Of a stretch of 64,000 nucleotides of DNA, positions 1-64,000 are shown in pieces. The first letter of the stretch is position 1. Every line of letters begins with the position of its first letter. Below the pieces are notes generated by a model that was not told the DNA's origin, searched no databases, and saw only the letters and a program-made list of their open reading frames with translations. The position numbers were made by a program, and so were the translations under genes. Source of the stretch: an uncultured Alphaproteobacteria bacterium (GTDB taxonomy: Bacteria > Pseudomonadota > Alphaproteobacteria > Methylaequorales > Methylaequoraceae); assembly GCA_902563505.1 (NCBI GenBank), contig CACEXK010000001.1, positions 124,001-188,000 of the forward strand, written 5' to 3'.

Positions 1-219
1 TTTGATTGATTCTTTTATTAAAATTGCAACACCGTATTTACCCTTTTCTCCATTTATTACTAGTTTATAATTATGTTTTTTGTAAAAATCTGGAAATTCC
101 TCACTAAGACATTTAATTTCTTGCAGTTTGATGATATCCGGTTGTATTTCTTTTATTAGTTTTTCCATGAGGGAAACTCTGATTCTTACAGAATTAATGT
201 TCCAACTGCAAATAATCAT
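1..219 (-). CDS. xthA: Exodeoxyribonuclease III, N-terminal part (cut by window edge)
   Basis: The 73 residues visible begin with MIICSWNINSVRIR and continue with PDIIKLQEIKC. These are the first two signature blocks of the ExoIII/AP-endonuclease family: the active-site Asn in NINS and the metal-binding Glu in LQEIKC. The enzyme cuts DNA at abasic sites and has 3'-5' exonuclease activity in base-excision repair. The reading frame stays open to base 1, so the C-terminal two thirds lie outside the window. Its start is 8 bases beyond the stop of the Fe-S carrier gene on the same strand, so the two are probably co-transcribed, an arrangement common in Alphaproteobacteria. Confidence 0.9.
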   Translation of the reverse strand, partial: MIICSWNINSVRIRVSLMEKLIKEIQPDIIKLQEIKCLSEEFPDFYKKHNYKLVINGEKGKYGVAILIKESIK

Positions 220-227
220 TTGCTAAT

Positions 228-548
228 TTAAATAGAAAAAGAAGTTCCGCAACCACAAGTAGAATTTGCATTTGGATTTGTGATTTTGAAATAGGAGCCA
301 ATCATATCTTCAACAAAGTCAAGTTTTGAACCCTGAATAAAATTTAGTGAAGTCTCATCTATCAATACCTTTACATTTTTGAATTCAAAGATTTTATCGT
401 CATTTCTTATATTTTCGTCAAAATTAAACTTATAGGAGAAACCCTGACACCCCCCTCCATCAACTGAAATCCTGAAAAACTTTTTTTTATTATCTTTGAG
501 AGATACTTCTTCAATTCTTTTTATGGCATTATTAGATACATCAAACAT
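228..548 (-). CDS. erpA: A-type iron-sulfur cluster carrier (ErpA/IscA family)
   Basis: A 106-residue protein with the three cysteines that define A-type carriers: Cys34 in GGGCQG and the C-terminal pair Cys98/Cys100 in STCGCGTSF. Family members hold a [2Fe-2S] or [4Fe-4S] cluster between subunits and hand it to apo-enzymes in the cytosol. The length is typical for the family. The gene is divergent from dgt, with 47 bases between the starts, and is followed by xthA. That context matches the alphaproteobacterial ErpA-type gene rather than an isc or suf operon copy. Assignment to the A-type family is secure; ErpA versus IscA is inferred from context. Confidence 0.9.
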   Translation of the reverse strand: MFDVSNNAIKRIEEVSLKDNKKKFFRISVDGGGCQGFSYKFNFDENIRNDDKIFEFKNVKVLIDETSLNFIQGSKLDFVEDMIGSYFKITNPNANSTCGCGTSFSI

Positions 549-595
549 TATATTAACTCAAAATATGTGCTATTAATAATATAGTATAACTGATT

Positions 596-1735
596 ATGGC
601 TACTTATTCAATTTTTTCAACAGATTATAAAAAATCAAAAGGAAGAATCGTCAATGAAAGAGAGGATCAAAATAGAACATGTTTCATGAGAGATAGAGAC
701 AGAATCATCCATTCTTCAGCTTTTAGACGACTTAAATATAAAACTCAAGTGTTTGTATTCAATGAGGAAGACTATTATAGAACAAGATTATCTCATAGTC
801 TCGAAGTATCTCAATTAGCAAGATCAATATCAAAGATTTTTAGAGTAAATGATGATTTGGCTGAATCTATTTCATTGTCACATGATTTAGGACATACTCC
901 CTTTGGCCACTCAGGAGAGGATGAATTAAATAAAAAAATGTTGGAATATGGGGGTTTTAATCATAATTTTCAGGCTTTAAAAATTTTGATGATATTAGAA
1001 AAAAAATATTTAAATTTTGATGGTCTCAACCTAACCTATGAAACACTTGATGGAATATTAAAGCATAATGGTCCAATTAGTTTTAAGGTTCCAAGTTACA
1101 TTAAAAATTTTGTAGATCATTTTCAAGGTGATTTGTTGACTAATGGATCATTGGAGTCGCAAATTTCTTCAATTTGTGATGATATAGCATATAATAACAA
1201 TGATATAGATGATGGACTTTACGCAAATTTTTTTAAAATTGATGATCTTGAACACCTTGATTTGGTCAAGGTGGCTCTTAAAAAAATAAAAATCTCAGGA
1301 TCTTATAATAATTCTAGAATTAAATATGAGCTAGTGAGAAATTTAATTAAACTAATGATTGATGATTTAATTGAAAATACTAAAAAGAATTTAGAAAAGT
1401 ATAAAATTAAAACAACCGAAGATATCGAAAATTGTGAAAAAAAATTGGTTTGTTTTAGTGAAAAAATTACAATTCAAGAAAAAAAATTAAAAGAATTTCT
1501 AAAAAAAAAAATGTATATGCATCCAACTATTAAAACAATGAATATTAAATCAAAAAAAATTATTTCAGATTTATTTGAATTATTCATAAAAGAACCTGAT
1601 TTATTGCCTGCAAAATTAAATTCTTGTAAAGATAAATATGAAACATATGTTAGCGTTTGTGATTATATTTCTGGTATGACAGATAAATTTGCCATCAATA
1701 CACATAAAAAATACTTTAACGTTTATAATTTTTAG
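596..1735 (+). CDS. dgt: Deoxyguanosinetriphosphate triphosphohydrolase-like protein
   Basis: An HD-domain phosphohydrolase of 379 residues. The metal site is visible as His67 in RTRLSHSLE, His96-Asp97 in SLSHDLGHTPFGH, and the distal Asp in ICDDIAY (about 195-196). The family removes tripolyphosphate from dNTPs to give the nucleoside, trimming dNTP pools. The length is near that of the short alphaproteobacterial type 2 dGTPase-like proteins, not the longer E. coli Dgt. The stop codon directly abuts the argS start, so the two are translated from one message. A lysine-rich stretch around residues 270-310 is probably a helical insertion. True substrate preference cannot be read from the sequence. 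Confidence 0.92.
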   Translation: MATYSIFSTDYKKSKGRIVNEREDQNRTCFMRDRDRIIHSSAFRRLKYKTQVFVFNEEDYYRTRLSHSLEVSQLARSISKIFRVNDDLAESISLSHDLGHTPFGHSGEDELNKKMLEYGGFNHNFQALKILMILEKKYLNFDGLNLTYETLDGILKHNGPISFKVPSYIKNFVDHFQGDLLTNGSLESQISSICDDIAYNNNDIDDGLYANFFKIDDLEHLDLVKVALKKIKISGSYNNSRIKYELVRNLIKLMIDDLIENTKKNLEKYKIKTTEDIENCEKKLVCFSEKITIQEKKLKEFLKKKMYMHPTIKTMNIKSKKIISDLFELFIKEPDLLPAKLNSCKDKYETYVSVCDYISGMTDKFAINTHKKYFNVYNF

Positions 1736-3448
1736 ATGTTTTTCCAAGAATTTCTCAAAGAAAAATTAACCGCAATATTAGAAAAATTAATTTCTAAAAA
1801 AAATATTGATCTTTTAAAGCAAAATGATTTGAAATTTAATGTTGAGATTTCTCAAAAAAAAGAGTTTGGCGATGTTTCTACAAACATAGCAATGGTATAT
1901 TCAAAAGTATTTGATCTCTCACCGATTGAATTGGCAGAACAAATTAACAATGAATTAGAAAAAACTAATGAAATTGAAAAGTCAGAAATCTTAAAACCAG
2001 GTTTCATCAATATATTTTTTTTTGATAAATTCTGGCATGATCAATTGTTTTTTTTAATGGGAATTTCCAATTATGAATATGGTTTTAAAAAAAAAAATAT
2101 ATGCCTGGAATATGTTTCAGCAAATCCAACTGGTTTGATGCATATTGGTCATGCAAGAGGGGCGGTTTTCGGCGATACTCTTGCTTCAATTCTTGAAGAG
2201 GTAGGATATGAGGTGAATAGAGAATATTATATCAATGATGCAGGAGAGCAAATAAATAAACTCGAAAGAACTATTTCTTTTTATCTTGAACAAGAAAACA
2301 ATAATAAAAAAAAAGAATTACCAGATGATCTCTACCCTGGGAGTTATCTTAAAGATATTTCAAAAAATATATTGAAAACAAATAATGAGTATCCAAAAAA
2401 TAATGAAGAATTCAAAGATAAAATTGTTGAAATTATCATGAAAGATATCAAAAAAGATCTAAAAAAATTAAAAATTAATCACGATTCTTATATTTCTGAG
2501 AAAATGATCGCAACAAAAGATCGAGTAGAGAGATTAAAAAAAAGACTCATTGATTTAAATATTGCGTACTATGGCTACCAAGAAAAACCAAAAAATGTTG
2601 ATGCTAATAAATGGGAAAAAAAGAAACATTTTCTTTTTTCTTCAAAGAAATTTGGAGATGATTCTGATAGAGCTTTAATAAAAACAAATAATGAACTTAC
2701 ATATTTTATGTCTGATATAATATATCATCAAGAAAAGCTGGAAAAAAAATATGATCTTTTAATAAATATCTGGGGAGTTGATCATTTTGGATATGTAAAA
2801 AGGCTTAAAAGTGCAATCTATGCAATAAATCCTTCAAAAAAATTTGATTTTGAAATTAAACTTACCTCTCTTGTTAATTTAATGAAAAATAACGAAAAAA
2901 TAAAAATGTCTAAACGCTCTGGTAATTATGTAACTTTGAGAGATGTGATGAATGAGGTGGGAACTGATGTTTTAAGATTCATGATGATATCAAGAAATTG
3001 TGACAAAAAGATTGATTTTGATTTTGAAATTTTCTTACAAAAAAATAAAGACAATCCAGTTTTTTATGTACAGTATGCATACGCAAGATGCAGATCAATC
3101 CTAAAAACATCTGGATATGACTTAGATAAAAAAAAACTTAAAGATTTAGATCTTTCTTATTTGATTCTTGATGATGAAAAATTATTAATTAAGAATCTTT
3201 GTAATTTTTATTCTGTAGTTAAGAATGCAGCTTTATTTTTGGAACCCCATAGAATTACAAATTATTTATATGACCTGTCAAAGATTTTTCATTCTTACTG
3301 GGGTCTTGGAAATCAAAATAAAACAATGAGGATTATAGTTGATGATAAAAATATTACTTTATCGAGACTGGTGCTTGTAAAAATAGTAAGTGATATAATA
3401 AAAAAATCTTTAAAAATCCTTAAAATTAATTGTCCAGAAAGTATGTGA
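1736..3448 (+). CDS. argS: Arginyl-tRNA synthetase
   Basis: A class I aminoacyl-tRNA synthetase of 570 residues, close to the usual 570-580. The N-terminal tRNA-recognition domain precedes the catalytic core. The core begins at SANPTGLMHIGHARG, with HIGH at residues 136-139, and carries an intact KMSKR loop at 390-394. Many ArgRS lack the canonical second lysine, so the intact loop is worth noting. The C-terminal all-helical anticodon-binding domain includes VQYAYARCRSI. It charges tRNA-Arg with arginine in the cytosol. The gene follows dgt with no gap, and its TGA overlaps by one base the ATG of the SPOR-domain gene, indicating translational coupling. Confidence 0.97.
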   Translation: MFFQEFLKEKLTAILEKLISKKNIDLLKQNDLKFNVEISQKKEFGDVSTNIAMVYSKVFDLSPIELAEQINNELEKTNEIEKSEILKPGFINIFFFDKFWHDQLFFLMGISNYEYGFKKKNICLEYVSANPTGLMHIGHARGAVFGDTLASILEEVGYEVNREYYINDAGEQINKLERTISFYLEQENNNKKKELPDDLYPGSYLKDISKNILKTNNEYPKNNEEFKDKIVEIIMKDIKKDLKKLKINHDSYISEKMIATKDRVERLKKRLIDLNIAYYGYQEKPKNVDANKWEKKKHFLFSSKKFGDDSDRALIKTNNELTYFMSDIIYHQEKLEKKYDLLINIWGVDHFGYVKRLKSAIYAINPSKKFDFEIKLTSLVNLMKNNEKIKMSKRSGNYVTLRDVMNEVGTDVLRFMMISRNCDKKIDFDFEIFLQKNKDNPVFYVQYAYARCRSILKTSGYDLDKKKLKDLDLSYLILDDEKLLIKNLCNFYSVVKNAALFLEPHRITNYLYDLSKIFHSYWGLGNQNKTMRIIVDDKNITLSRLVLVKIVSDIIKKSLKILKINCPESM

Positions 3449-3972
3449 TGATAAATTTAAATTTTAAATATTCATTCGTTTTTTTTACTTATTTTATTTT
3501 AATAATTCTTATAATTCTCTCATACATTGCTATTGTGCCTGAAGAAGATATACCAGTCTTGAGGAATGATAAGGAAATTTTTAAAGTTATTGAAAATAAA
3601 TTTATTGAAAATGAAAACTCAGTTTATGAAATTTTAGAAAAGAAAAATCAAAAAAAAGGTATAGAAAATATAATTGAAAAAGAGGTTTTTTCAGAAAGTC
3701 TTGAAAAAGAAAAGCAAATCAAAGGTCATTTCAGAATTCAATTTGTGTCTTTTAAAGATAAAAAAAAAAGTGAAAAAATAGCTAAACAAATAAAAAATGA
3801 ATTTTTTAAAGATAAGGATAAACCTTTGTTAGTAAAAAAAGTGTATCTAAAATCTAAACAAATTTTTTACAGAGTTTTGACCAATGATTTATATGAATAT
3901 AATGAAGCAAAAAAAATATGTAATTTAGTAAGCAAAAGGTTTCAATGCCTTATAATTAAGGAAAGTGAATGA
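3448..3972 (+). CDS. SPOR-domain membrane protein
   Basis: Taking the ATG that shares its A with the argS stop gives 174 residues; a longer reading from TTG at 3430 is possible but adds only six residues. One transmembrane segment (about residues 8-30) anchors the protein, followed by a charged Lys/Glu-rich linker and a C-terminal SPOR domain. That domain starts around GHFRIQFVSFKDKKKSEK and ends with RFQCLIIK. SPOR domains bind denuded septal peptidoglycan, so a role at the division site is likely. The position between argS and nagZ is the standard alphaproteobacterial place for this gene. Its exact function in division is not established from the sequence. Confidence 0.85.
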   Translation: MINLNFKYSFVFFTYFILIILIILSYIAIVPEEDIPVLRNDKEIFKVIENKFIENENSVYEILEKKNQKKGIENIIEKEVFSESLEKEKQIKGHFRIQFVSFKDKKKSEKIAKQIKNEFFKDKDKPLLVKKVYLKSKQIFYRVLTNDLYEYNEAKKICNLVSKRFQCLIIKESE

Positions 3973-4979
3973 ATATTCCTGATGGAGTAATACTATCTAT
4001 TTCTAGTTTTGATATAAAAAATGATGAATTAGAATTCCTTGGTCAAACAAATCCTTTAGGCTTTGTTTTGTTTAAAAGAAATTTTAGCACTAAAAAACAA
4101 CTTCTTAATTTGATCAAAAAATTAAAAACATTAACAATGAACAAATCAGCTTTGATTTTTATTGATCAGGAAGGAGGGCGAGTGCAAAGATTAAATAATC
4201 ATGAATTCATAAAATTTCCCCCTCAGAAAATTTTTGGAGAACTATTCCTAAAAGATAAAATTTTATCTTTAGATTTGGCTTATAAAACATCATTTTTATT
4301 AGGTTATGAATTGAAACAAGTTGGAATAGATGTCAATTTTTCACCAGTTTGTGATATCTATTACGATTATGGTCATTCTGTTATTGGTGATAGATCTTTT
4401 GGAAATAATCCAAATGCTGTTAAAAAATTATCTAAGCAATATTGCAAAGGTCTTAGAGAATCTGGAATAATACCTGTTATGAAACACTTTCCAGGCCATG
4501 GTAGATCATATACCGATACACATAATGATAAGTCAATTGTATCAACAGATTATAGTGAATTAAAGAAAACAGATCTTGTTCCTTTTTCTTTTTTGAAAGA
4601 TGAGAGTCTTGTGATGCTTTCACACATAATTTACTCAGATATTGACAATGAAGTTTCAACCTATTCTAAAAAGATAAACAAGATATTAAGGTTAAAAAAT
4701 AAATTTAATGGTTTAATTCTGACAGATGATATTTCAATGAAGGCCTTAAAAGATAAACTAGAAAATATAGTTGAAAAATCCTATGATGCTGGTTGTGATG
4801 TCGTATTATATTGTAAAGGAAATTTGAGAGAAATGAAGGCATTTTATCCTTTTACAAAAAAACTTAAAAAAGAGTATTACGCCTTTTTTTTGAATGATAT
4901 GTTAAAAATGAAAACTGTAAATCATAAAATCGATGAGCTTAAAGAAGAGTTAATGAAAAAAGAATTAATAAAAATTTAA
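3969..4979 (+). CDS. nagZ: Beta-N-acetylglucosaminidase (glycoside hydrolase family 3)
   Basis: A single-domain GH3 enzyme of 336 residues. The family signature KHFPGHGRSYTDTH lies at residues 172-185 and includes the His of the mobile catalytic loop. The nucleophile loop LTDDISM is at 251-257, and IDQEGGRVQRL supplies substrate-binding Asp and Arg. NagZ removes GlcNAc from muropeptides in the cytosol during peptidoglycan recycling. It overlaps the SPOR gene by four bases (ATGA), and its stop shares one base with the scpA start. The run nagZ-scpA-scpB is typical for Alphaproteobacteria. No signal peptide is present, consistent with cytosolic recycling. Confidence 0.95.
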   Translation: MNIPDGVILSISSFDIKNDELEFLGQTNPLGFVLFKRNFSTKKQLLNLIKKLKTLTMNKSALIFIDQEGGRVQRLNNHEFIKFPPQKIFGELFLKDKILSLDLAYKTSFLLGYELKQVGIDVNFSPVCDIYYDYGHSVIGDRSFGNNPNAVKKLSKQYCKGLRESGIIPVMKHFPGHGRSYTDTHNDKSIVSTDYSELKKTDLVPFSFLKDESLVMLSHIIYSDIDNEVSTYSKKINKILRLKNKFNGLILTDDISMKALKDKLENIVEKSYDAGCDVVLYCKGNLREMKAFYPFTKKLKKEYYAFFLNDMLKMKTVNHKIDELKEELMKKELIKI

Positions 4980-5692
4980 TGCAGTTAAATTTAAATATAA
5001 GTGGTTATGAAGGACCTCTGGACTTGCTTCTTGAACTTTCAAAAAAACAAAAAGTTGATATAAAAAAAATATCTATTTTAGAATTAGCTAATCAATACCT
5101 TGATTTTGTTGATAATAATTTAAATGAAATTAATTTATCTGCTGACTATCTTGTAATGGCATCATTATTAGCATATTTAAAATCAAAATTATTGTTACCA
5201 TTTGAAGAAGATGACGAGGCAATCGAAATAGAGGAGGATCTTACTCAAAGATTAATTCATTATGATGCAATAAAAAAACTAGCTTCTAAAATTTTTGAAT
5301 TACCAGAAGAGGGTAAAGATTTTTTTAATATAAAAATAGAGAATGAATTTTTAATTAGTAGTCAAATTGTTCCAACAATTAAGCTTCAGGATTTAATTCT
5401 TAAATACTCAGAAATTTTTAAGAAAAAAAATACAATCAAAATTCTATCAGATGAAAATGAGTTTTTTACAACTGAAAAGGGATTAGAGTGGTTGGATGTA
5501 ATTTTTCAAATCAAGGAAAAAAGATGGCTATTTCTTTTTAATTTTTTACCAGAAATAAAAAGTGTAAAAACTAAAAAAAAATCAGCTATAATGTCCTTAT
5601 TAATGGCAACATTAAGTAGAGTTTCTGAGGGCAAAATTGATATTAATCAAAAAGATCATTATGGCAAAATTATGATTAGGTCAAAAATATGA
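4979..5692 (+). CDS. scpA: Segregation and condensation protein A
   Basis: A protein of 237 residues starting with the kleisin-type N-terminal signature YEGPLDLLLELSKKQKVDI, followed by the conserved YLVMASLLAYLKSKLLLP block. ScpA bridges the SMC heads and binds ScpB, forming the SMC-ScpAB condensin that organises and segregates the chromosome. The C-terminal winged-helix part includes IMSLLMATLSRVSEGKI. The gene overlaps nagZ by one base and scpB by four (ATGA), so ScpA and ScpB are probably made in fixed ratio. No smc gene lies in this window. Confidence 0.95.
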   Translation: MQLNLNISGYEGPLDLLLELSKKQKVDIKKISILELANQYLDFVDNNLNEINLSADYLVMASLLAYLKSKLLLPFEEDDEAIEIEEDLTQRLIHYDAIKKLASKIFELPEEGKDFFNIKIENEFLISSQIVPTIKLQDLILKYSEIFKKKNTIKILSDENEFFTTEKGLEWLDVIFQIKEKRWLFLFNFLPEIKSVKTKKKSAIMSLLMATLSRVSEGKIDINQKDHYGKIMIRSKI

Positions 5693-6210
5693 ACTTTTCT
5701 GATGCCAAAAAATTTGTTGAATCGTTGATTTTCTCAGCAGAAGAACCTTTAAATAAAATTTCTTTAAGCAAAATGTTAAAGAGTTACGGTGAATTTGATA
5801 TTGAAAAAATTTTGCAAGAGTTAGAGTTTGATTATAAAGATAGGGGTGTTGTTTTAGTCAAAAGTGATAATAAATTTTATTTTAGGACATCTCCAGACCT
5901 TGGGAGTTTTCTAACTATTCAAACAAAAAAAACAAAGAACCTCTCCAATGCTGCAGCAGAAACTTTGGCTATTATTTCATATCATCAACCTGTCACCAGA
6001 GCAGAGATAGAAAAAATTAGGGGCAAACCAGTTTTTAGAGGCACCCTGGATGCTTTGCTAGAACTAAAATGGATTAAACCTCACGGTAGAAGAGAAACCC
6101 CTGGTAGACCAGTGACTTGGATAACAGACAATGAGTTTCTGAGGCACTTTGGATTAAATTCTATCAAAGATTTACCAAAAATAGATGAATTAGAATCAAT
6201 TATTCTATAA
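5689..6210 (+). CDS. scpB: Segregation and condensation protein B
   Basis: A protein of 173 residues made of tandem winged helices. Diagnostic stretches are FVESLIFSAEEPLNKISL at the N-terminus, and AAETLAIISYHQPVTRAEIE with RGKPVFRGTLDALLELKWI in the second winged helix, then GRRETPGRPVTWITDNEFL. ScpB dimers bind ScpA in the condensin complex. It is shorter than many homologues because it lacks the extended C-terminal tail. It is coupled to scpA by a four-base overlap and followed 25 bases later by tatA, which has its own strong Shine-Dalgarno sequence. Confidence 0.95.
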   Translation: MNFSDAKKFVESLIFSAEEPLNKISLSKMLKSYGEFDIEKILQELEFDYKDRGVVLVKSDNKFYFRTSPDLGSFLTIQTKKTKNLSNAAAETLAIISYHQPVTRAEIEKIRGKPVFRGTLDALLELKWIKPHGRRETPGRPVTWITDNEFLRHFGLNSIKDLPKIDELESIIL

Positions 6211-6235
6211 TATTCAAAAAAAAGGAGCTAACTTT

Positions 6236-6400
6236 ATGTTTGGACTAGGTCATTGGGAAATTATATTAATTCTTTTTATTGTACTAATTGTTTTTGGTGC
6301 AGGAAAATTACCTAAAGTAGCGGGTGAATTAGCGAAAGGAATAAAATCTTTCAAAGATGGATTGAAAGAAGATAAAAAAAAAGATGACAAAAAAAATTAA
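6236..6400 (+). CDS. tatA: Sec-independent (Tat) translocase subunit TatA
   Basis: A short 54-residue gene beginning MFGLGHWEIILILFIVLIVF, then GAGKLPKVAGELAKGIKSFK and a highly charged lysine/aspartate tail. This is the TatA pattern: one N-terminal membrane helix, the FGxGKLP hinge, an amphipathic helix, and a charged C-terminus. Many TatA subunits assemble to form the transient pore for folded twin-arginine substrates in the inner membrane. A clear ribosome site (AAGGAG) sits 7 bases before the ATG. Its stop overlaps the tatB start by one base. The gene is easily missed because of its length. Confidence 0.95.
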   Translation: MFGLGHWEIILILFIVLIVFGAGKLPKVAGELAKGIKSFKDGLKEDKKKDDKKN

Positions 6401-6609
6401 TGTTTAACATTGGTATTATAGAATTTCTTATAATTTTTTTTGTTATTGTTTTGTTTATAAAACCTGAAGATATACCAAAAATTTCAAAAAATGCAGGTTT
6501 ATTTTATCGAAAGATAACTAGATATTTTTATAATTTTAAATATGAATTATCAAATTTAGATTTAGATTCTGAATTAAAAGATAAAACGAGTAAAAAAAAA
6601 AAAAAATAA
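6400..6609 (+). CDS. tatB: Tat translocase subunit TatB (short form)
   Basis: A protein of 69 residues with one N-terminal transmembrane helix (about 5-21), followed by KPEDIPKISKNAGLFYRKI. This corresponds to the TatB hinge and amphipathic helix, usually written GPKDLPR. The tail ends in a lysine run. TatB forms the twin-arginine signal receptor with TatC. At 69 residues it is much shorter than classical TatB (about 130-170), because nearly all of the variable C-terminal region is gone. Its position between tatA and tatC and the loss of the FGxGKLP hinge favour TatB over a second TatA. Confidence 0.85.
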   Translation: MFNIGIIEFLIIFFVIVLFIKPEDIPKISKNAGLFYRKITRYFYNFKYELSNLDLDSELKDKTSKKKKK

Positions 6610-6632
6610 AATAAAAATAAAAAAAATATTTT

Positions 6633-7358
6633 ATGAAATATATTGATCATTTAAGAGAGCTAAGAAATAGAATTTTAATAAGTTTTATTTTTTTAATAAT
6701 AAGTTTTTTTTTTTTTTTTTTGAATGTTGATTTTGTAGGTAAAATTCTTACCAAACCACTATTTTTTTTATTTGATGAATCCTCTAACCAGAGAATGATA
6801 TTTACTGCTTTACCAGAAATTTTTGTTTCTAATCTAAAAATTTCTTTATTTGCCTCATTTTTAGTTTCTGTTCCATTCTTTTTAATACAGATTTTTTTAT
6901 TTACCTCACCAGCTTTGTATCAAAATGAAAAAAAAATTATAATTCCAATTATGTCTCTTACCCCAATACTTTTCTTTGGGGGTGTACTTTTCGCATATTT
7001 TTTTTTAATTCCTGTGATTTGGTCTTTTTTTTTATCATTTGAAAATTTTATGGACTCACCGTTTCCTATTGAGTTAGAATCAAAATATTCAGAATATATG
7101 AAGTTAACTATGTATTTACTTTTTGCTAGTGGATTATCATTTCAATTTCCAATATTGATAATTTTTTTTACTAAAATTGGTCTTTTTGATCATAGTTTTT
7201 TAAAAAAAAACAGAAAATATTTTTATATTGGTATTTTAATATTTTCTGCTCTTTTCACACCACCAGATGTAATTTCACAAATAGGAATTTCTATACCTCT
7301 AATTATTTTCTATGAATCTTCAATAATTTTTATAAAGTATTTTTTTAAAAGTAAGTAA
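6633..7358 (+). CDS. tatC: Sec-independent protein translocase TatC
   Basis: A 241-residue polytopic membrane protein beginning MKYIDHLRELRNRILIS, the TatC N-terminal HLxELRxR signature. About six hydrophobic helices follow. The periplasmic loop has the characteristic LFTSPALYQNEKK (family FxxPGLYxxEr), and the last region has SALFTPPDVISQI, matching the conserved TPPD element. TatC recognises the twin-arginine signal peptide. A 17-base poly-T tract encodes a Phe run near residue 27, and the frame is intact through it. The gene completes the tatABC operon and is followed 2 bases later by serS. Confidence 0.96.
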   Translation: MKYIDHLRELRNRILISFIFLIISFFFFFLNVDFVGKILTKPLFFLFDESSNQRMIFTALPEIFVSNLKISLFASFLVSVPFFLIQIFLFTSPALYQNEKKIIIPIMSLTPILFFGGVLFAYFFLIPVIWSFFLSFENFMDSPFPIELESKYSEYMKLTMYLLFASGLSFQFPILIIFFTKIGLFDHSFLKKNRKYFYIGILIFSALFTPPDVISQIGISIPLIIFYESSIIFIKYFFKSK

Positions 7359-7360
7359 TT

Positions 7361-8647
7361 ATGCATGATATAAAGTTTATAAGAGAAAACAAATTACTAT
7401 TCGATGAATCTTTAGAAAAAAGAAATATTCAATATCCATCAAAAAAAATAATTAAACTTCATGATGAATATTTAGAAAATTTAAAAAAGACTCAAGATTT
7501 TCAGGAACAAAAAAATATTTTGTCTAAAAAATTTTCCCCAAAAATGAGCAAACAAGAAATTGTTAGCTTAAAAAAAGAAGTTTCAATATTAAAAGAAAAA
7601 ATTGAAAAAAATAAAAGTTTATCTGATAAAAAGTACAAAGAATTAAATAATAATTTACTTGAAATACCAAATCTTGTTGATGATAAAACACCAATTGGTA
7701 AAGATGAAAAAGACAATAACGTAATAAGAGTTGAGGGTAAAAAAAAAGTTTTTGATTTTACTCCTAAAAATCATCTAGAAATCGGAGAAAATTTATCTTT
7801 GCTTGATTATGACAAAGCAATAAGAATCTCTGGAAGTAGATTTTCTGTTATAAAGTCTGATTTAGCTCTACTAAACAGAGCATTGATAAATTTTATGCTT
7901 GATATAAATACGGATTCATTTAATTACATGGAAATTTGTATCCCGGAACTAGTGAAAACAGAATCCCTTATTGGGACTGGTCAACTTCCAAAGTTTGGTG
8001 AGGATTTATTTCAAACTAATTTCAACGATTTGTGGTTAATTCCAACTGCTGAGGTCCCACTAACAAATCTTCATAGAGAGGAAATAATTAATCTCAACAA
8101 ATTACCATTAAGATATACATCATTTACTAATTGTTTTAGATCGGAGGCAGGGGCTTCTGGAAAAGATACTAAAGGTTTAATGAGAGAACATCAATTTGGG
8201 AAAGTTGAATTAGTGTCAATCACTGAGCCTGATAATTCAATGATTGAATTTGATAGAATGATTGATTGTGTAGAAACTATTCTTAAGAAATTAGATTTAA
8301 ATTTTCGATTGGTAGAATTATGCTCTGGTGATTTAGGTTTTTCATCTTCTTACACCATTGACTTTGAAATTTGGATGCCCGGTCAAAATAAATTTAGAGA
8401 AGTGTCAAGTTGTTCGAATTGCAAAGACTTTCAATCCCGTAGAATGAAAATGAGGGTTAAAAATTTTGAAAATGGCGAAATTTTTTATCCGCATACCTTA
8501 AATGGATCATCTCTAGCTGTAGGAAGGATAATTGTTGCAATTTTAGAAAATTATCAACAAAAAGATGGATCAGTGATAATTCCAAATATTTTAAAAAAAT
8601 ATATGAAAGGAATAGAAATCATAAAACCCCAATGTTTGAAAATTTAA
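7361..8647 (+). CDS. serS: Seryl-tRNA synthetase
   Basis: A class II synthetase of 428 residues. The N-terminal arm (about residues 25-105) is a lysine/glutamate-rich coiled coil that contacts the long variable arm of tRNA-Ser. The catalytic domain has LIPTAEVPLTN, motif 2 around CFRSEAGASG followed by REHQFGKVE, and motif 3 in TLNGSSLAVGR. It charges tRNA-Ser and also supplies Ser-tRNA-Sec where selenocysteine is used. It starts 2 bases after tatC and overlaps pcm by 16 bases. In many Alphaproteobacteria surE lies between serS and pcm; it is missing here. Confidence 0.97.
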   Translation: MHDIKFIRENKLLFDESLEKRNIQYPSKKIIKLHDEYLENLKKTQDFQEQKNILSKKFSPKMSKQEIVSLKKEVSILKEKIEKNKSLSDKKYKELNNNLLEIPNLVDDKTPIGKDEKDNNVIRVEGKKKVFDFTPKNHLEIGENLSLLDYDKAIRISGSRFSVIKSDLALLNRALINFMLDINTDSFNYMEICIPELVKTESLIGTGQLPKFGEDLFQTNFNDLWLIPTAEVPLTNLHREEIINLNKLPLRYTSFTNCFRSEAGASGKDTKGLMREHQFGKVELVSITEPDNSMIEFDRMIDCVETILKKLDLNFRLVELCSGDLGFSSSYTIDFEIWMPGQNKFREVSSCSNCKDFQSRRMKMRVKNFENGEIFYPHTLNGSSLAVGRIIVAILENYQQKDGSVIIPNILKKYMKGIEIIKPQCLKI

Positions 8648-9276
8648 AAAAGAATAAAAAATTTGATCTTCTGATGGAATTAAAAAAAAAAGGTATTTCA
8701 GACCCAAATGTATTAAATACTATTGAAACCACAGATAGAAGTTTATTTGTAGATAATTCTTTAAAAGAAAAATCTAATTTGAACATTGCTCTTCCTATTG
8801 ATTGTGGACAGACAATTTCTCAACCCCTTGTTGTTGCTTTAATGACTCAGTATCTTGAATTGAACAAGTCAATGAGGGTTTTAGAAATTGGTACAGGAAG
8901 TGGTTATCAAACCTATATACTTTCTAAATTATCAAGATTTATTTATACAATTGAGAGACATTATGTTCTCACAAAAAAAGCAGAAGAATTATTCAAAAAA
9001 CTTAGGGCAAGTAATATTTTTTGTAAATACGGTGATGGAGGACTTGGCTGGTATGATCAAGCGCCTTTTGATAGAATAATTGTAACAGCGAGTGCACCAG
9101 ATATACCAAGTAATTTATTAGATCAACTAAATGAGAATGGAATACTTATAATTCCTATCGGAGATGAACATAATGATCAAATTCTGAAAAAGGTCACTAA
9201 AAAGGGCAATGACTATTTGTTAGAAGATATTCTAAATGTAAGATTTGTCCCTATGTTAGAAGGTAAGGTTAAATAA
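8632..9276 (+). CDS. pcm: Protein-L-isoaspartate O-methyltransferase
   Basis: A 214-residue SAM-dependent methyltransferase. The family signature is seen in IDCGQTISQPLVVALMTQ and in motif I, VLEIGTGSGYQTYIL. The downstream segment GDGGLGWYDQAPFDRIIVTA is also typical. The enzyme methylates L-isoaspartyl residues in damaged proteins so that they can revert to aspartate, acting in the cytosol. The chosen ATG lies inside the serS end (16-base overlap), and an N-terminus of normal length results. nlpD begins one base after its stop. The pcm-nlpD pairing is common in Proteobacteria. Confidence 0.93.
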   Translation: MFENLKKNKKFDLLMELKKKGISDPNVLNTIETTDRSLFVDNSLKEKSNLNIALPIDCGQTISQPLVVALMTQYLELNKSMRVLEIGTGSGYQTYILSKLSRFIYTIERHYVLTKKAEELFKKLRASNIFCKYGDGGLGWYDQAPFDRIIVTASAPDIPSNLLDQLNENGILIIPIGDEHNDQILKKVTKKGNDYLLEDILNVRFVPMLEGKVK

Positions 9277-9277
9277 A

Positions 9278-10147
9278 ATGATATTTAAGTTTATATTCCT
9301 TTTAATTCTTTTAACTAGTTGTGAAAATATTTTTTATGATAGTTATAAAATTATTGATTTAAACAAACAAATCCAAAAAGATTCCCAACTTTATACGGTA
9401 AAAAAAGGTGACAATCTCTACTCGATTTCAAGAAAATTCAATGTTTCAATTGAAAAAATGATTAGAAAAAATAATATATCCCCACCTTTCAAAATTTTTC
9501 CTAAACAAAAAATTATTATTCCAAAAAAAAGAATACATGTTGTGAAAAAAGGAGATACGCTTTACTCAATTTCAAGGAATTATAAAACTGATCTTTTTTC
9601 AATTTCTAATATTAACAATATAGGAAATATTAATACCATTAAAGTTGGCCAAAAGTTATTTATTCCCTCTAGCGATAAAAAACTGACAAATAACAAAAAA
9701 AGAAAAAATGTTGTTGATAAAAAGTCATACAAAATAAAAAAATCATCTAGAAAAAAAACAATTATATCAACTAATAATTCTTTTATTTGGCCTGTTAAAG
9801 GGAAAATTGTATTAGGTTTTGGTAAGACAAATCCAGGATTTTATAATGATGGTATTAATATTAAATCTTCCCATGGTTCAAATGTAAAAGCCTCTCAAGA
9901 TGGAGAAGTTATTTACAGTGGTAATGAAATTCCTGGTTATGGAAATTTAGTTTTAATAAAACATTCAAAAAATTGGATTACAGCCTATGCTCATCTGGAC
10001 AAAATATATAAAAAGAAAGGAAGTTTAGTAAAAAAAGGAGATTATATTGGTTTAGTCGGTAAAAGTGGAAATGTTAATGAACCTCAACTTCACTTTGAAA
10101 TAAGAAAAGGTAAAGAGGCTGTTAATCCAATGCATTTTTTATCATAA
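9278..10147 (+). CDS. nlpD: NlpD-type lipoprotein with two LysM domains and a degenerate LytM domain
   Basis: The 289-residue product starts with a lipoprotein signal peptide; the lipobox LLTSC puts the lipidated cysteine at 15. Two LysM peptidoglycan-binding repeats follow (about 39-82 and 87-130, each with KKGDxLYSIS), then a basic linker and an M23/LytM domain (about 170-289) ending in LHFEIRKGKEAVNP. The first zinc-ligand motif, normally HxGxD, reads NDGINI at 190-195, so both metal ligands are lost. This fits NlpD-type amidase activators, which regulate septal amidases rather than cut peptidoglycan. The gene is the last of the long run that begins at dgt. Confidence 0.9.
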   Translation: MIFKFIFLLILLTSCENIFYDSYKIIDLNKQIQKDSQLYTVKKGDNLYSISRKFNVSIEKMIRKNNISPPFKIFPKQKIIIPKKRIHVVKKGDTLYSISRNYKTDLFSISNINNIGNINTIKVGQKLFIPSSDKKLTNNKKRKNVVDKKSYKIKKSSRKKTIISTNNSFIWPVKGKIVLGFGKTNPGFYNDGINIKSSHGSNVKASQDGEVIYSGNEIPGYGNLVLIKHSKNWITAYAHLDKIYKKKGSLVKKGDYIGLVGKSGNVNEPQLHFEIRKGKEAVNPMHFLS

Positions 10148-10164
10148 ATTTATTTATCTTATAA

Positions 10165-10938
10165 TTATATCTTAATTTTAAGGTTTTGTATGAATTGGTA
10201 AGCTGTTCTCCCTGAGAAATTTCCTTTTGCCAGAGACCACTCTAATGCTTTTTTGTCAATTTCATGGTTATGGTTTTTAGAATATTTCTTTATGTAATGA
10301 TTAATTATTTTTAAGTAATTTTCTTTATCATTTTCATGGAATCCAACCCAACAACCAAATCTATCTGATAAAGCAAGAATATTCGAGAGTATCTCTTTCC
10401 TTGATAAATCATCCTCGTTTTTAGAATTATCTTTTATGGATAAATGTCTTAAATTTGAAGTTACATAATATATTATATTTCCACTATTACTCAGCAAACT
10501 TCCTTCGATTAAACTCTTGAATAATCTAAAATGATCTTGATTATTGTTAAAAGCAATATCATCAATAAAAACTATAAACTTTTTTTTTAATCTTGAAAGG
10601 TCAAAGATTACATCAGGTAAATAATCTATACTACTGTTCAAGAATTCTATAAGTTTAATCTTTTGTTTACTTTCATTATTTATTGCTTTAATGACGCATT
10701 TTACTAAAGTCGATTTTCCCATTCCTCTAGCACCCCAAAGTAGGATATTATTGCAGCCTCCATTATTAATAAAAGATTTAGTGTTTTGGTACAAAATCTT
10801 TTTTTGTTCATCAACACACAAAATATCATTTAGTTCGATATCTATATCAGGCTTAAAGGACAACATCCTTTTGCTTTTAGGTAAAAAAATAAAAAAATCT
10901 TCCTTGTTAAATGCGTCTTTATTTATATAAAATTTCAT
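10165..10938 (-). CDS. DUF815-family AAA ATPase
   Basis: A 257-residue P-loop ATPase. Walker A is LLWGARGMGKST (residues 67-77) and Walker B is KFIVFIDDIAF. The C-terminal block ALEWSLAKGNFSGRTAYQFIQ, and the segment SDRFGCWVGFHE, are typical of the DUF815 family (COG2607). The biochemical role of these proteins is not firmly established. In Alphaproteobacteria the gene commonly sits between the pcm/nlpD block and yajC-secDF, as here. It is convergent with nlpD (17-base gap) and divergent from yajC. Family assignment is strong; cellular function remains open. Confidence 0.85.
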   Translation of the reverse strand: MKFYINKDAFNKEDFFIFLPKSKRMLSFKPDIDIELNDILCVDEQKKILYQNTKSFINNGGCNNILLWGARGMGKSTLVKCVIKAINNESKQKIKLIEFLNSSIDYLPDVIFDLSRLKKKFIVFIDDIAFNNNQDHFRLFKSLIEGSLLSNSGNIIYYVTSNLRHLSIKDNSKNEDDLSRKEILSNILALSDRFGCWVGFHENDKENYLKIINHYIKKYSKNHNHEIDKKALEWSLAKGNFSGRTAYQFIQNLKIKI

Positions 10939-11046
10939 ATTTTACTTGATGCATTTTTGCATTCCCTTATTTTATACTTGAAATATTAATGTTTTAATAT
11001 ATTGATCTTTAGTATTAATAATTAAAAACTTTTTTCAAGGAGTTTT

Positions 11047-11349
11047 ATGTTCAATTTTGCTTATGCTCAATCTAGCGCTCAGCAGCCATCTATGCTAGCT
11101 TCATTTGTTCCTTTAATTTTGATCTTTCTGATCTTTTACTTTCTATTAATCAGACCTCAACAAAAAAGACAAAAGGAACATAAGCTGCTTTTAGATGCAA
11201 TTCAGAGAGGCGACGAAATTTTAACAAGTGGTGGAATAGTTGGAAAGGTAACAAAAGTTGATGGTGAAAAACTTAGTGTTGATATCTCATCTAATGTAAA
11301 TGTTATAGTCATAAGATCAACTGTTGCGGATGTACTAAAAAAAAAGTAA
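11047..11349 (+). CDS. yajC: Preprotein translocase accessory subunit YajC
   Basis: A 100-residue protein with one transmembrane helix (about 18-37) ending in the family signature YFLLIRPQQKRQKEHK. A small cytosolic domain follows, containing GDEILTSGGIVGKVTKV. YajC associates with SecDF and SecYEG in the inner membrane. The gene has a good ribosome site (AAGGAG, 7 bases before ATG) and is followed 4 bases later by secD. The standard alphaproteobacterial yajC-secD-secF operon begins here. The 108-base gap to the divergent DUF815 gene presumably contains the promoter, but no convincing -35/-10 pair was found. Confidence 0.96.
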   Translation: MFNFAYAQSSAQQPSMLASFVPLILIFLIFYFLLIRPQQKRQKEHKLLLDAIQRGDEILTSGGIVGKVTKVDGEKLSVDISSNVNVIVIRSTVADVLKKK

Positions 11350-11353
11350 GGGT

Positions 11354-12928
11354 ATGCTTAAAATTAATAAATGGAGAGTTTTGCTAGTCTTTTTTATATG
11401 CCTAACAGGAGTTTACTTTCTAATCCCAAATCTCTTTAATAAATCTGAGGTTACTGCTTTACCTTCTTATCTCTCCAAGAAACAAGTTAATCTGGGTCTT
11501 GACCTTCAGGGTGGATCTCATTTATTACTGGAGGTAGACACAAATGTTGTTTTGAAAGAAAAATCAGAATATCTAGTTGATGATATAAGATCATCTCTAA
11601 GAAAGAGTAAAATCAAGTATTCTAATCTTGGTTCAAAGGTTAAAGGAGCTATTGTTACAATAACCGATTCAGTAAAAGTTGACCTTGCTAGGGATGTTAT
11701 TAGAAAAAATATTGATAATGGCATAAATATTAAAACTGATTCAAATAAGTTAATACTATCTTTCTCTGAAGAGTTTATTCTTAATTCAAACAATCAAACT
11801 GTTGATCAATCTATAGAGGTTGTTAGAAAAAGAGTAGATGAATCTGGCACTAAAGAACCCATTATCCAAAAACAAGGTGAAAAAAGAATAATAGTTCAAT
11901 TACCTGGAATCAAGGACCCTGAAAGAGTTAAAGCTTTAATTGGAAGAACTGCAAAACTCAATTTTCATCTTTTAGATCCGACAACTGTTGAGTTAGCAGA
12001 ACAAAGAGGAAAATTACCTCCTGGAACATTTAAAGTTTCTAATGCTGACCCCACGGCATATGAAAAGGAGTTTGTTGTAAAGAAAAGAGTTTTACTTACA
12101 GGTGAGAGATTGAAAAATGCTGCAGCAACTATTGATCAACAAACAGGAAGATATGTTGTTGCTTTTGAATTTGACAGAAAAGGGGCCAAAAAATTTGGTA
12201 AGATAACCACAGAAAATACATTTCAAAGATTAGCTATATTACTTGATAATAAAGTCATAAGTGCTCCCCAAATAAGAGAACCAATAACTGGTGGACAAGG
12301 TAATATTAGTGGAAACTTTTCACCTGAGGCTGCCAATGATTTAGCTGTTTTGTTAAGAGCAGGTTCATTGCCTGCACCAATAGATGTTCTTGAGGAAAGA
12401 ACAGTAGGTCCAAGCTTAGGTATTGACTCTATAAACGCAGGTAAAAAAGCTCTCATGATTGGATTTATTTTAGTTATAATTTTTATGGTATTTAGATATC
12501 GTTTTTTTGGCTTAATAGCAGATATTGCAATACTTACTAATATAGTATTACTGATTGCTCTTCTAAGTATTATAGAAGCTACACTTACAATGCCTGGTAT
12601 TGCTGGGATTGTTTTGACCATTGGTATGGCTGTCGACGCTAATGTTTTAGTTTTTGAGAGAATTAAAGAAGAGTTAAGATCGGGTAGATCTATTATTAAC
12701 TCTGTTGATCTTGGTTATAAATTTGCAATTAAAACAATTCTAGATGCCAATATTACAACTTTAATTGCTGCACTTCTTTTATATAATTATGGTTCAGGAC
12801 CAATCAAAGGTTTCGCAGTTACCTTAAGTATCGGGATTTTAACCTCAATGTTTACAGCTTTAGTTTTAACAAAATTAATAGTTAGTGTTTGGATATTAAA
12901 ATTAAAACCTAATAAAATATTTTTGTAG
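11354..12928 (+). CDS. secD: Protein translocase subunit SecD
   Basis: A 524-residue RND-family membrane protein. The first helix is followed by the SecD hallmark VNLGLDLQGGSHLLLEV (about 45-61) and a large periplasmic P1 domain. The family blocks VVRKRVDESGTKEP and ILLDNKVISAPQI are present. Five further helices end the protein and include the conserved GMAVDANVLVFERIKEE in TM4. SecDF uses the proton gradient to complete export of Sec substrates on the periplasmic side. SecD and SecF are separate genes, 7 bases apart. Confidence 0.97.
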   Translation: MLKINKWRVLLVFFICLTGVYFLIPNLFNKSEVTALPSYLSKKQVNLGLDLQGGSHLLLEVDTNVVLKEKSEYLVDDIRSSLRKSKIKYSNLGSKVKGAIVTITDSVKVDLARDVIRKNIDNGINIKTDSNKLILSFSEEFILNSNNQTVDQSIEVVRKRVDESGTKEPIIQKQGEKRIIVQLPGIKDPERVKALIGRTAKLNFHLLDPTTVELAEQRGKLPPGTFKVSNADPTAYEKEFVVKKRVLLTGERLKNAAATIDQQTGRYVVAFEFDRKGAKKFGKITTENTFQRLAILLDNKVISAPQIREPITGGQGNISGNFSPEAANDLAVLLRAGSLPAPIDVLEERTVGPSLGIDSINAGKKALMIGFILVIIFMVFRYRFFGLIADIAILTNIVLLIALLSIIEATLTMPGIAGIVLTIGMAVDANVLVFERIKEELRSGRSIINSVDLGYKFAIKTILDANITTLIAALLLYNYGSGPIKGFAVTLSIGILTSMFTALVLTKLIVSVWILKLKPNKIFL

Positions 12929-12935
12929 GATTCTC

Positions 12936-13811
12936 ATGAAGTTTAATATTGATTTTCATAAATACAGAAAAATTGCATTTCTACTTTCAATAATTTTGAC
13001 CTTTTATTCTTTATTTTTGTTCATAAAGAATAATCTGAATTTGGGTATAGACTTTAAAGGCGGAATAATGGTTGAAGCAGGATTCTCATCAGAACCAAAC
13101 CTTTCAGTCTTAAGAGATAATATTTCTAAATTATCAATTGGTAATGTTGAAATTCAGGAATTTGGTGATCCCAGAAATATACTTTTTAGAATTGAAAAGC
13201 AAGACAAAGAAAAAGATCAGAAAAATGTTATAAATAAATTAAAAGCTGAGCTTCCAGAAGATATAGACTATAGAAGAATTGAATTCGTTGGTCCAAAAGT
13301 TGGGAAAGAATTGCAAATCATGGGCTTTAAGGCTGTAATGTTTTCTCTTATGGCTATGTTTGTCTATATTTGGTTTAGATTTTCTGGATGGCAATTTGGT
13401 TTAGGTGCATTAATCGCTTTATTTCATGATGTTATTTCCACTATAGGTTTTTTCTCCTTGACTCAAATTGAGTTTAATCTTGCATCTATTGCCGCAATAT
13501 TAACAATTGCTGGATATTCAATTAATGATACGGTTGTTGTTTTTGATAGAGTTAGAGAAAATCTTGTTAAAACTGATTCTAATTTATCCTCTTTACTTAA
13601 TAAATCAATAAATCAAACTTTGTCTAGAACTATTATGACTTCTCTTACAACCTTATTGGCTTTGTTAGCCTTATTTATATTCGGTGGAGAGGTTGTTAGA
13701 GGATTTGTAAGTGCAATGATTTGGGGTGTTTTAGTGGGGACTTATTCTTCAATCTTTATAGCGTCCCCACTAATTATACTTTTAGGTTTTGTAAGAGAAA
13801 AAAAAAATTAA
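12936..13811 (+). CDS. secF: Protein translocase subunit SecF
   Basis: A 291-residue RND-type protein with six helices. Signature blocks are NLGIDFKGGIMVEA near the first helix, EFVGPKVGKEL before TM2, GYSINDTVVVFDRVREN, and NQTLSRTIMTSLTTLLALL. It forms the SecDF complex with the preceding gene. The stop region overlaps by four bases the stop of the PuuD-like gene on the opposite strand, so there is no room for a conventional terminator between them. Confidence 0.97.
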   Translation: MKFNIDFHKYRKIAFLLSIILTFYSLFLFIKNNLNLGIDFKGGIMVEAGFSSEPNLSVLRDNISKLSIGNVEIQEFGDPRNILFRIEKQDKEKDQKNVINKLKAELPEDIDYRRIEFVGPKVGKELQIMGFKAVMFSLMAMFVYIWFRFSGWQFGLGALIALFHDVISTIGFFSLTQIEFNLASIAAILTIAGYSINDTVVVFDRVRENLVKTDSNLSSLLNKSINQTLSRTIMTSLTTLLALLALFIFGGEVVRGFVSAMIWGVLVGTYSSIFIASPLIILLGFVREKKN

Positions 13812-14401
13812 TAGAGATTTTGTGCCCCAACCATACAATATAACATAGGAATTGAGAGCAAGGTATTTGTTCTAGAGAACAGCATCGCTTTTTTTGCAGC
13901 AGATGCTTTTTCTTCTGCATTAACGCTTACAATACCTAGCGCTTTTTTTTGATTTGGCCATATTATGGCCCAGACATTAAAAGCCATTATTATTCCTAGC
14001 CACATGCCAATACCAATCATAAAATATTTAGCATCATAAGTTTTAAGTGATATAGCGTCGCGAAGGTAACCATTTAGGTGAGCTAAAATCAAGCCAGTAA
14101 GAAGTGTAGCCAATGCTGCCCATCTAAACCAAAAAAGAGCTTTTGGAGCAATGAATTTGGAAATAGCGGGTTTTTGATCATCTGGAATGCTAGGCATACT
14201 AGGAATTTGAACAAAATTAAAATACCATAGCAAACCTATCCACATTACACCTGATAATACATGCAACCATCTAAATAAAAAATTTAAGAATGTGTAGTCG
14301 AAATAAAACTCTGTTATACCTGAGATTATAAAAATTATTAGTGTTAATAAAATAAAACCGCTGATGACAGTTTTTGAAAGTGAAGATAATATACTAAACA
14401 T
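13808..14401 (-). CDS. Membrane protein resembling the N-terminal domain of urate hydroxylase PuuD
   Basis: A 197-residue integral membrane protein with about five hydrophobic helices. The pattern FRWLHVLSGVMWIGLLWYFNFVQ, later WFRWAALATLLTGLIL and NVWAIIWPNQKKALG, resembles the PF06181 urate-oxidase N-terminal family (COG3748). Full-length PuuD has a C-terminal cytochrome c domain. No CxxCH motif is present here, so this is a membrane-domain-only version. Several histidines within helices could bind heme or metal. Urate oxidation should not be assumed, since no purine catabolic genes are nearby. The gene is convergent with secF. Similar stand-alone proteins are, as I recall, common in marine Alphaproteobacteria. 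Confidence 0.6.
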   Translation of the reverse strand: MFSILSSLSKTVISGFILLTLIIFIISGITEFYFDYTFLNFLFRWLHVLSGVMWIGLLWYFNFVQIPSMPSIPDDQKPAISKFIAPKALFWFRWAALATLLTGLILAHLNGYLRDAISLKTYDAKYFMIGIGMWLGIIMAFNVWAIIWPNQKKALGIVSVNAEEKASAAKKAMLFSRTNTLLSIPMLYCMVGAQNLY

Positions 14402-14449
14402 GTCTACTCCATATGATTGTTTTATTAATATTTATAATTTTATGTTGAT

Positions 14450-15040
14450 GTGAATTCAAGAAATCTTTTTTATGTAAGAAACTTACAGTCAAAATTTTAC
14501 TTTCGAAAAAATCAAATTGTTAAAAGTTTATTTTTTTTAGAAAATTACTTATTTAGTCTAACTAAACAAACAGAAGAAGAATTTATTGTAAAAATAAAAA
14601 TTAAATGGATTTATGATCAGATTTCACAAGGTAAATTTTCGAATGAAATAACAAAAAATCTTATTGAGTTAAATGATAAAAAAATTTTACACAAAATTTT
14701 AAATTTAGTGGAACTTTACAGCGATATAATATGTATTAATGATGAAATTAATTTAATCGAAAAATTCAAAACTTTCTCAAATAAATTTAATAATTTACTT
14801 TCCTTATCAAAATCTAAAGATTTCCAAACCTCATATCTTTTTCAATTGATCCAATTAGTTTATAAAAATTCACTAAATATTAATTATGATTTATTAGAAG
14901 AGTATTTTTTAGATACTAATAAAAGCTCGATCGATATTTTTGAATCAGTTTTTATTGAGATTTTTTTAAAAAAAAAAAAATTGAAAATTACCAAAAGTTA
15001 TTATTTATTTAAATTATTAATTGGATCCATAAAAAAATGA
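14450..15040 (+). CDS. Divergent protein, possibly squalene/phytoene synthase-like
   Basis: A 196-residue, probably all-helical, Lys/Ile-rich protein read from GTG (an in-frame ATG start is blocked by stop codons). It has no signal peptide. The segment EEFIVKIKIKWIYDQISQG is reminiscent of the LGEIRLQWW block in squalene/phytoene-synthase-like proteins (NDUFAF6 relatives). In many Alphaproteobacteria such a gene follows secDF. The Asp-rich prenyl-diphosphate binding motifs are not visible, so enzymatic activity is unlikely. The assignment rests mainly on context plus one weak motif. It overlaps the next gene by four bases. Confidence 0.4.
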   Translation: MNSRNLFYVRNLQSKFYFRKNQIVKSLFFLENYLFSLTKQTEEEFIVKIKIKWIYDQISQGKFSNEITKNLIELNDKKILHKILNLVELYSDIICINDEINLIEKFKTFSNKFNNLLSLSKSKDFQTSYLFQLIQLVYKNSLNINYDLLEEYFLDTNKSSIDIFESVFIEIFLKKKKLKITKSYYLFKLLIGSIKK

Positions 15041-15285
15041 AAAACTATATAATTCTTTTTCTATCATTAATTTTTTTTAATTTGACACTTTATTTGGCTT
15101 TGGAAATAAATAAACTCTTTTTTTATCTTTTAGCTTCATTTTTAGTTTTTTATAATTTTTGTATTTTGCAGATCTTAAGTAGAGAATCTGTGAATAAGAA
15201 AAATGAAAATATTAAAAAGGAATTTGATTCCTCTGCGGATGAGCATCCTATTATAAAGGCCGCTAGAGAGAGATTGGGTAAATAA
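15037..15285 (+). CDS. Small two-helix membrane protein of unknown function
   Basis: An 82-residue protein with two adjacent hydrophobic helices (about 4-23 and 27-47), forming a hairpin. A charged cytosolic tail ends in HPIIKAARERLGK, which looks like a conserved element because it is less AT-driven than the rest. I do not recognise the family. It is coupled to the preceding gene by an ATGA overlap, and its stop codon directly abuts the uvrA stop on the other strand. Confidence 0.7.
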   Translation: MKNYIILFLSLIFFNLTLYLALEINKLFFYLLASFLVFYNFCILQILSRESVNKKNENIKKEFDSSADEHPIIKAARERLGK

Positions 15286-18120
15286 TTATTTTTCTAAAAA
15301 TTCTTTGAGACAATTTGCAGTATCATTATTTTTTAGAGTGATGAGTTTGTCAACTGAACCCTCAAAAAGAACAAATCCACCTTTATCACCACCTTCAGGG
15401 CCAAGATCAACAACCCAGTCAGAGGTTTTAATCACATCTAGATTGTGTTCTATTACAATAACAGTATTTTCTTTCTCAACAAAACCATGAAGTATCTCCA
15501 AAAGCTTTTTTACATCATGAGTATGGAGACCAGTAGTTGGCTCATCTAAGATATAAAGAGTTTTTCCAGTTGATCTTTTAGCAAGTTCTTTTGCGAGTTT
15601 TATTCTTTGAGCTTCGCCACCAGAGAGTGTTGTAGCTGATTGACCAATCTTTATATACTCTAATCCAACATTCTTAAGTGTGATTAACTTTGATGAAATT
15701 GATGGGATTGCTTTGAAGAAGTCTAAACCTTCTTCTACTGTCATATTTAAAACATCACTTATATTTTTCCCTTTAAATTTAACTTCCAGTGTTTCACGAT
15801 TAAATCTATTGCCTTTACACAGATCACAAGTAACAAATACATCTGCTAAAAAATGCATTTCAATTCTTATTACCCCATCACCTTGACAATTCTCACATCT
15901 TCCCCCTTTAACATTAAATGAAAATCTTCCTGGTTTATATCCTCTAACACGCGATTCAGGAAGATTAGAATACCATTCTCGTATAAAAGTGAAGCAACCT
16001 GTATAAGTTGCAGGGTTTGATCTTGGAGTTCTTCCTATTGGGCTTTGATTAATCTCGATAATTTTATCGATATTATGATCACCATTTAATGATTTAATTG
16101 GAAGTGATTTTTCATTAGAATTATTGATTCTTTTTGAAAGACTTTTATAGAGTGTTTCAATAATCAGTGAAGACTTTCCTCCACCAGATACACCAGTAAT
16201 TGTTATAAAATTTTTTAACGGAAACTTTATGTCAATATTTTTAAGATTATTTCCACTTGCACCAATTAATTCTATAAATCTATTAGATTTAGAAGTTCTT
16301 TTTTTTATTATTTCTATTTCTAATTCTTTTGAAATATATTTACCTGTCAGACTTTCTTTATTTAATTTTATATCCTCTGGTTTCCCTTTTGCTACAATAT
16401 TGCCACCATTAACACCCGCACCTAGACCAATATCGATTATATAATCGGATTCAAGAATTGTTTCTTCATCATGTTCAACCACAATTACTGAATTACCAAG
16501 ATCTCTTAGTTTTTTTAGTGTACTAATTAATTTTTTATTATCTTTTTGATGAAGTCCAATCGATGGTTCATCAAGAACGTACAATACACCTGTAAGACCG
16601 GAACCAATCTGTGATGCTAATCTGATTCTCTGACTTTCACCACCTGAGAGTGTTGTGGAACTTCTTGATAATTGAAGGTAACTTAGACCTACATTATTCA
16701 AAAATGACAGTCTATCAATAATTTCTTTTAAAATCTTCTCAGAAATTTGCTTCTGATAGTCACTTAATTTTTTTTCAAGTCCTTTAAACCAAACTAGTGC
16801 TTTCTCAATTGATAACTCAGTGATTTCATTTATTGAATATGAATTAATTTTAACTGCCAATGCTTCTTTTTTTAATCTAGCTCCGTTACAACTCTCGCAA
16901 ACAAATTTGTTTAAATATTTATTTAACTCCTCTCTTTGCCACATATCAGATCTTTTTAATTTTTTTTCCAGGAAACCAATCACCCCATTAAATTCTCTAT
17001 CGTAACTCCAACCAGTATTAGTATTATAAAAATTTATATTTTTACCATCACCAAAAATTATTTGTTTTCTTTTAATTTCATTGATTTCTGACCATTTTGT
17101 ATTTGGCTTAATTTTACAGTGTTTTGAAACTTCAATTAAGAGATCTCTGTAAAATTGATTGTTTTTATTCCAGGGGAGAATTACTCCCTCTAATAATGAA
17201 AGATCTGGATTTCCAATAATTAAATCAGGATCAAATTTTTCGTTATATCCGAGGCCGTCACAATCAACGCAAGCACCGTTTGGACTATTGAAAGAAAATA
17301 ACCTTGGTTCGATTTCTTCTATTGTAAAGCCTGAAATGGGACAAGCAAATTTTGATGAAAATATGAATTCTTTTTGTTTATTTGCTTCATAAAAATATAT
17401 AACTCCGTCAGATATATTTAAAGCTGTTTCAATCGATTCAGAAATTCTTTTCTTGTACTTCTTATCAATTTTAAATCTATCAACAACAACTTCAATGTTA
17501 TGCTTTTTATTTTTATCAAGCTTGGGAATATTTTCTGAAGTTACAATCTCATTGTTGATTCTAAATCTAACGAATCCTTTTTTAATTAAATCTGTGATTT
17601 CTTTTTTGAATTCCCCCTTTCTTGATTTGATAATTGGAGCTAGTAAGAGAAAATTACCAATGTCATCGAGTTTAAAGAAATCGTCAACTATTTCCTCTAC
17701 ACTCATTGATCTAATTTCCTTGCCTGTTAAAGGAGAATAGGGAATTCCAATCCTTGCAAATAATACTCTAAAATAATCATAAATTTCTGTAACAGTTCCA
17801 ACTGTTGATCTTGGATTCTTTGATGTTGTTTTTTGATCAATAGAAATTGATGGTGATAGACCTTCAATTAGATCTACATCAGGTTTTTCCATCATATTAA
17901 GAAACTGTCTTGCATAAGAAGACAAACTTTCCACATATCTTCTTTGGCCTTCAGCATAAATAGTATCAAAAGCCAAAGATGATTTTCCCGAACCAGAAAG
18001 ACCACTAATTACAACAAACTTATTTTTTGGAATATCTATGTTTATATTTTTAAGATTATGTTGTCTGGCACCAATAATTTTAATAGTATTCTGAGATGAT
18101 TGATGTTTAATTTTTTTCAT
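15286..18120 (-). CDS. uvrA: Excinuclease ABC subunit A
   Basis: A 944-residue tandem ABC ATPase. The first Walker A is GLSGSGKSS (40-48) and the second is GVSGGGKSS (about 650). Two ABC signatures, [14 protein letters not shown] and [14 protein letters not shown], and two DEP(S/T) Walker B sites are intact. The C-terminal zinc module is intact as [11 protein letters not shown] with [10 protein letters not shown]. In the N-terminal zinc module the first CxxC reads CPIS and the second is CVDC, so one ligand is serine; I recall the same CPxSGFTI variant in other Alphaproteobacteria. UvrA scans DNA for bulky lesions and loads UvrB in nucleotide excision repair. It is divergent from ssb. Confidence 0.97.
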
Positions 18121-18132
18121 TAATTTCTTTTT

Positions 18133-18162
18133 TTGACATATTTTATTTTATTTTTTTATGAT
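18133..18162 (+). promoter_or_regulatory. Sigma-70 type promoter for ssb-gyrA
   Basis: TTGACA at 18133-18138 and TATGAT at 18157-18162 are separated by 18 bases, and the ssb start follows 25 bases after the -10. This is one of the two clearest -35/-10 pairs in the window. No alphaproteobacterial LexA box (GTTC-N7-GTTC) was found between uvrA and ssb, so SOS control of this divergent pair is not supported. Confidence 0.6.
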
Positions 18163-18187
18163 AGTATTACTTATTTAGCTAATTAAG

Positions 18188-18652
18188 ATGGCAGGTTCAA
18201 TAAACAAAGTTATATTATTAGGGAGATTAGGCGGAGATCCTGAGATCCGTGTCTCCCAGGATGGTAATAAAATCGCAAAATTTTCTCTAGCAACCAGTGA
18301 AAATTGGAAAGATAAATCCACTAATGAAAAAAAAGAAAGAACTGAATGGCATAAGGTAGTGATTTTCTCTCCCGGACTTGCTGATATAACAGAAAAATAC
18401 CTTAAAAAAGGTTCTCTAATTTATTTAGAAGGACAAATAAGGTCAAGAAAATACACGGATCAATCAGGTGTGGAGAAATATATTACGGAGGTTGTGATTC
18501 AAGGCTATAATTCTAATTTAACAATGATTGATAATAGATCTTCTGATAATATAGAGGATATTTCTTCCCCAAGCATTGACAATCCAAAAAAATCAGATGC
18601 CAAAATTGAGGAATTCGAAGGTATTGATATTGAGGATGAAGTACCATTTTAA
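18188..18652 (+). CDS. ssb: Single-stranded DNA-binding protein
   Basis: A 154-residue OB-fold protein. The N-terminus MAGSINKVILLGRLGGDPEIR and the segments TEWHKVVIF and YLEGQIRSRKYTDQSG are characteristic. A short acidic linker leads to the partner-binding tip EDEVPF at the C-terminus. It coats ssDNA as a tetramer and recruits replication and repair proteins through the tip. It lies divergent from uvrA, its standard neighbour in Proteobacteria, and 11 bases upstream of gyrA. Length and tail are normal. Confidence 0.97.
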   Translation: MAGSINKVILLGRLGGDPEIRVSQDGNKIAKFSLATSENWKDKSTNEKKERTEWHKVVIFSPGLADITEKYLKKGSLIYLEGQIRSRKYTDQSGVEKYITEVVIQGYNSNLTMIDNRSSDNIEDISSPSIDNPKKSDAKIEEFEGIDIEDEVPF

Positions 18653-18663
18653 AGTTGTATTAA

Positions 18664-21318
18664 ATGATTGATGATTCTAATCCAGAAAATTTAGATAATT
18701 TAAAAGAAATTAAAAAAATAGATATCGAAAAAGAAATGCAAAATTCTTTTTTAGATTATGCTATGAGTGTAATTGTTTCTAGGGCACTTCCTGATGTTTG
18801 TGATGGCCTCAAACCAGTTCACAGAAGAATAATTTTTGCTATGAATGAAGCAGGCTATGTTTCCAGCAAACCCTCAAGAAAATCAGCTAGAATTGTTGGT
18901 GATGTAATGGGTAAATATCATCCTCACGGAGACTCTGCGATATATGATGCAATGGTGCGTCTGGCTCAAGAATTTAGTATGAGAGTCCCTTTAATTGAAG
19001 GTCAAGGCAACTTTGGTTCAATGGATGGAGATTCTGCTGCAGCAATGAGATATACTGAAGCCAGGTTATCCAATATTTCAAACTATTTAGTTAATGATAT
19101 AAATAATGAAACAGTAAGCTATAAAGAAAATTATGATGGTACAACACTTGAACCTGAATTACTCCCTGCTGAATTCCCAAATTTGCTAATTAATGGTTCT
19201 GAAGGTATTGCTGTCGGGATGGCAACAAAAATCCCACCTCATTGTCCAGATGAAATTATCCAGGCTTGTTGTAAAATCATTGAAAATCCTGAATTGTCTC
19301 AAGATGAACTTCTAGATTGTGTTAAAGGACCAGATTTTCCTACTGGTGGAATAATAGTCGGAAAAAATGGGATTAGAAGCGCTTATCTCACCGGCAAAGG
19401 TTCAATTTTAATAAGAGCAAAGACAATTATTGAAACATCAAAAAAAGGAAAAAATTCCATAGTAATTACAGAAATACCCTTTGCAATAAAAAAAGCTCAA
19501 CTTATTGAAAATATTGCCAAGGTTGCTAGAGATAAAGTAATAGATGGAATATCTGAACTTAGAGACGAATCTAACAGGGAAGGTGTAAGGGTTGTAATTA
19601 CTCTTAAAAAAGATGTTCAAACTGAGGTTATCTTAAATCAATTGTATAAATTTACATCTTTACAAACATCCTTTGGAATTAACATGTTAGCATTAAACAA
19701 GGGAGTGCCAGAACTTTTAAATTTAAAAAAATCTCTCGATCTTTTTTTGAATTTTAGAAAAGAGGTAATTTTTAAGAGGACAAAATTTCATTTAAAGAAA
19801 ACTAGAGAAAAAGCCCATATTTTACTAGGTTTAGTAATTGCCCTTCAGAATATAGATAAAGTTATTGAGACTATCAAATCATCAAAAGACACAAATGATG
19901 CTAAACAAAAGTTAGTTAATATTGGTTGGAATGTTCCTAAAGATGAGTTTATTAATAATTTTATAACTTCAGATAATCCTCACCTAATTAAAAATAATTC
20001 ATTTAATTTAACTGAGGATCAAGCTAAATCAATTTTGGAAATCAGGTTAAGCAGGTTAACAAGTCTTGAAAGAGACAAACTTGTTGACGACCTTAAAGAA
20101 TGTGTGAAATTAATTAAGAATTATCTAGATATATTATCATCAACTGAAAGACTTAATTCTGAATTATTAAAGGAATTAAAAGAAATTAATGAAAAAATTT
20201 CTTCTCCAAGAAGAACAGATATATCAGATGCTGAAGAAATCATAGATGATGAATCGTTAATTACATCTGAAGATGTAGTAGTTACACTTACGCATACGGG
20301 TTATATAAAAAGAGTTCCACTTAATTCATACAGAGCACAGAGAAGAGGTGGTAAAGGTCGGGCTGGAATGACAACAAAAGAAGAAGATTTTGTTAATGAA
20401 GTTTTTGTTGTTAATACTTTAACACCTTTACTCTTTTTTTCATCAATGGGAATCGTTTATAAGTTAAAAACCCATAAAATTCCTATTGGCAGCCCAACAT
20501 CTAAAGGTAAGGCTTTGGTTAACCTTTTGCCATTAAGATCGGGAGAGAAAATCTCAACTACCATGCCCTACAATCCGTCTGATGATAATAATAATATCAT
20601 TTTTGCAACCTCATCTGGAAATATTAGAAGGAATAAGTTAACTGATTTTCATAATATTAACGCCAATGGTAAAATTGCAATGAAACTTAAAGATAGTGAT
20701 AAACTCGTAAATGTTGTTACTTGCTCCGATAAATCAAATATTTTTCTTTCTACTAAGCTAGGTAAGTGTATAAGGTTTTCTTGCAGTGATATTAGAGTTT
20801 TCTCAGGAAGGTCATCTGTCGGTGTTAGAGGTGTAAAATTAGCAAAAAATGATTCTGTTATTTCTCTTGCAATTCTTAACGGAATTGATTTTGATGTTGA
20901 AGAAAGAAATGAATACCTAAAAATTTCTAATTCACTTAGGAAAGAGGAAAAAATTGAAATGGATCTATTATCTCAGGATAAATACGAGATTCTCCAAGAA
21001 AATGAAGAGTTTATTCTAAGCGTTACAGATAAAGGATATGGCAAACAAAGCTCAGCCTACGAGTATAGAAAAACTAATAGGGGTGGTGTTGGTATTGCAA
21101 ATATGCAACTAAGTGATAGAAATGGTTCTGAAGTTGTTGCTTCATTTCCTATTGTTAGAAGTGACCAATTAATGTTGGTTACAGACAAAGGAAAATTAAT
21201 CAGATGCCCTGTGAATGATATAAGAATTGCTGGAAGACAAACCCAAGGTGTAACTTTATTTAATGTTTCTGAGGAAGAAAAAGTAGTTTCAGTTGCTAAG
21301 TTAGAGGAAAATGAATAG
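18664..21318 (+). CDS. gyrA: DNA gyrase subunit A
   Basis: An 884-residue type IIA topoisomerase subunit. The catalytic tyrosine is Tyr130 in [11 protein letters not shown]. The quinolone-determining positions are Ser91 and Asp95 in [10 protein letters not shown], the sensitive-type residues. The C-terminal beta-pinwheel domain carries the GyrA box QRRGGKG, needed for DNA wrapping and negative supercoiling, which separates it from ParC. An acidic insertion, [10 protein letters not shown] to EILQENEEF, sits late in the pinwheel and is found in other alphaproteobacterial GyrA. With GyrB it introduces negative supercoils. It overlaps coaD by 8 bases. Confidence 0.97.
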
Positions 21319-21823
21319 CAATATAATTACTGGAATTTATCCTGGAACATTTGATCCGGTTACATTAGGTCACTTGGACATAATTTTTCGTGCTACACAC
21401 ATAGTAAACAAATTAATAATTAGTGTAGCAAAAAATGTTCATAAAAGACCTTTTTTTACAATTGAAGAAAGAATTCTAATGATTAAAAGGTCTTTGAAAG
21501 AGATAGATACCAATAATTGTGTGATCGAAGTAGTTGGTTTTGATAAATTACTTGTAGATCACGCAAGAAAATCTGAAGCAAAGGTTATAATTAGAGGCTT
21601 GAGAGCTGTGGCAGACTTTGAATACGAGTTCCAAATGGCAGGAATGAATTCAAAGTTAGGCCCAGAAATAGAAACTATCTTTTTAATGGCATCAGAAAGT
21701 CTTCAACTTACTTCTGCAAGATTTGTAAAAGAAGTTGCCTTTTATAAAGGTGAAATAAAGAATTTTGTTCCCAAGAATGTTATCAAAATGTTTAAAGAAA
21801 AAATGAAAGGAAAAAAAAAATGA
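21311..21823 (+). CDS. coaD: Phosphopantetheine adenylyltransferase
   Basis: A 170-residue nucleotidyltransferase with the N-terminal [17 protein letters not shown], where TLGH is the (H/T)xGH nucleotide-binding motif. The conserved [20 protein letters not shown] and the C-terminal [11 protein letters not shown] (usually SSTxxKE) are also present. It converts 4'-phosphopantetheine and ATP to dephospho-CoA in coenzyme A synthesis. It starts within the end of gyrA and overlaps the cyclophilin gene by four bases. The gyrA-coaD-ppi order is standard for Alphaproteobacteria. Confidence 0.96.
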
Positions 21824-22350
21824 AATCTTTAATAAAAAAAATATTTTTTTCGTTATTTAGTTTTGTATTTTTTAGTAGTTCTAACTCAGCTGAAAAACCC
21901 ACAATTCACATGCTTTTGGATAAAGGCTTGGTTGTGATTGAAACATTTCCTGATAAAGCACCAAATACTGTTGCCAGAGTTGTTGAACTTAGCAAATCAG
22001 GTTTTTATGATGGATTGACTTTTCATAGAGTTATTTCTGGTTTTATGGCTCAAGGAGGTGACCCTAACGGAAATGGAACAGGTGGAAGTGGGAAAAATAT
22101 TAAAGCAGAATTTAATGATTTAAAGCATGAAAGAGGGGTTGTTTCAATGGCAAGAAGTAATGACCCTGATTCTGCTGACAGTCAATTTTTTATCTGTTAT
22201 GATAAGCATCCTTTTCTTGACGGACAATACACCGCATGGGGAAAAGTCATTGAGGGTATGAATATAATAGATAGGATTCCTGCTGGAAAGGGAGAAAACG
22301 GCCAAGTATTAGGAAATGCAACTAAAATTATTACTATGAGAGTTAGATGA
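21820..22350 (+). CDS. ppiA: Exported cyclophilin-type peptidyl-prolyl isomerase
   Basis: A 176-residue protein with an N-terminal signal peptide (about residues 1-23, hydrophobic FFSLFSFVFFSSSNSA). The cyclophilin domain shows FHRVISGFMAQGGDPNGNG, SQFFICYDKHPFLDGQY and AWGKVIEGM. It catalyses cis-trans isomerisation of proline peptide bonds; the signal points to the periplasm. The catalytic Arg is in FHRV. It overlaps coaD by four bases. The tRNA-Lys gene lies 64 bases downstream. Confidence 0.93.
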   Translation: MKSLIKKIFFSLFSFVFFSSSNSAEKPTIHMLLDKGLVVIETFPDKAPNTVARVVELSKSGFYDGLTFHRVISGFMAQGGDPNGNGTGGSGKNIKAEFNDLKHERGVVSMARSNDPDSADSQFFICYDKHPFLDGQYTAWGKVIEGMNIIDRIPAGKGENGQVLGNATKIITMRVR

Positions 22351-22414
22351 TTTTTTCAATTTTTAGTTGTTTATTAAAAGATATTTCATTATATCCTATA
22401 ATTATTACTAATAA

Positions 22415-22490
22415 GCGCCCGTAGCTCAGCTGGTAGAGCACTCCCCTTTTAAGGGAGTTGTCATGAGTTCGAACCTCATCGGGCGTGCCA
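22415..22490 (+). tRNA. tRNA-Lys (anticodon TTT)
   Basis: The 76-base cloverleaf has acceptor stem GCGCCCG paired with CGGGCGT (terminal G-U), a D arm GCTC...GAGC, an anticodon stem CTCCC/GGGAG with loop CTTTTAA, and a TTCGAAC T-loop. The anticodon TTT is at 22448-22450. The 3' CCA is encoded. The gene stands alone between the cyclophilin and DUF502 genes. Confidence 0.97.
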
Positions 22491-22504
22491 CAATTTAAAG
22501 CTAT

Positions 22505-23128
22505 ATGTTTGCCAAGATAAAAAATTATTTTCTTACCGGTATATTAGTAACAGCACCAGTAGTTATCACATTTTGGATTGTATTTTCATTAGTTAAATTA
22601 TTTGATCAGTTGATCACACCAATAATACCACCTTATATTAACCCAAATTTTTATTTACCAAGAGATGTTCCAGGTCTTGGACTGATCGTCTTATTTGCTT
22701 TTTTAGTTTTCATTGGATTTATAACTGCTAATTTTTTTGGTTCATATGTTTTGAAAAAAACAGAGTTAGTAATTCAAAAAATACCTTTAATTAAAGTTTT
22801 TTATAAAACTATTAAACAAATTTTAGAAACATTACTTAAAAATAATTCTAATGCTTTCAGAGAAGCTGTATTGCTTGAATACCCTAGAAAAGGAGTTTGG
22901 GTAATAGGTTTTACAACTGGAGAAGTGAAAGGGGCTGTAAAAAATAAAATTAAAATTAGTATGATAAATGTATTTGTCCCAACAACACCTAATCCAACAT
23001 CAGGTTTTTTATTGATGGTACCAAAAAGTCAAATAAAGTATCTAAATGTTAAAGTTGATGACGCAATAAAAACAATAGTTTCTGCAGGAATTATTCAACT
23101 TGACGCTAAGCCGAAAGATAATTCTTGA
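22505..23128 (+). CDS. DUF502-family membrane protein
   Basis: A 207-residue inner-membrane protein with two N-terminal helices (about 9-31 and 58-80). Its start KNYFLTGILVTAPVVITFW matches the DUF502 (COG2928) signature, as do IPLIKVFYKTIKQILETL, GVWVIGFTTGE and VFVPTTPNPTSGFLLMVP. The family is widespread in bacteria; related plant proteins are membrane-trafficking associated, but bacterial function is unknown. It is convergent with recG, the two coding ends overlapping by 23 bases. In Alphaproteobacteria this neighbourhood (DUF502-recG-sdhE-mfd) is conserved. Confidence 0.9.
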   Translation: MFAKIKNYFLTGILVTAPVVITFWIVFSLVKLFDQLITPIIPPYINPNFYLPRDVPGLGLIVLFAFLVFIGFITANFFGSYVLKKTELVIQKIPLIKVFYKTIKQILETLLKNNSNAFREAVLLEYPRKGVWVIGFTTGEVKGAVKNKIKISMINVFVPTTPNPTSGFLLMVPKSQIKYLNVKVDDAIKTIVSAGIIQLDAKPKDNS

Positions 23129-25169
23129 AACTATTATCTTTATAAAAACTGTTAATCAAAAAGGAAATTGTTTTTTTGTAATTGTTAGTATCCGTAAGAA
23201 GAATTTCGCAATTTTCTTTTACTTTTTCAATTAATTCTAAATCATTAAACGGATCAAAAAATTTCCATTTTGGCAAACCAGATTGATTTGTTCCCAATAA
23301 ATCGCCAGAACCTCTCAAGAAAAGATCTTTCTCAGCTATTTTAAAACCATCATCATATTGCTTAAGTATTAATAATCTATTCTTAGCTAAGTCAGTTAAT
23401 TTATAGTTATGAATTAATACAAAATTCGACAGTTTATCACTTCTTGATATTCTTCCTCTCAACTGATGAAGTTGAGCGAGTCCAAATTTATTTGCTTCTT
23501 CAACTATCATTAAGGTTGCTGATGGGATATTGATGCCAACCTCAATGACAGTGGTGGAAATAAGTATTTTTGTTTTTTTTTCCTTAAAATCCTTCATATT
23601 ATTGAGTATTTCTTCTTTATTCATTTTCCCGTGAATAATGCCTACTTTCGACCCAAATATTTTTTTTAAAAACTCGTAACGAGTTTTTACAGTTTCTTTG
23701 TCACTATCAATATCAATAATATCTTCTCCGATATTAGGTAAAATCCAGAAGATTTGCTCTTGTTTCTCTAATTTTCTTTTTATCCCAGAAATAAGATTTT
23801 CAATTTGTTTGTCGCTAATTATCGAAGTCGTAACTTCTTTTCTTCCTTTAGGCTTTGTTTTAATATTTGAAACTTTAATTTCTCCGTACATCACAAATGA
23901 TAAACTTCTTGGAATCGGCGTTGCTGACATTATCAAAGTATGACAATCAATTGATTTTTCAATTAAGTTTATTCTTTGTTTAACGCCAAACTTGTGTTGT
24001 TCATCAATTACAATTATTCCTAAATTTTTAAATTTTATAGCTTTGTTATATACTGAATGAGTGCCAATCAAAATCTTAATTTTATCATTCTTTATATCTT
24101 CATAAATTCTTTCTTTTTGTTTTGTATTCCCAGTCAATAATTCAATTTTTATATCTTTAAAATATTTCTCAAAGTATTCTAAATGTTGTTTAGCTAATAA
24201 TTCAGTTGGAACCATCAGAACAGCTTGACAACCTGAATTAACACAATCGGCAATTGCTAGTAACGAAATAATTGTTTTTCCTGATCCAACATCCCCTTGA
24301 ATTAATCTATACATCTTCTCATTTCCCATCAAATCCCTCTTGATCTCTTTAAATGTATTTTTTTGATCCTCAGTCAACTCAAAATCTAATTTGTTCAAAA
24401 TATTATTTGAAAAAGAAAAATCTGAAATTTTTAAGAAATTCTTTTGCTTTGTTTTTTTTTTTAATTTATTAAAAATTAAAAAATTTGATAGAAGTTCATC
24501 GAAAGCTAATCTTTTTCTCCACTTTTCAGATAAATTTAGTTTTGTATTAATTGGTGGTGTATGTAAGTTATTTATTGAATCTTTGAAAGAAACCCAGTCT
24601 TTTTGCAAAAACTTTTTTAATATCCATTCTTTGGGAAAATTATAATTATTGAAAATTTTTAAATTTTTTTTTACTAAATTTCTAAATAACTTCTTATTTA
24701 TTTTTTTTCTTGCTAAATTATATATTGGCTCTATTTCTTCAAACTCATTTAATTTATATTTATCTAGAATATTTAATGGATGAATGAATTGAAAAGAATT
24801 AGAAAAAAACTGCAATTTTCCAGTTATTCTATAGGTATTATTGATTAAAAGTTTTTGTTTTAAAAAATCTTTGTAAATATTAAAATAAAGTAAATTTATT
24901 TCTTGTTTTGATTCAATCTGACCAACTACTTTGTATGGAGATTTTTTATTGTAATTTTGCAAATGTTTTATAATTTTAACATCAAGAGTTATAATTTTAT
25001 TTATATCATTTACATTGAAATCAGTTCTTAAATTATTTCTATTTATTCCCAAAGGAAAATGTACAAGCGTATCAATTATTCTTGAACCAAAATATTCCTT
25101 TACATTATTTAGAAAAATAGTTTTTTTATTATCTAAATTACTAAAAATATTTATTTTTATAATATTCAT
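23106..25169 (-). CDS. recG: ATP-dependent DNA helicase RecG
   Basis: A 687-residue SF2 helicase. An N-terminal OB/wedge domain (about 50-150) is followed by the motor domains: Walker A LIQGDVGSGKT, the DEQH box IVIDEQHKFGVKQR, motif III MSATPIPR, and motif VI LRGRISRS. The C-terminal SGDLLGTNQSG is the RecG GTxQSG block. The enzyme rewinds stalled forks and branch-migrates junctions. The N-terminus is AT-rich and divergent but full length. It is divergent from sdhE, with 49 bases between starts, and overlaps DUF502 at the 3' end. Confidence 0.96.
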   Translation of the reverse strand: MNIIKINIFSNLDNKKTIFLNNVKEYFGSRIIDTLVHFPLGINRNNLRTDFNVNDINKIITLDVKIIKHLQNYNKKSPYKVVGQIESKQEINLLYFNIYKDFLKQKLLINNTYRITGKLQFFSNSFQFIHPLNILDKYKLNEFEEIEPIYNLARKKINKKLFRNLVKKNLKIFNNYNFPKEWILKKFLQKDWVSFKDSINNLHTPPINTKLNLSEKWRKRLAFDELLSNFLIFNKLKKKTKQKNFLKISDFSFSNNILNKLDFELTEDQKNTFKEIKRDLMGNEKMYRLIQGDVGSGKTIISLLAIADCVNSGCQAVLMVPTELLAKQHLEYFEKYFKDIKIELLTGNTKQKERIYEDIKNDKIKILIGTHSVYNKAIKFKNLGIIVIDEQHKFGVKQRINLIEKSIDCHTLIMSATPIPRSLSFVMYGEIKVSNIKTKPKGRKEVTTSIISDKQIENLISGIKRKLEKQEQIFWILPNIGEDIIDIDSDKETVKTRYEFLKKIFGSKVGIIHGKMNKEEILNNMKDFKEKKTKILISTTVIEVGINIPSATLMIVEEANKFGLAQLHQLRGRISRSDKLSNFVLIHNYKLTDLAKNRLLILKQYDDGFKIAEKDLFLRGSGDLLGTNQSGLPKWKFFDPFNDLELIEKVKENCEILLTDTNNYKKTISFLINSFYKDNSFKNYLSA

Positions 25170-25218
25170 GAAAAATTATTATTATCTATTAATTTATAAA
25201 TAATAATAAACATTAACT

Positions 25219-25476
25219 ATGAATAAAAATTTTAAAAAAAAAATTTTACATCGATCAAAATACAGAGGTATCAAAGAATTAGATATTATCTTTGAAAGGT
25301 TTGTAAGTAAAATTGAGGGAGAAATCTCTAATGACGAATTGGTTGAGCTTGAGCAAATACTGAATCTTCCTGATAATGAATTACTTAACATAATTTTAAA
25401 GAAAAAAGATCCACCTGCTAATTTGAAAAATGGAATATTAAAAAAACTTTTGCAATTTTGTAATGCACGAATCTAA
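25219..25476 (+). CDS. sdhE: FAD assembly factor SdhE (Sdh5 family)
   Basis: An 85-residue protein with the diagnostic RGxxE motif as SKYRGIKELD (about 13-22), followed by a helical bundle including DELVELEQILNLPDNELLN. SdhE/Sdh5 promotes covalent attachment of FAD to succinate dehydrogenase and related flavoproteins. Length and motif agree with the family. It sits between recG and mfd, overlapping the mfd start by 14 bases, the standard alphaproteobacterial arrangement. Confidence 0.92.
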   Translation: MNKNFKKKILHRSKYRGIKELDIIFERFVSKIEGEISNDELVELEQILNLPDNELLNIILKKKDPPANLKNGILKKLLQFCNARI

Positions 25477-28400
25477 ACTAGAAAATACCAAATATTTTAA
25501 GCTAAAAAAAAATAATAGTGTTAGTGAGTCTTCATTACCTTTATTTCTTATCTTAGCATGTGAGAAATTAAAAAGAATTGCTTTTTTTACCAATAATACT
25601 AAATCAATGATTGATTTGAAGATAGAAATTAAATCTTTTGGTTCAAATATTGAAGTTTTAACATTTCCAGATTTTGATTGTGACTTTTTTTCAAATATAT
25701 CACCAACTAAAGAAATTTTATCTGAAAGAATAAAAACACTATACAAGATATTATTCCCAAAAAATAAGAAAATTATTTTTATAGGTTCTTACAGCTCTTT
25801 AATTTCTAAAACAATTCTTAGAGAAGATCTAGAAAAAAAAAAAATTACTTTAAAAAAAAAATGTTCAAAAAGTTTTGAAGAAATCAAAGACTTTTTAATA
25901 AATAATATGTATGAAAGAGTTGATTTTGTAAGAAGCAAGGGTGAATTTTCAATTAGAGGAGATATAATTGATATATTTTCTCCAAATAATAATAACCCAG
26001 CTCGAATATTATTTGATTTCGATCATATCGAAAGTATAAGTTTTTTTGATATTGAGAGTCAAAAGTCTAATAATAAAGTTAATTCTTACGATCTTTTTCC
26101 TGCATCTGAGATTATTTTTAATGATAAATCAATAAAAAATTTCAGAGAATTATACAGAAAGATGGGCTTCACCGATAGAAACGAGTATTACAAATCTATT
26201 TCTAATAATATTTTTTTACCTGGAAGAGATCAATTTTATCCAATTTTATATAATAAATATGATTCAATTATTTCATTTCTAAATAATTATAGTTTTTTTT
26301 TTGAAAGTGATTTTAAAGAAATGTTTTCTATGAATTATAGTAAAATTGAAAGTCAAATTATTGAATCAACAAATTTCAAACTATCTGAATTTGAATTTTA
26401 TTTAAAAAAAAATGATTTTCTAGATAAAATTAAATCTATTAACAAACTATATCTAATTTATCAATCTATCACTAACCCTGAATTTAATACTTTTTCTGAA
26501 GATATTTTTTTCACAAATAATAAAAATAAGAATTTAAGTAAGATTATTTCTGAAATTAAATTATATCATAAAAACAAATATATCTTTTGTTCAAATACTA
26601 TGGCAAATACAAAAAAAATTTCAAAGATTTTAGATGAAAATTCAATTAACTTCTCAAAGTATCCTTCAATAAACGAACAAATTTTCTTTAATGATAATAA
26701 AAAAGTATTGATTTTAAATTGCTCCTTAAAACATAGTTTTGAATTTGAAAAATCAGATAGTCAGAAAATAAATTTTTTATCGGAAAATGACTTTTTTGAA
26801 AAAATAGTTAAAAGGAAAACCACCAATAAGGAAAATGATGATAATATAATTAGTGAATTCACAAAATTAAATTTAGGAGATTATGTTGTTCATATAGACC
26901 ATGGTATAGGGAAATTTAATGGATTAATAAGTAAATCTATCAATGAACTTGAACAAGATTTTATCGAAATTCTTTATCAAAATAATGATAAATTACTTAT
27001 TCCAGTAGAAAATTTAGAGTTAATTTCAAAATTTGGTCCAACAAATCAAAATGTTACGCTCGATAAGCTTGGTCTTCAGAATTGGCAATTCCGGAAAGCT
27101 TCAGTAAAAAAGAAAATTAATAATATAGCTGAAGAGCTAATAAAAACGGCAGCCAAAAGAGAACTTCAAAAAGGCGACAAAATGATTTTTAACAAATTAG
27201 AATATGAATCCTTTGCCTCTGAGTTTGAGTTTACTGAAACATCTGATCAAATAAAATCAATCAATCAAATTGAAGAAGATTTACTATCAGGAAAACCTAT
27301 GGATCGACTTATTTGTGGTGATGTTGGTTTTGGAAAGACAGAGATTGCAATGAGAGCAGCTTTTATGACAATGTCATCTGGCTATCAAGTTGCTATGATT
27401 TGTCCAAAAGTTTTGTTAGCAAATCAACATATAAAAACTTTTTTAAAAAGATTTCTTAAGTTTAATTATAAAATTGAAGTAATTTCGAGATTCAAAAGCT
27501 CAAAAGAAAAATCTGAAATTAAAACAAATATTAAAAATGGAACAGTTGACTGTATTATTGGAACTCACTCAATTTTGTCAAAAGATGTAGAATTTAAAAA
27601 CTTAGGGTTGATAATAGTCGATGAAGAGCAAAGTTTTGGAGTTCAACAAAAAGAAAAACTGAAAAAGTTAAAGCCAAAAGTTCATATTTTGACTCTGAGC
27701 GCAACTCCAATTCCCAGAACTCTGCAGTCCTCCATATTTAAGATACGAGACATTTCTCTTATTAAGACCCCTCCAATTGATAGATTAAATGTAAAAACTT
27801 TTTTAACAATTTATGAAGATTGCTCAATAAAAAAAATAGTAAATAATGAGCTTAATAGGAATGGGCAAATATTTTATGTAACACCAAGAATATCAGATAT
27901 TGAAAATTTAAAAAAAAAAATACTTAAATTATTTCCTGGAGTAATTATTTCTGTAATTCACGGAAAACTTAAAAATTCTGAGGTTGAAAGAATCTATGAT
28001 GATTTCTATAGAAAAAAGATTCAAATTCTCATATCAACTGCAATAATTGAGTCAGGTTTAGATTTATCTAATGTTAACACAATTCTTATTGAAAAACCTT
28101 ATATGTTCGGACTTTCTCAACTCTATCAATTGAGGGGTAGGGTTGGAAGATCCTCAATACAGGGATATGCTTATTTGGTTTTGGAAAAAAACTTAAAGAT
28201 TGATGAGAACTCTATAAATAGATTGAAAATTATATCGAAAATCACACAGTTGGGAGCAGGCTTTTCTATAGCTTCAAATGATTTAGATCTAAGAGGTGGA
28301 GGGAATATTATCGGTTCTCAACAATCTGGTCACATAAAAGAAGTTGGAATAGAGTTATATTACAAAATGGTTAATGAAATAATAAGTGAGATTAAAAATG

Positions 28401-28861
28401 AACCACACGATGATTTGGCTTGGTCACCTCAAATTAATTTAGGTTTTTCATTGAAAATTTCTGAAAAATATATCAACGATTTAGACTTGAGAATGAATAT
28501 TTATAAAAAGATGTCTAATATAAATGAAATAGAAGACTTAAAAGAGATGTTTGCAGATCTTACAGATAGATTTGGGAAGCTTCCTAATTCTTTTGAAAAT
28601 ATATCTGATATAATGGAGATAAAAATTTTGTCAAAAAAACTTAAAATAAAAAAAATTGATATTTGTCCTTCTGGATTTGTAATTGAATTTAGGAATCAGA
28701 ATAAACAAAAAATTGATAAACTATTAGAATTAGTTAATCTATTCCCAAAGAAAATAAAATTAATACCAGATTCAAAATTAATGTATATTACTTCTAAACA
28801 AGAAAAGTTAGAGAAAATAGTTGAAATGAAAGTTTTTTTAAATCAATTGATAAAAAATTAA
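25463..28861 (+). CDS. mfd: Transcription-repair coupling factor
   Basis: An 1132-residue protein. A UvrB-like N-terminal region is followed by the RNA-polymerase-interacting domain (LGDYVVHIDHGIGKFNG, about 470-485), then an SF2 translocase with Walker A CGDVGFGKTE, DEEQ box IVDEEQSFG, TLSATPIPRTL and LRGRVGRS, and finally GNIIGSQQSGHIKEVG with a C-terminal TRCF domain. Mfd removes stalled RNA polymerase and recruits UvrA. The N-terminal half is unusually rich in Lys/Asn/Phe, reflecting AT drift. The start lies inside sdhE; the stop shares a base with the next gene's ATG. Confidence 0.96.
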   Translation: MHESKLENTKYFKLKKNNSVSESSLPLFLILACEKLKRIAFFTNNTKSMIDLKIEIKSFGSNIEVLTFPDFDCDFFSNISPTKEILSERIKTLYKILFPKNKKIIFIGSYSSLISKTILREDLEKKKITLKKKCSKSFEEIKDFLINNMYERVDFVRSKGEFSIRGDIIDIFSPNNNNPARILFDFDHIESISFFDIESQKSNNKVNSYDLFPASEIIFNDKSIKNFRELYRKMGFTDRNEYYKSISNNIFLPGRDQFYPILYNKYDSIISFLNNYSFFFESDFKEMFSMNYSKIESQIIESTNFKLSEFEFYLKKNDFLDKIKSINKLYLIYQSITNPEFNTFSEDIFFTNNKNKNLSKIISEIKLYHKNKYIFCSNTMANTKKISKILDENSINFSKYPSINEQIFFNDNKKVLILNCSLKHSFEFEKSDSQKINFLSENDFFEKIVKRKTTNKENDDNIISEFTKLNLGDYVVHIDHGIGKFNGLISKSINELEQDFIEILYQNNDKLLIPVENLELISKFGPTNQNVTLDKLGLQNWQFRKASVKKKINNIAEELIKTAAKRELQKGDKMIFNKLEYESFASEFEFTETSDQIKSINQIEEDLLSGKPMDRLICGDVGFGKTEIAMRAAFMTMSSGYQVAMICPKVLLANQHIKTFLKRFLKFNYKIEVISRFKSSKEKSEIKTNIKNGTVDCIIGTHSILSKDVEFKNLGLIIVDEEQSFGVQQKEKLKKLKPKVHILTLSATPIPRTLQSSIFKIRDISLIKTPPIDRLNVKTFLTIYEDCSIKKIVNNELNRNGQIFYVTPRISDIENLKKKILKLFPGVIISVIHGKLKNSEVERIYDDFYRKKIQILISTAIIESGLDLSNVNTILIEKPYMFGLSQLYQLRGRVGRSSIQGYAYLVLEKNLKIDENSINRLKIISKITQLGAGFSIASNDLDLRGGGNIIGSQQSGHIKEVGIELYYKMVNEIISEIKNEPHDDLAWSPQINLGFSLKISEKYINDLDLRMNIYKKMSNINEIEDLKEMFADLTDRFGKLPNSFENISDIMEIKILSKKLKIKKIDICPSGFVIEFRNQNKQKIDKLLELVNLFPKKIKLIPDSKLMYITSKQEKLEKIVEMKVFLNQLIKN

Positions 28862-30066
28862 TGACTAAACAAACTGATAACAAAAACTTACTTAGCTTTA
28901 AGAAACATAATCTTATTGCAATTCTCGATGGATTGGATCTTTTTTTGAATTTTTCAATTATAACCCACCTATGTATTTTTTTTTTCTCTGAAATTGATGG
29001 AAGATTATCTATTATTATTTCTTCCTCATTAATACTTATTAGTTTTTTCTCCAGATTATTTTCATTATATTTTCATAAAATATTTTTTAGTGTTTTTAAA
29101 AAAAATGAAATTAATTTTTTTTTATCGATATCAGTAATTTATTTATTTCCACTAATTCCACTTGATAATTATCTTGTACTATTTTTAATTCTTTTTTCAG
29201 TTAGTAGGTTTTTTATCGGCATTTTTATTTCACAAGCCAATTTGTGTTATCTTTTTTCAGATAAGTTTAAAGAAAATGAGATATTCTTTGTAAAATATTT
29301 TATTTTTTTTATCTTAGGAATGTTTTTAGGTAGTGTTTTTTATCTTTTTATTGATGATATATTTTCTAACGATGATCTAAATCAATGGGCATGGAAAATT
29401 ATTTATTTAATACTGTTTATTCTTACATTTACCATAGGATTTTTCCTTAATTATAAAAAACAGATTATTTTAATTAAATACAATATTTCTGACAATCGAG
29501 TGATTAATAGTAGTTATGGTATTTTTTATCTTATTGCTAAAAACTTATTTATTTTAATCCCTATATTTTTATTCATAATTTTTTCTTCATCTGAATGGTT
29601 TCCCAAATTTTCAAATCCAGAAAATATGCAGTTTCTCAATTTTAATCTAATTAATATTGTACTGGTTATTCTAACTACTTTATTTATATATCCTCTAATA
29701 CTTTTGATTGGAAAAAGAAAAGCAGCCTCATTTCTTTCAATTTCCATTTTATTTTTTTCTCTGATAGCTTGTTTCTTTGAATATGATTCAAGTTATAGTA
29801 TCAATTTTCTAAAGTTTTTTCTGTCTATTGTCTCAAGCTTTTCAATTTGTTTATACTATTTAGACTCAAAACTAATTAATGAATTTAATCCATATCAGAA
29901 AATAAAAGTCTTTAATTCTTTTTTTCTTGTTATTTCTTTTTTGATTCCATTATCATTTTATTATTTTATTAATTTTTCAATTAGCTATAATGTTGTATAT
30001 TTAATTATTTTTTTTATTTACTTGTTTAGTTACCTAATGGAAATTTATGGCAGAAAAAAAATCTAA
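28861..30066 (+). CDS. MFS-like transporter, substrate unknown
   Basis: A 401-residue, very hydrophobic protein with roughly 11-12 predicted membrane helices and a Phe/Ile-rich composition. The arrangement suggests a major facilitator superfamily permease: AILDGLDLFLNF in TM1, SRLFSLYFHKI in the first cytosolic loop, and GKRKAASFLSISILFF later. The canonical loop 2-3 motif GxxxDRxGRR is not recognisable, so the assignment is by overall shape. It is translationally coupled to mfd by a one-base overlap and overlaps the parvulin gene by 20 bases. Confidence 0.55.
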   Translation: MTKQTDNKNLLSFKKHNLIAILDGLDLFLNFSIITHLCIFFFSEIDGRLSIIISSSLILISFFSRLFSLYFHKIFFSVFKKNEINFFLSISVIYLFPLIPLDNYLVLFLILFSVSRFFIGIFISQANLCYLFSDKFKENEIFFVKYFIFFILGMFLGSVFYLFIDDIFSNDDLNQWAWKIIYLILFILTFTIGFFLNYKKQIILIKYNISDNRVINSSYGIFYLIAKNLFILIPIFLFIIFSSSEWFPKFSNPENMQFLNFNLINIVLVILTTLFIYPLILLIGKRKAASFLSISILFFSLIACFFEYDSSYSINFLKFFLSIVSSFSICLYYLDSKLINEFNPYQKIKVFNSFFLVISFLIPLSFYYFINFSISYNVVYLIIFFIYLFSYLMEIYGRKKI

Positions 30067-30379
30067 TATCTCAGCTTCTCATATTTTAATCATGCATAAT
30101 GAATCAAAAGATTCTAGATCAGAGATTTCTAAAGATGAGGCTCAAAAAATAATAAATGATATTCACAAAAAACTTGTTGAAAAGAAATCAAGATTTGTTG
30201 ATTTGGCTACTGAACATTCTGACTGTTCTTCAGCCAGTTATGGGGGTAGTTTAGGTGAATTTGGTAAAGGTGTAATGGTAAAACCATTTGAGGATGCAGT
30301 CTTTTCATTGAAAGTTGGTGAATTCAGTAAACCTTTTGAATCAGAATTTGGTTTTCATATAGCCAAAAGAGATAAATAA
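30047..30379 (+). CDS. Parvulin-type peptidyl-prolyl isomerase
   Basis: A 110-residue single-domain rotamase. The parvulin signature is visible as SASHILIMH at the start, then FVDLATEHSDCSSASYGGSLGEFGKGVMVKPFEDA (positions about 60-95), and ends with SEFGFHIAKR. No signal peptide is present, so it acts in the cytosol, like E. coli PpiC. Start and length fit the PpiC subfamily well. It begins within the end of the transporter gene. Confidence 0.92.
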   Translation: MAEKKSNISASHILIMHNESKDSRSEISKDEAQKIINDIHKKLVEKKSRFVDLATEHSDCSSASYGGSLGEFGKGVMVKPFEDAVFSLKVGEFSKPFESEFGFHIAKRDK

Positions 30380-30400
30380 CTTTTGACTGACCAAAATTGT

Positions 30401-30664
30401 TTATTTAAAAATTAACTTTGCTAATAATATTGATGCGGACAGAGCTAATGTTATTGCGTTTGCAATTATCAATGAGAAATTGCCAATAATTATGCCGTAT
30501 ATAAGCCAAAGCATGACTCCAATGGTGAATATTACAAACATTATAAGTGAAATGTCTTTGGTGCTTTTAGTAATCCATACCTTTAGTACTTGAGGCAAAA
30601 AGGCTATTGTGGTAAGCGTACCAGCCACAAACCCAAGATATTTAGACAAAAACTCCAAAATCAT
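30401..30664 (-). CDS. SemiSWEET-type transporter
   Basis: An 87-residue membrane protein of three helices with the PQ-loop signature IAFLPQVLKVW (Pro24-Gln25) in helix 1, then KSTKDISLIMFVIFTIGVMLW. This matches bacterial SemiSWEETs, which dimerise to move sugars by facilitated diffusion; the conserved Asn (IIANAITL) in helix 3 is present. Substrate cannot be read from sequence. It is convergent with the parvulin gene and downstream of the cold-shock gene on the same strand. Confidence 0.85.
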   Translation of the reverse strand: MILEFLSKYLGFVAGTLTTIAFLPQVLKVWITKSTKDISLIMFVIFTIGVMLWLIYGIIIGNFSLIIANAITLALSASILLAKLIFK

Positions 30665-30701
30665 ATTTAAATAATTAGATTTTGTATTTTAAAAAACTAG
30701 A

Positions 30702-30905
30702 TTATTCGGCTTTTAAATCAACTGCGGAAATTTTGCCATTATTTTCTGATTTTTCAAAAGTTATATCTTGACCTTCAGATAACTGGCTTAATCCGGCTTT
30801 TTCAACAGCTGATCTATGAACGAAAACATCTTTTGAACCATCCTCAGGGGTTATAAATCCATAACCCTTTTGAGAACTAAACCATTTGACTTTTCCTTTA
30901 AACAT
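30702..30905 (-). CDS. Cold-shock domain protein
   Basis: A 67-residue CSD protein: [20 protein letters not shown] contains RNP1 (KGYGFI), DVFVHRSAV is RNP2, and the C-terminus [10 protein letters not shown] is standard. It binds single-stranded RNA/DNA and acts as an RNA chaperone. One copy is in this window; whether it is cold-inducible cannot be told. A perfect minus-strand TATAAT lies about 145 bases upstream, which would give a long leader as in many csp mRNAs. Confidence 0.95.
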
Positions 30906-31048
30906 TGGACATCATAAGTAGATAATTAATAAAGTTAGTTAGTATAAATCGATTGTATAGGATTTTAAGTTAGGATAAAAGTTAAAAAAATTTTATTATT
31001 AGCTAAAATATATACGCTCACAATTTAAATTGTAATCTAAACTGTTTT

Positions 31049-31074
31049 ATTATAACAATCAATTTTTTTTTCAA
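31049..31074 (-). promoter_or_regulatory. Possible promoter for the cold-shock gene
   Basis: On the minus strand a perfect TATAAT (31054-31049) is preceded by TTGAAA (31074-31069), but the spacer is only 14 bases, shorter than normal. The start of transcription would be near 31042, giving a leader of about 137 bases before the csp ATG. The -10 is convincing; the -35 is not. Confidence 0.3.
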
Positions 31075-31090
31075 ATAAAAAAAATAAAAT

Positions 31091-31198
31091 ATGAATAAAT
31101 TAAATGATGATCTTTTGATTATAAAATCTATGATCGAGGACTTGGATTATGATATTCACGAACCAAAAAAAAGAAAAGCAACAATCTTCTTATATTAA
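31091..31198 (+). CDS. Doubtful 35-codon reading frame upstream of pqqA
   Basis: Reads MNKLNDDLLIIKSMIEDLDY, then a basic stretch EPKKRKATIF and a stop. The composition is not random-looking (amphipathic acidic N-terminus, basic C-terminus), but there is no Shine-Dalgarno sequence before the ATG and no similarity I recognise. It could be a small protein, a leader peptide, or chance. Confidence 0.2.
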   Translation: MNKLNDDLLIIKSMIEDLDYDIHEPKKRKATIFLY

Positions 31199-31285
31199 CA
31201 AAAGATGAATATTTCAATCAGATTAAGTTAAGATCACTATGATATAAAGAGGACAATTATATTAATTTATTATAGGAGTAAAACA

Positions 31286-31363
31286 ATGGCTTGGACAAAA
31301 CCAACAATTTCAGAAATTTCTGTAGGTCTTGAAATCAACTCATACGCTTGCGCTGAGAAGTAA
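31286..31363 (+). CDS. pqqA: PQQ precursor peptide PqqA (orphan)
   Basis: A 25-residue peptide, MAWTKPTISEISVGLEINSY followed by ACAEK. It matches the PqqA family in length, in the MxWxKP start, in the SEIxVGxE core, and in the invariant Glu16 and Tyr20 spaced E-x3-Y; these two side chains are cross-linked by PqqE and become the redox cofactor pyrroloquinoline quinone. A ribosome site AGGAG lies 8 bases upstream, and a strong intrinsic terminator lies 27 bases after the stop, so it is a monocistronic unit. None of pqqB, pqqC, pqqD, pqqE or a PQQ-dependent dehydrogenase is in the window; PQQ synthesis elsewhere in the genome is implied, not shown. Confidence 0.9.
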   Translation: MAWTKPTISEISVGLEINSYACAEK

Positions 31364-31389
31364 TTTCTTTACAGATATTCATATTTAGA

Positions 31390-31418
31390 AAGCCTGGCAA
31401 TTGCCAGGCTTTTTTTTT
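31390..31418 (+). terminator. Intrinsic terminator after pqqA
   Basis: A perfect inverted repeat, AAGCCTGGCAA/TTGCCAGGCTT (31390-31411), continues into a T run through 31418. The GC-rich stem stands out sharply from its AT-rich surroundings and is the clearest terminator in the window. It isolates pqqA from the gene downstream. Confidence 0.92.
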
Positions 31419-31431
31419 GTAATAAATAGAT

Positions 31432-31459
31432 TTGACAATAATAAATCTATAACTATCTA
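31432..31459 (+). promoter_or_regulatory. Sigma-70 type promoter for the small exported protein gene
   Basis: TTGACA at 31432-31437 and TATCTA at 31454-31459, with a 16-base spacer, lie between the pqqA terminator and the start codon at 31482. A ribosome site AAAGGAG follows. The -35 is perfect; the -10 is acceptable. Confidence 0.5.
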
Positions 31460-31481
31460 ATATAAATAAAGGAGTTTAATT

Positions 31482-31727
31482 ATGAAAAAAATTATTTTTA
31501 GTTTCTTTGCTGCATTTGCATTTTGCCTAACCTTGGATGCATGTCCATACCAAAAAATGGCAGAGGTTGATCAGAAGCTTTACTCAAAGGACACTAATAT
31601 TCAACCTGAAACATTTGCAAAAATTACTAATTTAAGAATGGAAGGTGAAAAAGCTTTAAAAATTGGAGATTTAACCAAATCAGAGGAAATTTTTGACAGA
31701 GCTTTAGCTTTGTTTTCTAACAAATAA
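31482..31727 (+). CDS. Small exported protein of unknown function
   Basis: An 81-residue product with a classical signal peptide (MKKIIFSFFAAFAFCLTLDA) followed by Cys21. The sequence LDAC could be a non-standard lipobox (Asp at -2), or Cys21 may simply be near the mature N-terminus. The remaining 60 residues look helical; EKALKIGDLTKSEEIFDRAL resembles one TPR-like helical pair. I do not recognise the family. It has its own promoter and ribosome site. Proximity to pqqA is notable, but the terminator between them argues against co-transcription. Confidence 0.75.
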   Translation: MKKIIFSFFAAFAFCLTLDACPYQKMAEVDQKLYSKDTNIQPETFAKITNLRMEGEKALKIGDLTKSEEIFDRALALFSNK

Positions 31728-31735
31728 ATATTTTA

Positions 31736-32401
31736 TCAGGCCTGCTTTGTTTTTATTGGCCTTTTCCTGTTTGGGTTGCACAGTTTGCATATCTCACATT
31801 GCAACCCATAGCAGCTCCTAGCAGTACAAAACTCTCTCCCATAAAAAATTATCTGCAGATGAAGCTTGTTCCACGATTTTTCTGGGAATAATTGTTTTAA
31901 ATCCTTTTCCGTCTTAACAACACTTTTACCATCAGTTAATCCCCATCTTTGAGCTAGCCTGTGTATGTGGGTATCCACAGGGAATGCAGGATAACCAAAA
32001 CCTTGAGACATTACCACACTTGCAGTTTTATGGCCGACTCCGGGAAGTTTTTCCAAGTCTTTAAATGATTGAGGAATAATTCCATTATATTTTTTGACAA
32101 TAATTTTTGATAATTCTGAAATAGCTTTTGATTTTTTTGGAGCTAAACCACAGGTTTTAATAATTTTATATATAGTTTTCTCAGGAATCTTAGACATTTC
32201 AAATGGGTTGTTAGCTTTTTTAAAAAGATTAGGAGTAACAATATTTACTCTTTTATCGGTGGTTTGAGCACTTAAAAGTACTGCGACAAGTAATTCAAAT
32301 TTATTTTTATGATTTAATGGAATAGGTGTTTTTGGATAAATTTTATTAAGAATATCCATTATAAATTTAGTTTTCTCTAATTTTCCAACTTTCTTTACCA
32401 T
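31736..32401 (-). CDS. nth: Endonuclease III
   Basis: A 221-residue DNA glycosylase/AP lyase. The helix-hairpin-helix LEKLPGVGHKTASVV supplies the catalytic Lys, and FPVDTHIHRLAQRWGL the catalytic Asp. It removes oxidised pyrimidines. The C-terminal [4Fe-4S] loop reads CTARSCYGLQCEICKLC: five cysteines at offsets 0, 5, 10, 13 and 16, instead of the usual C-x6-C-x2-C-x5-C (offsets 0, 7, 10, 16). Three of four standard positions match; the second ligand would have to come from the shifted or extra cysteine. It is convergent with the small exported protein gene. Confidence 0.93.
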   Translation of the reverse strand: MVKKVGKLEKTKFIMDILNKIYPKTPIPLNHKNKFELLVAVLLSAQTTDKRVNIVTPNLFKKANNPFEMSKIPEKTIYKIIKTCGLAPKKSKAISELSKIIVKKYNGIIPQSFKDLEKLPGVGHKTASVVMSQGFGYPAFPVDTHIHRLAQRWGLTDGKSVVKTEKDLKQLFPEKSWNKLHLQIIFYGREFCTARSCYGLQCEICKLCNPNRKRPIKTKQA

Positions 32402-32523
32402 TATGATTGTGAATATAGTTTGATGATTCTGACAAAATTATACTGGGTTTAATTTATTTTAATAAAACAAATTAAAGTTTGCCAGATTGATTTTTTTTTC
32501 CTAATTTATATTTTGATATCCTA

Positions 32524-33018
32524 ATGCAATTTTTTTTTTTTTTAATATGTTTTACTTGGAGTTTTAATAATAACTCAATTAACAAAATATTTGGTGAAGA
32601 AAATATCACCCAAAATTTAAGAATTATTGATGGAGATTCTATTCAGGTAGATAATCTTAAATATCGCTTGTTTGGAATTGATGCTCCTGAAATTAAACAA
32701 AAATGTAAAATTGATAATCAATTTTATGAATGTGGACAGAAATCCAGAGATTTTCTGTTAAATTTAATCAAAAATAAAAATATAAAATGTAAAAAAAAAG
32801 ATTTCGATAGATATAAAAGAATAATCGCTATTTGTTATGCAAATGATGTAAATATAAATAGAGAAATGGTGAGATCAGGCTGGGCTATAGCTTACAGAAG
32901 ATACTCAAAAATATTTGTTATAGACGAAGATTTTGCAAAAAAAGAAAAAAAGGGGATTTGGAGTGGTGAGTTTATTCAACCTAGTGAATGGAGAAGGTCA
33001 AATAAACTTAGAAAATAA
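32524..33018 (+). CDS. Exported staphylococcal-nuclease-like thermonuclease
   Basis: A 164-residue protein with a hydrophobic N-terminus (FFFFLICFTW) that is probably a signal peptide, then an SNase domain: IIDGDSIQV with Asp36 and Asp38, YRLFGIDAPE giving Arg48, Asp53 and Glu56, and DRYKR with Arg96. These correspond to the active-site Arg35/Glu43/Arg87 set of staphylococcal nuclease. The C-terminus has GIWSGEFIQPSEWR, also typical. It probably degrades extracellular or periplasmic nucleic acid. It is monocistronic, with nth divergent upstream. Confidence 0.88.
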   Translation: MQFFFFLICFTWSFNNNSINKIFGEENITQNLRIIDGDSIQVDNLKYRLFGIDAPEIKQKCKIDNQFYECGQKSRDFLLNLIKNKNIKCKKKDFDRYKRIIAICYANDVNINREMVRSGWAIAYRRYSKIFVIDEDFAKKEKKGIWSGEFIQPSEWRRSNKLRK

Positions 33019-33040
33019 TATAATTAATTATTTAAGAAAA

Positions 33041-33085
33041 CCATCTTGCTTTTGCTTCAACCTAGGGTTTACTGTTACAAGATGG
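33041..33085 (+). repeat. Long-loop inverted repeat between thermonuclease and SRAP genes
   Basis: CCATCTTG (33041-33048) and CAAGATGG (33078-33085) form a perfect 8-base stem around a 29-base loop. The whole element is richer in G+C than neighbouring spacer DNA. No T run follows, so it is not a standard terminator. It might be a structured leader of the SRAP gene, which starts 44 bases downstream, or chance. Confidence 0.35.
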
Positions 33086-33128
33086 CAATATATATATAAG
33101 AACAAAAAGTTGAAAGGAAATAATTAAA

Positions 33129-33689
33129 ATGTGTGGGAGATATGCACTTTACTCACAAAATAAAGTTTTTTCAAAGTTTAAGGTTTCAATTAAAAAAAAT
33201 TATAATATTTCTCCTGGTAGCAAAGTCTTGATAATTAATGAAAATAAGAATCCAATCGAAATGCTATGGGGTATAAAACCTGAATGGAAAAAAGATTTAA
33301 TTATTATTAATGCTAGAAATGAAACAATTATTGAGAAACAAATTTTCAGAGACACCAAAAGGTGTTTTTTTATTGCTGATGGTTATTATGAATGGTGTGG
33401 TGAGAAAGGAAAAAAAATCCCAAATTATCTTTGGTTAAAAAATCAATTAATTTTTTTTGCTGGATTATACAATGATTCAGGTTGTTGTATCGTCACAGAA
33501 AAAGCATCTGATGAAATATCTTGCATCCACTCAAGACAGCCAGTTTTACTCAGTTATGACGAAATTAACCTTTGGTTAAGGAGAGAATGTATAGCATTTA
33601 CAAAAAAAAAAATAAATCATCATAAAGTTTCTAAAGATGTAAATAAAACTTCAAATAATAGTTCTGATTTGATTTTATCAATTAATTAA
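33129..33689 (+). CDS. SRAP-domain protein (HMCES/YedK family)
   Basis: A 186-residue protein starting MCGRYAL, where Cys2 becomes the N-terminal catalytic cysteine after Met removal. Other family elements: IINARNETI (Asn61, Arg63), ADGYYEW (Glu88), and IHSRQPVLL (His134). SRAP proteins form a thiazolidine cross-link with abasic sites in single-stranded DNA, protecting replication forks. The ATG has a ribosome site AAAGGAA. It is shorter than E. coli YedK (about 220) because of a trimmed middle and C-terminus. All key residues are visible. Confidence 0.92.
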   Translation: MCGRYALYSQNKVFSKFKVSIKKNYNISPGSKVLIINENKNPIEMLWGIKPEWKKDLIIINARNETIIEKQIFRDTKRCFFIADGYYEWCGEKGKKIPNYLWLKNQLIFFAGLYNDSGCCIVTEKASDEISCIHSRQPVLLSYDEINLWLRRECIAFTKKKINHHKVSKDVNKTSNNSSDLILSIN

Positions 33690-33825
33690 CATAATTTCAT
33701 ATAAATAATATTTTGTTCGAAGTAAAAATTTACTGGATAAAATATATAATGTATCAGTCAGACATTGAAGAACTGTGTTATTATCTGTTATAAAATATTT
33801 ATCAAATAATTTAAAATGATAAAAA

Positions 33826-34665
33826 ATGGAATTCTCTGGAACTAAAGATTATATTTCAACTCTAGATTTGACTGTTGCGGTTAATGCATCAATTGCTTTG
33901 GAAAAACCACTGTTGGTAAAAGGAGAGCCAGGAACAGGGAAAACGGAGTTAGCAAGACAAATTGCAAAAAGTTTAAATCTTGAAATTATTGAGTGGAGTA
34001 TAAAGTCAACAACGAAAGCTCAACAAGGTTTGTATGAATATGATGCTGTTAGTAGATTAAGAGATAGTCAGCTAGGAGATGAGAGAATAAAAGATATTGG
34101 TAATTATATTAAAAGAGGTAAAATCTGGGATTCTTTTAATTCCAAAAAAAAATCTGTTCTACTGATTGATGAAATTGATAAAGCTGATATTGAGTTTCCA
34201 AATGATTTGTTACAAGAGCTAGATAAAATGGAATTTTATGTTTATGAAACAGGTCAGGTTATAAAAGCCAAAAACAGGCCGATTGTAATTATAACATCTA
34301 ATAACGAAAAAGAGCTTCCTGAAGCTTTTTTAAGAAGATGTTTTTTTCATTACATTCAATTCCCAGATATTGATACATTAAAAAAAATTGTCAAAGTACA
34401 TTTCCCAGATATAAAAAAAAATTTATTAGAGTCAGCACTTAAGAAATTTTTTCAAATAAGGGATGTGCCTGGATTAAAAAAAAAACCTTCAACTTCCGAG
34501 GCTTTAGATTGGATTAAGCTTCTTCTGGTTGAGGATTTAGATGCTTCAGATCTTAAATTAAATAGCGAGAACATATTGCCCAAACTTTATGGAGCTCTGA
34601 TTAAAAATGAACAAGATATTCAATTATTTGATCAAATAGCATTCATGTCGAGAAGTGATATTTAG
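33826..34665 (+). CDS. MoxR-type AAA+ ATPase
   Basis: A 279-residue AAA+ ATPase with Walker A KGEPGTGKTELAR (Gly33-Thr40 core), Walker B VLLIDEIDKAD, sensor 1 IVIITSNNEKELPEAFLRRC, and PSTSEALDWIKLL near sensor 2. MoxR proteins act with VWA-domain partners as chaperones that insert metals or assemble enzyme complexes. Its partner follows immediately. This subtype (COG0714, paired with a CoxE-like VWA protein) is common in Alphaproteobacteria outside any methanol or CO-dehydrogenase operon, so the target here is unknown. Confidence 0.9.
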   Translation: MEFSGTKDYISTLDLTVAVNASIALEKPLLVKGEPGTGKTELARQIAKSLNLEIIEWSIKSTTKAQQGLYEYDAVSRLRDSQLGDERIKDIGNYIKRGKIWDSFNSKKKSVLLIDEIDKADIEFPNDLLQELDKMEFYVYETGQVIKAKNRPIVIITSNNEKELPEAFLRRCFFHYIQFPDIDTLKKIVKVHFPDIKKNLLESALKKFFQIRDVPGLKKKPSTSEALDWIKLLLVEDLDASDLKLNSENILPKLYGALIKNEQDIQLFDQIAFMSRSDI

Positions 34666-34669
34666 ATCA

Positions 34670-35866
34670 ATGTTTTTAGATTTCTTTACTAAATTAAAAG
34701 ATTCTAAAATCCCTGTATCTTTGAATGAATTTTTAATTTTTTTAGATGCTCTTAAAATAGATTATGTTCAATTTGATGTTGATAAATTTTACTATTTAGC
34801 TCGCACATGTTTGGTAAAAGATGAAAGATTAATTGATAATTTTGATCTTGTTTTTTCTAAATACTTTGAATCAATAGAAAAAATAGAACTTGATGATATA
34901 TTAAAATCTTTGGAAATTCCCAAAAATTGGGTTAACAAACTAATTGATAAATATTTTACAGAAGAAGAAAAAGAAAAAATAAAATCTTTGGGAGGTTTTG
35001 AAAAACTAATTGAAACACTAAAAAAAAGATTAAAAGAACAAAAGAAACGTCATCAAGGAGGAAATAAATGGATAGGAACATCTGGAACATCATCCTTTGG
35101 GGCATACGGATATAATCCTGAAGGTATAAGAATAGGTCAAGATAGAAGTATTCATCGCAAAGCAATAAAAGTTTGGGATAAAAGATCTTTTAAAGATTTT
35201 GATGACACAATTAATCTAGATAATAGGGGATTTCAGGTTGCACTCAAAAAACTCAGACAATGGGCTAGAACTGGAATAAATGAGGAATTAGATATCGATG
35301 GAACTGTTAAAGATACAGCAAAAAATGGTTATTTAAATATTAAAACTCAAAAGGAGAGAGAAAATTCAATTAAGATTTTATTATTTTTAGATGTAGGTGG
35401 ATCCATGGATGATCATATTAAAAAAATAGAAAGACTGTTTTCAGCTGCAAAAAATGTATTTAAGAATTTAACCTATTTTTATTTTCATAACTGTTTATAT
35501 GAATATGTTTGGAAGAGGAACTCCCGGAGATGGCAAGAAAGATTCTCTACTAATGAAATATTTAGAACTTATAGTAAAGAGTATAAATGTATTTTTGTTG
35601 GGGATGCTTCAATGAGTCCTTATGAGATAATAATGCCTGGAGGAGGGAATGAACATTTTAATGAAGATCCTGGAAAGGTTTGGTTAGAAAGAGCTATTAA
35701 TCATTGGCCATCAAATATATGGATTAATCCAGTTGCTGAACAGAATTGGAATTTTACTCATTCAATTGGATTAATTAAAGAAATATTTAATAATCGTATG
35801 GTCCCTTTAAGTGCACATGGCATTGACGAGGGAACAAAGATTCTAACTAAAACTGGAGTAAATTAG
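34670..35866 (+). CDS. VWA-domain protein, CoxE-like
   Basis: Taking the ATG at 34670 gives 398 residues and the usual MFLDFFTKLKDSKIPVSL start; a GTG at 34655 would overlap moxR. The N-terminal helical half precedes a glycine-rich linker (EQKKRHQGGNKWIGTSGTSS) and a C-terminal von Willebrand A domain. Its metal site, normally DxSxS, reads LFLDVGGSMDDH, a variant typical of this COG3552/COG3825 group. The domain ends at GMVPLSAHGI-like NRMVPLSAHGI. It probably works with the MoxR ATPase in the cytosol. It ends 4 bases before the tRNA-Thr gene on the other strand. Confidence 0.85.
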   Translation: MFLDFFTKLKDSKIPVSLNEFLIFLDALKIDYVQFDVDKFYYLARTCLVKDERLIDNFDLVFSKYFESIEKIELDDILKSLEIPKNWVNKLIDKYFTEEEKEKIKSLGGFEKLIETLKKRLKEQKKRHQGGNKWIGTSGTSSFGAYGYNPEGIRIGQDRSIHRKAIKVWDKRSFKDFDDTINLDNRGFQVALKKLRQWARTGINEELDIDGTVKDTAKNGYLNIKTQKERENSIKILLFLDVGGSMDDHIKKIERLFSAAKNVFKNLTYFYFHNCLYEYVWKRNSRRWQERFSTNEIFRTYSKEYKCIFVGDASMSPYEIIMPGGGNEHFNEDPGKVWLERAINHWPSNIWINPVAEQNWNFTHSIGLIKEIFNNRMVPLSAHGIDEGTKILTKTGVN

Positions 35867-35870
35867 TCGG

Positions 35871-35943
35871 TGCCGCTTGAGAGACTTGAACTCCCGACCC
35901 ACTGATTACAAATCAGTTGCTCTACCAACTGAGCTAAAGCGGC
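35871..35943 (-). tRNA. tRNA-Thr (anticodon TGT)
   Basis: On the minus strand a 73-base cloverleaf reads GCCGCTT...AAGCGGC plus discriminator A. It has a D arm GCTC/GAGC, an anticodon stem ACTGA/TCAGT with loop TTTGTAA (anticodon TGT at 35910-35908), and a T-loop TTCAAGT. The 3' bases continue CCG, so the terminal A of CCA is not encoded and must be added, unlike tRNA-Lys in this window. Confidence 0.96.
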
Positions 35944-36003
35944 ATATTTATTTAATGACACAAAAATATATTTTTATCAATACTCAATTGTGATCTTATT
36001 AAA

Positions 36004-36243
36004 CTAATTTTGTGGAGGCTCATAAGGCAGTTCTTCGACTTGGTTAGTCTCAATTTGTTCTAATTTTTGGTTAGAATTTGGTGACATAAGACTACTCGGA
36101 GTGCATTTTTTAAATACAACTTGAACAAAAAGAGATTCTTTGCATTTTGCCCAAGGAGGAATTTCTCTACCCTTTGAAAAAAAATAGGAACTAATCATTA
36201 GGATGGTGATTAAAACAACAATGATCCACATGCTTTTAGACAT
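36004..36243 (-). CDS. Small single-helix membrane protein of unknown function
   Basis: A 79-residue protein with one N-terminal transmembrane helix (about 5-22) and an extracytoplasmic-looking tail containing two cysteines (WAKCKE and FKKCTP), which could form a disulfide, then a Gln/Glu/Pro-rich end (EELPYEPPQN). I do not recognise it. It follows panD on the same strand with 3 bases between, so the two are probably co-transcribed. Confidence 0.65.
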   Translation of the reverse strand: MSKSMWIIVVLITILMISSYFFSKGREIPPWAKCKESLFVQVVFKKCTPSSLMSPNSNQKLEQIETNQVEELPYEPPQN

Positions 36244-36246
36244 AGT

Positions 36247-36651
36247 TTATTTTATATTAATTATATTTGTTTTTTTTTGAACAGGAATTTTTGATTTGAT
36301 TTCATTAATATCATTTTTATTTTCTTTTAAATAAATTAACTTTGGTTTATGACTTTTTACTTTTAATTCGTCAATTTCACAGTATGTACAGATAATCACT
36401 AAATCATTTTTATTTCCTTTAAAGGCAGCTGCACCATTAAGAGAAATAATCCCCGATCCTTTTTCAGCTTTGATAGCATAGGTTACAAATCTATTACCGT
36501 TATTTAGATTATATATATGAAGCATTTCATATTCATTAATTGATGCTGCTTTCATTAGATTTTCATCTATCGCGCAGGAACCTTCATAATCCAGGTGAAC
36601 ATCGGTAATTATTGCTCTATGGAGTTTTGATTTTAATAAATTTATTCGCAT
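36247..36651 (-). CDS. panD: Aspartate 1-decarboxylase (pyruvoyl enzyme)
   Basis: A 134-residue proenzyme read from ATG at 36651. A TTG 12 bases further upstream is open but would shift the cleavage site. With this start the self-cleavage pair is Gly24-Ser25 in YEGSCAID, exactly where it lies in E. coli PanD, and LLKSKLHRAIIT matches the family N-terminus. Ser25 becomes the pyruvoyl group. NGAAAFKGNKNDLVIICTY contains the conserved NGAAA motif. It makes beta-alanine for pantothenate. panB and panC are not here. Confidence 0.95.
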   Translation of the reverse strand: MRINLLKSKLHRAIITDVHLDYEGSCAIDENLMKAASINEYEMLHIYNLNNGNRFVTYAIKAEKGSGIISLNGAAAFKGNKNDLVIICTYCEIDELKVKSHKPKLIYLKENKNDINEIKSKIPVQKKTNIINIK

Positions 36652-36716
36652 TTTTATATACAAAATACATATTGATAATAGATAATCAACTAAAAATATA
36701 TTATGATAACTAATTA

Positions 36717-38534
36717 ATGAAATTAAGAAGATGGCAACAAAAAGTAGTAGATGAATTTCCAGATATAGTTAAAAACTATAGGAAATTCATTCTTAAAGCA
36801 CCAACTGGGGCTGGTAAGACTGTCTTGGCTAGTGAGATAATTAATAGATTTTATAAAAAAAAAAAAATTGTTGTCTTATGTCATAGACTTGTTTTGTTGG
36901 AACAACTAGAAAAAGGGCTATCTAGTAATCATAAAGTAAAAAAACTAGGACTATCTGAGGAAGGAAAACCTTTTGATAAATATGATGTTCTTATATCAAC
37001 AAACTTAAGATCAAGAGAATTCCTGAAGCGGGCTATTGCAAAATGTGATTTAATGATAATTGATGAGGCACACAGAGTTTCCCCAAATGGGCAAGCATAC
37101 AAGGAGCTATTAGATGAATTTGATAAATGTTCAAGTGAAGAATCAAAATTATTAGGATTAACTGCTTCCCCAGAGAGAAGAACTGGTGATCAAAAAGACC
37201 AACTAGGATTGGCTTTTGATGCTATAATTGATTGTGCAGATATTGAAGAACTTATAAAAGAAGGTGTTTTAGTTCCTGCCGAGTATAAATCTTTTTTTAT
37301 TCATGATTTAGAATTAGAGAGTATGGATATAACAACAGGTGATTTTCCTATCGAACAACTTTCTAACGCAATAATAAAATCATCAATGATTGATTATGCC
37401 TGTAAGATTTATATCAATCAAAAAAAAAAAATTCCAGGAAAGGCAATTTCAGCTTGGTTTTGTCCTGATATTCTTGTTGCTGAAGAAACTAAAAGACAAG
37501 TTGCAAAACATAATTTAAAAGTTGAATTAATTACAGCTAAAACGCCAATAAAGGAAAGACTAGAGATTTTAGATCAACATGAAAATGGAGAAATCGAATG
37601 TTTAATTTCTGTTGGTGTATTGTCTGAAGGATGGGATAATCCAAATTGTAATATTATTGTACATCTTAGACCAACTTTGTCTAAGGTTTTCTGGGGTCAG
37701 TCAGTGGGTAGGGGGTTAAGATCTGCAAGTAATAAAATTAAATGCTTAGTAATTGATGTTAGTTCTAATTTCACAACTTTTGGTCCAGTTGAAAAGTTAT
37801 CTTGGAAACTCTGGAATCACAGAAAGTCCTACTTAGAATTTAAAAACAGATTTAACTGGGTAAGTAAGCAAAATTATGTTGAAGATAGAGATTATACTTT
37901 TTTGCTTTGTGAAGGTTTGAATGAGGATGGAAGAAGGTGCTCATTAGTTTATAAAAAAAAATTACTCTCAGATGATTCTTGTCCAATTTGTAATTCCTAT
38001 GCCTCTACCGATCTTTATAAAGATAATAAAATTGACAAACCTAAAAATGACAATAGCCTTCATAAAGTTTTTTTTGAGAGAGTTCCAAAGATTTTTTCGG
38101 ATATGAATCATACTATTTGGAAAAATATGGCTGAATCTGCTTGGAGAGATGCTAATATTTATGAGAAGCTTTTTTTATCATTTTGCCTTGCATTTGACTA
38201 TGTTTCAGGGGAATCTACAACAACTGAAAATGAATTCTGGAATTTAACTTTAACAGCTGAAAAGAAGGTAAGAGAATTTTTATTTGAAAATGATGTAACT
38301 ATTCCAGAACAAGAGGAGTTTATTTTTACTACTTTAAGTGACGGCTTAAGCAAAGGAAGGGTAATTAGACCAGTCCAAACAAATTATGGTGTTTCTATAT
38401 GTGGTGAAAATTTTACGAAAAACCCGTTAGATGTCAACGAAAGGAAGTTTCAAAAAGCACTCCAAGTAATAGAAAGAATTGCTGCGATGGGTGTTACTAA
38501 TACGGAGGAATTACCTTATTACAAAATAGGTTAA
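36717..38534 (+). CDS. Stand-alone SF2 DEAH-box helicase with C-terminal Cys4 motif
   Basis: A 605-residue helicase of the COG1061 type. LRRWQQKVVDEF resembles a Q-motif; Walker A is LKAPTGAGKT (27-35); the DEAH box is LMIIDEAHRVS; LLGLTASPERR is motif III; and FWGQSVGRGLRS is motif VI. After the motor (about residues 1-370) comes a C-x9-C-x13-C-x2-C element around LLCEGLNEDGRRC and CPIC, a likely zinc ribbon, and a roughly 180-residue C-terminal domain I do not recognise. No restriction or CRISPR partner is adjacent. It resembles helicases of phages and of the type III restriction R-subunit core, but a cellular repair role is equally possible. Confidence 0.75.
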   Translation: MKLRRWQQKVVDEFPDIVKNYRKFILKAPTGAGKTVLASEIINRFYKKKKIVVLCHRLVLLEQLEKGLSSNHKVKKLGLSEEGKPFDKYDVLISTNLRSREFLKRAIAKCDLMIIDEAHRVSPNGQAYKELLDEFDKCSSEESKLLGLTASPERRTGDQKDQLGLAFDAIIDCADIEELIKEGVLVPAEYKSFFIHDLELESMDITTGDFPIEQLSNAIIKSSMIDYACKIYINQKKKIPGKAISAWFCPDILVAEETKRQVAKHNLKVELITAKTPIKERLEILDQHENGEIECLISVGVLSEGWDNPNCNIIVHLRPTLSKVFWGQSVGRGLRSASNKIKCLVIDVSSNFTTFGPVEKLSWKLWNHRKSYLEFKNRFNWVSKQNYVEDRDYTFLLCEGLNEDGRRCSLVYKKKLLSDDSCPICNSYASTDLYKDNKIDKPKNDNSLHKVFFERVPKIFSDMNHTIWKNMAESAWRDANIYEKLFLSFCLAFDYVSGESTTTENEFWNLTLTAEKKVREFLFENDVTIPEQEEFIFTTLSDGLSKGRVIRPVQTNYGVSICGENFTKNPLDVNERKFQKALQVIERIAAMGVTNTEELPYYKIG

Positions 38535-38827
38535 TCAAAATTTGGATCAAAAATACAAATCAATGACTCTCCACTATTTCGTTTATGGATGATCTTTGTT
38601 TCATCTCTATAAATTAAAGGAAATCTAATATCACATAAATAAAGAATCAATTTATCTTTATTAATTTTAATATCAAATTTAACTAGTATCTTATCTCCTT
38701 TATTACAAATTTTTACTTTTTCTTTAATTTCTGATTTATTTTTAATAATTTCTGGTTCACAAACTTTAGCCTGTCCTGAGAAAGAAAATAATAGAAGTAT
38801 CAAGAAAGAAATCAATGAATACATCAT
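38531..38827 (-). CDS. Small secreted protein of unknown function
   Basis: A 98-residue protein with a clear signal peptide (about 1-20, LISFLILLLFSFSGQA) and a mature part with four cysteines, two near each end (KVCEPE, VKICNK, LYLCDI and SLICIF), suggesting disulfides in the periplasm. I do not recognise the family. It is translationally coupled to the TPP enzyme gene upstream (four-base ATGA overlap) and tail-to-tail with the helicase (four-base overlap). Confidence 0.7.
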   Translation of the reverse strand: MMYSLISFLILLLFSFSGQAKVCEPEIIKNKSEIKEKVKICNKGDKILVKFDIKINKDKLILYLCDIRFPLIYRDETKIIHKRNSGESLICIFDPNFD

Positions 38828-40494
38828 ATAATGGCTGATACTTTTCCGAGATGTTTTGTAAGTTTCATATTTTCAGAATAATCTACAGGAATACCAATTA
38901 TAGCAGGCCCTTTCTGTTTGAATGCCTCTTGAAGCGAAGGTATCAAGTCATTAGCTGAATGAATTTCCTTTCCCCACATACCAAAAGATTTTGCAAGAGC
39001 CTCAAAATTTGGATTTTGAAACTCTAAATCAGAATGTTCACCACCAAAATGAACTTGTTGTTTCCATTTGATAAGTCCATATTCTCCATCTAACCAAACA
39101 ATAGCAACAACATTTATTTTTTTTCTTACAGCTGTCTCCAAATCCTGAACATTCATCAGGAATCCAGCATCACCATTTATAGATAAAACTTTTTTATCTG
39201 GAAATGCCATCTTTGCTCCAATTGATCCTGGAAGTGCAAAGCCCATAGTACAAAATCCATTTGAAATTAAACATGTATTTGGTTCAATACAATTATATTC
39301 TCTGGCAACCCACATTTTATGTGCTCCGACATCAGAAAGCAAAATGTCATCTTTATTCATAATTTTTCTTACATCTGATAAGATTCTTTGAGGTTTCATT
39401 GGAAAAGCATCATCTTCATTATTTTTATTTAAATGATCTAACATTTGAGTTCTTGCTTGCTCTCTTGACTTAATATCATAAAGTGGAACTTTATTTTTTT
39501 GAACTCTCTTAAGTAAAGCTTTATTTAGTTGATAGAGTGCTCCAGCAAGGTCTGCAATAATTTCAACATTTGGTAAATAATCTTTATCTACTTCTGCAGG
39601 CATATAATCAATATGAATTATTTTTTTTTTACCACCTTCAATTCTATTCCATGCTGAAGGACTATATTCAACTAAGTCATAACCGACTGCTATCACAAGA
39701 TCAGATTCATCAATTGCTAAATTATTGTAATCTCCGCTTCCTAGACCAATAGTAAATAATGAGTGTTTATCTTTAAATGAAACTGACCCTTTGCCCATAA
39801 ATGTATTAATCACTCCAATTCCTAAATTTTCAACAAGAACTCTTAATCTGTTAGATGCTCTTTTTCTTATAGTTCCATTTCCTGCTAATATAATTGGATT
39901 TTTTGATGCTAATATTAAATCTAAAGCAGCTTCAATTGCCCGATTGTCCGCTGCAGGCCTTCTTGTAAGAACTGGTTTTATTGGTTCATCATTTATTTCG
40001 TCTTTAGCGATATCTTCTGGAAACTCAATTACAGTAACTCCTGGTTTTTCTGTTTCAGCAACTTTAAAAGCTTTCCTTATAACCTCCGTGATATTTTGTG
40101 AAGAAAGTATTGTTTGTGCCCATTTAGAAATCGGATAAACCATACTAATGGAGTCCATAATTTGATGACTCTCCTTATGCAATCTGTTTGTAGAACCTTG
40201 CCCAATTATAGCAACAACAGGTGATCTATCCATATTTGCATCAGCTAAACCAGTCATAAGGTTTGTAACACCTGGTCCCAGAGTTGACAAACACACACCA
40301 GCCTTTCCAGTTAATCTTCCATAAACATCAGCCATAAATGCGGCAGCTTGCTCATGCCTACAAAGCACAAATTCAATCTTTTTACTTTTCTTGAGAGATA
40401 TCATGAAATCAGCATTTTCTTCACCAGGAACCCCAAAAATTCTCTCAACACCTTCTTCTTCTAAACATTTAACAAATAAATCCGAGGCTTTCAT
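38824..40494 (-). CDS. Thiamine-diphosphate enzyme, acetolactate-synthase-like
   Basis: A 556-residue protein of the TPP-dependent decarboxylase/carboligase family. The catalytic Glu48 is in CRHEQAAAFMADVYGR, the central domain is intact, and the TPP/Mg site is GDAGFLMNVQDLETA with the downstream DGEYGLIKWKQ. The closest family shape is catabolic acetolactate synthase (AlsS/IlvB-like). No small regulatory subunit (IlvN) is adjacent, which argues against the biosynthetic enzyme. It lies 6 bases from an aldehyde dehydrogenase gene on the same strand. The reaction could be acetolactate formation or decarboxylation of another 2-oxo acid whose aldehyde the dehydrogenase then oxidises. Confidence 0.8.
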   Translation of the reverse strand: MKASDLFVKCLEEEGVERIFGVPGEENADFMISLKKSKKIEFVLCRHEQAAAFMADVYGRLTGKAGVCLSTLGPGVTNLMTGLADANMDRSPVVAIIGQGSTNRLHKESHQIMDSISMVYPISKWAQTILSSQNITEVIRKAFKVAETEKPGVTVIEFPEDIAKDEINDEPIKPVLTRRPAADNRAIEAALDLILASKNPIILAGNGTIRKRASNRLRVLVENLGIGVINTFMGKGSVSFKDKHSLFTIGLGSGDYNNLAIDESDLVIAVGYDLVEYSPSAWNRIEGGKKKIIHIDYMPAEVDKDYLPNVEIIADLAGALYQLNKALLKRVQKNKVPLYDIKSREQARTQMLDHLNKNNEDDAFPMKPQRILSDVRKIMNKDDILLSDVGAHKMWVAREYNCIEPNTCLISNGFCTMGFALPGSIGAKMAFPDKKVLSINGDAGFLMNVQDLETAVRKKINVVAIVWLDGEYGLIKWKQQVHFGGEHSDLEFQNPNFEALAKSFGMWGKEIHSANDLIPSLQEAFKQKGPAIIGIPVDYSENMKLTKHLGKVSAII

Positions 40495-40500
40495 AAAAAC

Positions 40501-41901
40501 TCACCTTTCTTTTCTCAATACTAACATTTTTTCAGTTTGCATGTCTTTCATTGTATACTTAATTCCGCCAATCCCATGACCAGAATGTTTAAGACCAGCG
40601 AAAGGCATCCAATCCACTCTAAATGCTGTATGATCATTATGAAAAACTGATGATGCATTTATTTTTTCGTAAAATGTTAAAATTTCATGAATTTTCTCTG
40701 AAAAAATAGATGCTTGAAAAGAGGTATTAACACAATTTGCTTCATTAATAGCTTTCTCTAAATTTCTATAGGTGAACATACATGCAACGGGTCCAAAGAT
40801 TTCTTGTGTTGAGACTTTATCAGATTTTTTTGGATTTAATAACAATGTTTGTTCATAAGTTGTTTCTGATAATTTCTTTCCTCCGAAGATTGTCTCAGAA
40901 CCATTTTCAATGGACTCTTTTACCCATTCTTGGACTCTATCTACTTCACTTGGCCTTATCAATGGACCAATTTCTGTTTTTTTATCTAAAGGGTTACCGA
41001 TCTTCATTTTTTTTGAATTTTTTTTAAAAAGTTCAAGAAAATCTTTAGAAATTTTTTCATGAACATATATTCTTTGAACTGAGACACAAACTTGACCAGC
41101 ATGGTAAAAACATCCTCTTGCTAATAATTTAGATGCTAAATCTATATCTGTACTCTCAGTTAAGAATGTTGGTGCTAACCCTCCATGTTCGAGGGCACAC
41201 CTTGTTCCTGCTGCAAGTTTAGACCTTAACATCCAACCAACTCTAGCAGAACCAATGAAACTAAAAAAATCTATTCTCTCGTCAGATACTAGTTTAGTTG
41301 CAAGTTCTAAGTTTTCAGGCATTACAAAGAAGCATCTATCTTTTGGCAGACCAGAATCAAACAACATTTCTACGATTCTTTTACAAGAAAGCGGTGTGTC
41401 TTCTGCCGGTTTAACAATGACTGGACAACCTGCGGCTATGGCAGGAATTATTTGATGAATGATTAAATTAAATGGATGATTGAATGCGCTAATAGCTAGG
41501 ACAACTCCTATTGGTTCATTTTGAGTAAAAGCAATTCTATTTGTTGACGCTTCATCGATATTCATCGGAATTACTGAACCAGAATCATTTTTCAATATTT
41601 CTATGCAAGAGTCTACACCATCAGCGCCTCTTCGAATTTCAACTAATGAATCGATCATTGGTTTTCCTCCTTCTAAGGAAGCCAATTCTGCTAACTCATC
41701 TAAATTATTCTTAATTTTTTCAGAAAATTTTTTTAAAACATCAATTCTTTCTTTTGGTAAAAAATCAAGTCCTTTTTTTAGAGATATTTCTTTGGATATT
41801 TCCAAATACTTTTCAATTTCACCTTCAGTTTGAAAGTTCACTTTATCAATAATTTTTAGATCCCATGGTGATTTTATTTCTAGCATTTTTATCTTAATCA
41901 T
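40501..41901 (-). CDS. NAD(P)-dependent aldehyde dehydrogenase
   Basis: A 466-residue ALDH. The catalytic Cys272 is in HAGQVCVSVQRIYVH, the general base Glu238 is in CALEHGGLAP, the nucleotide-binding FIGSARVGW is at 215-223, and SAFNHPFNL with VIVKPAEDTP forms the oxyanion/cofactor region. A second in-frame ATG, six codons in, is an alternative start. The family oxidises aldehydes to acids with NAD(P); substrate is not readable. It is the first gene of a three-gene leftward operon with the TPP enzyme and the small secreted protein, suggesting a shared catabolic role. Confidence 0.88.
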   Translation of the reverse strand: MIKIKMLEIKSPWDLKIIDKVNFQTEGEIEKYLEISKEISLKKGLDFLPKERIDVLKKFSEKIKNNLDELAELASLEGGKPMIDSLVEIRRGADGVDSCIEILKNDSGSVIPMNIDEASTNRIAFTQNEPIGVVLAISAFNHPFNLIIHQIIPAIAAGCPVIVKPAEDTPLSCKRIVEMLFDSGLPKDRCFFVMPENLELATKLVSDERIDFFSFIGSARVGWMLRSKLAAGTRCALEHGGLAPTFLTESTDIDLASKLLARGCFYHAGQVCVSVQRIYVHEKISKDFLELFKKNSKKMKIGNPLDKKTEIGPLIRPSEVDRVQEWVKESIENGSETIFGGKKLSETTYEQTLLLNPKKSDKVSTQEIFGPVACMFTYRNLEKAINEANCVNTSFQASIFSEKIHEILTFYEKINASSVFHNDHTAFRVDWMPFAGLKHSGHGIGGIKYTMKDMQTEKMLVLRKER

Positions 41902-41975
41902 TTACATTTCTTGAAGCTTAATTCTATAATAGAGTAACTTTATTACAACTAATTTATTAACAGACAAGGTTTATT

Positions 41976-42461
41976 ATGCCATCTTTTGATGTTGTCTCAA
42001 AAACAGACTTAGCTGAAGTTGATAATGCAATTAATGGAGCAATGAGAGAAATTTCAACAAGATATGATTTTAAGAATAGTGAATCCAAAATTGTAAGAGA
42101 ATCTGATGAAATTGAAATGATAGCGGAGGATCAGTATAAAATTGATCAGGTACAACAAATTTTCAGAACCCATTTAGTAAAAAGAAAACTATCAACAGGT
42201 GCCTTCAATTTTACTAAAGTTGAAGATGCTAGAGGAGGTATGTTACGACAAAAATCAAAGATAATTCAGGGTATTGAAAGAGAGATCTCTCAAACTATCA
42301 ATAAAGAGGTTAAAAATAGTAAATTAAAAGTCCAAGTGTCCATAAGAGGAGATGAAATTAGAGTATCAGGTAATAAAAGAGATAATCTCCAAGCAGCAAT
42401 TGAATTGATAAAAAAGATTAATTTTAAACAACCTCTTCAATTTATAAATTTTAGAGATTGA
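41976..42461 (+). CDS. yajQ: YajQ family nucleotide-binding protein
   Basis: A 161-residue protein with the DUF520/YajQ hallmark start MPSFDVVSKTDLAEVDNA, then REISTRYDFKNS, and the C-terminal IRGDEIRVSGNKRDNLQ. The family has two RRM-like folds and binds nucleotides; in Xanthomonas a homologue is a cyclic-di-GMP effector. No c-di-GMP genes are seen nearby. Length and motif spacing are normal. Confidence 0.95.
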   Translation: MPSFDVVSKTDLAEVDNAINGAMREISTRYDFKNSESKIVRESDEIEMIAEDQYKIDQVQQIFRTHLVKRKLSTGAFNFTKVEDARGGMLRQKSKIIQGIEREISQTINKEVKNSKLKVQVSIRGDEIRVSGNKRDNLQAAIELIKKINFKQPLQFINFRD

Positions 42462-42484
42462 TTTGGCATAAAACTTTCATAGAA

Positions 42485-42637
42485 ATGCTTATGGATAAAA
42501 AAAAATTAAAAATCAAAAAATTAGTTGATTCTTCATCTGGTACATTCGTAGATAAATTGGCTTCACTAAAATATGCTACAAAAAAGGATTCCAAATTATT
42601 ATCTTCAGTCGTATCAAATGTGTTAAAGAAAAAATAA
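42485..42637 (+). CDS. Small lysine-rich hypothetical protein
   Basis: A 50-codon frame (48 from the second ATG at 42491) reading MDKKKLKIKKLVDSSSGTFV and ending SVVSNVLKKK. It fills the space between yajQ and the methyltransferase gene exactly, its stop abutting the stop of the latter on the other strand. That fit argues for a real gene, while the absence of an obvious ribosome site and the low-complexity composition argue against. No family recognised. Confidence 0.4.
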   Translation: MLMDKKKLKIKKLVDSSSGTFVDKLASLKYATKKDSKLLSSVVSNVLKKK

Positions 42638-43405
42638 TTATTTTTTAATTACAAAAAAACAGTAACCTTGATGCCAGTCACTATTTTCTCCTGAAAACAA
42701 GGAGTTTGACCCATCAATTGTTGTTCGAATTTCAAGTTTAGATATTATATTTAACTTTAATTCTTTAATTGCTCTTTCTGTCCCAGCTCGAACCTGATCC
42801 CAATTCCAATCATCAATAATAAGTAGATATTTTTCATTTAATGCAGGTTGCGCAACCTTAATTGCATCAAAATGATCTTCAAGGTGATGTGGCCCATCGT
42901 AAAGATAAATATTGAATTTACCAATTTTTTTAAAATTAATCTTTCTAAAATTCTTATTTATCAATTTAAATTGAGACTTCTTTGTAAGACATTTTTTTAT
43001 ATTTTTTAGAAATTCTTTTTGTGGATTATACTTGTTAGTAAAGTTTTGACTCCAATTATCTATACAAGTGATATTAAGATTATTCTTAAAGCAAGCAGAG
43101 CAAGCTGTAGATCCTATCCATGAACCAATTTCTAGATAACTTGGTTTTTCAATCTTCTGTATCAAATTATTAATCAGTGATCTATATTTTCTTCCTGACA
43201 AACCCTCTAAATCCAGTAACCATTTATTTATTTTTCGTGTATTTGAGAGAGTTTCTTCAAGAGAAGCTTTTAATTTAATAGTGAGTTCATCATTTTCATC
43301 GCCAGAAAACTTTATCAAAGTTTCATCCAAACTTGCAATTAAGTTTAAAAGTTTAGAAAGGTGTTTTTTTTTTTTAATTTGATGTTTTATTGTTATGTTA
43401 TCCAT
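42638..43405 (-). CDS. Class I SAM-dependent methyltransferase
   Basis: Starting at ATG 43405 gives 255 residues; a longer reading to 43501 would run into the divergent flavoenzyme gene. The motif I region is YLEIGSWIGSTACSA, followed by ITCIDNW, and DGPHHLEDHFDAI sits where Methyltransf_24 proteins have a conserved Asp/His pair. The last part LLIIDDWNWDQVRAGTERAI is also family-like. This group methylates sugars, small molecules or is linked to polysaccharide clusters; substrate unknown. An N-terminal helical segment (about 1-70) precedes the Rossmann domain. Confidence 0.75.
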   Translation of the reverse strand: MDNITIKHQIKKKKHLSKLLNLIASLDETLIKFSGDENDELTIKLKASLEETLSNTRKINKWLLDLEGLSGRKYRSLINNLIQKIEKPSYLEIGSWIGSTACSACFKNNLNITCIDNWSQNFTNKYNPQKEFLKNIKKCLTKKSQFKLINKNFRKINFKKIGKFNIYLYDGPHHLEDHFDAIKVAQPALNEKYLLIIDDWNWDQVRAGTERAIKELKLNIISKLEIRTTIDGSNSLFSGENSDWHQGYCFFVIKK

Positions 43406-43421
43406 GGAATAAATAATTAAT

Positions 43422-44579
43422 ATGTTTTCAAATAAATTAAAAAATTGCAACAATGTAAATGATTTTAGAAAGTTAGCAAAAAAGAAATTACCATTTCCCA
43501 TTTTCCATTATATAGATGGCGGTGCAGATGATGAAGTTACTTTAAAAAGAAATGTTGAATCATACAATCAATGTGATTTGATTCCAAATGTTATGAGAGG
43601 AGTCAATGAAGTAGACTTATCGGTATCTCTTATGGGAAAAAAATTAAGTTTACCTTTTTTTTTATCACCAACTGCACTACAAAGATTGTTCCATTACAAT
43701 GGAGAGATGGCCGTCGGTGCTGCAGCAGAGAAATTCAACACTTTTTTTGGCATTTCGTCATTGTCAACAGTTTCTGCAGACAAAATTAGTAATTTAGGGG
43801 GGCCAAAAATCTTTCAACTTTACTTCCATAAAGATAAAAAATTAACGCAAAGTATGATTGATAAATGTAAAGAAAAAAAATTCGACGCGCTGGCTTTGAC
43901 TGTTGATACAATTACTGGAGGTAACAGAGAACGAGATCTTAAAACTGGTTTTACCTCTCCACCTAAATTAACTTTTAAAAGTCTATTAAGTTATGTTTTT
44001 TCCCCAAGCTGGTCTCTGAATTATTTACTTAGAGATAAATTTGATTTACCATTTCTTAGTGATTATGTTGGAGAGGGAACTAGTATAGCCTTATCAGTGA
44101 GTGATTACTTTAGTACAATGCTAGATCAAAAGATGAGTTGGTCAGATGCAGAGGAAATTAAAAAGATTTGGGACGGACCATTTTGTTTGAAAGGAATAAT
44201 GTCGGTTGATGATGCAAAAAATGCGGTAAAGATCGGAGCTACAGCTATTATGATTTCAAATCATGGTGGCAGGCAATTAGATGGTTCGAGATCTCCATTT
44301 GATCAATTAAAAGAGATTTTAGATGCAGTTGGTGGCCAAATTGAGGTAATTTGTGATGGTGGAATTAGAAGAGGAACTCATATTTTAAAAGCTATTTCTT
44401 TAGGTGCCAATGCTTGTTCAGGAGGTAGGCTTTATTTATATGCTTTGGCAGCAGCGGGACAAAAAGGAGTTGAAAAGTCATTATTCAATCTTCGAAGTGA
44501 ATTGTTAAGAGGTATGAAACTTATGGGGTGCAGTAAAATTTCTGATCTGTCCATGAATAATATTAGATTCAGAGAATAA
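43422..44579 (+). CDS. lldD: FMN-dependent alpha-hydroxy-acid dehydrogenase (L-lactate dehydrogenase-like)
   Basis: A 385-residue TIM-barrel flavoenzyme. The catalytic His281 and Arg284 are in IMISNHGGRQLDGSRSP, and ICDGGIRRGTHILKAISLGA binds the FMN phosphate. The length and the N-terminal FPIFHYIDGGADDEVTL match LldD and its close relatives. Members oxidise L-lactate, glycolate or mandelate and pass electrons to quinone. No lactate permease or regulator lies next to it, so the exact substrate is inferred. It starts 16 bases from the divergent methyltransferase start. Confidence 0.88.
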   Translation: MFSNKLKNCNNVNDFRKLAKKKLPFPIFHYIDGGADDEVTLKRNVESYNQCDLIPNVMRGVNEVDLSVSLMGKKLSLPFFLSPTALQRLFHYNGEMAVGAAAEKFNTFFGISSLSTVSADKISNLGGPKIFQLYFHKDKKLTQSMIDKCKEKKFDALALTVDTITGGNRERDLKTGFTSPPKLTFKSLLSYVFSPSWSLNYLLRDKFDLPFLSDYVGEGTSIALSVSDYFSTMLDQKMSWSDAEEIKKIWDGPFCLKGIMSVDDAKNAVKIGATAIMISNHGGRQLDGSRSPFDQLKEILDAVGGQIEVICDGGIRRGTHILKAISLGANACSGGRLYLYALAAAGQKGVEKSLFNLRSELLRGMKLMGCSKISDLSMNNIRFRE

Positions 44580-44602
44580 AAGATTTTATTTAGAAATACA
44601 TA

Positions 44603-45586
44603 ATGAGATATATATTATTCATTTTCTTATTTTTTTATTCAAATTTAGTATTTACTAAAAGTCAAGATTCACCAGATTTAAGCGTAGCTAATCGTAATGC
44701 CATTGAATGGAATGATTGGATTATTAATTTAAAGAAAAATTACGAAAAAAAGAAAAAATTCAAGAAAAATACATTGAAATATTTAGATAATTTAAAATTA
44801 AATAAAAAAGTTATTGATTTAGACAGAAAACAACCAGAATTTACAATTAATTTTAATCAATATCTAAAAAGGAATATTAATGATAAGAAAAAAAATGAAT
44901 TAAAAAAAAAATTTGTTGAAAATAAATTACTTTTAAAAAAAATAGAGAAAAAATATCAGGTTGATGGAAAAGTTATTATGGCACTTTGGGCAATTGAATC
45001 ATCTTTTGGTAAATATACTGGAAAGTTCGATATAATAAGATCTTTGGCATCATTGGCTTTTGATGGAAGAAGAAAAGACTTTTTTCTAAAAGAACTTGAG
45101 CATGCTTTAAGAATTATTGATGACGGTCATATTCCTAAAAACCAATTTTTGGGTTCATGGGCTGGTGCTTTTGGTCAAACTCAATTTATGCCAAGTACAT
45201 TTCATAGGTATGCAATAGATTTTGATGGAAATAATAAAATCAATTTGTTCGAAAAGCAAGATGCTCTGGCCTCTGGAGCTAATTATTTGAATTTAGCTGG
45301 TTGGGATAATAAATTATATTGGGGTGAAAAAATTAAAATTGAATTAAATAATGACCTACGAAATCTTTCAGATAGAAAGAAATTTAAAAATCTAAAATAT
45401 TGGGAAAATTATGGTATTATTTTAAAAAATAAATACAATGAAGACGATCTTTTGCGACTAATTATTCCTGATTCAGATGATAATCAGTGTTACTTGGTTA
45501 CAAAAAATTTCGATGTAATATTGGATTGGAATAGATCAAACTACTTTGCTTTAACTGTGTTTTTACTATCAAATGAAATTGATTAA
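44603..45586 (+). CDS. mltB: Lytic murein transglycosylase B-like
   Basis: A 327-residue protein with a signal peptide (ILFIFLFFYSNLVFTKS). The SLT-type domain has catalytic Glu132 in ALWAIESSFGKYTG, then LASLAFDGRRKDFFLKEL and GAFGQTQFMPSTFHRYAIDFDGN (about 190-212). It cleaves the MurNAc-GlcNAc bond with 1,6-anhydro formation. No lipobox cysteine is evident at the signal cleavage site, so it is probably soluble in the periplasm. It overlaps rlpA by 14 bases; the mltB-rlpA-dac trio is a conserved cell-wall operon. Confidence 0.93.
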   Translation: MRYILFIFLFFYSNLVFTKSQDSPDLSVANRNAIEWNDWIINLKKNYEKKKKFKKNTLKYLDNLKLNKKVIDLDRKQPEFTINFNQYLKRNINDKKKNELKKKFVENKLLLKKIEKKYQVDGKVIMALWAIESSFGKYTGKFDIIRSLASLAFDGRRKDFFLKELEHALRIIDDGHIPKNQFLGSWAGAFGQTQFMPSTFHRYAIDFDGNNKINLFEKQDALASGANYLNLAGWDNKLYWGEKIKIELNNDLRNLSDRKKFKNLKYWENYGIILKNKYNEDDLLRLIIPDSDDNQCYLVTKNFDVILDWNRSNYFALTVFLLSNEID

Positions 45587-46481
45587 TAAATTAAAAATTT
45601 TTTTAAATATCAGGCTTTTTGTTTTGTTTTTTACTCTCACAAGTTGTTCAGAGGCTACTTTTCTTGTTAATTCAGTAAAAAGAGTTGGAACATGGGGTGA
45701 TGAACCAAGCTATAAAATTGGAAAACCATATGTAATAAATGGTAAATGGTACTACCCAGCTGTTGATTATCAATACGATGAAATTGGATTTGCCTCATGG
45801 TACGGCCCTGGTTTTCATGGTAAAACAACAGCAAATGGTGAAATATTTGATCAAAATAAAATTAGTGCAGCTCACAGAACACTGCCTTTGCCTTCAATCG
45901 TAAGAGTAACTAATTTAGAAAATGGAAAAGTTCTAACAAAAGTAAGGATAAATGATAGGGGACCATTTGTTAAAAATAGAATTATTGATTTGTCAAAAAA
46001 AGCTGCTAAGGAACTTGGTTTTCTAAGAAGAGGTGTTGCTAAAGTCAGAGTTGAAATATTGGAAGAAGAATCAAGAGAGTTAGCTTTGTTAAGTTCAAAT
46101 GATTTCCAAAAACAAGTAGAGCCAGCTAAAGTGAAAGAAATCACTAAAATAGACATCACATCTTCAAATGAAGGTGATTTTGATAAAGATAAAAAAATAT
46201 TGAAAAAAAATAGCTCTGACTCAGAACCACAGATTGATAATAGTATTCTGGGCAATAAAGAATTAGAAATTCAGGTTGGTGCATTCACTGATCATAGAAA
46301 CGCTAAATCATTAATTGAAAAACTATCAGAATTCAAAGCATATATTAAGCGCGAGTTTGTAGAGAGTAAATATATTTATAGAGTGCGAATTGGACCAATT
46401 GAGAATATTAACCAAGCCAATCAAATTCAAGAAAAACTCTATGGCCTTGGATATACTACATCACATCTAGTAATGAATTAA
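45573..46481 (+). CDS. rlpA: RlpA-like lipoprotein with SPOR domain
   Basis: A 302-residue lipoprotein, lipobox LTSC with Cys25. The double-psi beta-barrel starts at GFASWYGPGFHGKTTANGE (about 71-89) and includes ISAAHRTLPLP, RINDRGPF and RIIDLSKKAAKEL; the catalytic-type Asp in NDRGPF is present. An acidic linker leads to a C-terminal SPOR domain (about 225-302, LEIQVGAFTDHRNAKSL). RlpA is a septal lytic transglycosylase acting on peptidoglycan stripped of stem peptides. It is coupled to mltB, and dac follows 3 bases later. Confidence 0.94.
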   Translation: MKLINKLKIFLNIRLFVLFFTLTSCSEATFLVNSVKRVGTWGDEPSYKIGKPYVINGKWYYPAVDYQYDEIGFASWYGPGFHGKTTANGEIFDQNKISAAHRTLPLPSIVRVTNLENGKVLTKVRINDRGPFVKNRIIDLSKKAAKELGFLRRGVAKVRVEILEEESRELALLSSNDFQKQVEPAKVKEITKIDITSSNEGDFDKDKKILKKNSSDSEPQIDNSILGNKELEIQVGAFTDHRNAKSLIEKLSEFKAYIKREFVESKYIYRVRIGPIENINQANQIQEKLYGLGYTTSHLVMN

Positions 46482-46484
46482 ATT

Positions 46485-47618
46485 ATGAGAAAACTTTTTA
46501 TTGTTTTATTTTTTACTTTCTTTTATTCCTCTGTTTTTTCAATTGAGACCCCTGCAAAACAGGCAATATTGTATGATTATGAAACAAACACAGTGATCTT
46601 TGAAAAAAACTCAGATGAATTAATGTCCCCAAGTTCGATGAGTAAGATAATGACAATATATTATGTTTTCAAAAAAATTAAAGAAGGTGAGGTTGCACTT
46701 GATGATGAATTTGAAATTAGTAAAAAAGCCTGGAAAAAAGGTGGTTCAAGAATGTTTCTAAATTTAGGTTCTAAAGTCAAAGTTGAAGATTTAATTCGAG
46801 GTATAATTGTTCAATCTGGAAATGATGCTTGTATTGCAATAGCTGAAGGTATATCAGGAAGCGAGGATCTCTTTGTAGAAGAGTTAAATTTATTGGCAAA
46901 AGAATTAGGATTAAGAAATTCTTCTTTTACTAATTCAACAGGATGGCCTGATCCTGATCATTTGATGACAATAAGGGACTTATTAACGATTACTATAAGA
47001 ACAATTGAAGATTTCCCAGAACTTTATCATTATTATTCAGAAAAAGAATTTACATATAATGACATTAAACAAATGAATAGAAATCCGTTATTATTTTCCT
47101 CATTAAGTTCTGACGGGCTAAAAACAGGTCATACATCCCTTGGTGGTTATGGGTTAGTAGCTACAGTAAAAAAGGAAGATAGAAGATTAATTTTAATTCT
47201 TAATGGCCTTTCTTCAAGTCGAAATCGTACAAAAGAATCAGAAAGACTTATAAAGATTGGATTTAATCAGTTTGAAAATATAATTGTTTCTGAGAAAGGT
47301 AAATCGCTAATAAAAGTTCCAGTATGGGCAGGTAACAAAAAATCAATTAAATTATTAGCAGACAATAAAATCTCATTAACAGTTCCAAAAAGATTAAAAA
47401 AAAATTTAAAATTTAAAATAAAATATCAATCACCAATTATACCTCCGGTTAAAAAACATCAAAAAGTTGGTAAATTAGTCATAGAAAAAAAAAATGGAGA
47501 ATTACTTAAAGAATTCGATTTACTTTCAAGTGATAATGTTAAAAAAATAGGTTTCTTTTCAAAAATTCTTCTTAATTTGAAGTACCTTTTACTTGGAGAA
47601 AGTATAATTTCAAAATAA
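46485..47618 (+). CDS. dacC: D-alanyl-D-alanine carboxypeptidase (PBP5/6 type)
   Basis: A 377-residue penicillin-binding protein with a signal peptide (1-19). The active-site triad motifs are SMSK (Ser51, Lys54), SGN (111-113), and KTG (213-215). The C-terminal beta-rich domain and a final hydrophobic/amphipathic anchor (GFFSKILLNLKYLLLGE) match PBP5/6. It trims the terminal D-Ala of stem pentapeptides. Its TAA shares a base with the tmk ATG, so translation is coupled. Confidence 0.94.
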   Translation: MRKLFIVLFFTFFYSSVFSIETPAKQAILYDYETNTVIFEKNSDELMSPSSMSKIMTIYYVFKKIKEGEVALDDEFEISKKAWKKGGSRMFLNLGSKVKVEDLIRGIIVQSGNDACIAIAEGISGSEDLFVEELNLLAKELGLRNSSFTNSTGWPDPDHLMTIRDLLTITIRTIEDFPELYHYYSEKEFTYNDIKQMNRNPLLFSSLSSDGLKTGHTSLGGYGLVATVKKEDRRLILILNGLSSSRNRTKESERLIKIGFNQFENIIVSEKGKSLIKVPVWAGNKKSIKLLADNKISLTVPKRLKKNLKFKIKYQSPIIPPVKKHQKVGKLVIEKKNGELLKEFDLLSSDNVKKIGFFSKILLNLKYLLLGESIISK

Positions 47619-48259
47619 TGAAAAAATTTATAACTTTTGAGGGTATGGATGGATCTGGAAAATCAACACAAGTTGAATTGCTTGGAAAATCATTAAAGAA
47701 AATTAATGAAGATTGTTTTTTGACCAGAGAGCCAGGTGGAACAACTATCTCAGAAAAAATAAGATCGATATTAGTTAATGAAACAATTGAAGATATTAAA
47801 CCTAAGACAGAGCTTTTATTAATTTATGCTGCTCGTCATCAACATATAAAAGAAAAATTACTACCTAATCTAAAAAAAAGGATAGTAATTTGTGACAGAT
47901 TTTATCATTCAACATTTTGCTATCAAATACTATCAAACTCAATTCCATTTAGTGTTTTACAAAGTCTTCATAAAACATTTGCAGACAACTTATATCCTGA
48001 CATTACATTTTTTATTGATACAGAGCCAAAAATTTCAATTAATAGAAGTTTAAAAATCAAAAATAATGAAAAAAGATTTGAATTAAAAAAACATGAATAC
48101 CACAAAGTTGTTTACAATGGCTTTCTTGATTTTGTAAATAATAATAATAATTTTTTTAAAGTTGATGGAAATGAAAAAATAATGAAAATTCATCAAAAAA
48201 TCATAGATATTTTAAATAAAAAAAAAATCACAAAATTAACTATTCCTTATTGTTCTTGA
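47618..48259 (+). CDS. tmk: Thymidylate kinase
   Basis: A 213-residue P-loop kinase. The P-loop GMDGSGKST is at 9-17, followed by the DR(Y/F) motif in VICDRFYHSTFCYQ and the TREPGGT substrate loop. It phosphorylates dTMP to dTDP. The usual LID-region arginines are reduced in number; KSLKIKNNEKRFELK is the likely LID. It is overlapped by dac at the start and 1 base from holB, the standard tmk-holB pair. Confidence 0.95.
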   Translation: MKKFITFEGMDGSGKSTQVELLGKSLKKINEDCFLTREPGGTTISEKIRSILVNETIEDIKPKTELLLIYAARHQHIKEKLLPNLKKRIVICDRFYHSTFCYQILSNSIPFSVLQSLHKTFADNLYPDITFFIDTEPKISINRSLKIKNNEKRFELKKHEYHKVVYNGFLDFVNNNNNFFKVDGNEKIMKIHQKIIDILNKKKITKLTIPYCS

Positions 48260-48260
48260 T

Positions 48261-49136
48261 ATGGAGAATTGTTTAAATTTTAATGGGCATGAAAATGAAT
48301 TTAATCAATTATTAAATTCCTATAGTAAAAAGTTCCCACATTCTTGGATTTTTTTTGGTCCTAAAGGTTCTGGTAAATACAAAACTTTTTTGAAGTTTGT
48401 AGAAAAAATATACGCAAATAAAAAAAATTATTTACAAAACTTATTTGAAATTAACGGAGATGACGATTCAGCATTTATAGAAAGTATTAGGGATCTTATT
48501 TCTCAAAGTTTATTAACAAATTCTAATGATTATAAATTTAAATCTTTCTTTGTAATAAATAATGCTGAATTATTAAACTTTAATTCTATGAATGCATTGT
48601 TAAAAACCATTGAAGAACCACCTAAAAATACAGTTATAATTATTATTACTAATAACTTAAAAAAAATTCCTAAAACTATAATTTCGCGTTGTAATTCTCT
48701 ATATTTTAATCCCTTCAATTCTTCTGAATTTTATTCATTAAGAAAGAATAAGGATGATTTAAATAAACACAGTGAATTTAAGGTCAGTAATTTTAATCCA
48801 AATGTTTTTAAATTAATAAATACTCCAGAAGGTAAAATAATTAAAGAAAAAACAATGGAAATTATTATAAGCAAAGATTTTGATTCTAAAAAAATAAATA
48901 GCCTTATGAAACAAATATCCAAAGATTTTGAAAATAATTTTCAATTGATCTTGAATATTCTTTTTGATTATTTAAAAAATAGATTCCTAGAGAATTTTAA
49001 TAATCTTTATGATGCAAAAAAAATATTGATTTATTTAAATACAATTCAAAAGATCTTTAGCCAAGAGCTAAATATTGATAAAAAAAAAATTTTAAACTTT
49101 ATTTTTAGTGAATTCTTTAATTTAAAAAAACGATAA
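48261..49136 (+). CDS. holB: DNA polymerase III delta-prime subunit
   Basis: A 291-residue clamp-loader subunit. HSWIFFGPKGSGKYKTF is the degenerate P-loop, with Tyr after the Lys where Ser/Thr would be needed, as expected for delta-prime, which does not hydrolyse ATP. FKSFFVINNAELLNFNSMNALLKTIEEPPKNT matches the Walker B/sensor region (about 96-125), and KTIISRCNSLYF contains the SRC motif. It is a short, AT-drifted version. metG starts immediately after its stop. Confidence 0.9.
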   Translation: MENCLNFNGHENEFNQLLNSYSKKFPHSWIFFGPKGSGKYKTFLKFVEKIYANKKNYLQNLFEINGDDDSAFIESIRDLISQSLLTNSNDYKFKSFFVINNAELLNFNSMNALLKTIEEPPKNTVIIIITNNLKKIPKTIISRCNSLYFNPFNSSEFYSLRKNKDDLNKHSEFKVSNFNPNVFKLINTPEGKIIKEKTMEIIISKDFDSKKINSLMKQISKDFENNFQLILNILFDYLKNRFLENFNNLYDAKKILIYLNTIQKIFSQELNIDKKKILNFIFSEFFNLKKR

Positions 49137-50672
49137 ATGAAAAAAATTTATATTACTACACCAATCTTTTATGTTAATGATTTGCCTCATATAGGTCATG
49201 CTTACACATCAATTATTTGTGATACAATCTATAAATTCTACCAATTAAATGGTTTTGATGTTTTATTTACAACCGGAACAGATGAACATGGTTTAAAAGT
49301 TGAGAAAGCTGCAAATTCTAAGAAAGTAAATGTGAAGGATTTTGTTGATTCGGTATCTAAAAACTTTAAAAATCTTACTTTTAAATTACAGCTATCAAAC
49401 ACAGATTTTGTTAGAACTACTGAAGAAAGACATAAAAATGCAGCTTTATTTTTTTGGGATAAATTAGAAACCAATAATCAAATTTATTTGAGTAAATATA
49501 AAGGTTGGTATTCAATTAAAGATGAATCATTTTATCAAGAAAAGGAATTAGAAAAAATAAATAATGAATTTTATACAGCTGATGGAGAGAAAGTAGAATG
49601 GATAGAGGAAGAGAGTTATTTTTTTAAGCTGTCTAATTGGGAGAATAAATTATTAGATTATTATAAAAATAACCCAAATTTCATTATGCCAGACTCAAGA
49701 AGAAATGAAGTGATTAGTTTTGTTAGTTCAGGTTTAAAAGATTTATCTATTTCAAGAACTAGTTTTAAATGGGGTATAACAGTCAAAAACACTAAAAATC
49801 ATATTATGTATGTATGGATTGATGCATTAGTAAATTATCTTACATCCTTAGGATATCCTTCCATCAGTGATGAAAAAAAAGAATTCTGGAAAAATTGTAT
49901 CCATATAATTGGTAAAGATATTTTGAAGTTTCATGCGGTTTATTGGCCTGCAATGCTTATGGCTGCAAATTTACCAATTCCTAAAACAATTTTTGCTCAT
50001 GGTTGGTGGACTAATGAAGGAAAAAAAATTTCAAAGTCATTAGGCAATACAATTGATCCCAATAAAATTATCGAAGAATATGGATTGGATCAATTTAAAT
50101 ATTTTTTATTAAGAGAGGTTAATTTAGGAAATGATGGTGATTATTCTAAAATATCTTTTTTAAATAGAATTAATGCTGATCTTTCAAATAATTTGGGAAA
50201 TCTAATTCAAAGAACTTTAAAATTTTTAAATAAAAATTTTAATAGTACAATTCCATATTCAATAATTGATTCTGATACAAAAATCCAACCACTTAAAGAT
50301 GGCTACGATTTATTAAATAAAGTTGATGAAATGATGAAAATATTTCAAATTAGTTTTTCACTTAAATTAATCTTTGATTATATTACAAGTTTAAATAAGT
50401 TTATGGATAGAGAGGAACCCTGGAATAGTTTTAAAAATAATCCAAAGAAAACTGGAAAGGATTTGGCCATACTTATTGAAGGTTTTAGGTTAATAGGTAT
50501 CATATTGCAACCATTCATTCCAAATGCTTCTTCCAAGATTCTTGATACAATTAATATCAATAAAAATTTAAGATCCTTCAAATATCTAAATAAAGATCAT
50601 AAAATTCAAAAAGGGCATTTTATAAATGAACCAAAACCAATATTTCCTAGATATGAAACCAAAGATTGTTGA
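49137..50672 (+). CDS. metG: Methionyl-tRNA synthetase
   Basis: A 511-residue class I synthetase. TPIFYVNDLPHIGHAYT carries HIGH at 18-21, and the KMSKS loop reads KKISKSLGN (297-301 KISKS). TGTDEHGLKV and HIIGKDILKFHAVYWPAML are conserved core blocks. The zinc-knuckle cysteines are absent, and there is no C-terminal EMAP-like dimer domain, matching the short monomeric form of Alphaproteobacteria. The end overlaps tatD by 20 bases. Confidence 0.96.
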   Translation: MKKIYITTPIFYVNDLPHIGHAYTSIICDTIYKFYQLNGFDVLFTTGTDEHGLKVEKAANSKKVNVKDFVDSVSKNFKNLTFKLQLSNTDFVRTTEERHKNAALFFWDKLETNNQIYLSKYKGWYSIKDESFYQEKELEKINNEFYTADGEKVEWIEEESYFFKLSNWENKLLDYYKNNPNFIMPDSRRNEVISFVSSGLKDLSISRTSFKWGITVKNTKNHIMYVWIDALVNYLTSLGYPSISDEKKEFWKNCIHIIGKDILKFHAVYWPAMLMAANLPIPKTIFAHGWWTNEGKKISKSLGNTIDPNKIIEEYGLDQFKYFLLREVNLGNDGDYSKISFLNRINADLSNNLGNLIQRTLKFLNKNFNSTIPYSIIDSDTKIQPLKDGYDLLNKVDEMMKIFQISFSLKLIFDYITSLNKFMDREEPWNSFKNNPKKTGKDLAILIEGFRLIGIILQPFIPNASSKILDTININKNLRSFKYLNKDHKIQKGHFINEPKPIFPRYETKDC

Positions 50673-51447
50673 TTCACATTGCCATCTTGATTTCAAAGAT
50701 TTTTCGGATGATTTAGACTTAGTGATTAAAAATGCAAAATCCTCAGAAGTTGAATATTTATTGAGTATTTCTATTGATTTTATAAATTTTGAAAAGATCT
50801 ATGAAATTGCTTCCAAATATAAAAATATATGGTGCACAACCGGAGTACACCCTAATAATGTTCCTAAAAGATTTACAGATAATGAAATTGAAAAATTAAT
50901 GATAATTTTAAAAAAAAATCTTTCAAAAAAAAAAGTTGTAGGAGTAGGTGAAACAGGTTTGGATTTTTTTAGAAGCTCGGATAATAAAAATAATCAGATT
51001 TCATATTTTGATGCGCATTTATATACAGCAGCCAAGAATGATTATCCAGTTATAGTTCATACTCGTGAAGCAGATGTTGATACAATTAATTGTATTGATA
51101 ACTCATTTAAGAAGTATTCTACAAGAGGGCTTATTCATTGTTTTTCTTCAACGAAAGAATTAGCTTCAAAAGTTCTTGATAATGGGTTCTATATTTCATT
51201 TTCTGGAATAGTTACTTTTAAAAAAGCATCAAATTTAATTGATATTGTAAAATATGTTCCCCTTGATAGAATTTTAATTGAAACTGATGCACCATATCTT
51301 GCTCCGGAACCTTTCAGAGGAAAAAGGAATGAGCCATCTTATGTAATACATACGCTTAAAAAGATTGCTGAAATTAAAAAAATTAAAAATGATGAGTTGG
51401 CAAAAATAACAACAGAAAACTTTTTCTCATTATTTACAGGCACTTAG
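50653..51447 (+). CDS. tatD: TatD-family metal-dependent deoxyribonuclease
   Basis: Starting at ATG 50653 gives the usual MKPKIVDSHCHLDF and 264 residues; an ATG 27 bases upstream is also open. Metal ligands: His9 and His11 in SHCHLDF, Glu in VGVGETGLDF, His in PVIVHTREAD, His in GLIHCFSS, and Asp in ETDAPYLAPEP. The family has 3'-5' exonuclease activity on DNA and is involved in DNA repair or quality control. It is not functionally tied to Tat export despite the name. The MBL gene begins 1 base after it. Confidence 0.94.
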   Translation: MKPKIVDSHCHLDFKDFSDDLDLVIKNAKSSEVEYLLSISIDFINFEKIYEIASKYKNIWCTTGVHPNNVPKRFTDNEIEKLMIILKKNLSKKKVVGVGETGLDFFRSSDNKNNQISYFDAHLYTAAKNDYPVIVHTREADVDTINCIDNSFKKYSTRGLIHCFSSTKELASKVLDNGFYISFSGIVTFKKASNLIDIVKYVPLDRILIETDAPYLAPEPFRGKRNEPSYVIHTLKKIAEIKKIKNDELAKITTENFFSLFTGT

Positions 51448-51448
51448 G

Positions 51449-52225
51449 ATGAGTATTGAAATCACTATATTAGGTTGTGGAAGTTCCTCTGGGGTACCAG
51501 CAATTGGTAATTATTGGGGTAAGTGTAACCCTGATAATCCAAAAAATAAAAGGTTAAGATGTTCAATATTGATAAAAACTAAGAAATTAACTATTCTTGT
51601 TGATTCTACACCAGATTTAAGACAACAGCTTTTAAGTGCGAATGTAAAAAGACTTGATGGAGTACTAATCACCCATACTCATTCAGATCATATTAATGGT
51701 ATTGATGATTTTAGATGTTTAAATTTATTGATGAAAAAAGATATAAATCTTTATGCAAATAAAGATATTATTAGCAAAATAAGAGAGAAATTTGGTTATG
51801 TTTTTGAAAGCTTAGTCCCAGAAGCAAATGGTTTTTACTACAAACCTTGTTTAATTCCAAATGAAATTAGTGGTTTATTTAAAATAAAAGATCTTGAAAT
51901 AATGAGTTTTGAGCAAAATCACGGTTTTACAAATTCTACTGGTTTTAGAATTAAAAATTTCGCATATTGCACAGATGTTTTTGATTTTGATGATAATGCA
52001 TTGGGTAATTTGAAAAATTTAGATTTGTGGATTGTTGACTGTTTAAGATTCGAACCTCATAAATGTCATGCTCATTATGAAAAAGTTATGCAATGGATTG
52101 GTGATTTAAAACCCAAGAAGACAGTTTTTACCCATATGAATTATGATATTGATTATGATTATATAAAATCTATAGCCCCTAGAAATTGTATGCCAGCATA
52201 TGATGGTTTAATTTTAAAGGTTTAG
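51449..52225 (+). CDS. MBL-fold metallohydrolase, PhnP-like
   Basis: A 258-residue metallo-beta-lactamase-fold protein with the zinc signature LITHTHSDHINGID (His76, His78, Asp80, His81) and an N-terminal LGCGSSSGVPAIG typical of PhnP/COG1235 phosphodiesterases. WIVDCLRFEPHKCHAHYEK and KTVFTHMNYD provide the later ligands. PhnP hydrolyses cyclic ribose phosphodiesters; in Alphaproteobacteria this metG-tatD-MBL linkage is common without any phosphonate genes. The substrate is therefore uncertain. It is convergent with the glycosyltransferase-like gene. Confidence 0.9.
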   Translation: MSIEITILGCGSSSGVPAIGNYWGKCNPDNPKNKRLRCSILIKTKKLTILVDSTPDLRQQLLSANVKRLDGVLITHTHSDHINGIDDFRCLNLLMKKDINLYANKDIISKIREKFGYVFESLVPEANGFYYKPCLIPNEISGLFKIKDLEIMSFEQNHGFTNSTGFRIKNFAYCTDVFDFDDNALGNLKNLDLWIVDCLRFEPHKCHAHYEKVMQWIGDLKPKKTVFTHMNYDIDYDYIKSIAPRNCMPAYDGLILKV

Positions 52226-52230
52226 ACTCT

Positions 52231-53022
52231 TTAAGTTTCTCTTGCTATTTCGGTTAATTTTTTTTCAAATTTTATGTCGTGGGATAAAATTAAAAAAGCC
52301 AATATAAATTTTTTAATTGGATCAACCTCGTAGGTAAATTCAGTAATAAAACTATCAAGTTTTTGCTTAGAGAGTAATTTTCTTGCTAATTTCTGAAATA
52401 TCTTCTCGCCCCTATCATATTGGGATTGAGTATTACATTTTAAATAAATATCATCAACTTTAGATTTTCCCATAGAAGGATGAAGATGCTCAAACATAAT
52501 ATTTTTTCTATTTAATACAACACCATCTCTGTGTGAAATCCATGAATGAAAATTATCACAATAAACATGATCAAATTCAGGGTGTAAAACATACCCTAGT
52601 TTTTTATATCTTTTTAATGATAAGATTACAGTTTTAACCATATAAACTCGAGTATCTTTTTCCTCAGTTCCATCACTCACATTTAAAACAATTTCTTGTG
52701 ACCAATCTGCTGTATTAAGTATTTTTGTATCCCAACCTTTTTCTGGAATTGTATCATCAGTTGCAACAATTATACAATTCGCTTTCGCATACCTTGCTGC
52801 AATATTACATTTTTTCACAATACCAAAACTATAAGGTTCAAAAATATCAATTAAATTATTATCGATATTTTTCCTTTTGTTTAATTCTTTTTTATTTGAT
52901 GAGTCAAAACAGGTTATATATTGAATTATTTCAGGATTTTCTGCTAATTCTAACCATTTTTTTCTAGTTTCAATTGCTAATTTTGTCCTACAGGTTGGAT
53001 GGATGCATGAAATTTTGTACAT
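52231..53022 (-). CDS. Glycosyltransferase-like protein (GT-A fold)
   Basis: Using the ATG at 53022 gives 263 residues and the start MYKISCIHPTCRTKLAIETR, which resembles the NTP-binding beginning of GT2-like proteins; an ATG 39 bases upstream is open. NIAARYAKANCIIVATDDTIPEKGWD is like the strand carrying the DxD motif (here TDD). HRDGVVLNRKNIMFEHLHP could contain the base. It is a likely sugar transferase at the border of the polysaccharide cluster, on the opposite strand. Donor and acceptor are unknown. Confidence 0.55.
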   Translation of the reverse strand: MYKISCIHPTCRTKLAIETRKKWLELAENPEIIQYITCFDSSNKKELNKRKNIDNNLIDIFEPYSFGIVKKCNIAARYAKANCIIVATDDTIPEKGWDTKILNTADWSQEIVLNVSDGTEEKDTRVYMVKTVILSLKRYKKLGYVLHPEFDHVYCDNFHSWISHRDGVVLNRKNIMFEHLHPSMGKSKVDDIYLKCNTQSQYDRGEKIFQKLARKLLSKQKLDSFITEFTYEVDPIKKFILAFLILSHDIKFEKKLTEIARET

Positions 53023-53118
53023 AGTGACAAAATCTGCAGGTTTTATGCCAAGGTTAATCAAATATCTAACATAAGATACATTTAAAAATTTTTATGTTAA
53101 TTTAATATTTGTAGGATT

Positions 53119-54108
53119 ATGAAGAATATTGTTGTAACTGGGTGCGCTGGTTTTATTGGGAGTCATCTATGCGAGAGATTGACTAATGAAAATTTAAATA
53201 TTGTTGGTTTGGATAATTTAAGTAATGGTAAAATCTCAAATTTAAAAAAGTTAACTAATTGCAAAAATTTTGATTTTATAGAATCTGATATCAATGATGA
53301 GTTCAAAATGAAGCAGATTTTTAAAAAATCAGATATTTTATTCCACCTTGCTGCATTAGCAGATATTGTTCCTTCTATAAAAAATCCTGATTCTTATTTT
53401 TCCTCTAATGTATTGGGTACCTATAATATAATGAAATTATGTAAAGAACATAATTTAAAAAAAATTATTTACGCAGCATCTTCATCATGTTATGGAATCC
53501 CAAAAAAGTATCCAACTCCTGAAAATGCAGATATTAATCCGCTATATCCATATGCATTAACTAAAAGACTTGGTGAAGAAATTGTTATACATTTTGGAAA
53601 GTTATTTAATATTCCAACTGTTAGTCTTAGGTTTTTTAATGTTTTTGGGCCAAGAGCAAGAACTTCAGGAGCTTATGGTGCTGTTTTTGGAGTTTTTTTA
53701 GCTCAAAAACTAGCTAATAAACCTTTTACAGTTGTTGGAGACGGAGAACAGACCAGAGATTTTACATATATAGACGATGTTATTAATGCACTAATTGAAG
53801 TAATGGATCAGAAAATTAGAAATGAAATTTTTAATGTTGGGTCTGGTAAAACATATAGCGTCAATCATTTAATTAAACTATTAGGAGGTGGGAAGAAAAT
53901 ATATATTCCAAAAAGACCAGGTGAACCTGATTGTACTTATGCAGACATAACTAAAATACTAAAAAAAACAAAATGGAAACCTTTAATTACTTTTGAAGAA
54001 GGTATAGAAAAATTATTAGAAAATATTAATGATTTTCAAGATGCTCCTTTGTGGGACAAAAAATCAATAGAAAACGAAACAAAAGATTGGTTTAAATATT
54101 TAACATAG
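53119..54108 (+). CDS. NAD-dependent sugar epimerase/dehydratase (extended SDR)
   Basis: A 329-residue extended short-chain dehydrogenase. The NAD-binding loop is GCAGFIGSH (8-16), AASSSCYG (119-126) carries the catalytic Ser, and the active pair is Tyr145-Lys149 in YPYALTKRLGEE. RFFNVFGPRA and VVGDGEQTRDFTYIDD are the nucleotide-sugar blocks of GalE/WbpP-type UDP-hexose 4-epimerases. It probably acts on a nucleotide-activated hexose for the surface polysaccharide. The gene opens the rightward cluster and has its own spacer upstream (96 bases). Confidence 0.88.
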   Translation: MKNIVVTGCAGFIGSHLCERLTNENLNIVGLDNLSNGKISNLKKLTNCKNFDFIESDINDEFKMKQIFKKSDILFHLAALADIVPSIKNPDSYFSSNVLGTYNIMKLCKEHNLKKIIYAASSSCYGIPKKYPTPENADINPLYPYALTKRLGEEIVIHFGKLFNIPTVSLRFFNVFGPRARTSGAYGAVFGVFLAQKLANKPFTVVGDGEQTRDFTYIDDVINALIEVMDQKIRNEIFNVGSGKTYSVNHLIKLLGGGKKIYIPKRPGEPDCTYADITKILKKTKWKPLITFEEGIEKLLENINDFQDAPLWDKKSIENETKDWFKYLT

Positions 54109-54133
54109 ATTAATTTAAATATAAAAGAAAAAT

Positions 54134-55681
54134 ATGAATACAAAAAACACATTCGATAATTTTATAAAAAAAAAAATACAAGATATAAATTCTTTGCAAA
54201 AAATTGCAAATGACTTAAAGAAAAGAAAAAAAAAAATTATCCTTTGTCATGGTACATTTGATCTACTTCATGCTGGTCATTTTAGACACTTTCAGGATTC
54301 AAAAAATTTAGGCGATGTGCTTTTTGTAACTATAACCGCAGATAAATTCATAAATAAAGGACCAAGAAGACCAATTTTCAATCAATATTTAAGAGCGGAA
54401 ATGATTGCATCACTTTCATATGTTGATTATGTCTCAATAATTGATGATGCATCAGGATTGCCTGCAATAAAAAAGCTTAAACCTGGTGTTTATGTTAAAG
54501 GTAAAGACTATAAAGACAAAAATAAAGATTTAACAAAAAAAATTTTAATTGAAGAAAAAGAAGTTAGAAAAAATGGAGGTTATTTAAAATTTACAGATAA
54601 CATTACATTTTCTTCTTCTTCTTTAATAAATGAAAATTTTTTTTCATATGAGGAAAAACTTGGAAAGATTATTAATCAATATAAAAGCAAAGGAATTGGA
54701 TATTTTCATAAATTAATCAATGAACTTAAAAATGTAAAAGTTATGCTTATCGGTGATTCAATAATTGATGAATACATATACACCAATACCCTTGGCAAAT
54801 CAGCAAAGGAAAATATCTTGGCAACACTTAAAAAAGATGAACAAATTTTTGCTGGAGGTGCAATAGCTGCAGCAAATCACATTTCTGATTTTTGCAAGAA
54901 AGTTGTTTTAGTTACTGGAATAGGTGATAGACCAAATAACTACGAAAATTTTATTAAAAAAAATTTAAGAAAAAATGTAAAACTAGTTGATTTAAAGTTA
55001 AAAAAAAGACCAACAACAAAAAAAACAAGATTCATAGATTCAAGCTATATGACAAAAATGTTCGAAGTATATGATATGAATGATATGCCCCTTGAAAAAA
55101 GTGATGAAAATAAAATTTTAAAAAAAATTGAAAAAATTTTACCACAAATTGATATTGCTATTATAACTGATTTTGGTCATGGATTAATTTCAGATTTGAT
55201 TATCAATAAAATTACAAAAGCAAATATTTTTGTAGCAATTAATGCTCAAACAAACAGTGCCAATAGGGGTTTTAATTTAATTACAAAATATTCTAAAGCT
55301 GACTATGTTTGTATTGATGAACCAGAGTTTAGATTGGCAGCACATAATAAAACGACTCCATTAACCGAATTGTTACCAGTCAGTAATAATTTACCTGATG
55401 CTAAAGTTTTTATTGTGACGACTGGAAAAAACGGTTGTTTAATAAAAATGAAAAAAAAAATAATTGAAATTCCTGCTTTTACAAACAAAGTCATTGATAC
55501 AATTGGGGCTGGTGATGCATTTTTTGTTGTTTCTAGCTTATTTGCTTATCTTAATACTAACCCAGTTGATATAGGTTTTATTGGTAATGTATCAGGTGCG
55601 ATAAAAGTTAATATTTTAGGGCATAGTTCAAGTATTAAAAAAATACAACTTTTGAGGTTTATTGAAACTGTATTAAAATAG
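54134..55681 (+). CDS. Bifunctional nucleotidyltransferase-sugar kinase, HldE-like with inverted domains
   Basis: A 515-residue fusion. Domain 1 (about 30-165) is a nucleotidyltransferase: LCHGTFDLLHAGHFRHF with HAGH at 46-49, then GPRRPIFNQYLRAEMIASL and YVKGKDY. Domain 2 (about 195-515) is a PfkB/ribokinase-type kinase: LIGDSIIDEYIY, FAGGAIAAANHI and IDTIGAGDAFF (GAGD at 458-461). E. coli HldE has the kinase first and the transferase second, so the order here is reversed. Both active-site motifs look intact. Likely role: phosphorylation at C1 and nucleotide activation of a heptose or related sugar. Substrate is inferred. Confidence 0.85.
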   Translation: MNTKNTFDNFIKKKIQDINSLQKIANDLKKRKKKIILCHGTFDLLHAGHFRHFQDSKNLGDVLFVTITADKFINKGPRRPIFNQYLRAEMIASLSYVDYVSIIDDASGLPAIKKLKPGVYVKGKDYKDKNKDLTKKILIEEKEVRKNGGYLKFTDNITFSSSSLINENFFSYEEKLGKIINQYKSKGIGYFHKLINELKNVKVMLIGDSIIDEYIYTNTLGKSAKENILATLKKDEQIFAGGAIAAANHISDFCKKVVLVTGIGDRPNNYENFIKKNLRKNVKLVDLKLKKRPTTKKTRFIDSSYMTKMFEVYDMNDMPLEKSDENKILKKIEKILPQIDIAIITDFGHGLISDLIINKITKANIFVAINAQTNSANRGFNLITKYSKADYVCIDEPEFRLAAHNKTTPLTELLPVSNNLPDAKVFIVTTGKNGCLIKMKKKIIEIPAFTNKVIDTIGAGDAFFVVSSLFAYLNTNPVDIGFIGNVSGAIKVNILGHSSSIKKIQLLRFIETVLK

Positions 55682-55705
55682 AGTTTTGTCGTTAATAATT
55701 CTGAT

Positions 55706-56698
55706 ATGAAGATTTTAGTAATTGGTGGTGGTGGATATGTTGGGAGTCTATTAGTTGAGAGACTTTTAAAACAAAAATATGAGGTATTAGTACTAGATCT
55801 TTTTTTATATGAAAATCCTAAATTTTTATTTAGTGATATTATTAATTCTCAACTTTTAACTATAATCAAAGGAGATGTGAGAGACAAAGACTTGCTAGAG
55901 AATATTATTTCATCAGTTAATATTGTAATTCATTTGGCTTGTATCTCCAATGATCCATCTTTTGATCTTAATCCTAAACTTGGAAAATCAATAAACTATG
56001 ATTGTTTTTATCCTCTAATCAAGATTTGCAAACAAAAATCTATAGATAAATTTATTTATGCCTCCTCTTCTTCAGTTTATGGGGTGAAAAATGTTCAAAA
56101 TGTTACAGAGAACCTTCCCTTGGAACCATTAACAGATTACTCAAAATTTAAAGCATTATGCGAAGATATTTTGTTAAATGAATCTAGTAACAGAATTTGT
56201 TCAACTATTCTCAGGCCCGCGACAGTTTGTGGTTATAGCAGAAGAACAAGGCTTGATGTTATTGTAAATATTCTAACAAATAATGCATACAATAGAAGGA
56301 AATTTATAATTCACGGTGGTTCTCAAAAAAGGCCAAATATTCATATTAAAGACATGGTTAGTGCTTATTTATCAGTTCTTACTTCTGAAAAGAAATTAGT
56401 TAATGGACAAATTTTTAATGTGGGTTATGAAAATCTTAGCTTGATAGAAATTGGAAATATTGTAAAAGAAGAAGTTGGTAAAGATGTTTCAATTGAATTT
56501 GAGAAAACTAATGATAATAGATCATACCATATTTCTTCAAAAAAAATTTTAGAAAAGATAAATTTTAATCCCAAATTTTCAATTAAAGATGCTATCTCTA
56601 ATTTAATCGATGCTTTTGAAGCTAATTTGTTAAAGAATAGTCTTAAAGACCCAAAGTATTTTAATATTCAAACTATGAAATTGTTAAATTTAGTATGA
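55706..56698 (+). CDS. NAD-dependent sugar epimerase/dehydratase (second copy)
   Basis: A 330-residue extended SDR. The NAD site is IGGGGYVGS, ASSSSVYG supplies the Ser, and Tyr145-Lys149 occur in TDYSKFKALCED. RPATVCGYSRRTRLDVIVN differs from the first epimerase and is closer to the NAD-dependent epimerase group seen in LPS O-antigen loci, where Arg residues replace the usual FxNVYGP. It may be a C4/C5 epimerase or reductase. Its stop overlaps the E1 alpha start by four bases, tying it to the downstream genes. Confidence 0.85.
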   Translation: MKILVIGGGGYVGSLLVERLLKQKYEVLVLDLFLYENPKFLFSDIINSQLLTIIKGDVRDKDLLENIISSVNIVIHLACISNDPSFDLNPKLGKSINYDCFYPLIKICKQKSIDKFIYASSSSVYGVKNVQNVTENLPLEPLTDYSKFKALCEDILLNESSNRICSTILRPATVCGYSRRTRLDVIVNILTNNAYNRRKFIIHGGSQKRPNIHIKDMVSAYLSVLTSEKKLVNGQIFNVGYENLSLIEIGNIVKEEVGKDVSIEFEKTNDNRSYHISSKKILEKINFNPKFSIKDAISNLIDAFEANLLKNSLKDPKYFNIQTMKLLNLV

Positions 56699-57660
56699 AT
56701 AATCTAGAAAAAAGAATTCTTATGAATCTTCTTAAGATTAGATTGGTAGAAAAGCAAATCTCAGAGAGATATGCTGAACAACTTATGCGATGTCCCGTTC
56801 ATTTATCGCTTGGTCAAGAGGCATGTGCGGTTGGAGTTTGTCAATCTTTAAATATAGCAGACCAAGTCTATTCGTCACACAGATGTCATAGCCATTATTT
56901 AGCAAAATCTGGTAATCTCAAGGCTATGTTATGTGAACTTCATGGAAAAAGATCTGGTTGTTGTGGAGGTCGAGGCGGTTCAATGCATCTTATGGATGTG
57001 AGCGTCGGAATGATGTTAAGTATCCCAATTGTAGCGTCAATAATACCAGTTGCTGTAGGTGCTGCATTATCATTCAAATTAAAAAAGAAAAAAAATATTG
57101 TTGTTGTTTTTTTTGGAGATGCAGCGTTGGAGGAGGGTGTTTATCATGAAGCGGCTAATTTTGCCTCAATTCATAATCTCCCGATAATTTTTGTGTGTGA
57201 AAATAATAAATATTCTTGTTTTACCAATATTGAAAATAGGCAACCAAATGATGATTTCACAAGATTTGCAAAGTGTCATAAAATTAAGTCACACAAAATG
57301 TCTGGTAATAAAGTTATGGAGATATTTTATAAAACTAAAGATATAATTAGTTCTATAAAGAAGAATCCATCTCCTTTCTTTCTACAACTCGATACTTATA
57401 GGAATGTTGAGCATTGTGGGCCAAATAATGATGATTACTTAAATTATAGAAATAATAATGAAATTAGTTACTGGTTACAAAATGATCCAATAAATTTGTA
57501 TACAGAATTTTTGAAAAAAAAAAAAAAGTTATCTGATAAAACTTTAGATAAGATCATATTAAAGTTAAATAAAGAAATTGATGAAGCATTTCTTTTTGCA
57601 AAGAATGATAAGTTTCCTAAAATTGATACCTTAGACAAATTTATTTATGCACAAAAATAA
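56695..57660 (+). CDS. TPP-dependent dehydrogenase E1 component, alpha-like subunit
   Basis: A 321-residue protein with the E1 alpha signature: HLSLGQEACAVGVC, SHRCHSHYLAKSG, GKRSGCCGGRGGSMHLMD, and the TPP/Mg motif GDAALEEGVYHEAANFAS (141 onward) ending at CENN. Pyruvate/acetoin dehydrogenase E1 alpha subunits share it. No lipoyl E2 or E3 gene is in the cluster, so a complete oxidative complex is not encoded here. In a sugar cluster it could act as a two-carbon carboligase or decarboxylase on a 2-oxo acid. It overlaps the beta-like gene by 14 bases. Confidence 0.85.
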   Translation: MNNLEKRILMNLLKIRLVEKQISERYAEQLMRCPVHLSLGQEACAVGVCQSLNIADQVYSSHRCHSHYLAKSGNLKAMLCELHGKRSGCCGGRGGSMHLMDVSVGMMLSIPIVASIIPVAVGAALSFKLKKKKNIVVVFFGDAALEEGVYHEAANFASIHNLPIIFVCENNKYSCFTNIENRQPNDDFTRFAKCHKIKSHKMSGNKVMEIFYKTKDIISSIKKNPSPFFLQLDTYRNVEHCGPNNDDYLNYRNNNEISYWLQNDPINLYTEFLKKKKKLSDKTLDKIILKLNKEIDEAFLFAKNDKFPKIDTLDKFIYAQK

Positions 57661-58732
57661 AAGAATCATTACGGCCTCGGAGGCAATTTTAGAATCTACA
57701 GAGCAATACTTAGATAAATTTAAAAATTTTATTGTTATTGGTGAAGGTGTGAATGATCCAAAAGGAATATTTGGAACAACACTTAATTTATTTAAAAAAT
57801 TTGGAAATACTAGAATAATTGAGTCTCCTGTTTCTGAAAATGGAATAACAGGTATATCTATAGGTTTGTCAATGAATCATTTCAAAGTATTACTTGTGCA
57901 TCAGAGAGTTGAATTTGCTCTTTTGTCACTCGAACAAATTTTTAATAATGCAGCTAAAAGCTTTTATGTTTCTAATGGAACTCACAAAGTTCCAATCGTT
58001 ATAAGAATGATAATCGGAAGAGGTTGGGGACAAGGCCCAGCACACTCACAAAGTTTAGAAACAATTTTTTCTCATATACCTGGCTTGAAGGTTTTAATGC
58101 CATCATCCCCTTATGATGCCAAAGGTATGCTGTGGTCTGCGCTTGAAGATCCTAATCCAGTTTTAATAATTGAACATAGATGGTTTCATTATGTTAGGGG
58201 TTATGTTCCAAAAAAAAATTATAAAGTAAATATTGATAAACCAGCTTTACTGATCAAAGGCAATAATATAACTATTGTTGCAAATTCTTATAATGTAACA
58301 GAAGTAATTTTTAGTTCAAAGATTTTGAATAAATTTGGAATTTACCCAGAAATTATTGATCTGAGAGTTTTAAGACCATTAAATATACAATTAATTATTC
58401 AATCTTTGAGAAAAACAAAGAATCTTCTCATTGTTGAAACTGGTTATAAACAATATGGAATTGGAACAGAAATAATTGCTCAAATTTCTGAGAACAAGTT
58501 AGTTGATAAAATTAAGTCAATTTCAAGAATTGGTTTGCCGGATCACCCAACACCCTCATCAAGATCATTGGCTAAAAAATACTATAGATCATCCAAAGAA
58601 ATTATTTATGAAGTTGTAAAACAACTCAATCTTAATCTTGAATTAAAAAAAAAAATAATTAGTTATTATAAAAAAAAATTGCCATCCACTAAAGTAGATG
58701 TCCCTAATCCAGAATTTAAAGGACCTTTTTAA
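57647..58732 (+). CDS. TPP-dependent dehydrogenase E1 component, beta-like subunit
   Basis: A 361-residue protein that pairs with the preceding gene: GEGVNDPKGIFGTTL resembles the E1 beta start (usually GEDVG), ESPVSENGITGISIGLSM is the pyrimidine-binding block with the catalytic Glu, and FEALL-like VHQRVEFALLSLEQIFN follows. LEDPNPVLIIEHRW and DLRVLRPLN are in the C-terminal transketolase domain. It is somewhat longer than a standard E1 beta (about 325-330) because of a C-terminal tail ending NPEFKGPF. Together with the alpha subunit it should form an alpha2-beta2 TPP enzyme. One-base overlap with the first aminotransferase. Confidence 0.85.
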   Translation: MHKNKRIITASEAILESTEQYLDKFKNFIVIGEGVNDPKGIFGTTLNLFKKFGNTRIIESPVSENGITGISIGLSMNHFKVLLVHQRVEFALLSLEQIFNNAAKSFYVSNGTHKVPIVIRMIIGRGWGQGPAHSQSLETIFSHIPGLKVLMPSSPYDAKGMLWSALEDPNPVLIIEHRWFHYVRGYVPKKNYKVNIDKPALLIKGNNITIVANSYNVTEVIFSSKILNKFGIYPEIIDLRVLRPLNIQLIIQSLRKTKNLLIVETGYKQYGIGTEIIAQISENKLVDKIKSISRIGLPDHPTPSSRSLAKKYYRSSKEIIYEVVKQLNLNLELKKKIISYYKKKLPSTKVDVPNPEFKGPF

Positions 58733-59835
58733 TGAAAGTAAGATACTCATATTTACCACAACAATTTGAAAAAATTGATGATTTGCTTTTCAAAATAAAG
58801 AAATTTATTAAAACAGGAGATTTTACTCTTGGTAAGCCATTAAAAGAATTTGAAAAAAAATTTGCAAAACTAATGAATGTTAAGTATGCAATTGGAGTTA
58901 ATTCAGGTACCGATGCAATAAAATTATCACTTAAAGCATTAGGCATAGGCCCTGGTGATGAAGTTATTACAGCTTCTAATACATTTATTGCTACTGTTGG
59001 GGCTATTAGTGAAATTGGTGCTAAGCCAGTCTTAGTCGATTGTGATGATACATTTTGTATGGATGTTAATCTCATAGAAAAATTAATTACAAACAAAACT
59101 AAAGCAATAGTTCCAGTTCATTTTACTGGATACATGACTGACATGGAAAAATTATCAAAGATTGCAAAGAGGTATGGGCTATTTGTTATTGAAGATGCCT
59201 GTCAATCAATATTAGCTTCACAGAATAAAAGGATTGCGGGAACTTGGGGCGAAACAGGTTGCTTTTCTTTACATCCATTAAAGAATCTTAATGTTTGGTC
59301 TGATGGTGGAGTGATTATTACAAATAAAAAAAGTATATATAAAAAACTTCAGCTTTTAAGGAACCATGGATTAAAAAATAGAGATGAAATTGAGATACTT
59401 GGCTACAATTCAAGATTAGACACAATTCAAGCTGTTGTTGGAAATTGGCTTATTCCAAAAACAAAAGATATAGCAAAAAAGAGAATTAGGAATGCCAATT
59501 ATTATGACAAAAAATTCATTAAAATTGATGGTATCAAGATCCCACCTCGACCCAAAAATATGAAGATAGTTTTTCATTTGTATATAGTATTTGCAAAGGA
59601 TAGAGATAAACTCTTGAAATACTGTTTAAAGAGAAATATAGAAGCAAAAATTCATTATCCGATTCCCCTTTATCAACAAAAGGCTCTTAAGAAACTTTGT
59701 TATAAAAAAGGGGCTTTTCCGGTTACAGACTATCATTCTAAAAATATTATAACATTTCCTGTTGATCAACATTTAAAAAAAAATGAATTAGATTATGTAA
59801 TTCAAACTGTTAAAGAATTTTATGAAAAAACATAA
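58732..59835 (+). CDS. DegT/DnrJ/EryC1 family sugar aminotransferase (first copy)
   Basis: A 367-residue PLP enzyme. GVNSGTDAIKLSLKALGI is the phosphate-binding loop, VIEDACQSI carries the Asp that contacts the PLP nitrogen, and Lys184 in SLHPLKNLNVWSDGG forms the Schiff base. This family transaminates keto-nucleotide sugars such as 4-keto-6-deoxyhexoses. It is translationally coupled to the E1 beta gene and overlaps the second aminotransferase by 14 bases. The C-terminus contains IHYPIPLYQQ, common to the family. Sugar specificity is not readable. Confidence 0.92.
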   Translation: MKVRYSYLPQQFEKIDDLLFKIKKFIKTGDFTLGKPLKEFEKKFAKLMNVKYAIGVNSGTDAIKLSLKALGIGPGDEVITASNTFIATVGAISEIGAKPVLVDCDDTFCMDVNLIEKLITNKTKAIVPVHFTGYMTDMEKLSKIAKRYGLFVIEDACQSILASQNKRIAGTWGETGCFSLHPLKNLNVWSDGGVIITNKKSIYKKLQLLRNHGLKNRDEIEILGYNSRLDTIQAVVGNWLIPKTKDIAKKRIRNANYYDKKFIKIDGIKIPPRPKNMKIVFHLYIVFAKDRDKLLKYCLKRNIEAKIHYPIPLYQQKALKKLCYKKGAFPVTDYHSKNIITFPVDQHLKKNELDYVIQTVKEFYEKT

Positions 59836-60943
59836 TATATTGAAAATTCCATATGTGAACCTATCTAAACAATTTGAAGATGAAAAAAAAGAATTATTGA
59901 ATGAAATTGAAAAAGTTCTTTCATCAGGTAATTATATTCTTTCAGATGAAGTTGAAAAATTTGAAAAGAATATTTGTAAATATCTTAAAGTAAAGTTTTG
60001 CATTGGAGTAAACTCTGGGACAGATGCTTTGATTCTTTCTCTTCTTGCACTAAATATTGGTCCTGGAGATGAGGTGATCACTCAAGCAAATAGTTATATT
60101 GCCTCAGCAGCTGCAATAAATGCAGTTGGTGCAAAACCTGTTTTTGTAGATGTTCTTGATGATCAAACTATGGATTCAACAAAACTTAAATCTGTTATCA
60201 ATTCAAGAACAAAAGCAATTATCCCAGTTCATTTGACAGGAAGAATGTGTGAAATGGATAAAATAAATATTATTGCAAAGAAATTTAATCTCAAGGTTAT
60301 AGAGGATTCTGCTCAATCTTTTGGTTCAAAATATAATAATAAAAATAGTGGTTATTATGGTGATTGTGCTGCTTTTTCAACTCATCCTCTAAAAAATCTT
60401 AATGCCTCCGGGGATGGAGGATTTATCGTAACAAATAAGAAAGAAATACATAATTTTGTAAAACTTAAAAGAAATCATGGTCATTTAAACAGAAATAGGG
60501 TGAAGTTTTGGGGAATGGTTTCTAGATTAGACTCTATTCAAGCAGCAATACTTAATTTCAGATTAAAAAGAGTTAAAAAGGTTCTTTCAAAAAGAATGGA
60601 AAACGCTAAATTATATATAAAGAATATTGATAAACAAAATATCTATTACCCTGATTTTAGAAAAAACTGTATGGATACATATCATCTTTTTGTAATTCAG
60701 GTAAAAAAAAGAAATCAATTAAAAAAATATTTATTAGATAATAAGATAGAGACAAATATCCATTATCCTATTCCAATTCATAAACAAAATTTTTTTATAA
60801 AAAAATTTAAAAATCTTAGTTTACCTAATACTGAGAGTCAGGCTAAAAAGATTTTGAGTTTGCCTATTAATCAATATCTGGAAAAATCACAAATATTAAG
60901 AATTTGTAATAATATCAATAATTTCTATAACAATTATCGATAA
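59822..60943 (+). CDS. DegT/DnrJ/EryC1 family sugar aminotransferase (second copy)
   Basis: A 373-residue paralogue of the preceding gene. Landmarks: GVNSGTDALILSLLAL, VIEDSAQSFGSKYN, and Lys191 in STHPLKNLNASGDGG. It differs from its neighbour in VEDSAQS versus EDACQS, in AAFSTHP, and in having an N-terminal extension IPYVNLSKQFEDEKKE; so it is a diverged duplicate or separate acquisition rather than a recent repeat. Two amino-transfer steps, or two different keto-sugars, are implied. Confidence 0.92.
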   Translation: MKKHNILKIPYVNLSKQFEDEKKELLNEIEKVLSSGNYILSDEVEKFEKNICKYLKVKFCIGVNSGTDALILSLLALNIGPGDEVITQANSYIASAAAINAVGAKPVFVDVLDDQTMDSTKLKSVINSRTKAIIPVHLTGRMCEMDKINIIAKKFNLKVIEDSAQSFGSKYNNKNSGYYGDCAAFSTHPLKNLNASGDGGFIVTNKKEIHNFVKLKRNHGHLNRNRVKFWGMVSRLDSIQAAILNFRLKRVKKVLSKRMENAKLYIKNIDKQNIYYPDFRKNCMDTYHLFVIQVKKRNQLKKYLLDNKIETNIHYPIPIHKQNFFIKKFKNLSLPNTESQAKKILSLPINQYLEKSQILRICNNINNFYNNYR

Positions 60944-60946
60944 AAA

Positions 60947-62065
60947 ATGAAATTTAAACTTGATTATGAAAAAATATTAGAAGAGTTTAATCATAATTTA
61001 ATTTATAAGTTAAGAAAACATGGATTGAATAAAAAATCTCTTAGTTTGTGGGTTCCAAATGATAATTTTTTAGAAAGTTTTAAAAGTCTTTACTTTTCAT
61101 TAAAAGAAAATGGAATAAATGATTTTGAAATTGATGTTAAAAAAGACACCGTTAAAAGCATTGATATAAAAGCAATTAAAAAAGTTTTCAACGAAATAAA
61201 AATTGTTGAAAATAAAAATAAATTCAAAATTTCAATTAATAAAATTTCAGAATTCAAAGGAAAAAAAGATATTATTGATCAGGTAAAAAAAAGAGAAATA
61301 TCAAAAATTGATTATATTTACGGAAGTTTAGGAACTAATAAAAAACAGGAAAAAATAAAAGAATATTTCAAAAAAATATACCAATCAAATTTTAATGAAT
61401 TTAAAAAACAAAAAATTTTAGAACAAAAAGAATTTCGATCAAAAAAAATAGTATTTAACAACCAAATTTATGAAATAAAATATAAAAAAGATAAAAGTTT
61501 TATTAGCATAGACTCAAATACCGAGGATAAATCTTTAGTGGGTGCTATGATTCTTTTTAATAAACTATTTTTTGGAAAAAATATTTTGGATGTAATCAAT
61601 AATTCTTCAAATCAATTTATGAAATATATACTAAAATCTACAAAAACTAAGATTGAGGGTATCGTTTTACCATTTAATCTCGGAAAAGAAGTTTTTATTG
61701 TTCATAATATTTGGCTTGTATTCTCTGATTATTATAAACAAAAAGTTAACAAGGTTATAAAAAAAAATAATTCTTACTGGATTTTACTAGAGAAAAGAAA
61801 AAGAGAAATTCACTGCAAAAAAATCATAAAACTTTTCTTGAAAGAAAATAATATTAAAAATGATTCAATTATATTTAATTATATCGAAAAAGATTTAAGT
61901 GGTAATCCAATGAGAGTCTTTATTAATATTAAAGAAAATATTCCCTCACTAGAAAAACCCAATTTAATTAGAAAATTAGAAAGTTTTCTTAAAAAAAACC
62001 TTGATCCAGGCCTGCAAGTTTATTACCAAGAAAAAAAAGATTTGAATAAAATTAGAAGGTTATAA
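60947..62065 (+). CDS. Unrecognised protein in polysaccharide cluster
   Basis: A 372-residue, lysine-rich, probably soluble protein with no signal peptide or membrane segment, which I cannot assign. The first half is low-complexity and charged. A central segment, FISIDSNTEDKSLVGAMILF followed by FGKNILDVI, is faintly like the IscU/NifU scaffold core (ASASxxxxxxxGK) but lacks its cysteines. The last 60 residues include GNPMRVFINIKENIPSL and DPGLQVYYQEKKDLNKIRRL, which look conserved. It sits 3 bases after the second aminotransferase and 56 bases before the radical SAM gene, so it probably acts in the same pathway. Confidence 0.8.
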   Translation: MKFKLDYEKILEEFNHNLIYKLRKHGLNKKSLSLWVPNDNFLESFKSLYFSLKENGINDFEIDVKKDTVKSIDIKAIKKVFNEIKIVENKNKFKISINKISEFKGKKDIIDQVKKREISKIDYIYGSLGTNKKQEKIKEYFKKIYQSNFNEFKKQKILEQKEFRSKKIVFNNQIYEIKYKKDKSFISIDSNTEDKSLVGAMILFNKLFFGKNILDVINNSSNQFMKYILKSTKTKIEGIVLPFNLGKEVFIVHNIWLVFSDYYKQKVNKVIKKNNSYWILLEKRKREIHCKKIIKLFLKENNIKNDSIIFNYIEKDLSGNPMRVFINIKENIPSLEKPNLIRKLESFLKKNLDPGLQVYYQEKKDLNKIRRL

Positions 62066-62121
62066 ATAAAATATTTATCAAAAAATAATTATTGTCGTTT
62101 ATAGTATGATACTTTGTTTAT

Positions 62122-63240
62122 ATGCTGATGAAACGAAAAAATGAAGAACTTATTTTAGATGGAACCAAAGTCCAGTGGCATATGGATAGAGTTTCTCAAT
62201 GGGAAAAAGGTGAAAAAATAGCTCCAATTACCATTGACATGGCCCTTACAAGAGCTTGTAACTATGGCTGTCATTTTTGTTATGCAATGTTACAAGAAAA
62301 TGATAGATCAATAATTAACAAAAGAGTAATTACAGAGTTTTTAGAGGATTCAGCTGAAATAGGTGTTAAAGCCATAAGCTTTGTATCGGATGGCGAAAGT
62401 ACAATATCTCCAGCTTTTATCGATGGTGTGAAATTAGGCAATAAACTAGGAATTTCAATGGCAGTTGGTACGAATGGCTTCGTTTTAACAAAAGAAAAGC
62501 TTGAGGATGTTTTACCTCATTTAACATACATAAGAATAAATATTTCTGCAGGAGAAAAAAAAAGATATGCAGAAATAATGGGAGTTAAAGAATCATATTT
62601 TGAAAGAGTTGTACAAAATATAAAAGATATGGTTAAAATTAAGAGGAAAAATAATTTGTCAGTTACAATTGGTTTGCAAATGGTTTTGATGCCAGAATAT
62701 GCAGATCAAATTATTCCATTAGCAAAATTAGGAAAAAAACTTCAACCTGATTATTTAATTATAAAGCATTGTAGTGATAATGAAGACGGAGATCTTGGTG
62801 TTGATTATGATGGATATAAAAGTCTTTTTAATTTGTTAAAAAAAGCTGAATCCTATTCTGATAAAAATTTCGAAGTTAAAATAAAATGGTCCAAAATCAA
62901 ATCTGGAGAAAAGAGAACTTATAAAAAATGTTACGGAGCCCCATTCATGATTCAAATATCTGGTTCGGGTCTGGTTGCACCCTGTGGAATGCTATTTAAT
63001 GAAAAATATAAGAGATATCATATAGGAAATATTTGTCATACAAGATTTAAAGAAATTTGGAAATCAGATGCTTACTGGGAAGTAATGAATTATTTAGCCT
63101 CAGGAAGTTTTGATGCTCAAACCATGTGTGGATCATTATGTTTGCAACATAAGGTAAACGAAGCACTTGATAGCCATGTAAAAGGAATTAATAAATTAAA
63201 ACCAATTCATAAATCAATTCCACATGTAAATTTCATTTAA
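62122..63240 (+). CDS. Radical SAM protein with SPASM-like C-terminus
   Basis: A 372-residue radical SAM enzyme. The cluster-binding CxxxCxxC is Cys46, Cys50 and Cys53 in ALTRACNYGCHFCYAM. GVKAISFVSDGEST is the GGE-like motif (here SDGE), and INISAGEKKRY is a later SAM-contact strand. The C-terminal third has further cysteines: KKCYGAPF, VAPCGMLF, GNICHTRFKEIW, and MCGSLCLQ. These match an auxiliary iron-sulfur (SPASM/Twitch) domain. Substrates in this class are peptides or sugars; in this context a sugar is likely. A start at the second ATG (62128) is also possible. Confidence 0.87.
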   Translation: MLMKRKNEELILDGTKVQWHMDRVSQWEKGEKIAPITIDMALTRACNYGCHFCYAMLQENDRSIINKRVITEFLEDSAEIGVKAISFVSDGESTISPAFIDGVKLGNKLGISMAVGTNGFVLTKEKLEDVLPHLTYIRINISAGEKKRYAEIMGVKESYFERVVQNIKDMVKIKRKNNLSVTIGLQMVLMPEYADQIIPLAKLGKKLQPDYLIIKHCSDNEDGDLGVDYDGYKSLFNLLKKAESYSDKNFEVKIKWSKIKSGEKRTYKKCYGAPFMIQISGSGLVAPCGMLFNEKYKRYHIGNICHTRFKEIWKSDAYWEVMNYLASGSFDAQTMCGSLCLQHKVNEALDSHVKGINKLKPIHKSIPHVNFI

Positions 63241-63245
63241 TTCTG

Positions 63246-63869
63246 ATGAAAAAATTTCCTCAAAAGATTTTTAAAAATACTGAAACTTTTGCAAAAGAAT
63301 ATCTTGAAGAAGTTTCTAGGGTTTCCAAAAAATTAGACTTAAAGAAAATTAGTAAAATATGTATTTATTTGGAAAAACTTTATGCAAAAAAAAAAAATAT
63401 TTTTATATGTGGTAATGGAGGATCAGCTTCAATATCTAATCATTTTGTTTGTGATCATCAAAAAGGTAGTAGTATGGAAACAAAGTTGATGCCAGGAATA
63501 ATTTCTCTATCTTCAAATATTGAAATAATTACGGCGATAAGTAATGATATATCTTATGATCATATCTTTTCATATCAGCTTGAAAGATTGGCCAAGCCAG
63601 GTGATGGTTTGATTACAATTTCATCATCTGGAAATTCTAAAAATATTATATTGGCAATAGAATGCGCAAAAAATAAAAAATTAACTACTATTAGTTTGAA
63701 TGGATTTAACGGTGGTAAGGCTAATAAAATCAGCCAAATAAGTCTTAATGTCCCAAGTAGAAATTATGGTGTTGTTGAGGATATTCATCAGTCTATAATG
63801 CATATTTTGTCTCAATCATTGAGAATGAGAAATCTTAAAAAAATAAATATTGAGAAAATTTATTTTTAA
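63246..63869 (+). CDS. SIS-domain isomerase, GmhA-like
   Basis: A 207-residue phosphosugar isomerase. FICGNGGSASISNHFVCDH is the GmhA phosphate-binding loop, and ITISSSGNSKNIILAIECAK the second sugar-phosphate loop. GVVEDIHQSIMHILSQ contains the catalytic Glu and His expected in sedoheptulose-7-phosphate isomerase. It therefore probably converts sedoheptulose 7-phosphate to D-glycero-manno-heptose 7-phosphate, feeding the HldE-type protein upstream in the cluster. It starts 5 bases after the radical SAM gene. Confidence 0.9.
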   Translation: MKKFPQKIFKNTETFAKEYLEEVSRVSKKLDLKKISKICIYLEKLYAKKKNIFICGNGGSASISNHFVCDHQKGSSMETKLMPGIISLSSNIEIITAISNDISYDHIFSYQLERLAKPGDGLITISSSGNSKNIILAIECAKNKKLTTISLNGFNGGKANKISQISLNVPSRNYGVVEDIHQSIMHILSQSLRMRNLKKINIEKIYF

Positions 63870-63946
63870 TTTCAAAAGATCTAAATTTAAAAACATATAT
63901 ATTTTAACGAAAAATTTGTTAAAAACTTAATGAAGACTTTTAATTT

Positions 63947-64000
63947 ATGAAAATTTCAACATACACTTATTATTTTGCTGTTTTATTCCTTGTTTTAATT
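63947..64000 (+). CDS. Start of a hydrophobic protein (cut by window edge)
   Basis: Only 18 codons are visible, MKISTYTYYFAVLFLVLI. The sequence is consistent with a signal peptide or first transmembrane helix of a membrane or exported protein continuing outside the window. No ribosome site is obvious before this ATG, so the call is tentative. Confidence 0.35.
   Translation, partial: MKISTYTYYFAVLFLVLI

Follow-up and report, generated by a model that had tools for sequence, protein, structure and literature searches.

Sugar branching by E1 alpha/beta pairs is already known from antibiotic biosynthesis, namely from AviB1/AviB2 (avilamycin), Pau11/Pau12 = Plm8/Plm9 (paulomycin), aldgamycin and KbDH-alpha/beta (kibdelomycin), where the avilamycin and paulomycin cases have genetic support and KbDH has been shown to act in vitro (PMC4425429, PMC4802897, PMC12247030). 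In kibdelomycin, the branch is known to be transaminated. A 4-keto sugar is the acceptor of the single-chain enzyme YerE, and is the proposed acceptor for the AviB/Pau-type pairs. A 2025 review describes E1-pair branching mainly from antibiotics, and branching in LPS as the work of YerE-like enzymes. Heptose modification has been studied separately: in Campylobacter jejuni a C4-dehydrogenase and a C3-dehydratase (HS:5) have been proven on GDP-heptoses, with Cj1427 oxidizing GDP-heptose at C4 (PMC10680097). In the LPS locus of Coxiella burnetii, CBU0678, an HldE-like protein with reversed domain order, is needed for full-length LPS and is described as being of unknown function, and the PDH-E1-like genes of this organism have been counted towards acetyl-CoA supply (PMC5423948).

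We analyzed a stretch of 64,000 nucleotides from an uncultured alphaproteobacterium (the window), which encodes an E1 alpha/beta pair among sugar genes. We favour, with moderate confidence, the reading that this pair acts in nucleotide-heptose biosynthesis, as a lipoyl-independent E1 alpha2-beta2 carboligase transferring a C2 unit from pyruvate to a 4-keto NDP-heptose. The observations behind this reading are intact catalytic residues, no E2 or lipoate machinery, a separate phylogeny and a conserved neighbourhood; the donor, the acceptor, the branch position, the order of steps and every product are what we infer. Our search of open-licence papers found none on E1 pairs branching envelope heptoses. 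What is new here is the envelope-heptose setting, the spread of these pairs, and their association with DegT pairs.

Gene content of the cassette

The cassette spans approximately 53119-63869, i.e., more than the region 56695-60943 singled out by the first-pass annotation, and contains the following genes, with a further gene at its edge:

52231-53061, minus strand: protein with weak GT2 similarity, bordering the cassette; conserved within genus g8
53119-54108, plus strand: SDR (GalE-like), EpiA
54134-55681, plus strand: HldE-like protein with reversed domains (nucleotidyltransferase, then PfkB kinase)
55706-56698, plus strand: SDR, EpiB (ORF call and Pfam)
56695-57660, plus strand: E1 alpha, TPP-binding, PF00676
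57647-58732, plus strand: E1 beta, PF02779 and PF02780
58732-59835, plus strand: DegT1, DegT-family aminotransferase
59822-60943, plus strand: DegT2, DegT-family aminotransferase
60947-62065, plus strand: protein without a Pfam family
62122-63240, plus strand: radical SAM/SPASM protein
63246-63869, plus strand: SIS-domain isomerase, GmhA-like

This layout, based on ORFs and Pfam, confirmed the earlier description of an E1 pair lying between a sugar epimerase and two DegT genes, with neighbours overlapping by 1-14 bases: in the ORF list the overlaps are 4 (SDR/E1 alpha), 14 (alpha/beta), 1 (beta/DegT1) and 14 bases (DegT1/DegT2). E1 alpha matches Pfam E1_dh (1.3e-56), E1 beta matches Transket_pyr (5.9e-26) and Transketolase_C (2.8e-20), and both DegT1 and DegT2 have DegT matches of approximately 1e-100. 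The E1 proteins are not of the YerE type, as they are two chains matching PF00676 and PF02779/PF02780.

Pfam, alignment and, for E1 beta, structure prediction place the pair in the E1 fold with TPP catalytic residues. Alignment with human PDH demonstrated that the TPP motifs are indeed intact, as had been noted in the first-pass annotation, with the TPP/Mg motif GDAALEEG...ENN kept, as are beta Glu64, beta His133 and the His of the alpha loop; we take these three residues to be the equivalents of human beta-Glu59, beta-His128 and alpha-His263. Both subunits score below the NCBIfam PDH cut-offs (259 vs 393.9 bits for E1 alpha, and 242 vs 321 bits for E1 beta). The alpha loop, EHCGPNND, is three residues longer than the PDH loop GHSMSD, and E1 beta carries a GRGWGQGP loop and a C-terminal FKGPF tail, both typical of the clade described below. 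A predicted model of E1 beta, built with 39 family sequences, has a mean pLDDT of 89.8 and low confidence in the C-terminal tail when modelled as a single chain; its best match is human PDH E1 beta (TM-score 0.86 by query length), and a fold search showed that it shares its fold with DXS and transketolase.

The closest solved structure to EpiB is 6vo6/6vo8 (E 1.1e-38), which we take to be Cj1427, a GDP-heptose C4-dehydrogenase, and we propose from this resemblance that EpiB makes the 4-keto acceptor. DegT1, with 3uwc as its closest solved structure (E 3.4e-118; presumably linked to Coxiella), and its paralogue DegT2 are probably true aminotransferases, since both keep the PLP lysine (SLHPLKNLNVWSDGG in DegT1 and STHPLKNLNASGDGG in DegT2). 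They are 48% identical over the part compared and are usually paired in related loci, and could form a heterodimer or serve two amination sites. The HldE-like and SIS proteins score below the NCBIfam cut-offs for HldE (140 vs 521 bits) and gmhA (127 vs 209 bits), and are related to heptose enzymes as candidate, rather than established, equivalogs; a heptose is therefore a likely, rather than a demonstrated, substrate. The proposed roles are activation of a heptose phosphate for the HldE-like protein and sedoheptulose-7-phosphate isomerase for the SIS protein. The protein encoded at 60947-62065 has weak similarity to IscU/NifU_N, and a fold search returned weak IscU-like matches only.

Lipoyl machinery is apparently missing from the host and its family

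The first-pass annotation reported no E2 or E3 near the pair, and this holds well beyond the locus: E2 is also missing from the whole assembly of the window genome (1.27 Mb, 87% complete). We compared 60 genomes, 32 from the same family (the window genome included) and 28 from class relatives, with assemblies that are 54-96% complete. E2 was found in 0 of 32 family genomes vs 23 of 28 class relatives, and LipA (lipoyl synthase) scored above the cut-off in 0 of 32 vs 25 of 28. GcvH is present in one of the 32 family genomes and not in that of the window, and POR was found neither in the window genome nor in any of the 32. No full AceE was found in the window assembly, where the one weak match is probably a transketolase-like protein. 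The family thus apparently lacks PDH/OGDH E2, LipA, POR and, with one exception, GcvH.

Chance absence from all 32 incomplete family assemblies is not credible. The E1 pair does not belong to a lipoyl complex in its host, a role that the lack of both E2 and LipA in 32 of 32 family genomes as good as rules out. We also considered the pair as the replacement of this lineage for a lost PDH; with the pair present in only about one-third of the 32 family genomes, this is unlikely.

The window pair belongs to a separate E1 clade

The phylogeny against PDH and acetoin E1s suggested in the first-pass annotation was run with 73 concatenated alpha and beta pairs (a quick IQ-TREE run, with SH-aLRT as the only support measure). 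The window pair, the pairs from other sugar clusters and a few relatives form one clade of 53 with an SH-aLRT of 100, and this clade excludes every PDH- or acetoin-type pair in the tree with an E2 nearby or a lipoyl domain, so that the window pair lies outside all E2-linked E1s. Three features mark the clade: a three-residue insert in the alpha loop (EHCGPN.D vs GHS...SD), GRGWGQG or a close variant ahead of the beta His, and a C-terminal extension ending in F.GPF that is missing from the PDH and acetoin rows, and also from one clade member, L132.

Two E1 pairs from Streptomyces plasmids, L130 and L133, are placed within the clade. In L130 the pair is found among genes for acyl carrier and condensation-domain proteins, not sugar genes, and the Streptomyces E1 relatives in the plasmid collection likewise have PKS/NRPS-like neighbours.

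The cassette is conserved across related loci

A genome scan showed that at least 543 stretches encode relatives of E1 beta, and we examined the best 80 of these loci using mechanical ORF calls and BLAST. Among these 80, 40 clade loci are at least 18 kb long, and of these 30 contain HldE, 30 EpiB and 32 EpiA (matches to EpiA and EpiB can include other SDRs), i.e., roughly one in four of these long loci is without HldE or EpiB. SIS is present in 18 of the same 40 loci. The DegT and radical SAM partners, whose co-occurrence the first-pass annotation had proposed to survey, do accompany the E1 pairs, in 21 and 16 of the 40 respectively. In 21 loci, the EpiB gene comes immediately before that of E1 alpha, often overlapping it. 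Over all 80 of the best loci, where counts are lower bounds owing to short contigs, E2 or E3 was found in none. Control loci around E2-linked E1s all contain E2 or lipoyl sequence (12 of 12), and just 1 of 12 contains any cassette gene. The window pair is an E1 alpha/beta pair without E2 in a nucleotide-sugar cluster. On the three points by which the first-pass annotation proposed to judge its reading, the pair lies apart from the PDH E1s, no E2 occurs elsewhere in the genome, and the neighbourhood is conserved.

Another genus of the family also has the cassette, at approximately 58-84% identity, with the radical SAM/SPASM protein the most conserved (84% identical between genera) and the unclassified protein 60947-62065 only 37-39% identical. 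In most of the loci examined (the best 80 of at least 543), a homologue of the latter immediately precedes the radical SAM gene, and a short C-terminal version of approximately 110 aa is found in L054, L073 and L087. A plasmid of Azospirillum oryzae (L131) carries the full cassette set.

Several loci vary this theme. For example, the E1 pairs of L042-L045, a distant clade branch, adjoin a DegT protein in which His replaces the PLP Lys, as in the ColD/RfbH 3-dehydratases, and in L043, the one of these loci annotated in full, a 4,6-dehydratase-like SDR, a GHMP kinase and an NTP transferase are found alongside. By analogy, this gene set would allow a synthesis with the steps known for yersiniose, in which E1 replaces YerE and activation is of the heptose type. 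A single-chain, acetolactate-synthase-type TPP enzyme shares the cluster with the E1 pair in L041, L056, L061, L062, L074, L084, L090, L093, L098, L105, L121 and L123, and two C-C bonds may thus be made in some clusters. In L041, L046, L131, L132 and L134, a gene for a NUDIX hydrolase is repeatedly seen close to the pair. In L039 (G007:C3, 12278-14053), frame changes break E1 alpha and EpiB, which are either pseudogenes or assembly errors.

Proposed pathway and alternative explanations

In the proposed pathway, the SIS protein would convert sedoheptulose 7-phosphate to heptose 7-phosphate, from which the HldE-like protein would make an NDP-heptose, and EpiB, whose gene overlaps that of E1 alpha, would oxidize C4 to a ketone. 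E1 alpha-beta would then decarboxylate pyruvate on TPP and pass the acetyl carbanion to the C4 ketone rather than to lipoyl, so that a branched sugar with a 4-C-acetyl group results. A DegT enzyme would transaminate the branch ketone or another carbonyl, the radical SAM protein would make a further change, and glycosyltransferases would place the sugar in an envelope polysaccharide. The first-pass suggestion that the pair adds a two-carbon unit to a nucleotide sugar stands as the best-supported function, with the exact chemistry, including the steps above, being proposed. Its statement that TPP-dependent branching of sugars is known for YerE-like single chains and not for E1 pairs is wrong, given the antibiotic cases described above. 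More tentatively, and as a possibility that we would not yet favour, a large family of lipoyl-free E1 pairs, so far without a name (at least 543 stretches, from many phyla), could make amino-branched C9 sugars from heptoses for polysaccharides of the envelope, with the radical SAM protein and its partner protein modifying them further.

Two variants of this chemistry are unlikely, each for its own reasons. The pair could act early, joining pyruvate to an aldose phosphate to give a deoxy-ketose phosphate for the SIS isomerase and the HldE-like protein to work on; in favour are the conservation of both of these genes next to the pair and the fact that DXS and transketolase, with the same fold, perform such chemistry, but the closest conserved neighbour is an SDR and not the SIS gene, the known E1-pair carboligases use keto-sugars, and GmhA-type enzymes already have an ordinary cellular substrate, which together make an early step improbable. 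Alternatively, the same chemistry could use another donor or site, e.g., hydroxypyruvate to give a hydroxyacetyl branch, or branching at C3. Antibiotics do show E1-pair branching at either C3 or C4; nevertheless, we give this variant little weight, as the known E1-pair branches are all C2 units (acetaldehyde equivalents), and EpiB suggests C4, provided that its similarity to 6vo6 extends to function.

Supply of an acyl group by the pair, either to N-acylate an amino sugar or to load a carrier protein, would fit the clustering of an in-clade Streptomyces relative with acyl carrier and condensation-domain proteins, but no carrier protein or lipoyl domain is seen in the cassette, and we know of no precedent for direct acyl transfer from E1 to an amine, making this explanation very doubtful. 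Finally, service as the E1 in a conventional complex of the pyruvate or branched-chain dehydrogenase type with E2/E3 elsewhere in the genome, despite the fold and catalytic residues of PDH E1, can be rejected on the absence of E2 and LipA from all 32 family genomes and the tree position apart from all E2-linked E1s, together with scores under the PDH family cut-offs.

Comparison with known systems

The carboligase reading has its closest parallel in the AviB/Pau/KbDH pairs (alphaKADH2), which, like the window pair, are two-subunit E1s without E2 in sugar clusters, and which add a C2 branch to a keto-sugar that is later reduced, methylated or transaminated. These pairs, likened here by their published description, belong to actinobacterial antibiotic clusters and act on deoxyhexoses or pentoses, whereas the window pair is part of a heptose-type cassette with HldE-like, SIS, DegT-pair and radical SAM partners. 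YerE, in the synthesis of yersiniose A of the LPS O-antigen, also uses TPP to add a C2 branch to a 4-keto nucleotide sugar, but it is a TPP flavoprotein with one chain, from the decarboxylase superfamily, and the window pair belongs to another TPP superfamily. Since the review cited above separates E1-pair branching (antibiotics) from YerE-like branching (LPS), the present reading would join the two, linking E1-pair branching with envelope sugars and adding a large set of new ketone-acting carboligases.

The E1s of pyruvate, acetoin and branched-chain dehydrogenases have their fold, TPP site and catalytic Glu and His in common with the window pair, which differs from them in having no E2, the three-residue alpha-loop insert, the GRGWGQG loop, the FxGPF tail and a separate clade. 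Pairs of this kind are labelled, e.g., “pyruvate dehydrogenase”; should they be C2-transferases, they would represent a widespread route to branched envelope sugars. The GDP-heptose pathway of C. jejuni resembles our proposal in deriving a heptose from sedoheptulose 7-phosphate, in oxidation at C4 and in optional 3-deoxygenation, and differs in having no TPP enzyme; its nucleotide is GDP. The Coxiella LPS locus CBU0674-CBU0693, which we know from papers alone, encodes a phosphoheptose isomerase, SDRs, HldE-like CBU0678, whose reversed domain order is that of the window HldE-like protein, and PDH-E1-like CBU_0686/0692/0693. If our broader proposal is true, these same gene types in the Coxiella locus would gain an assigned role.
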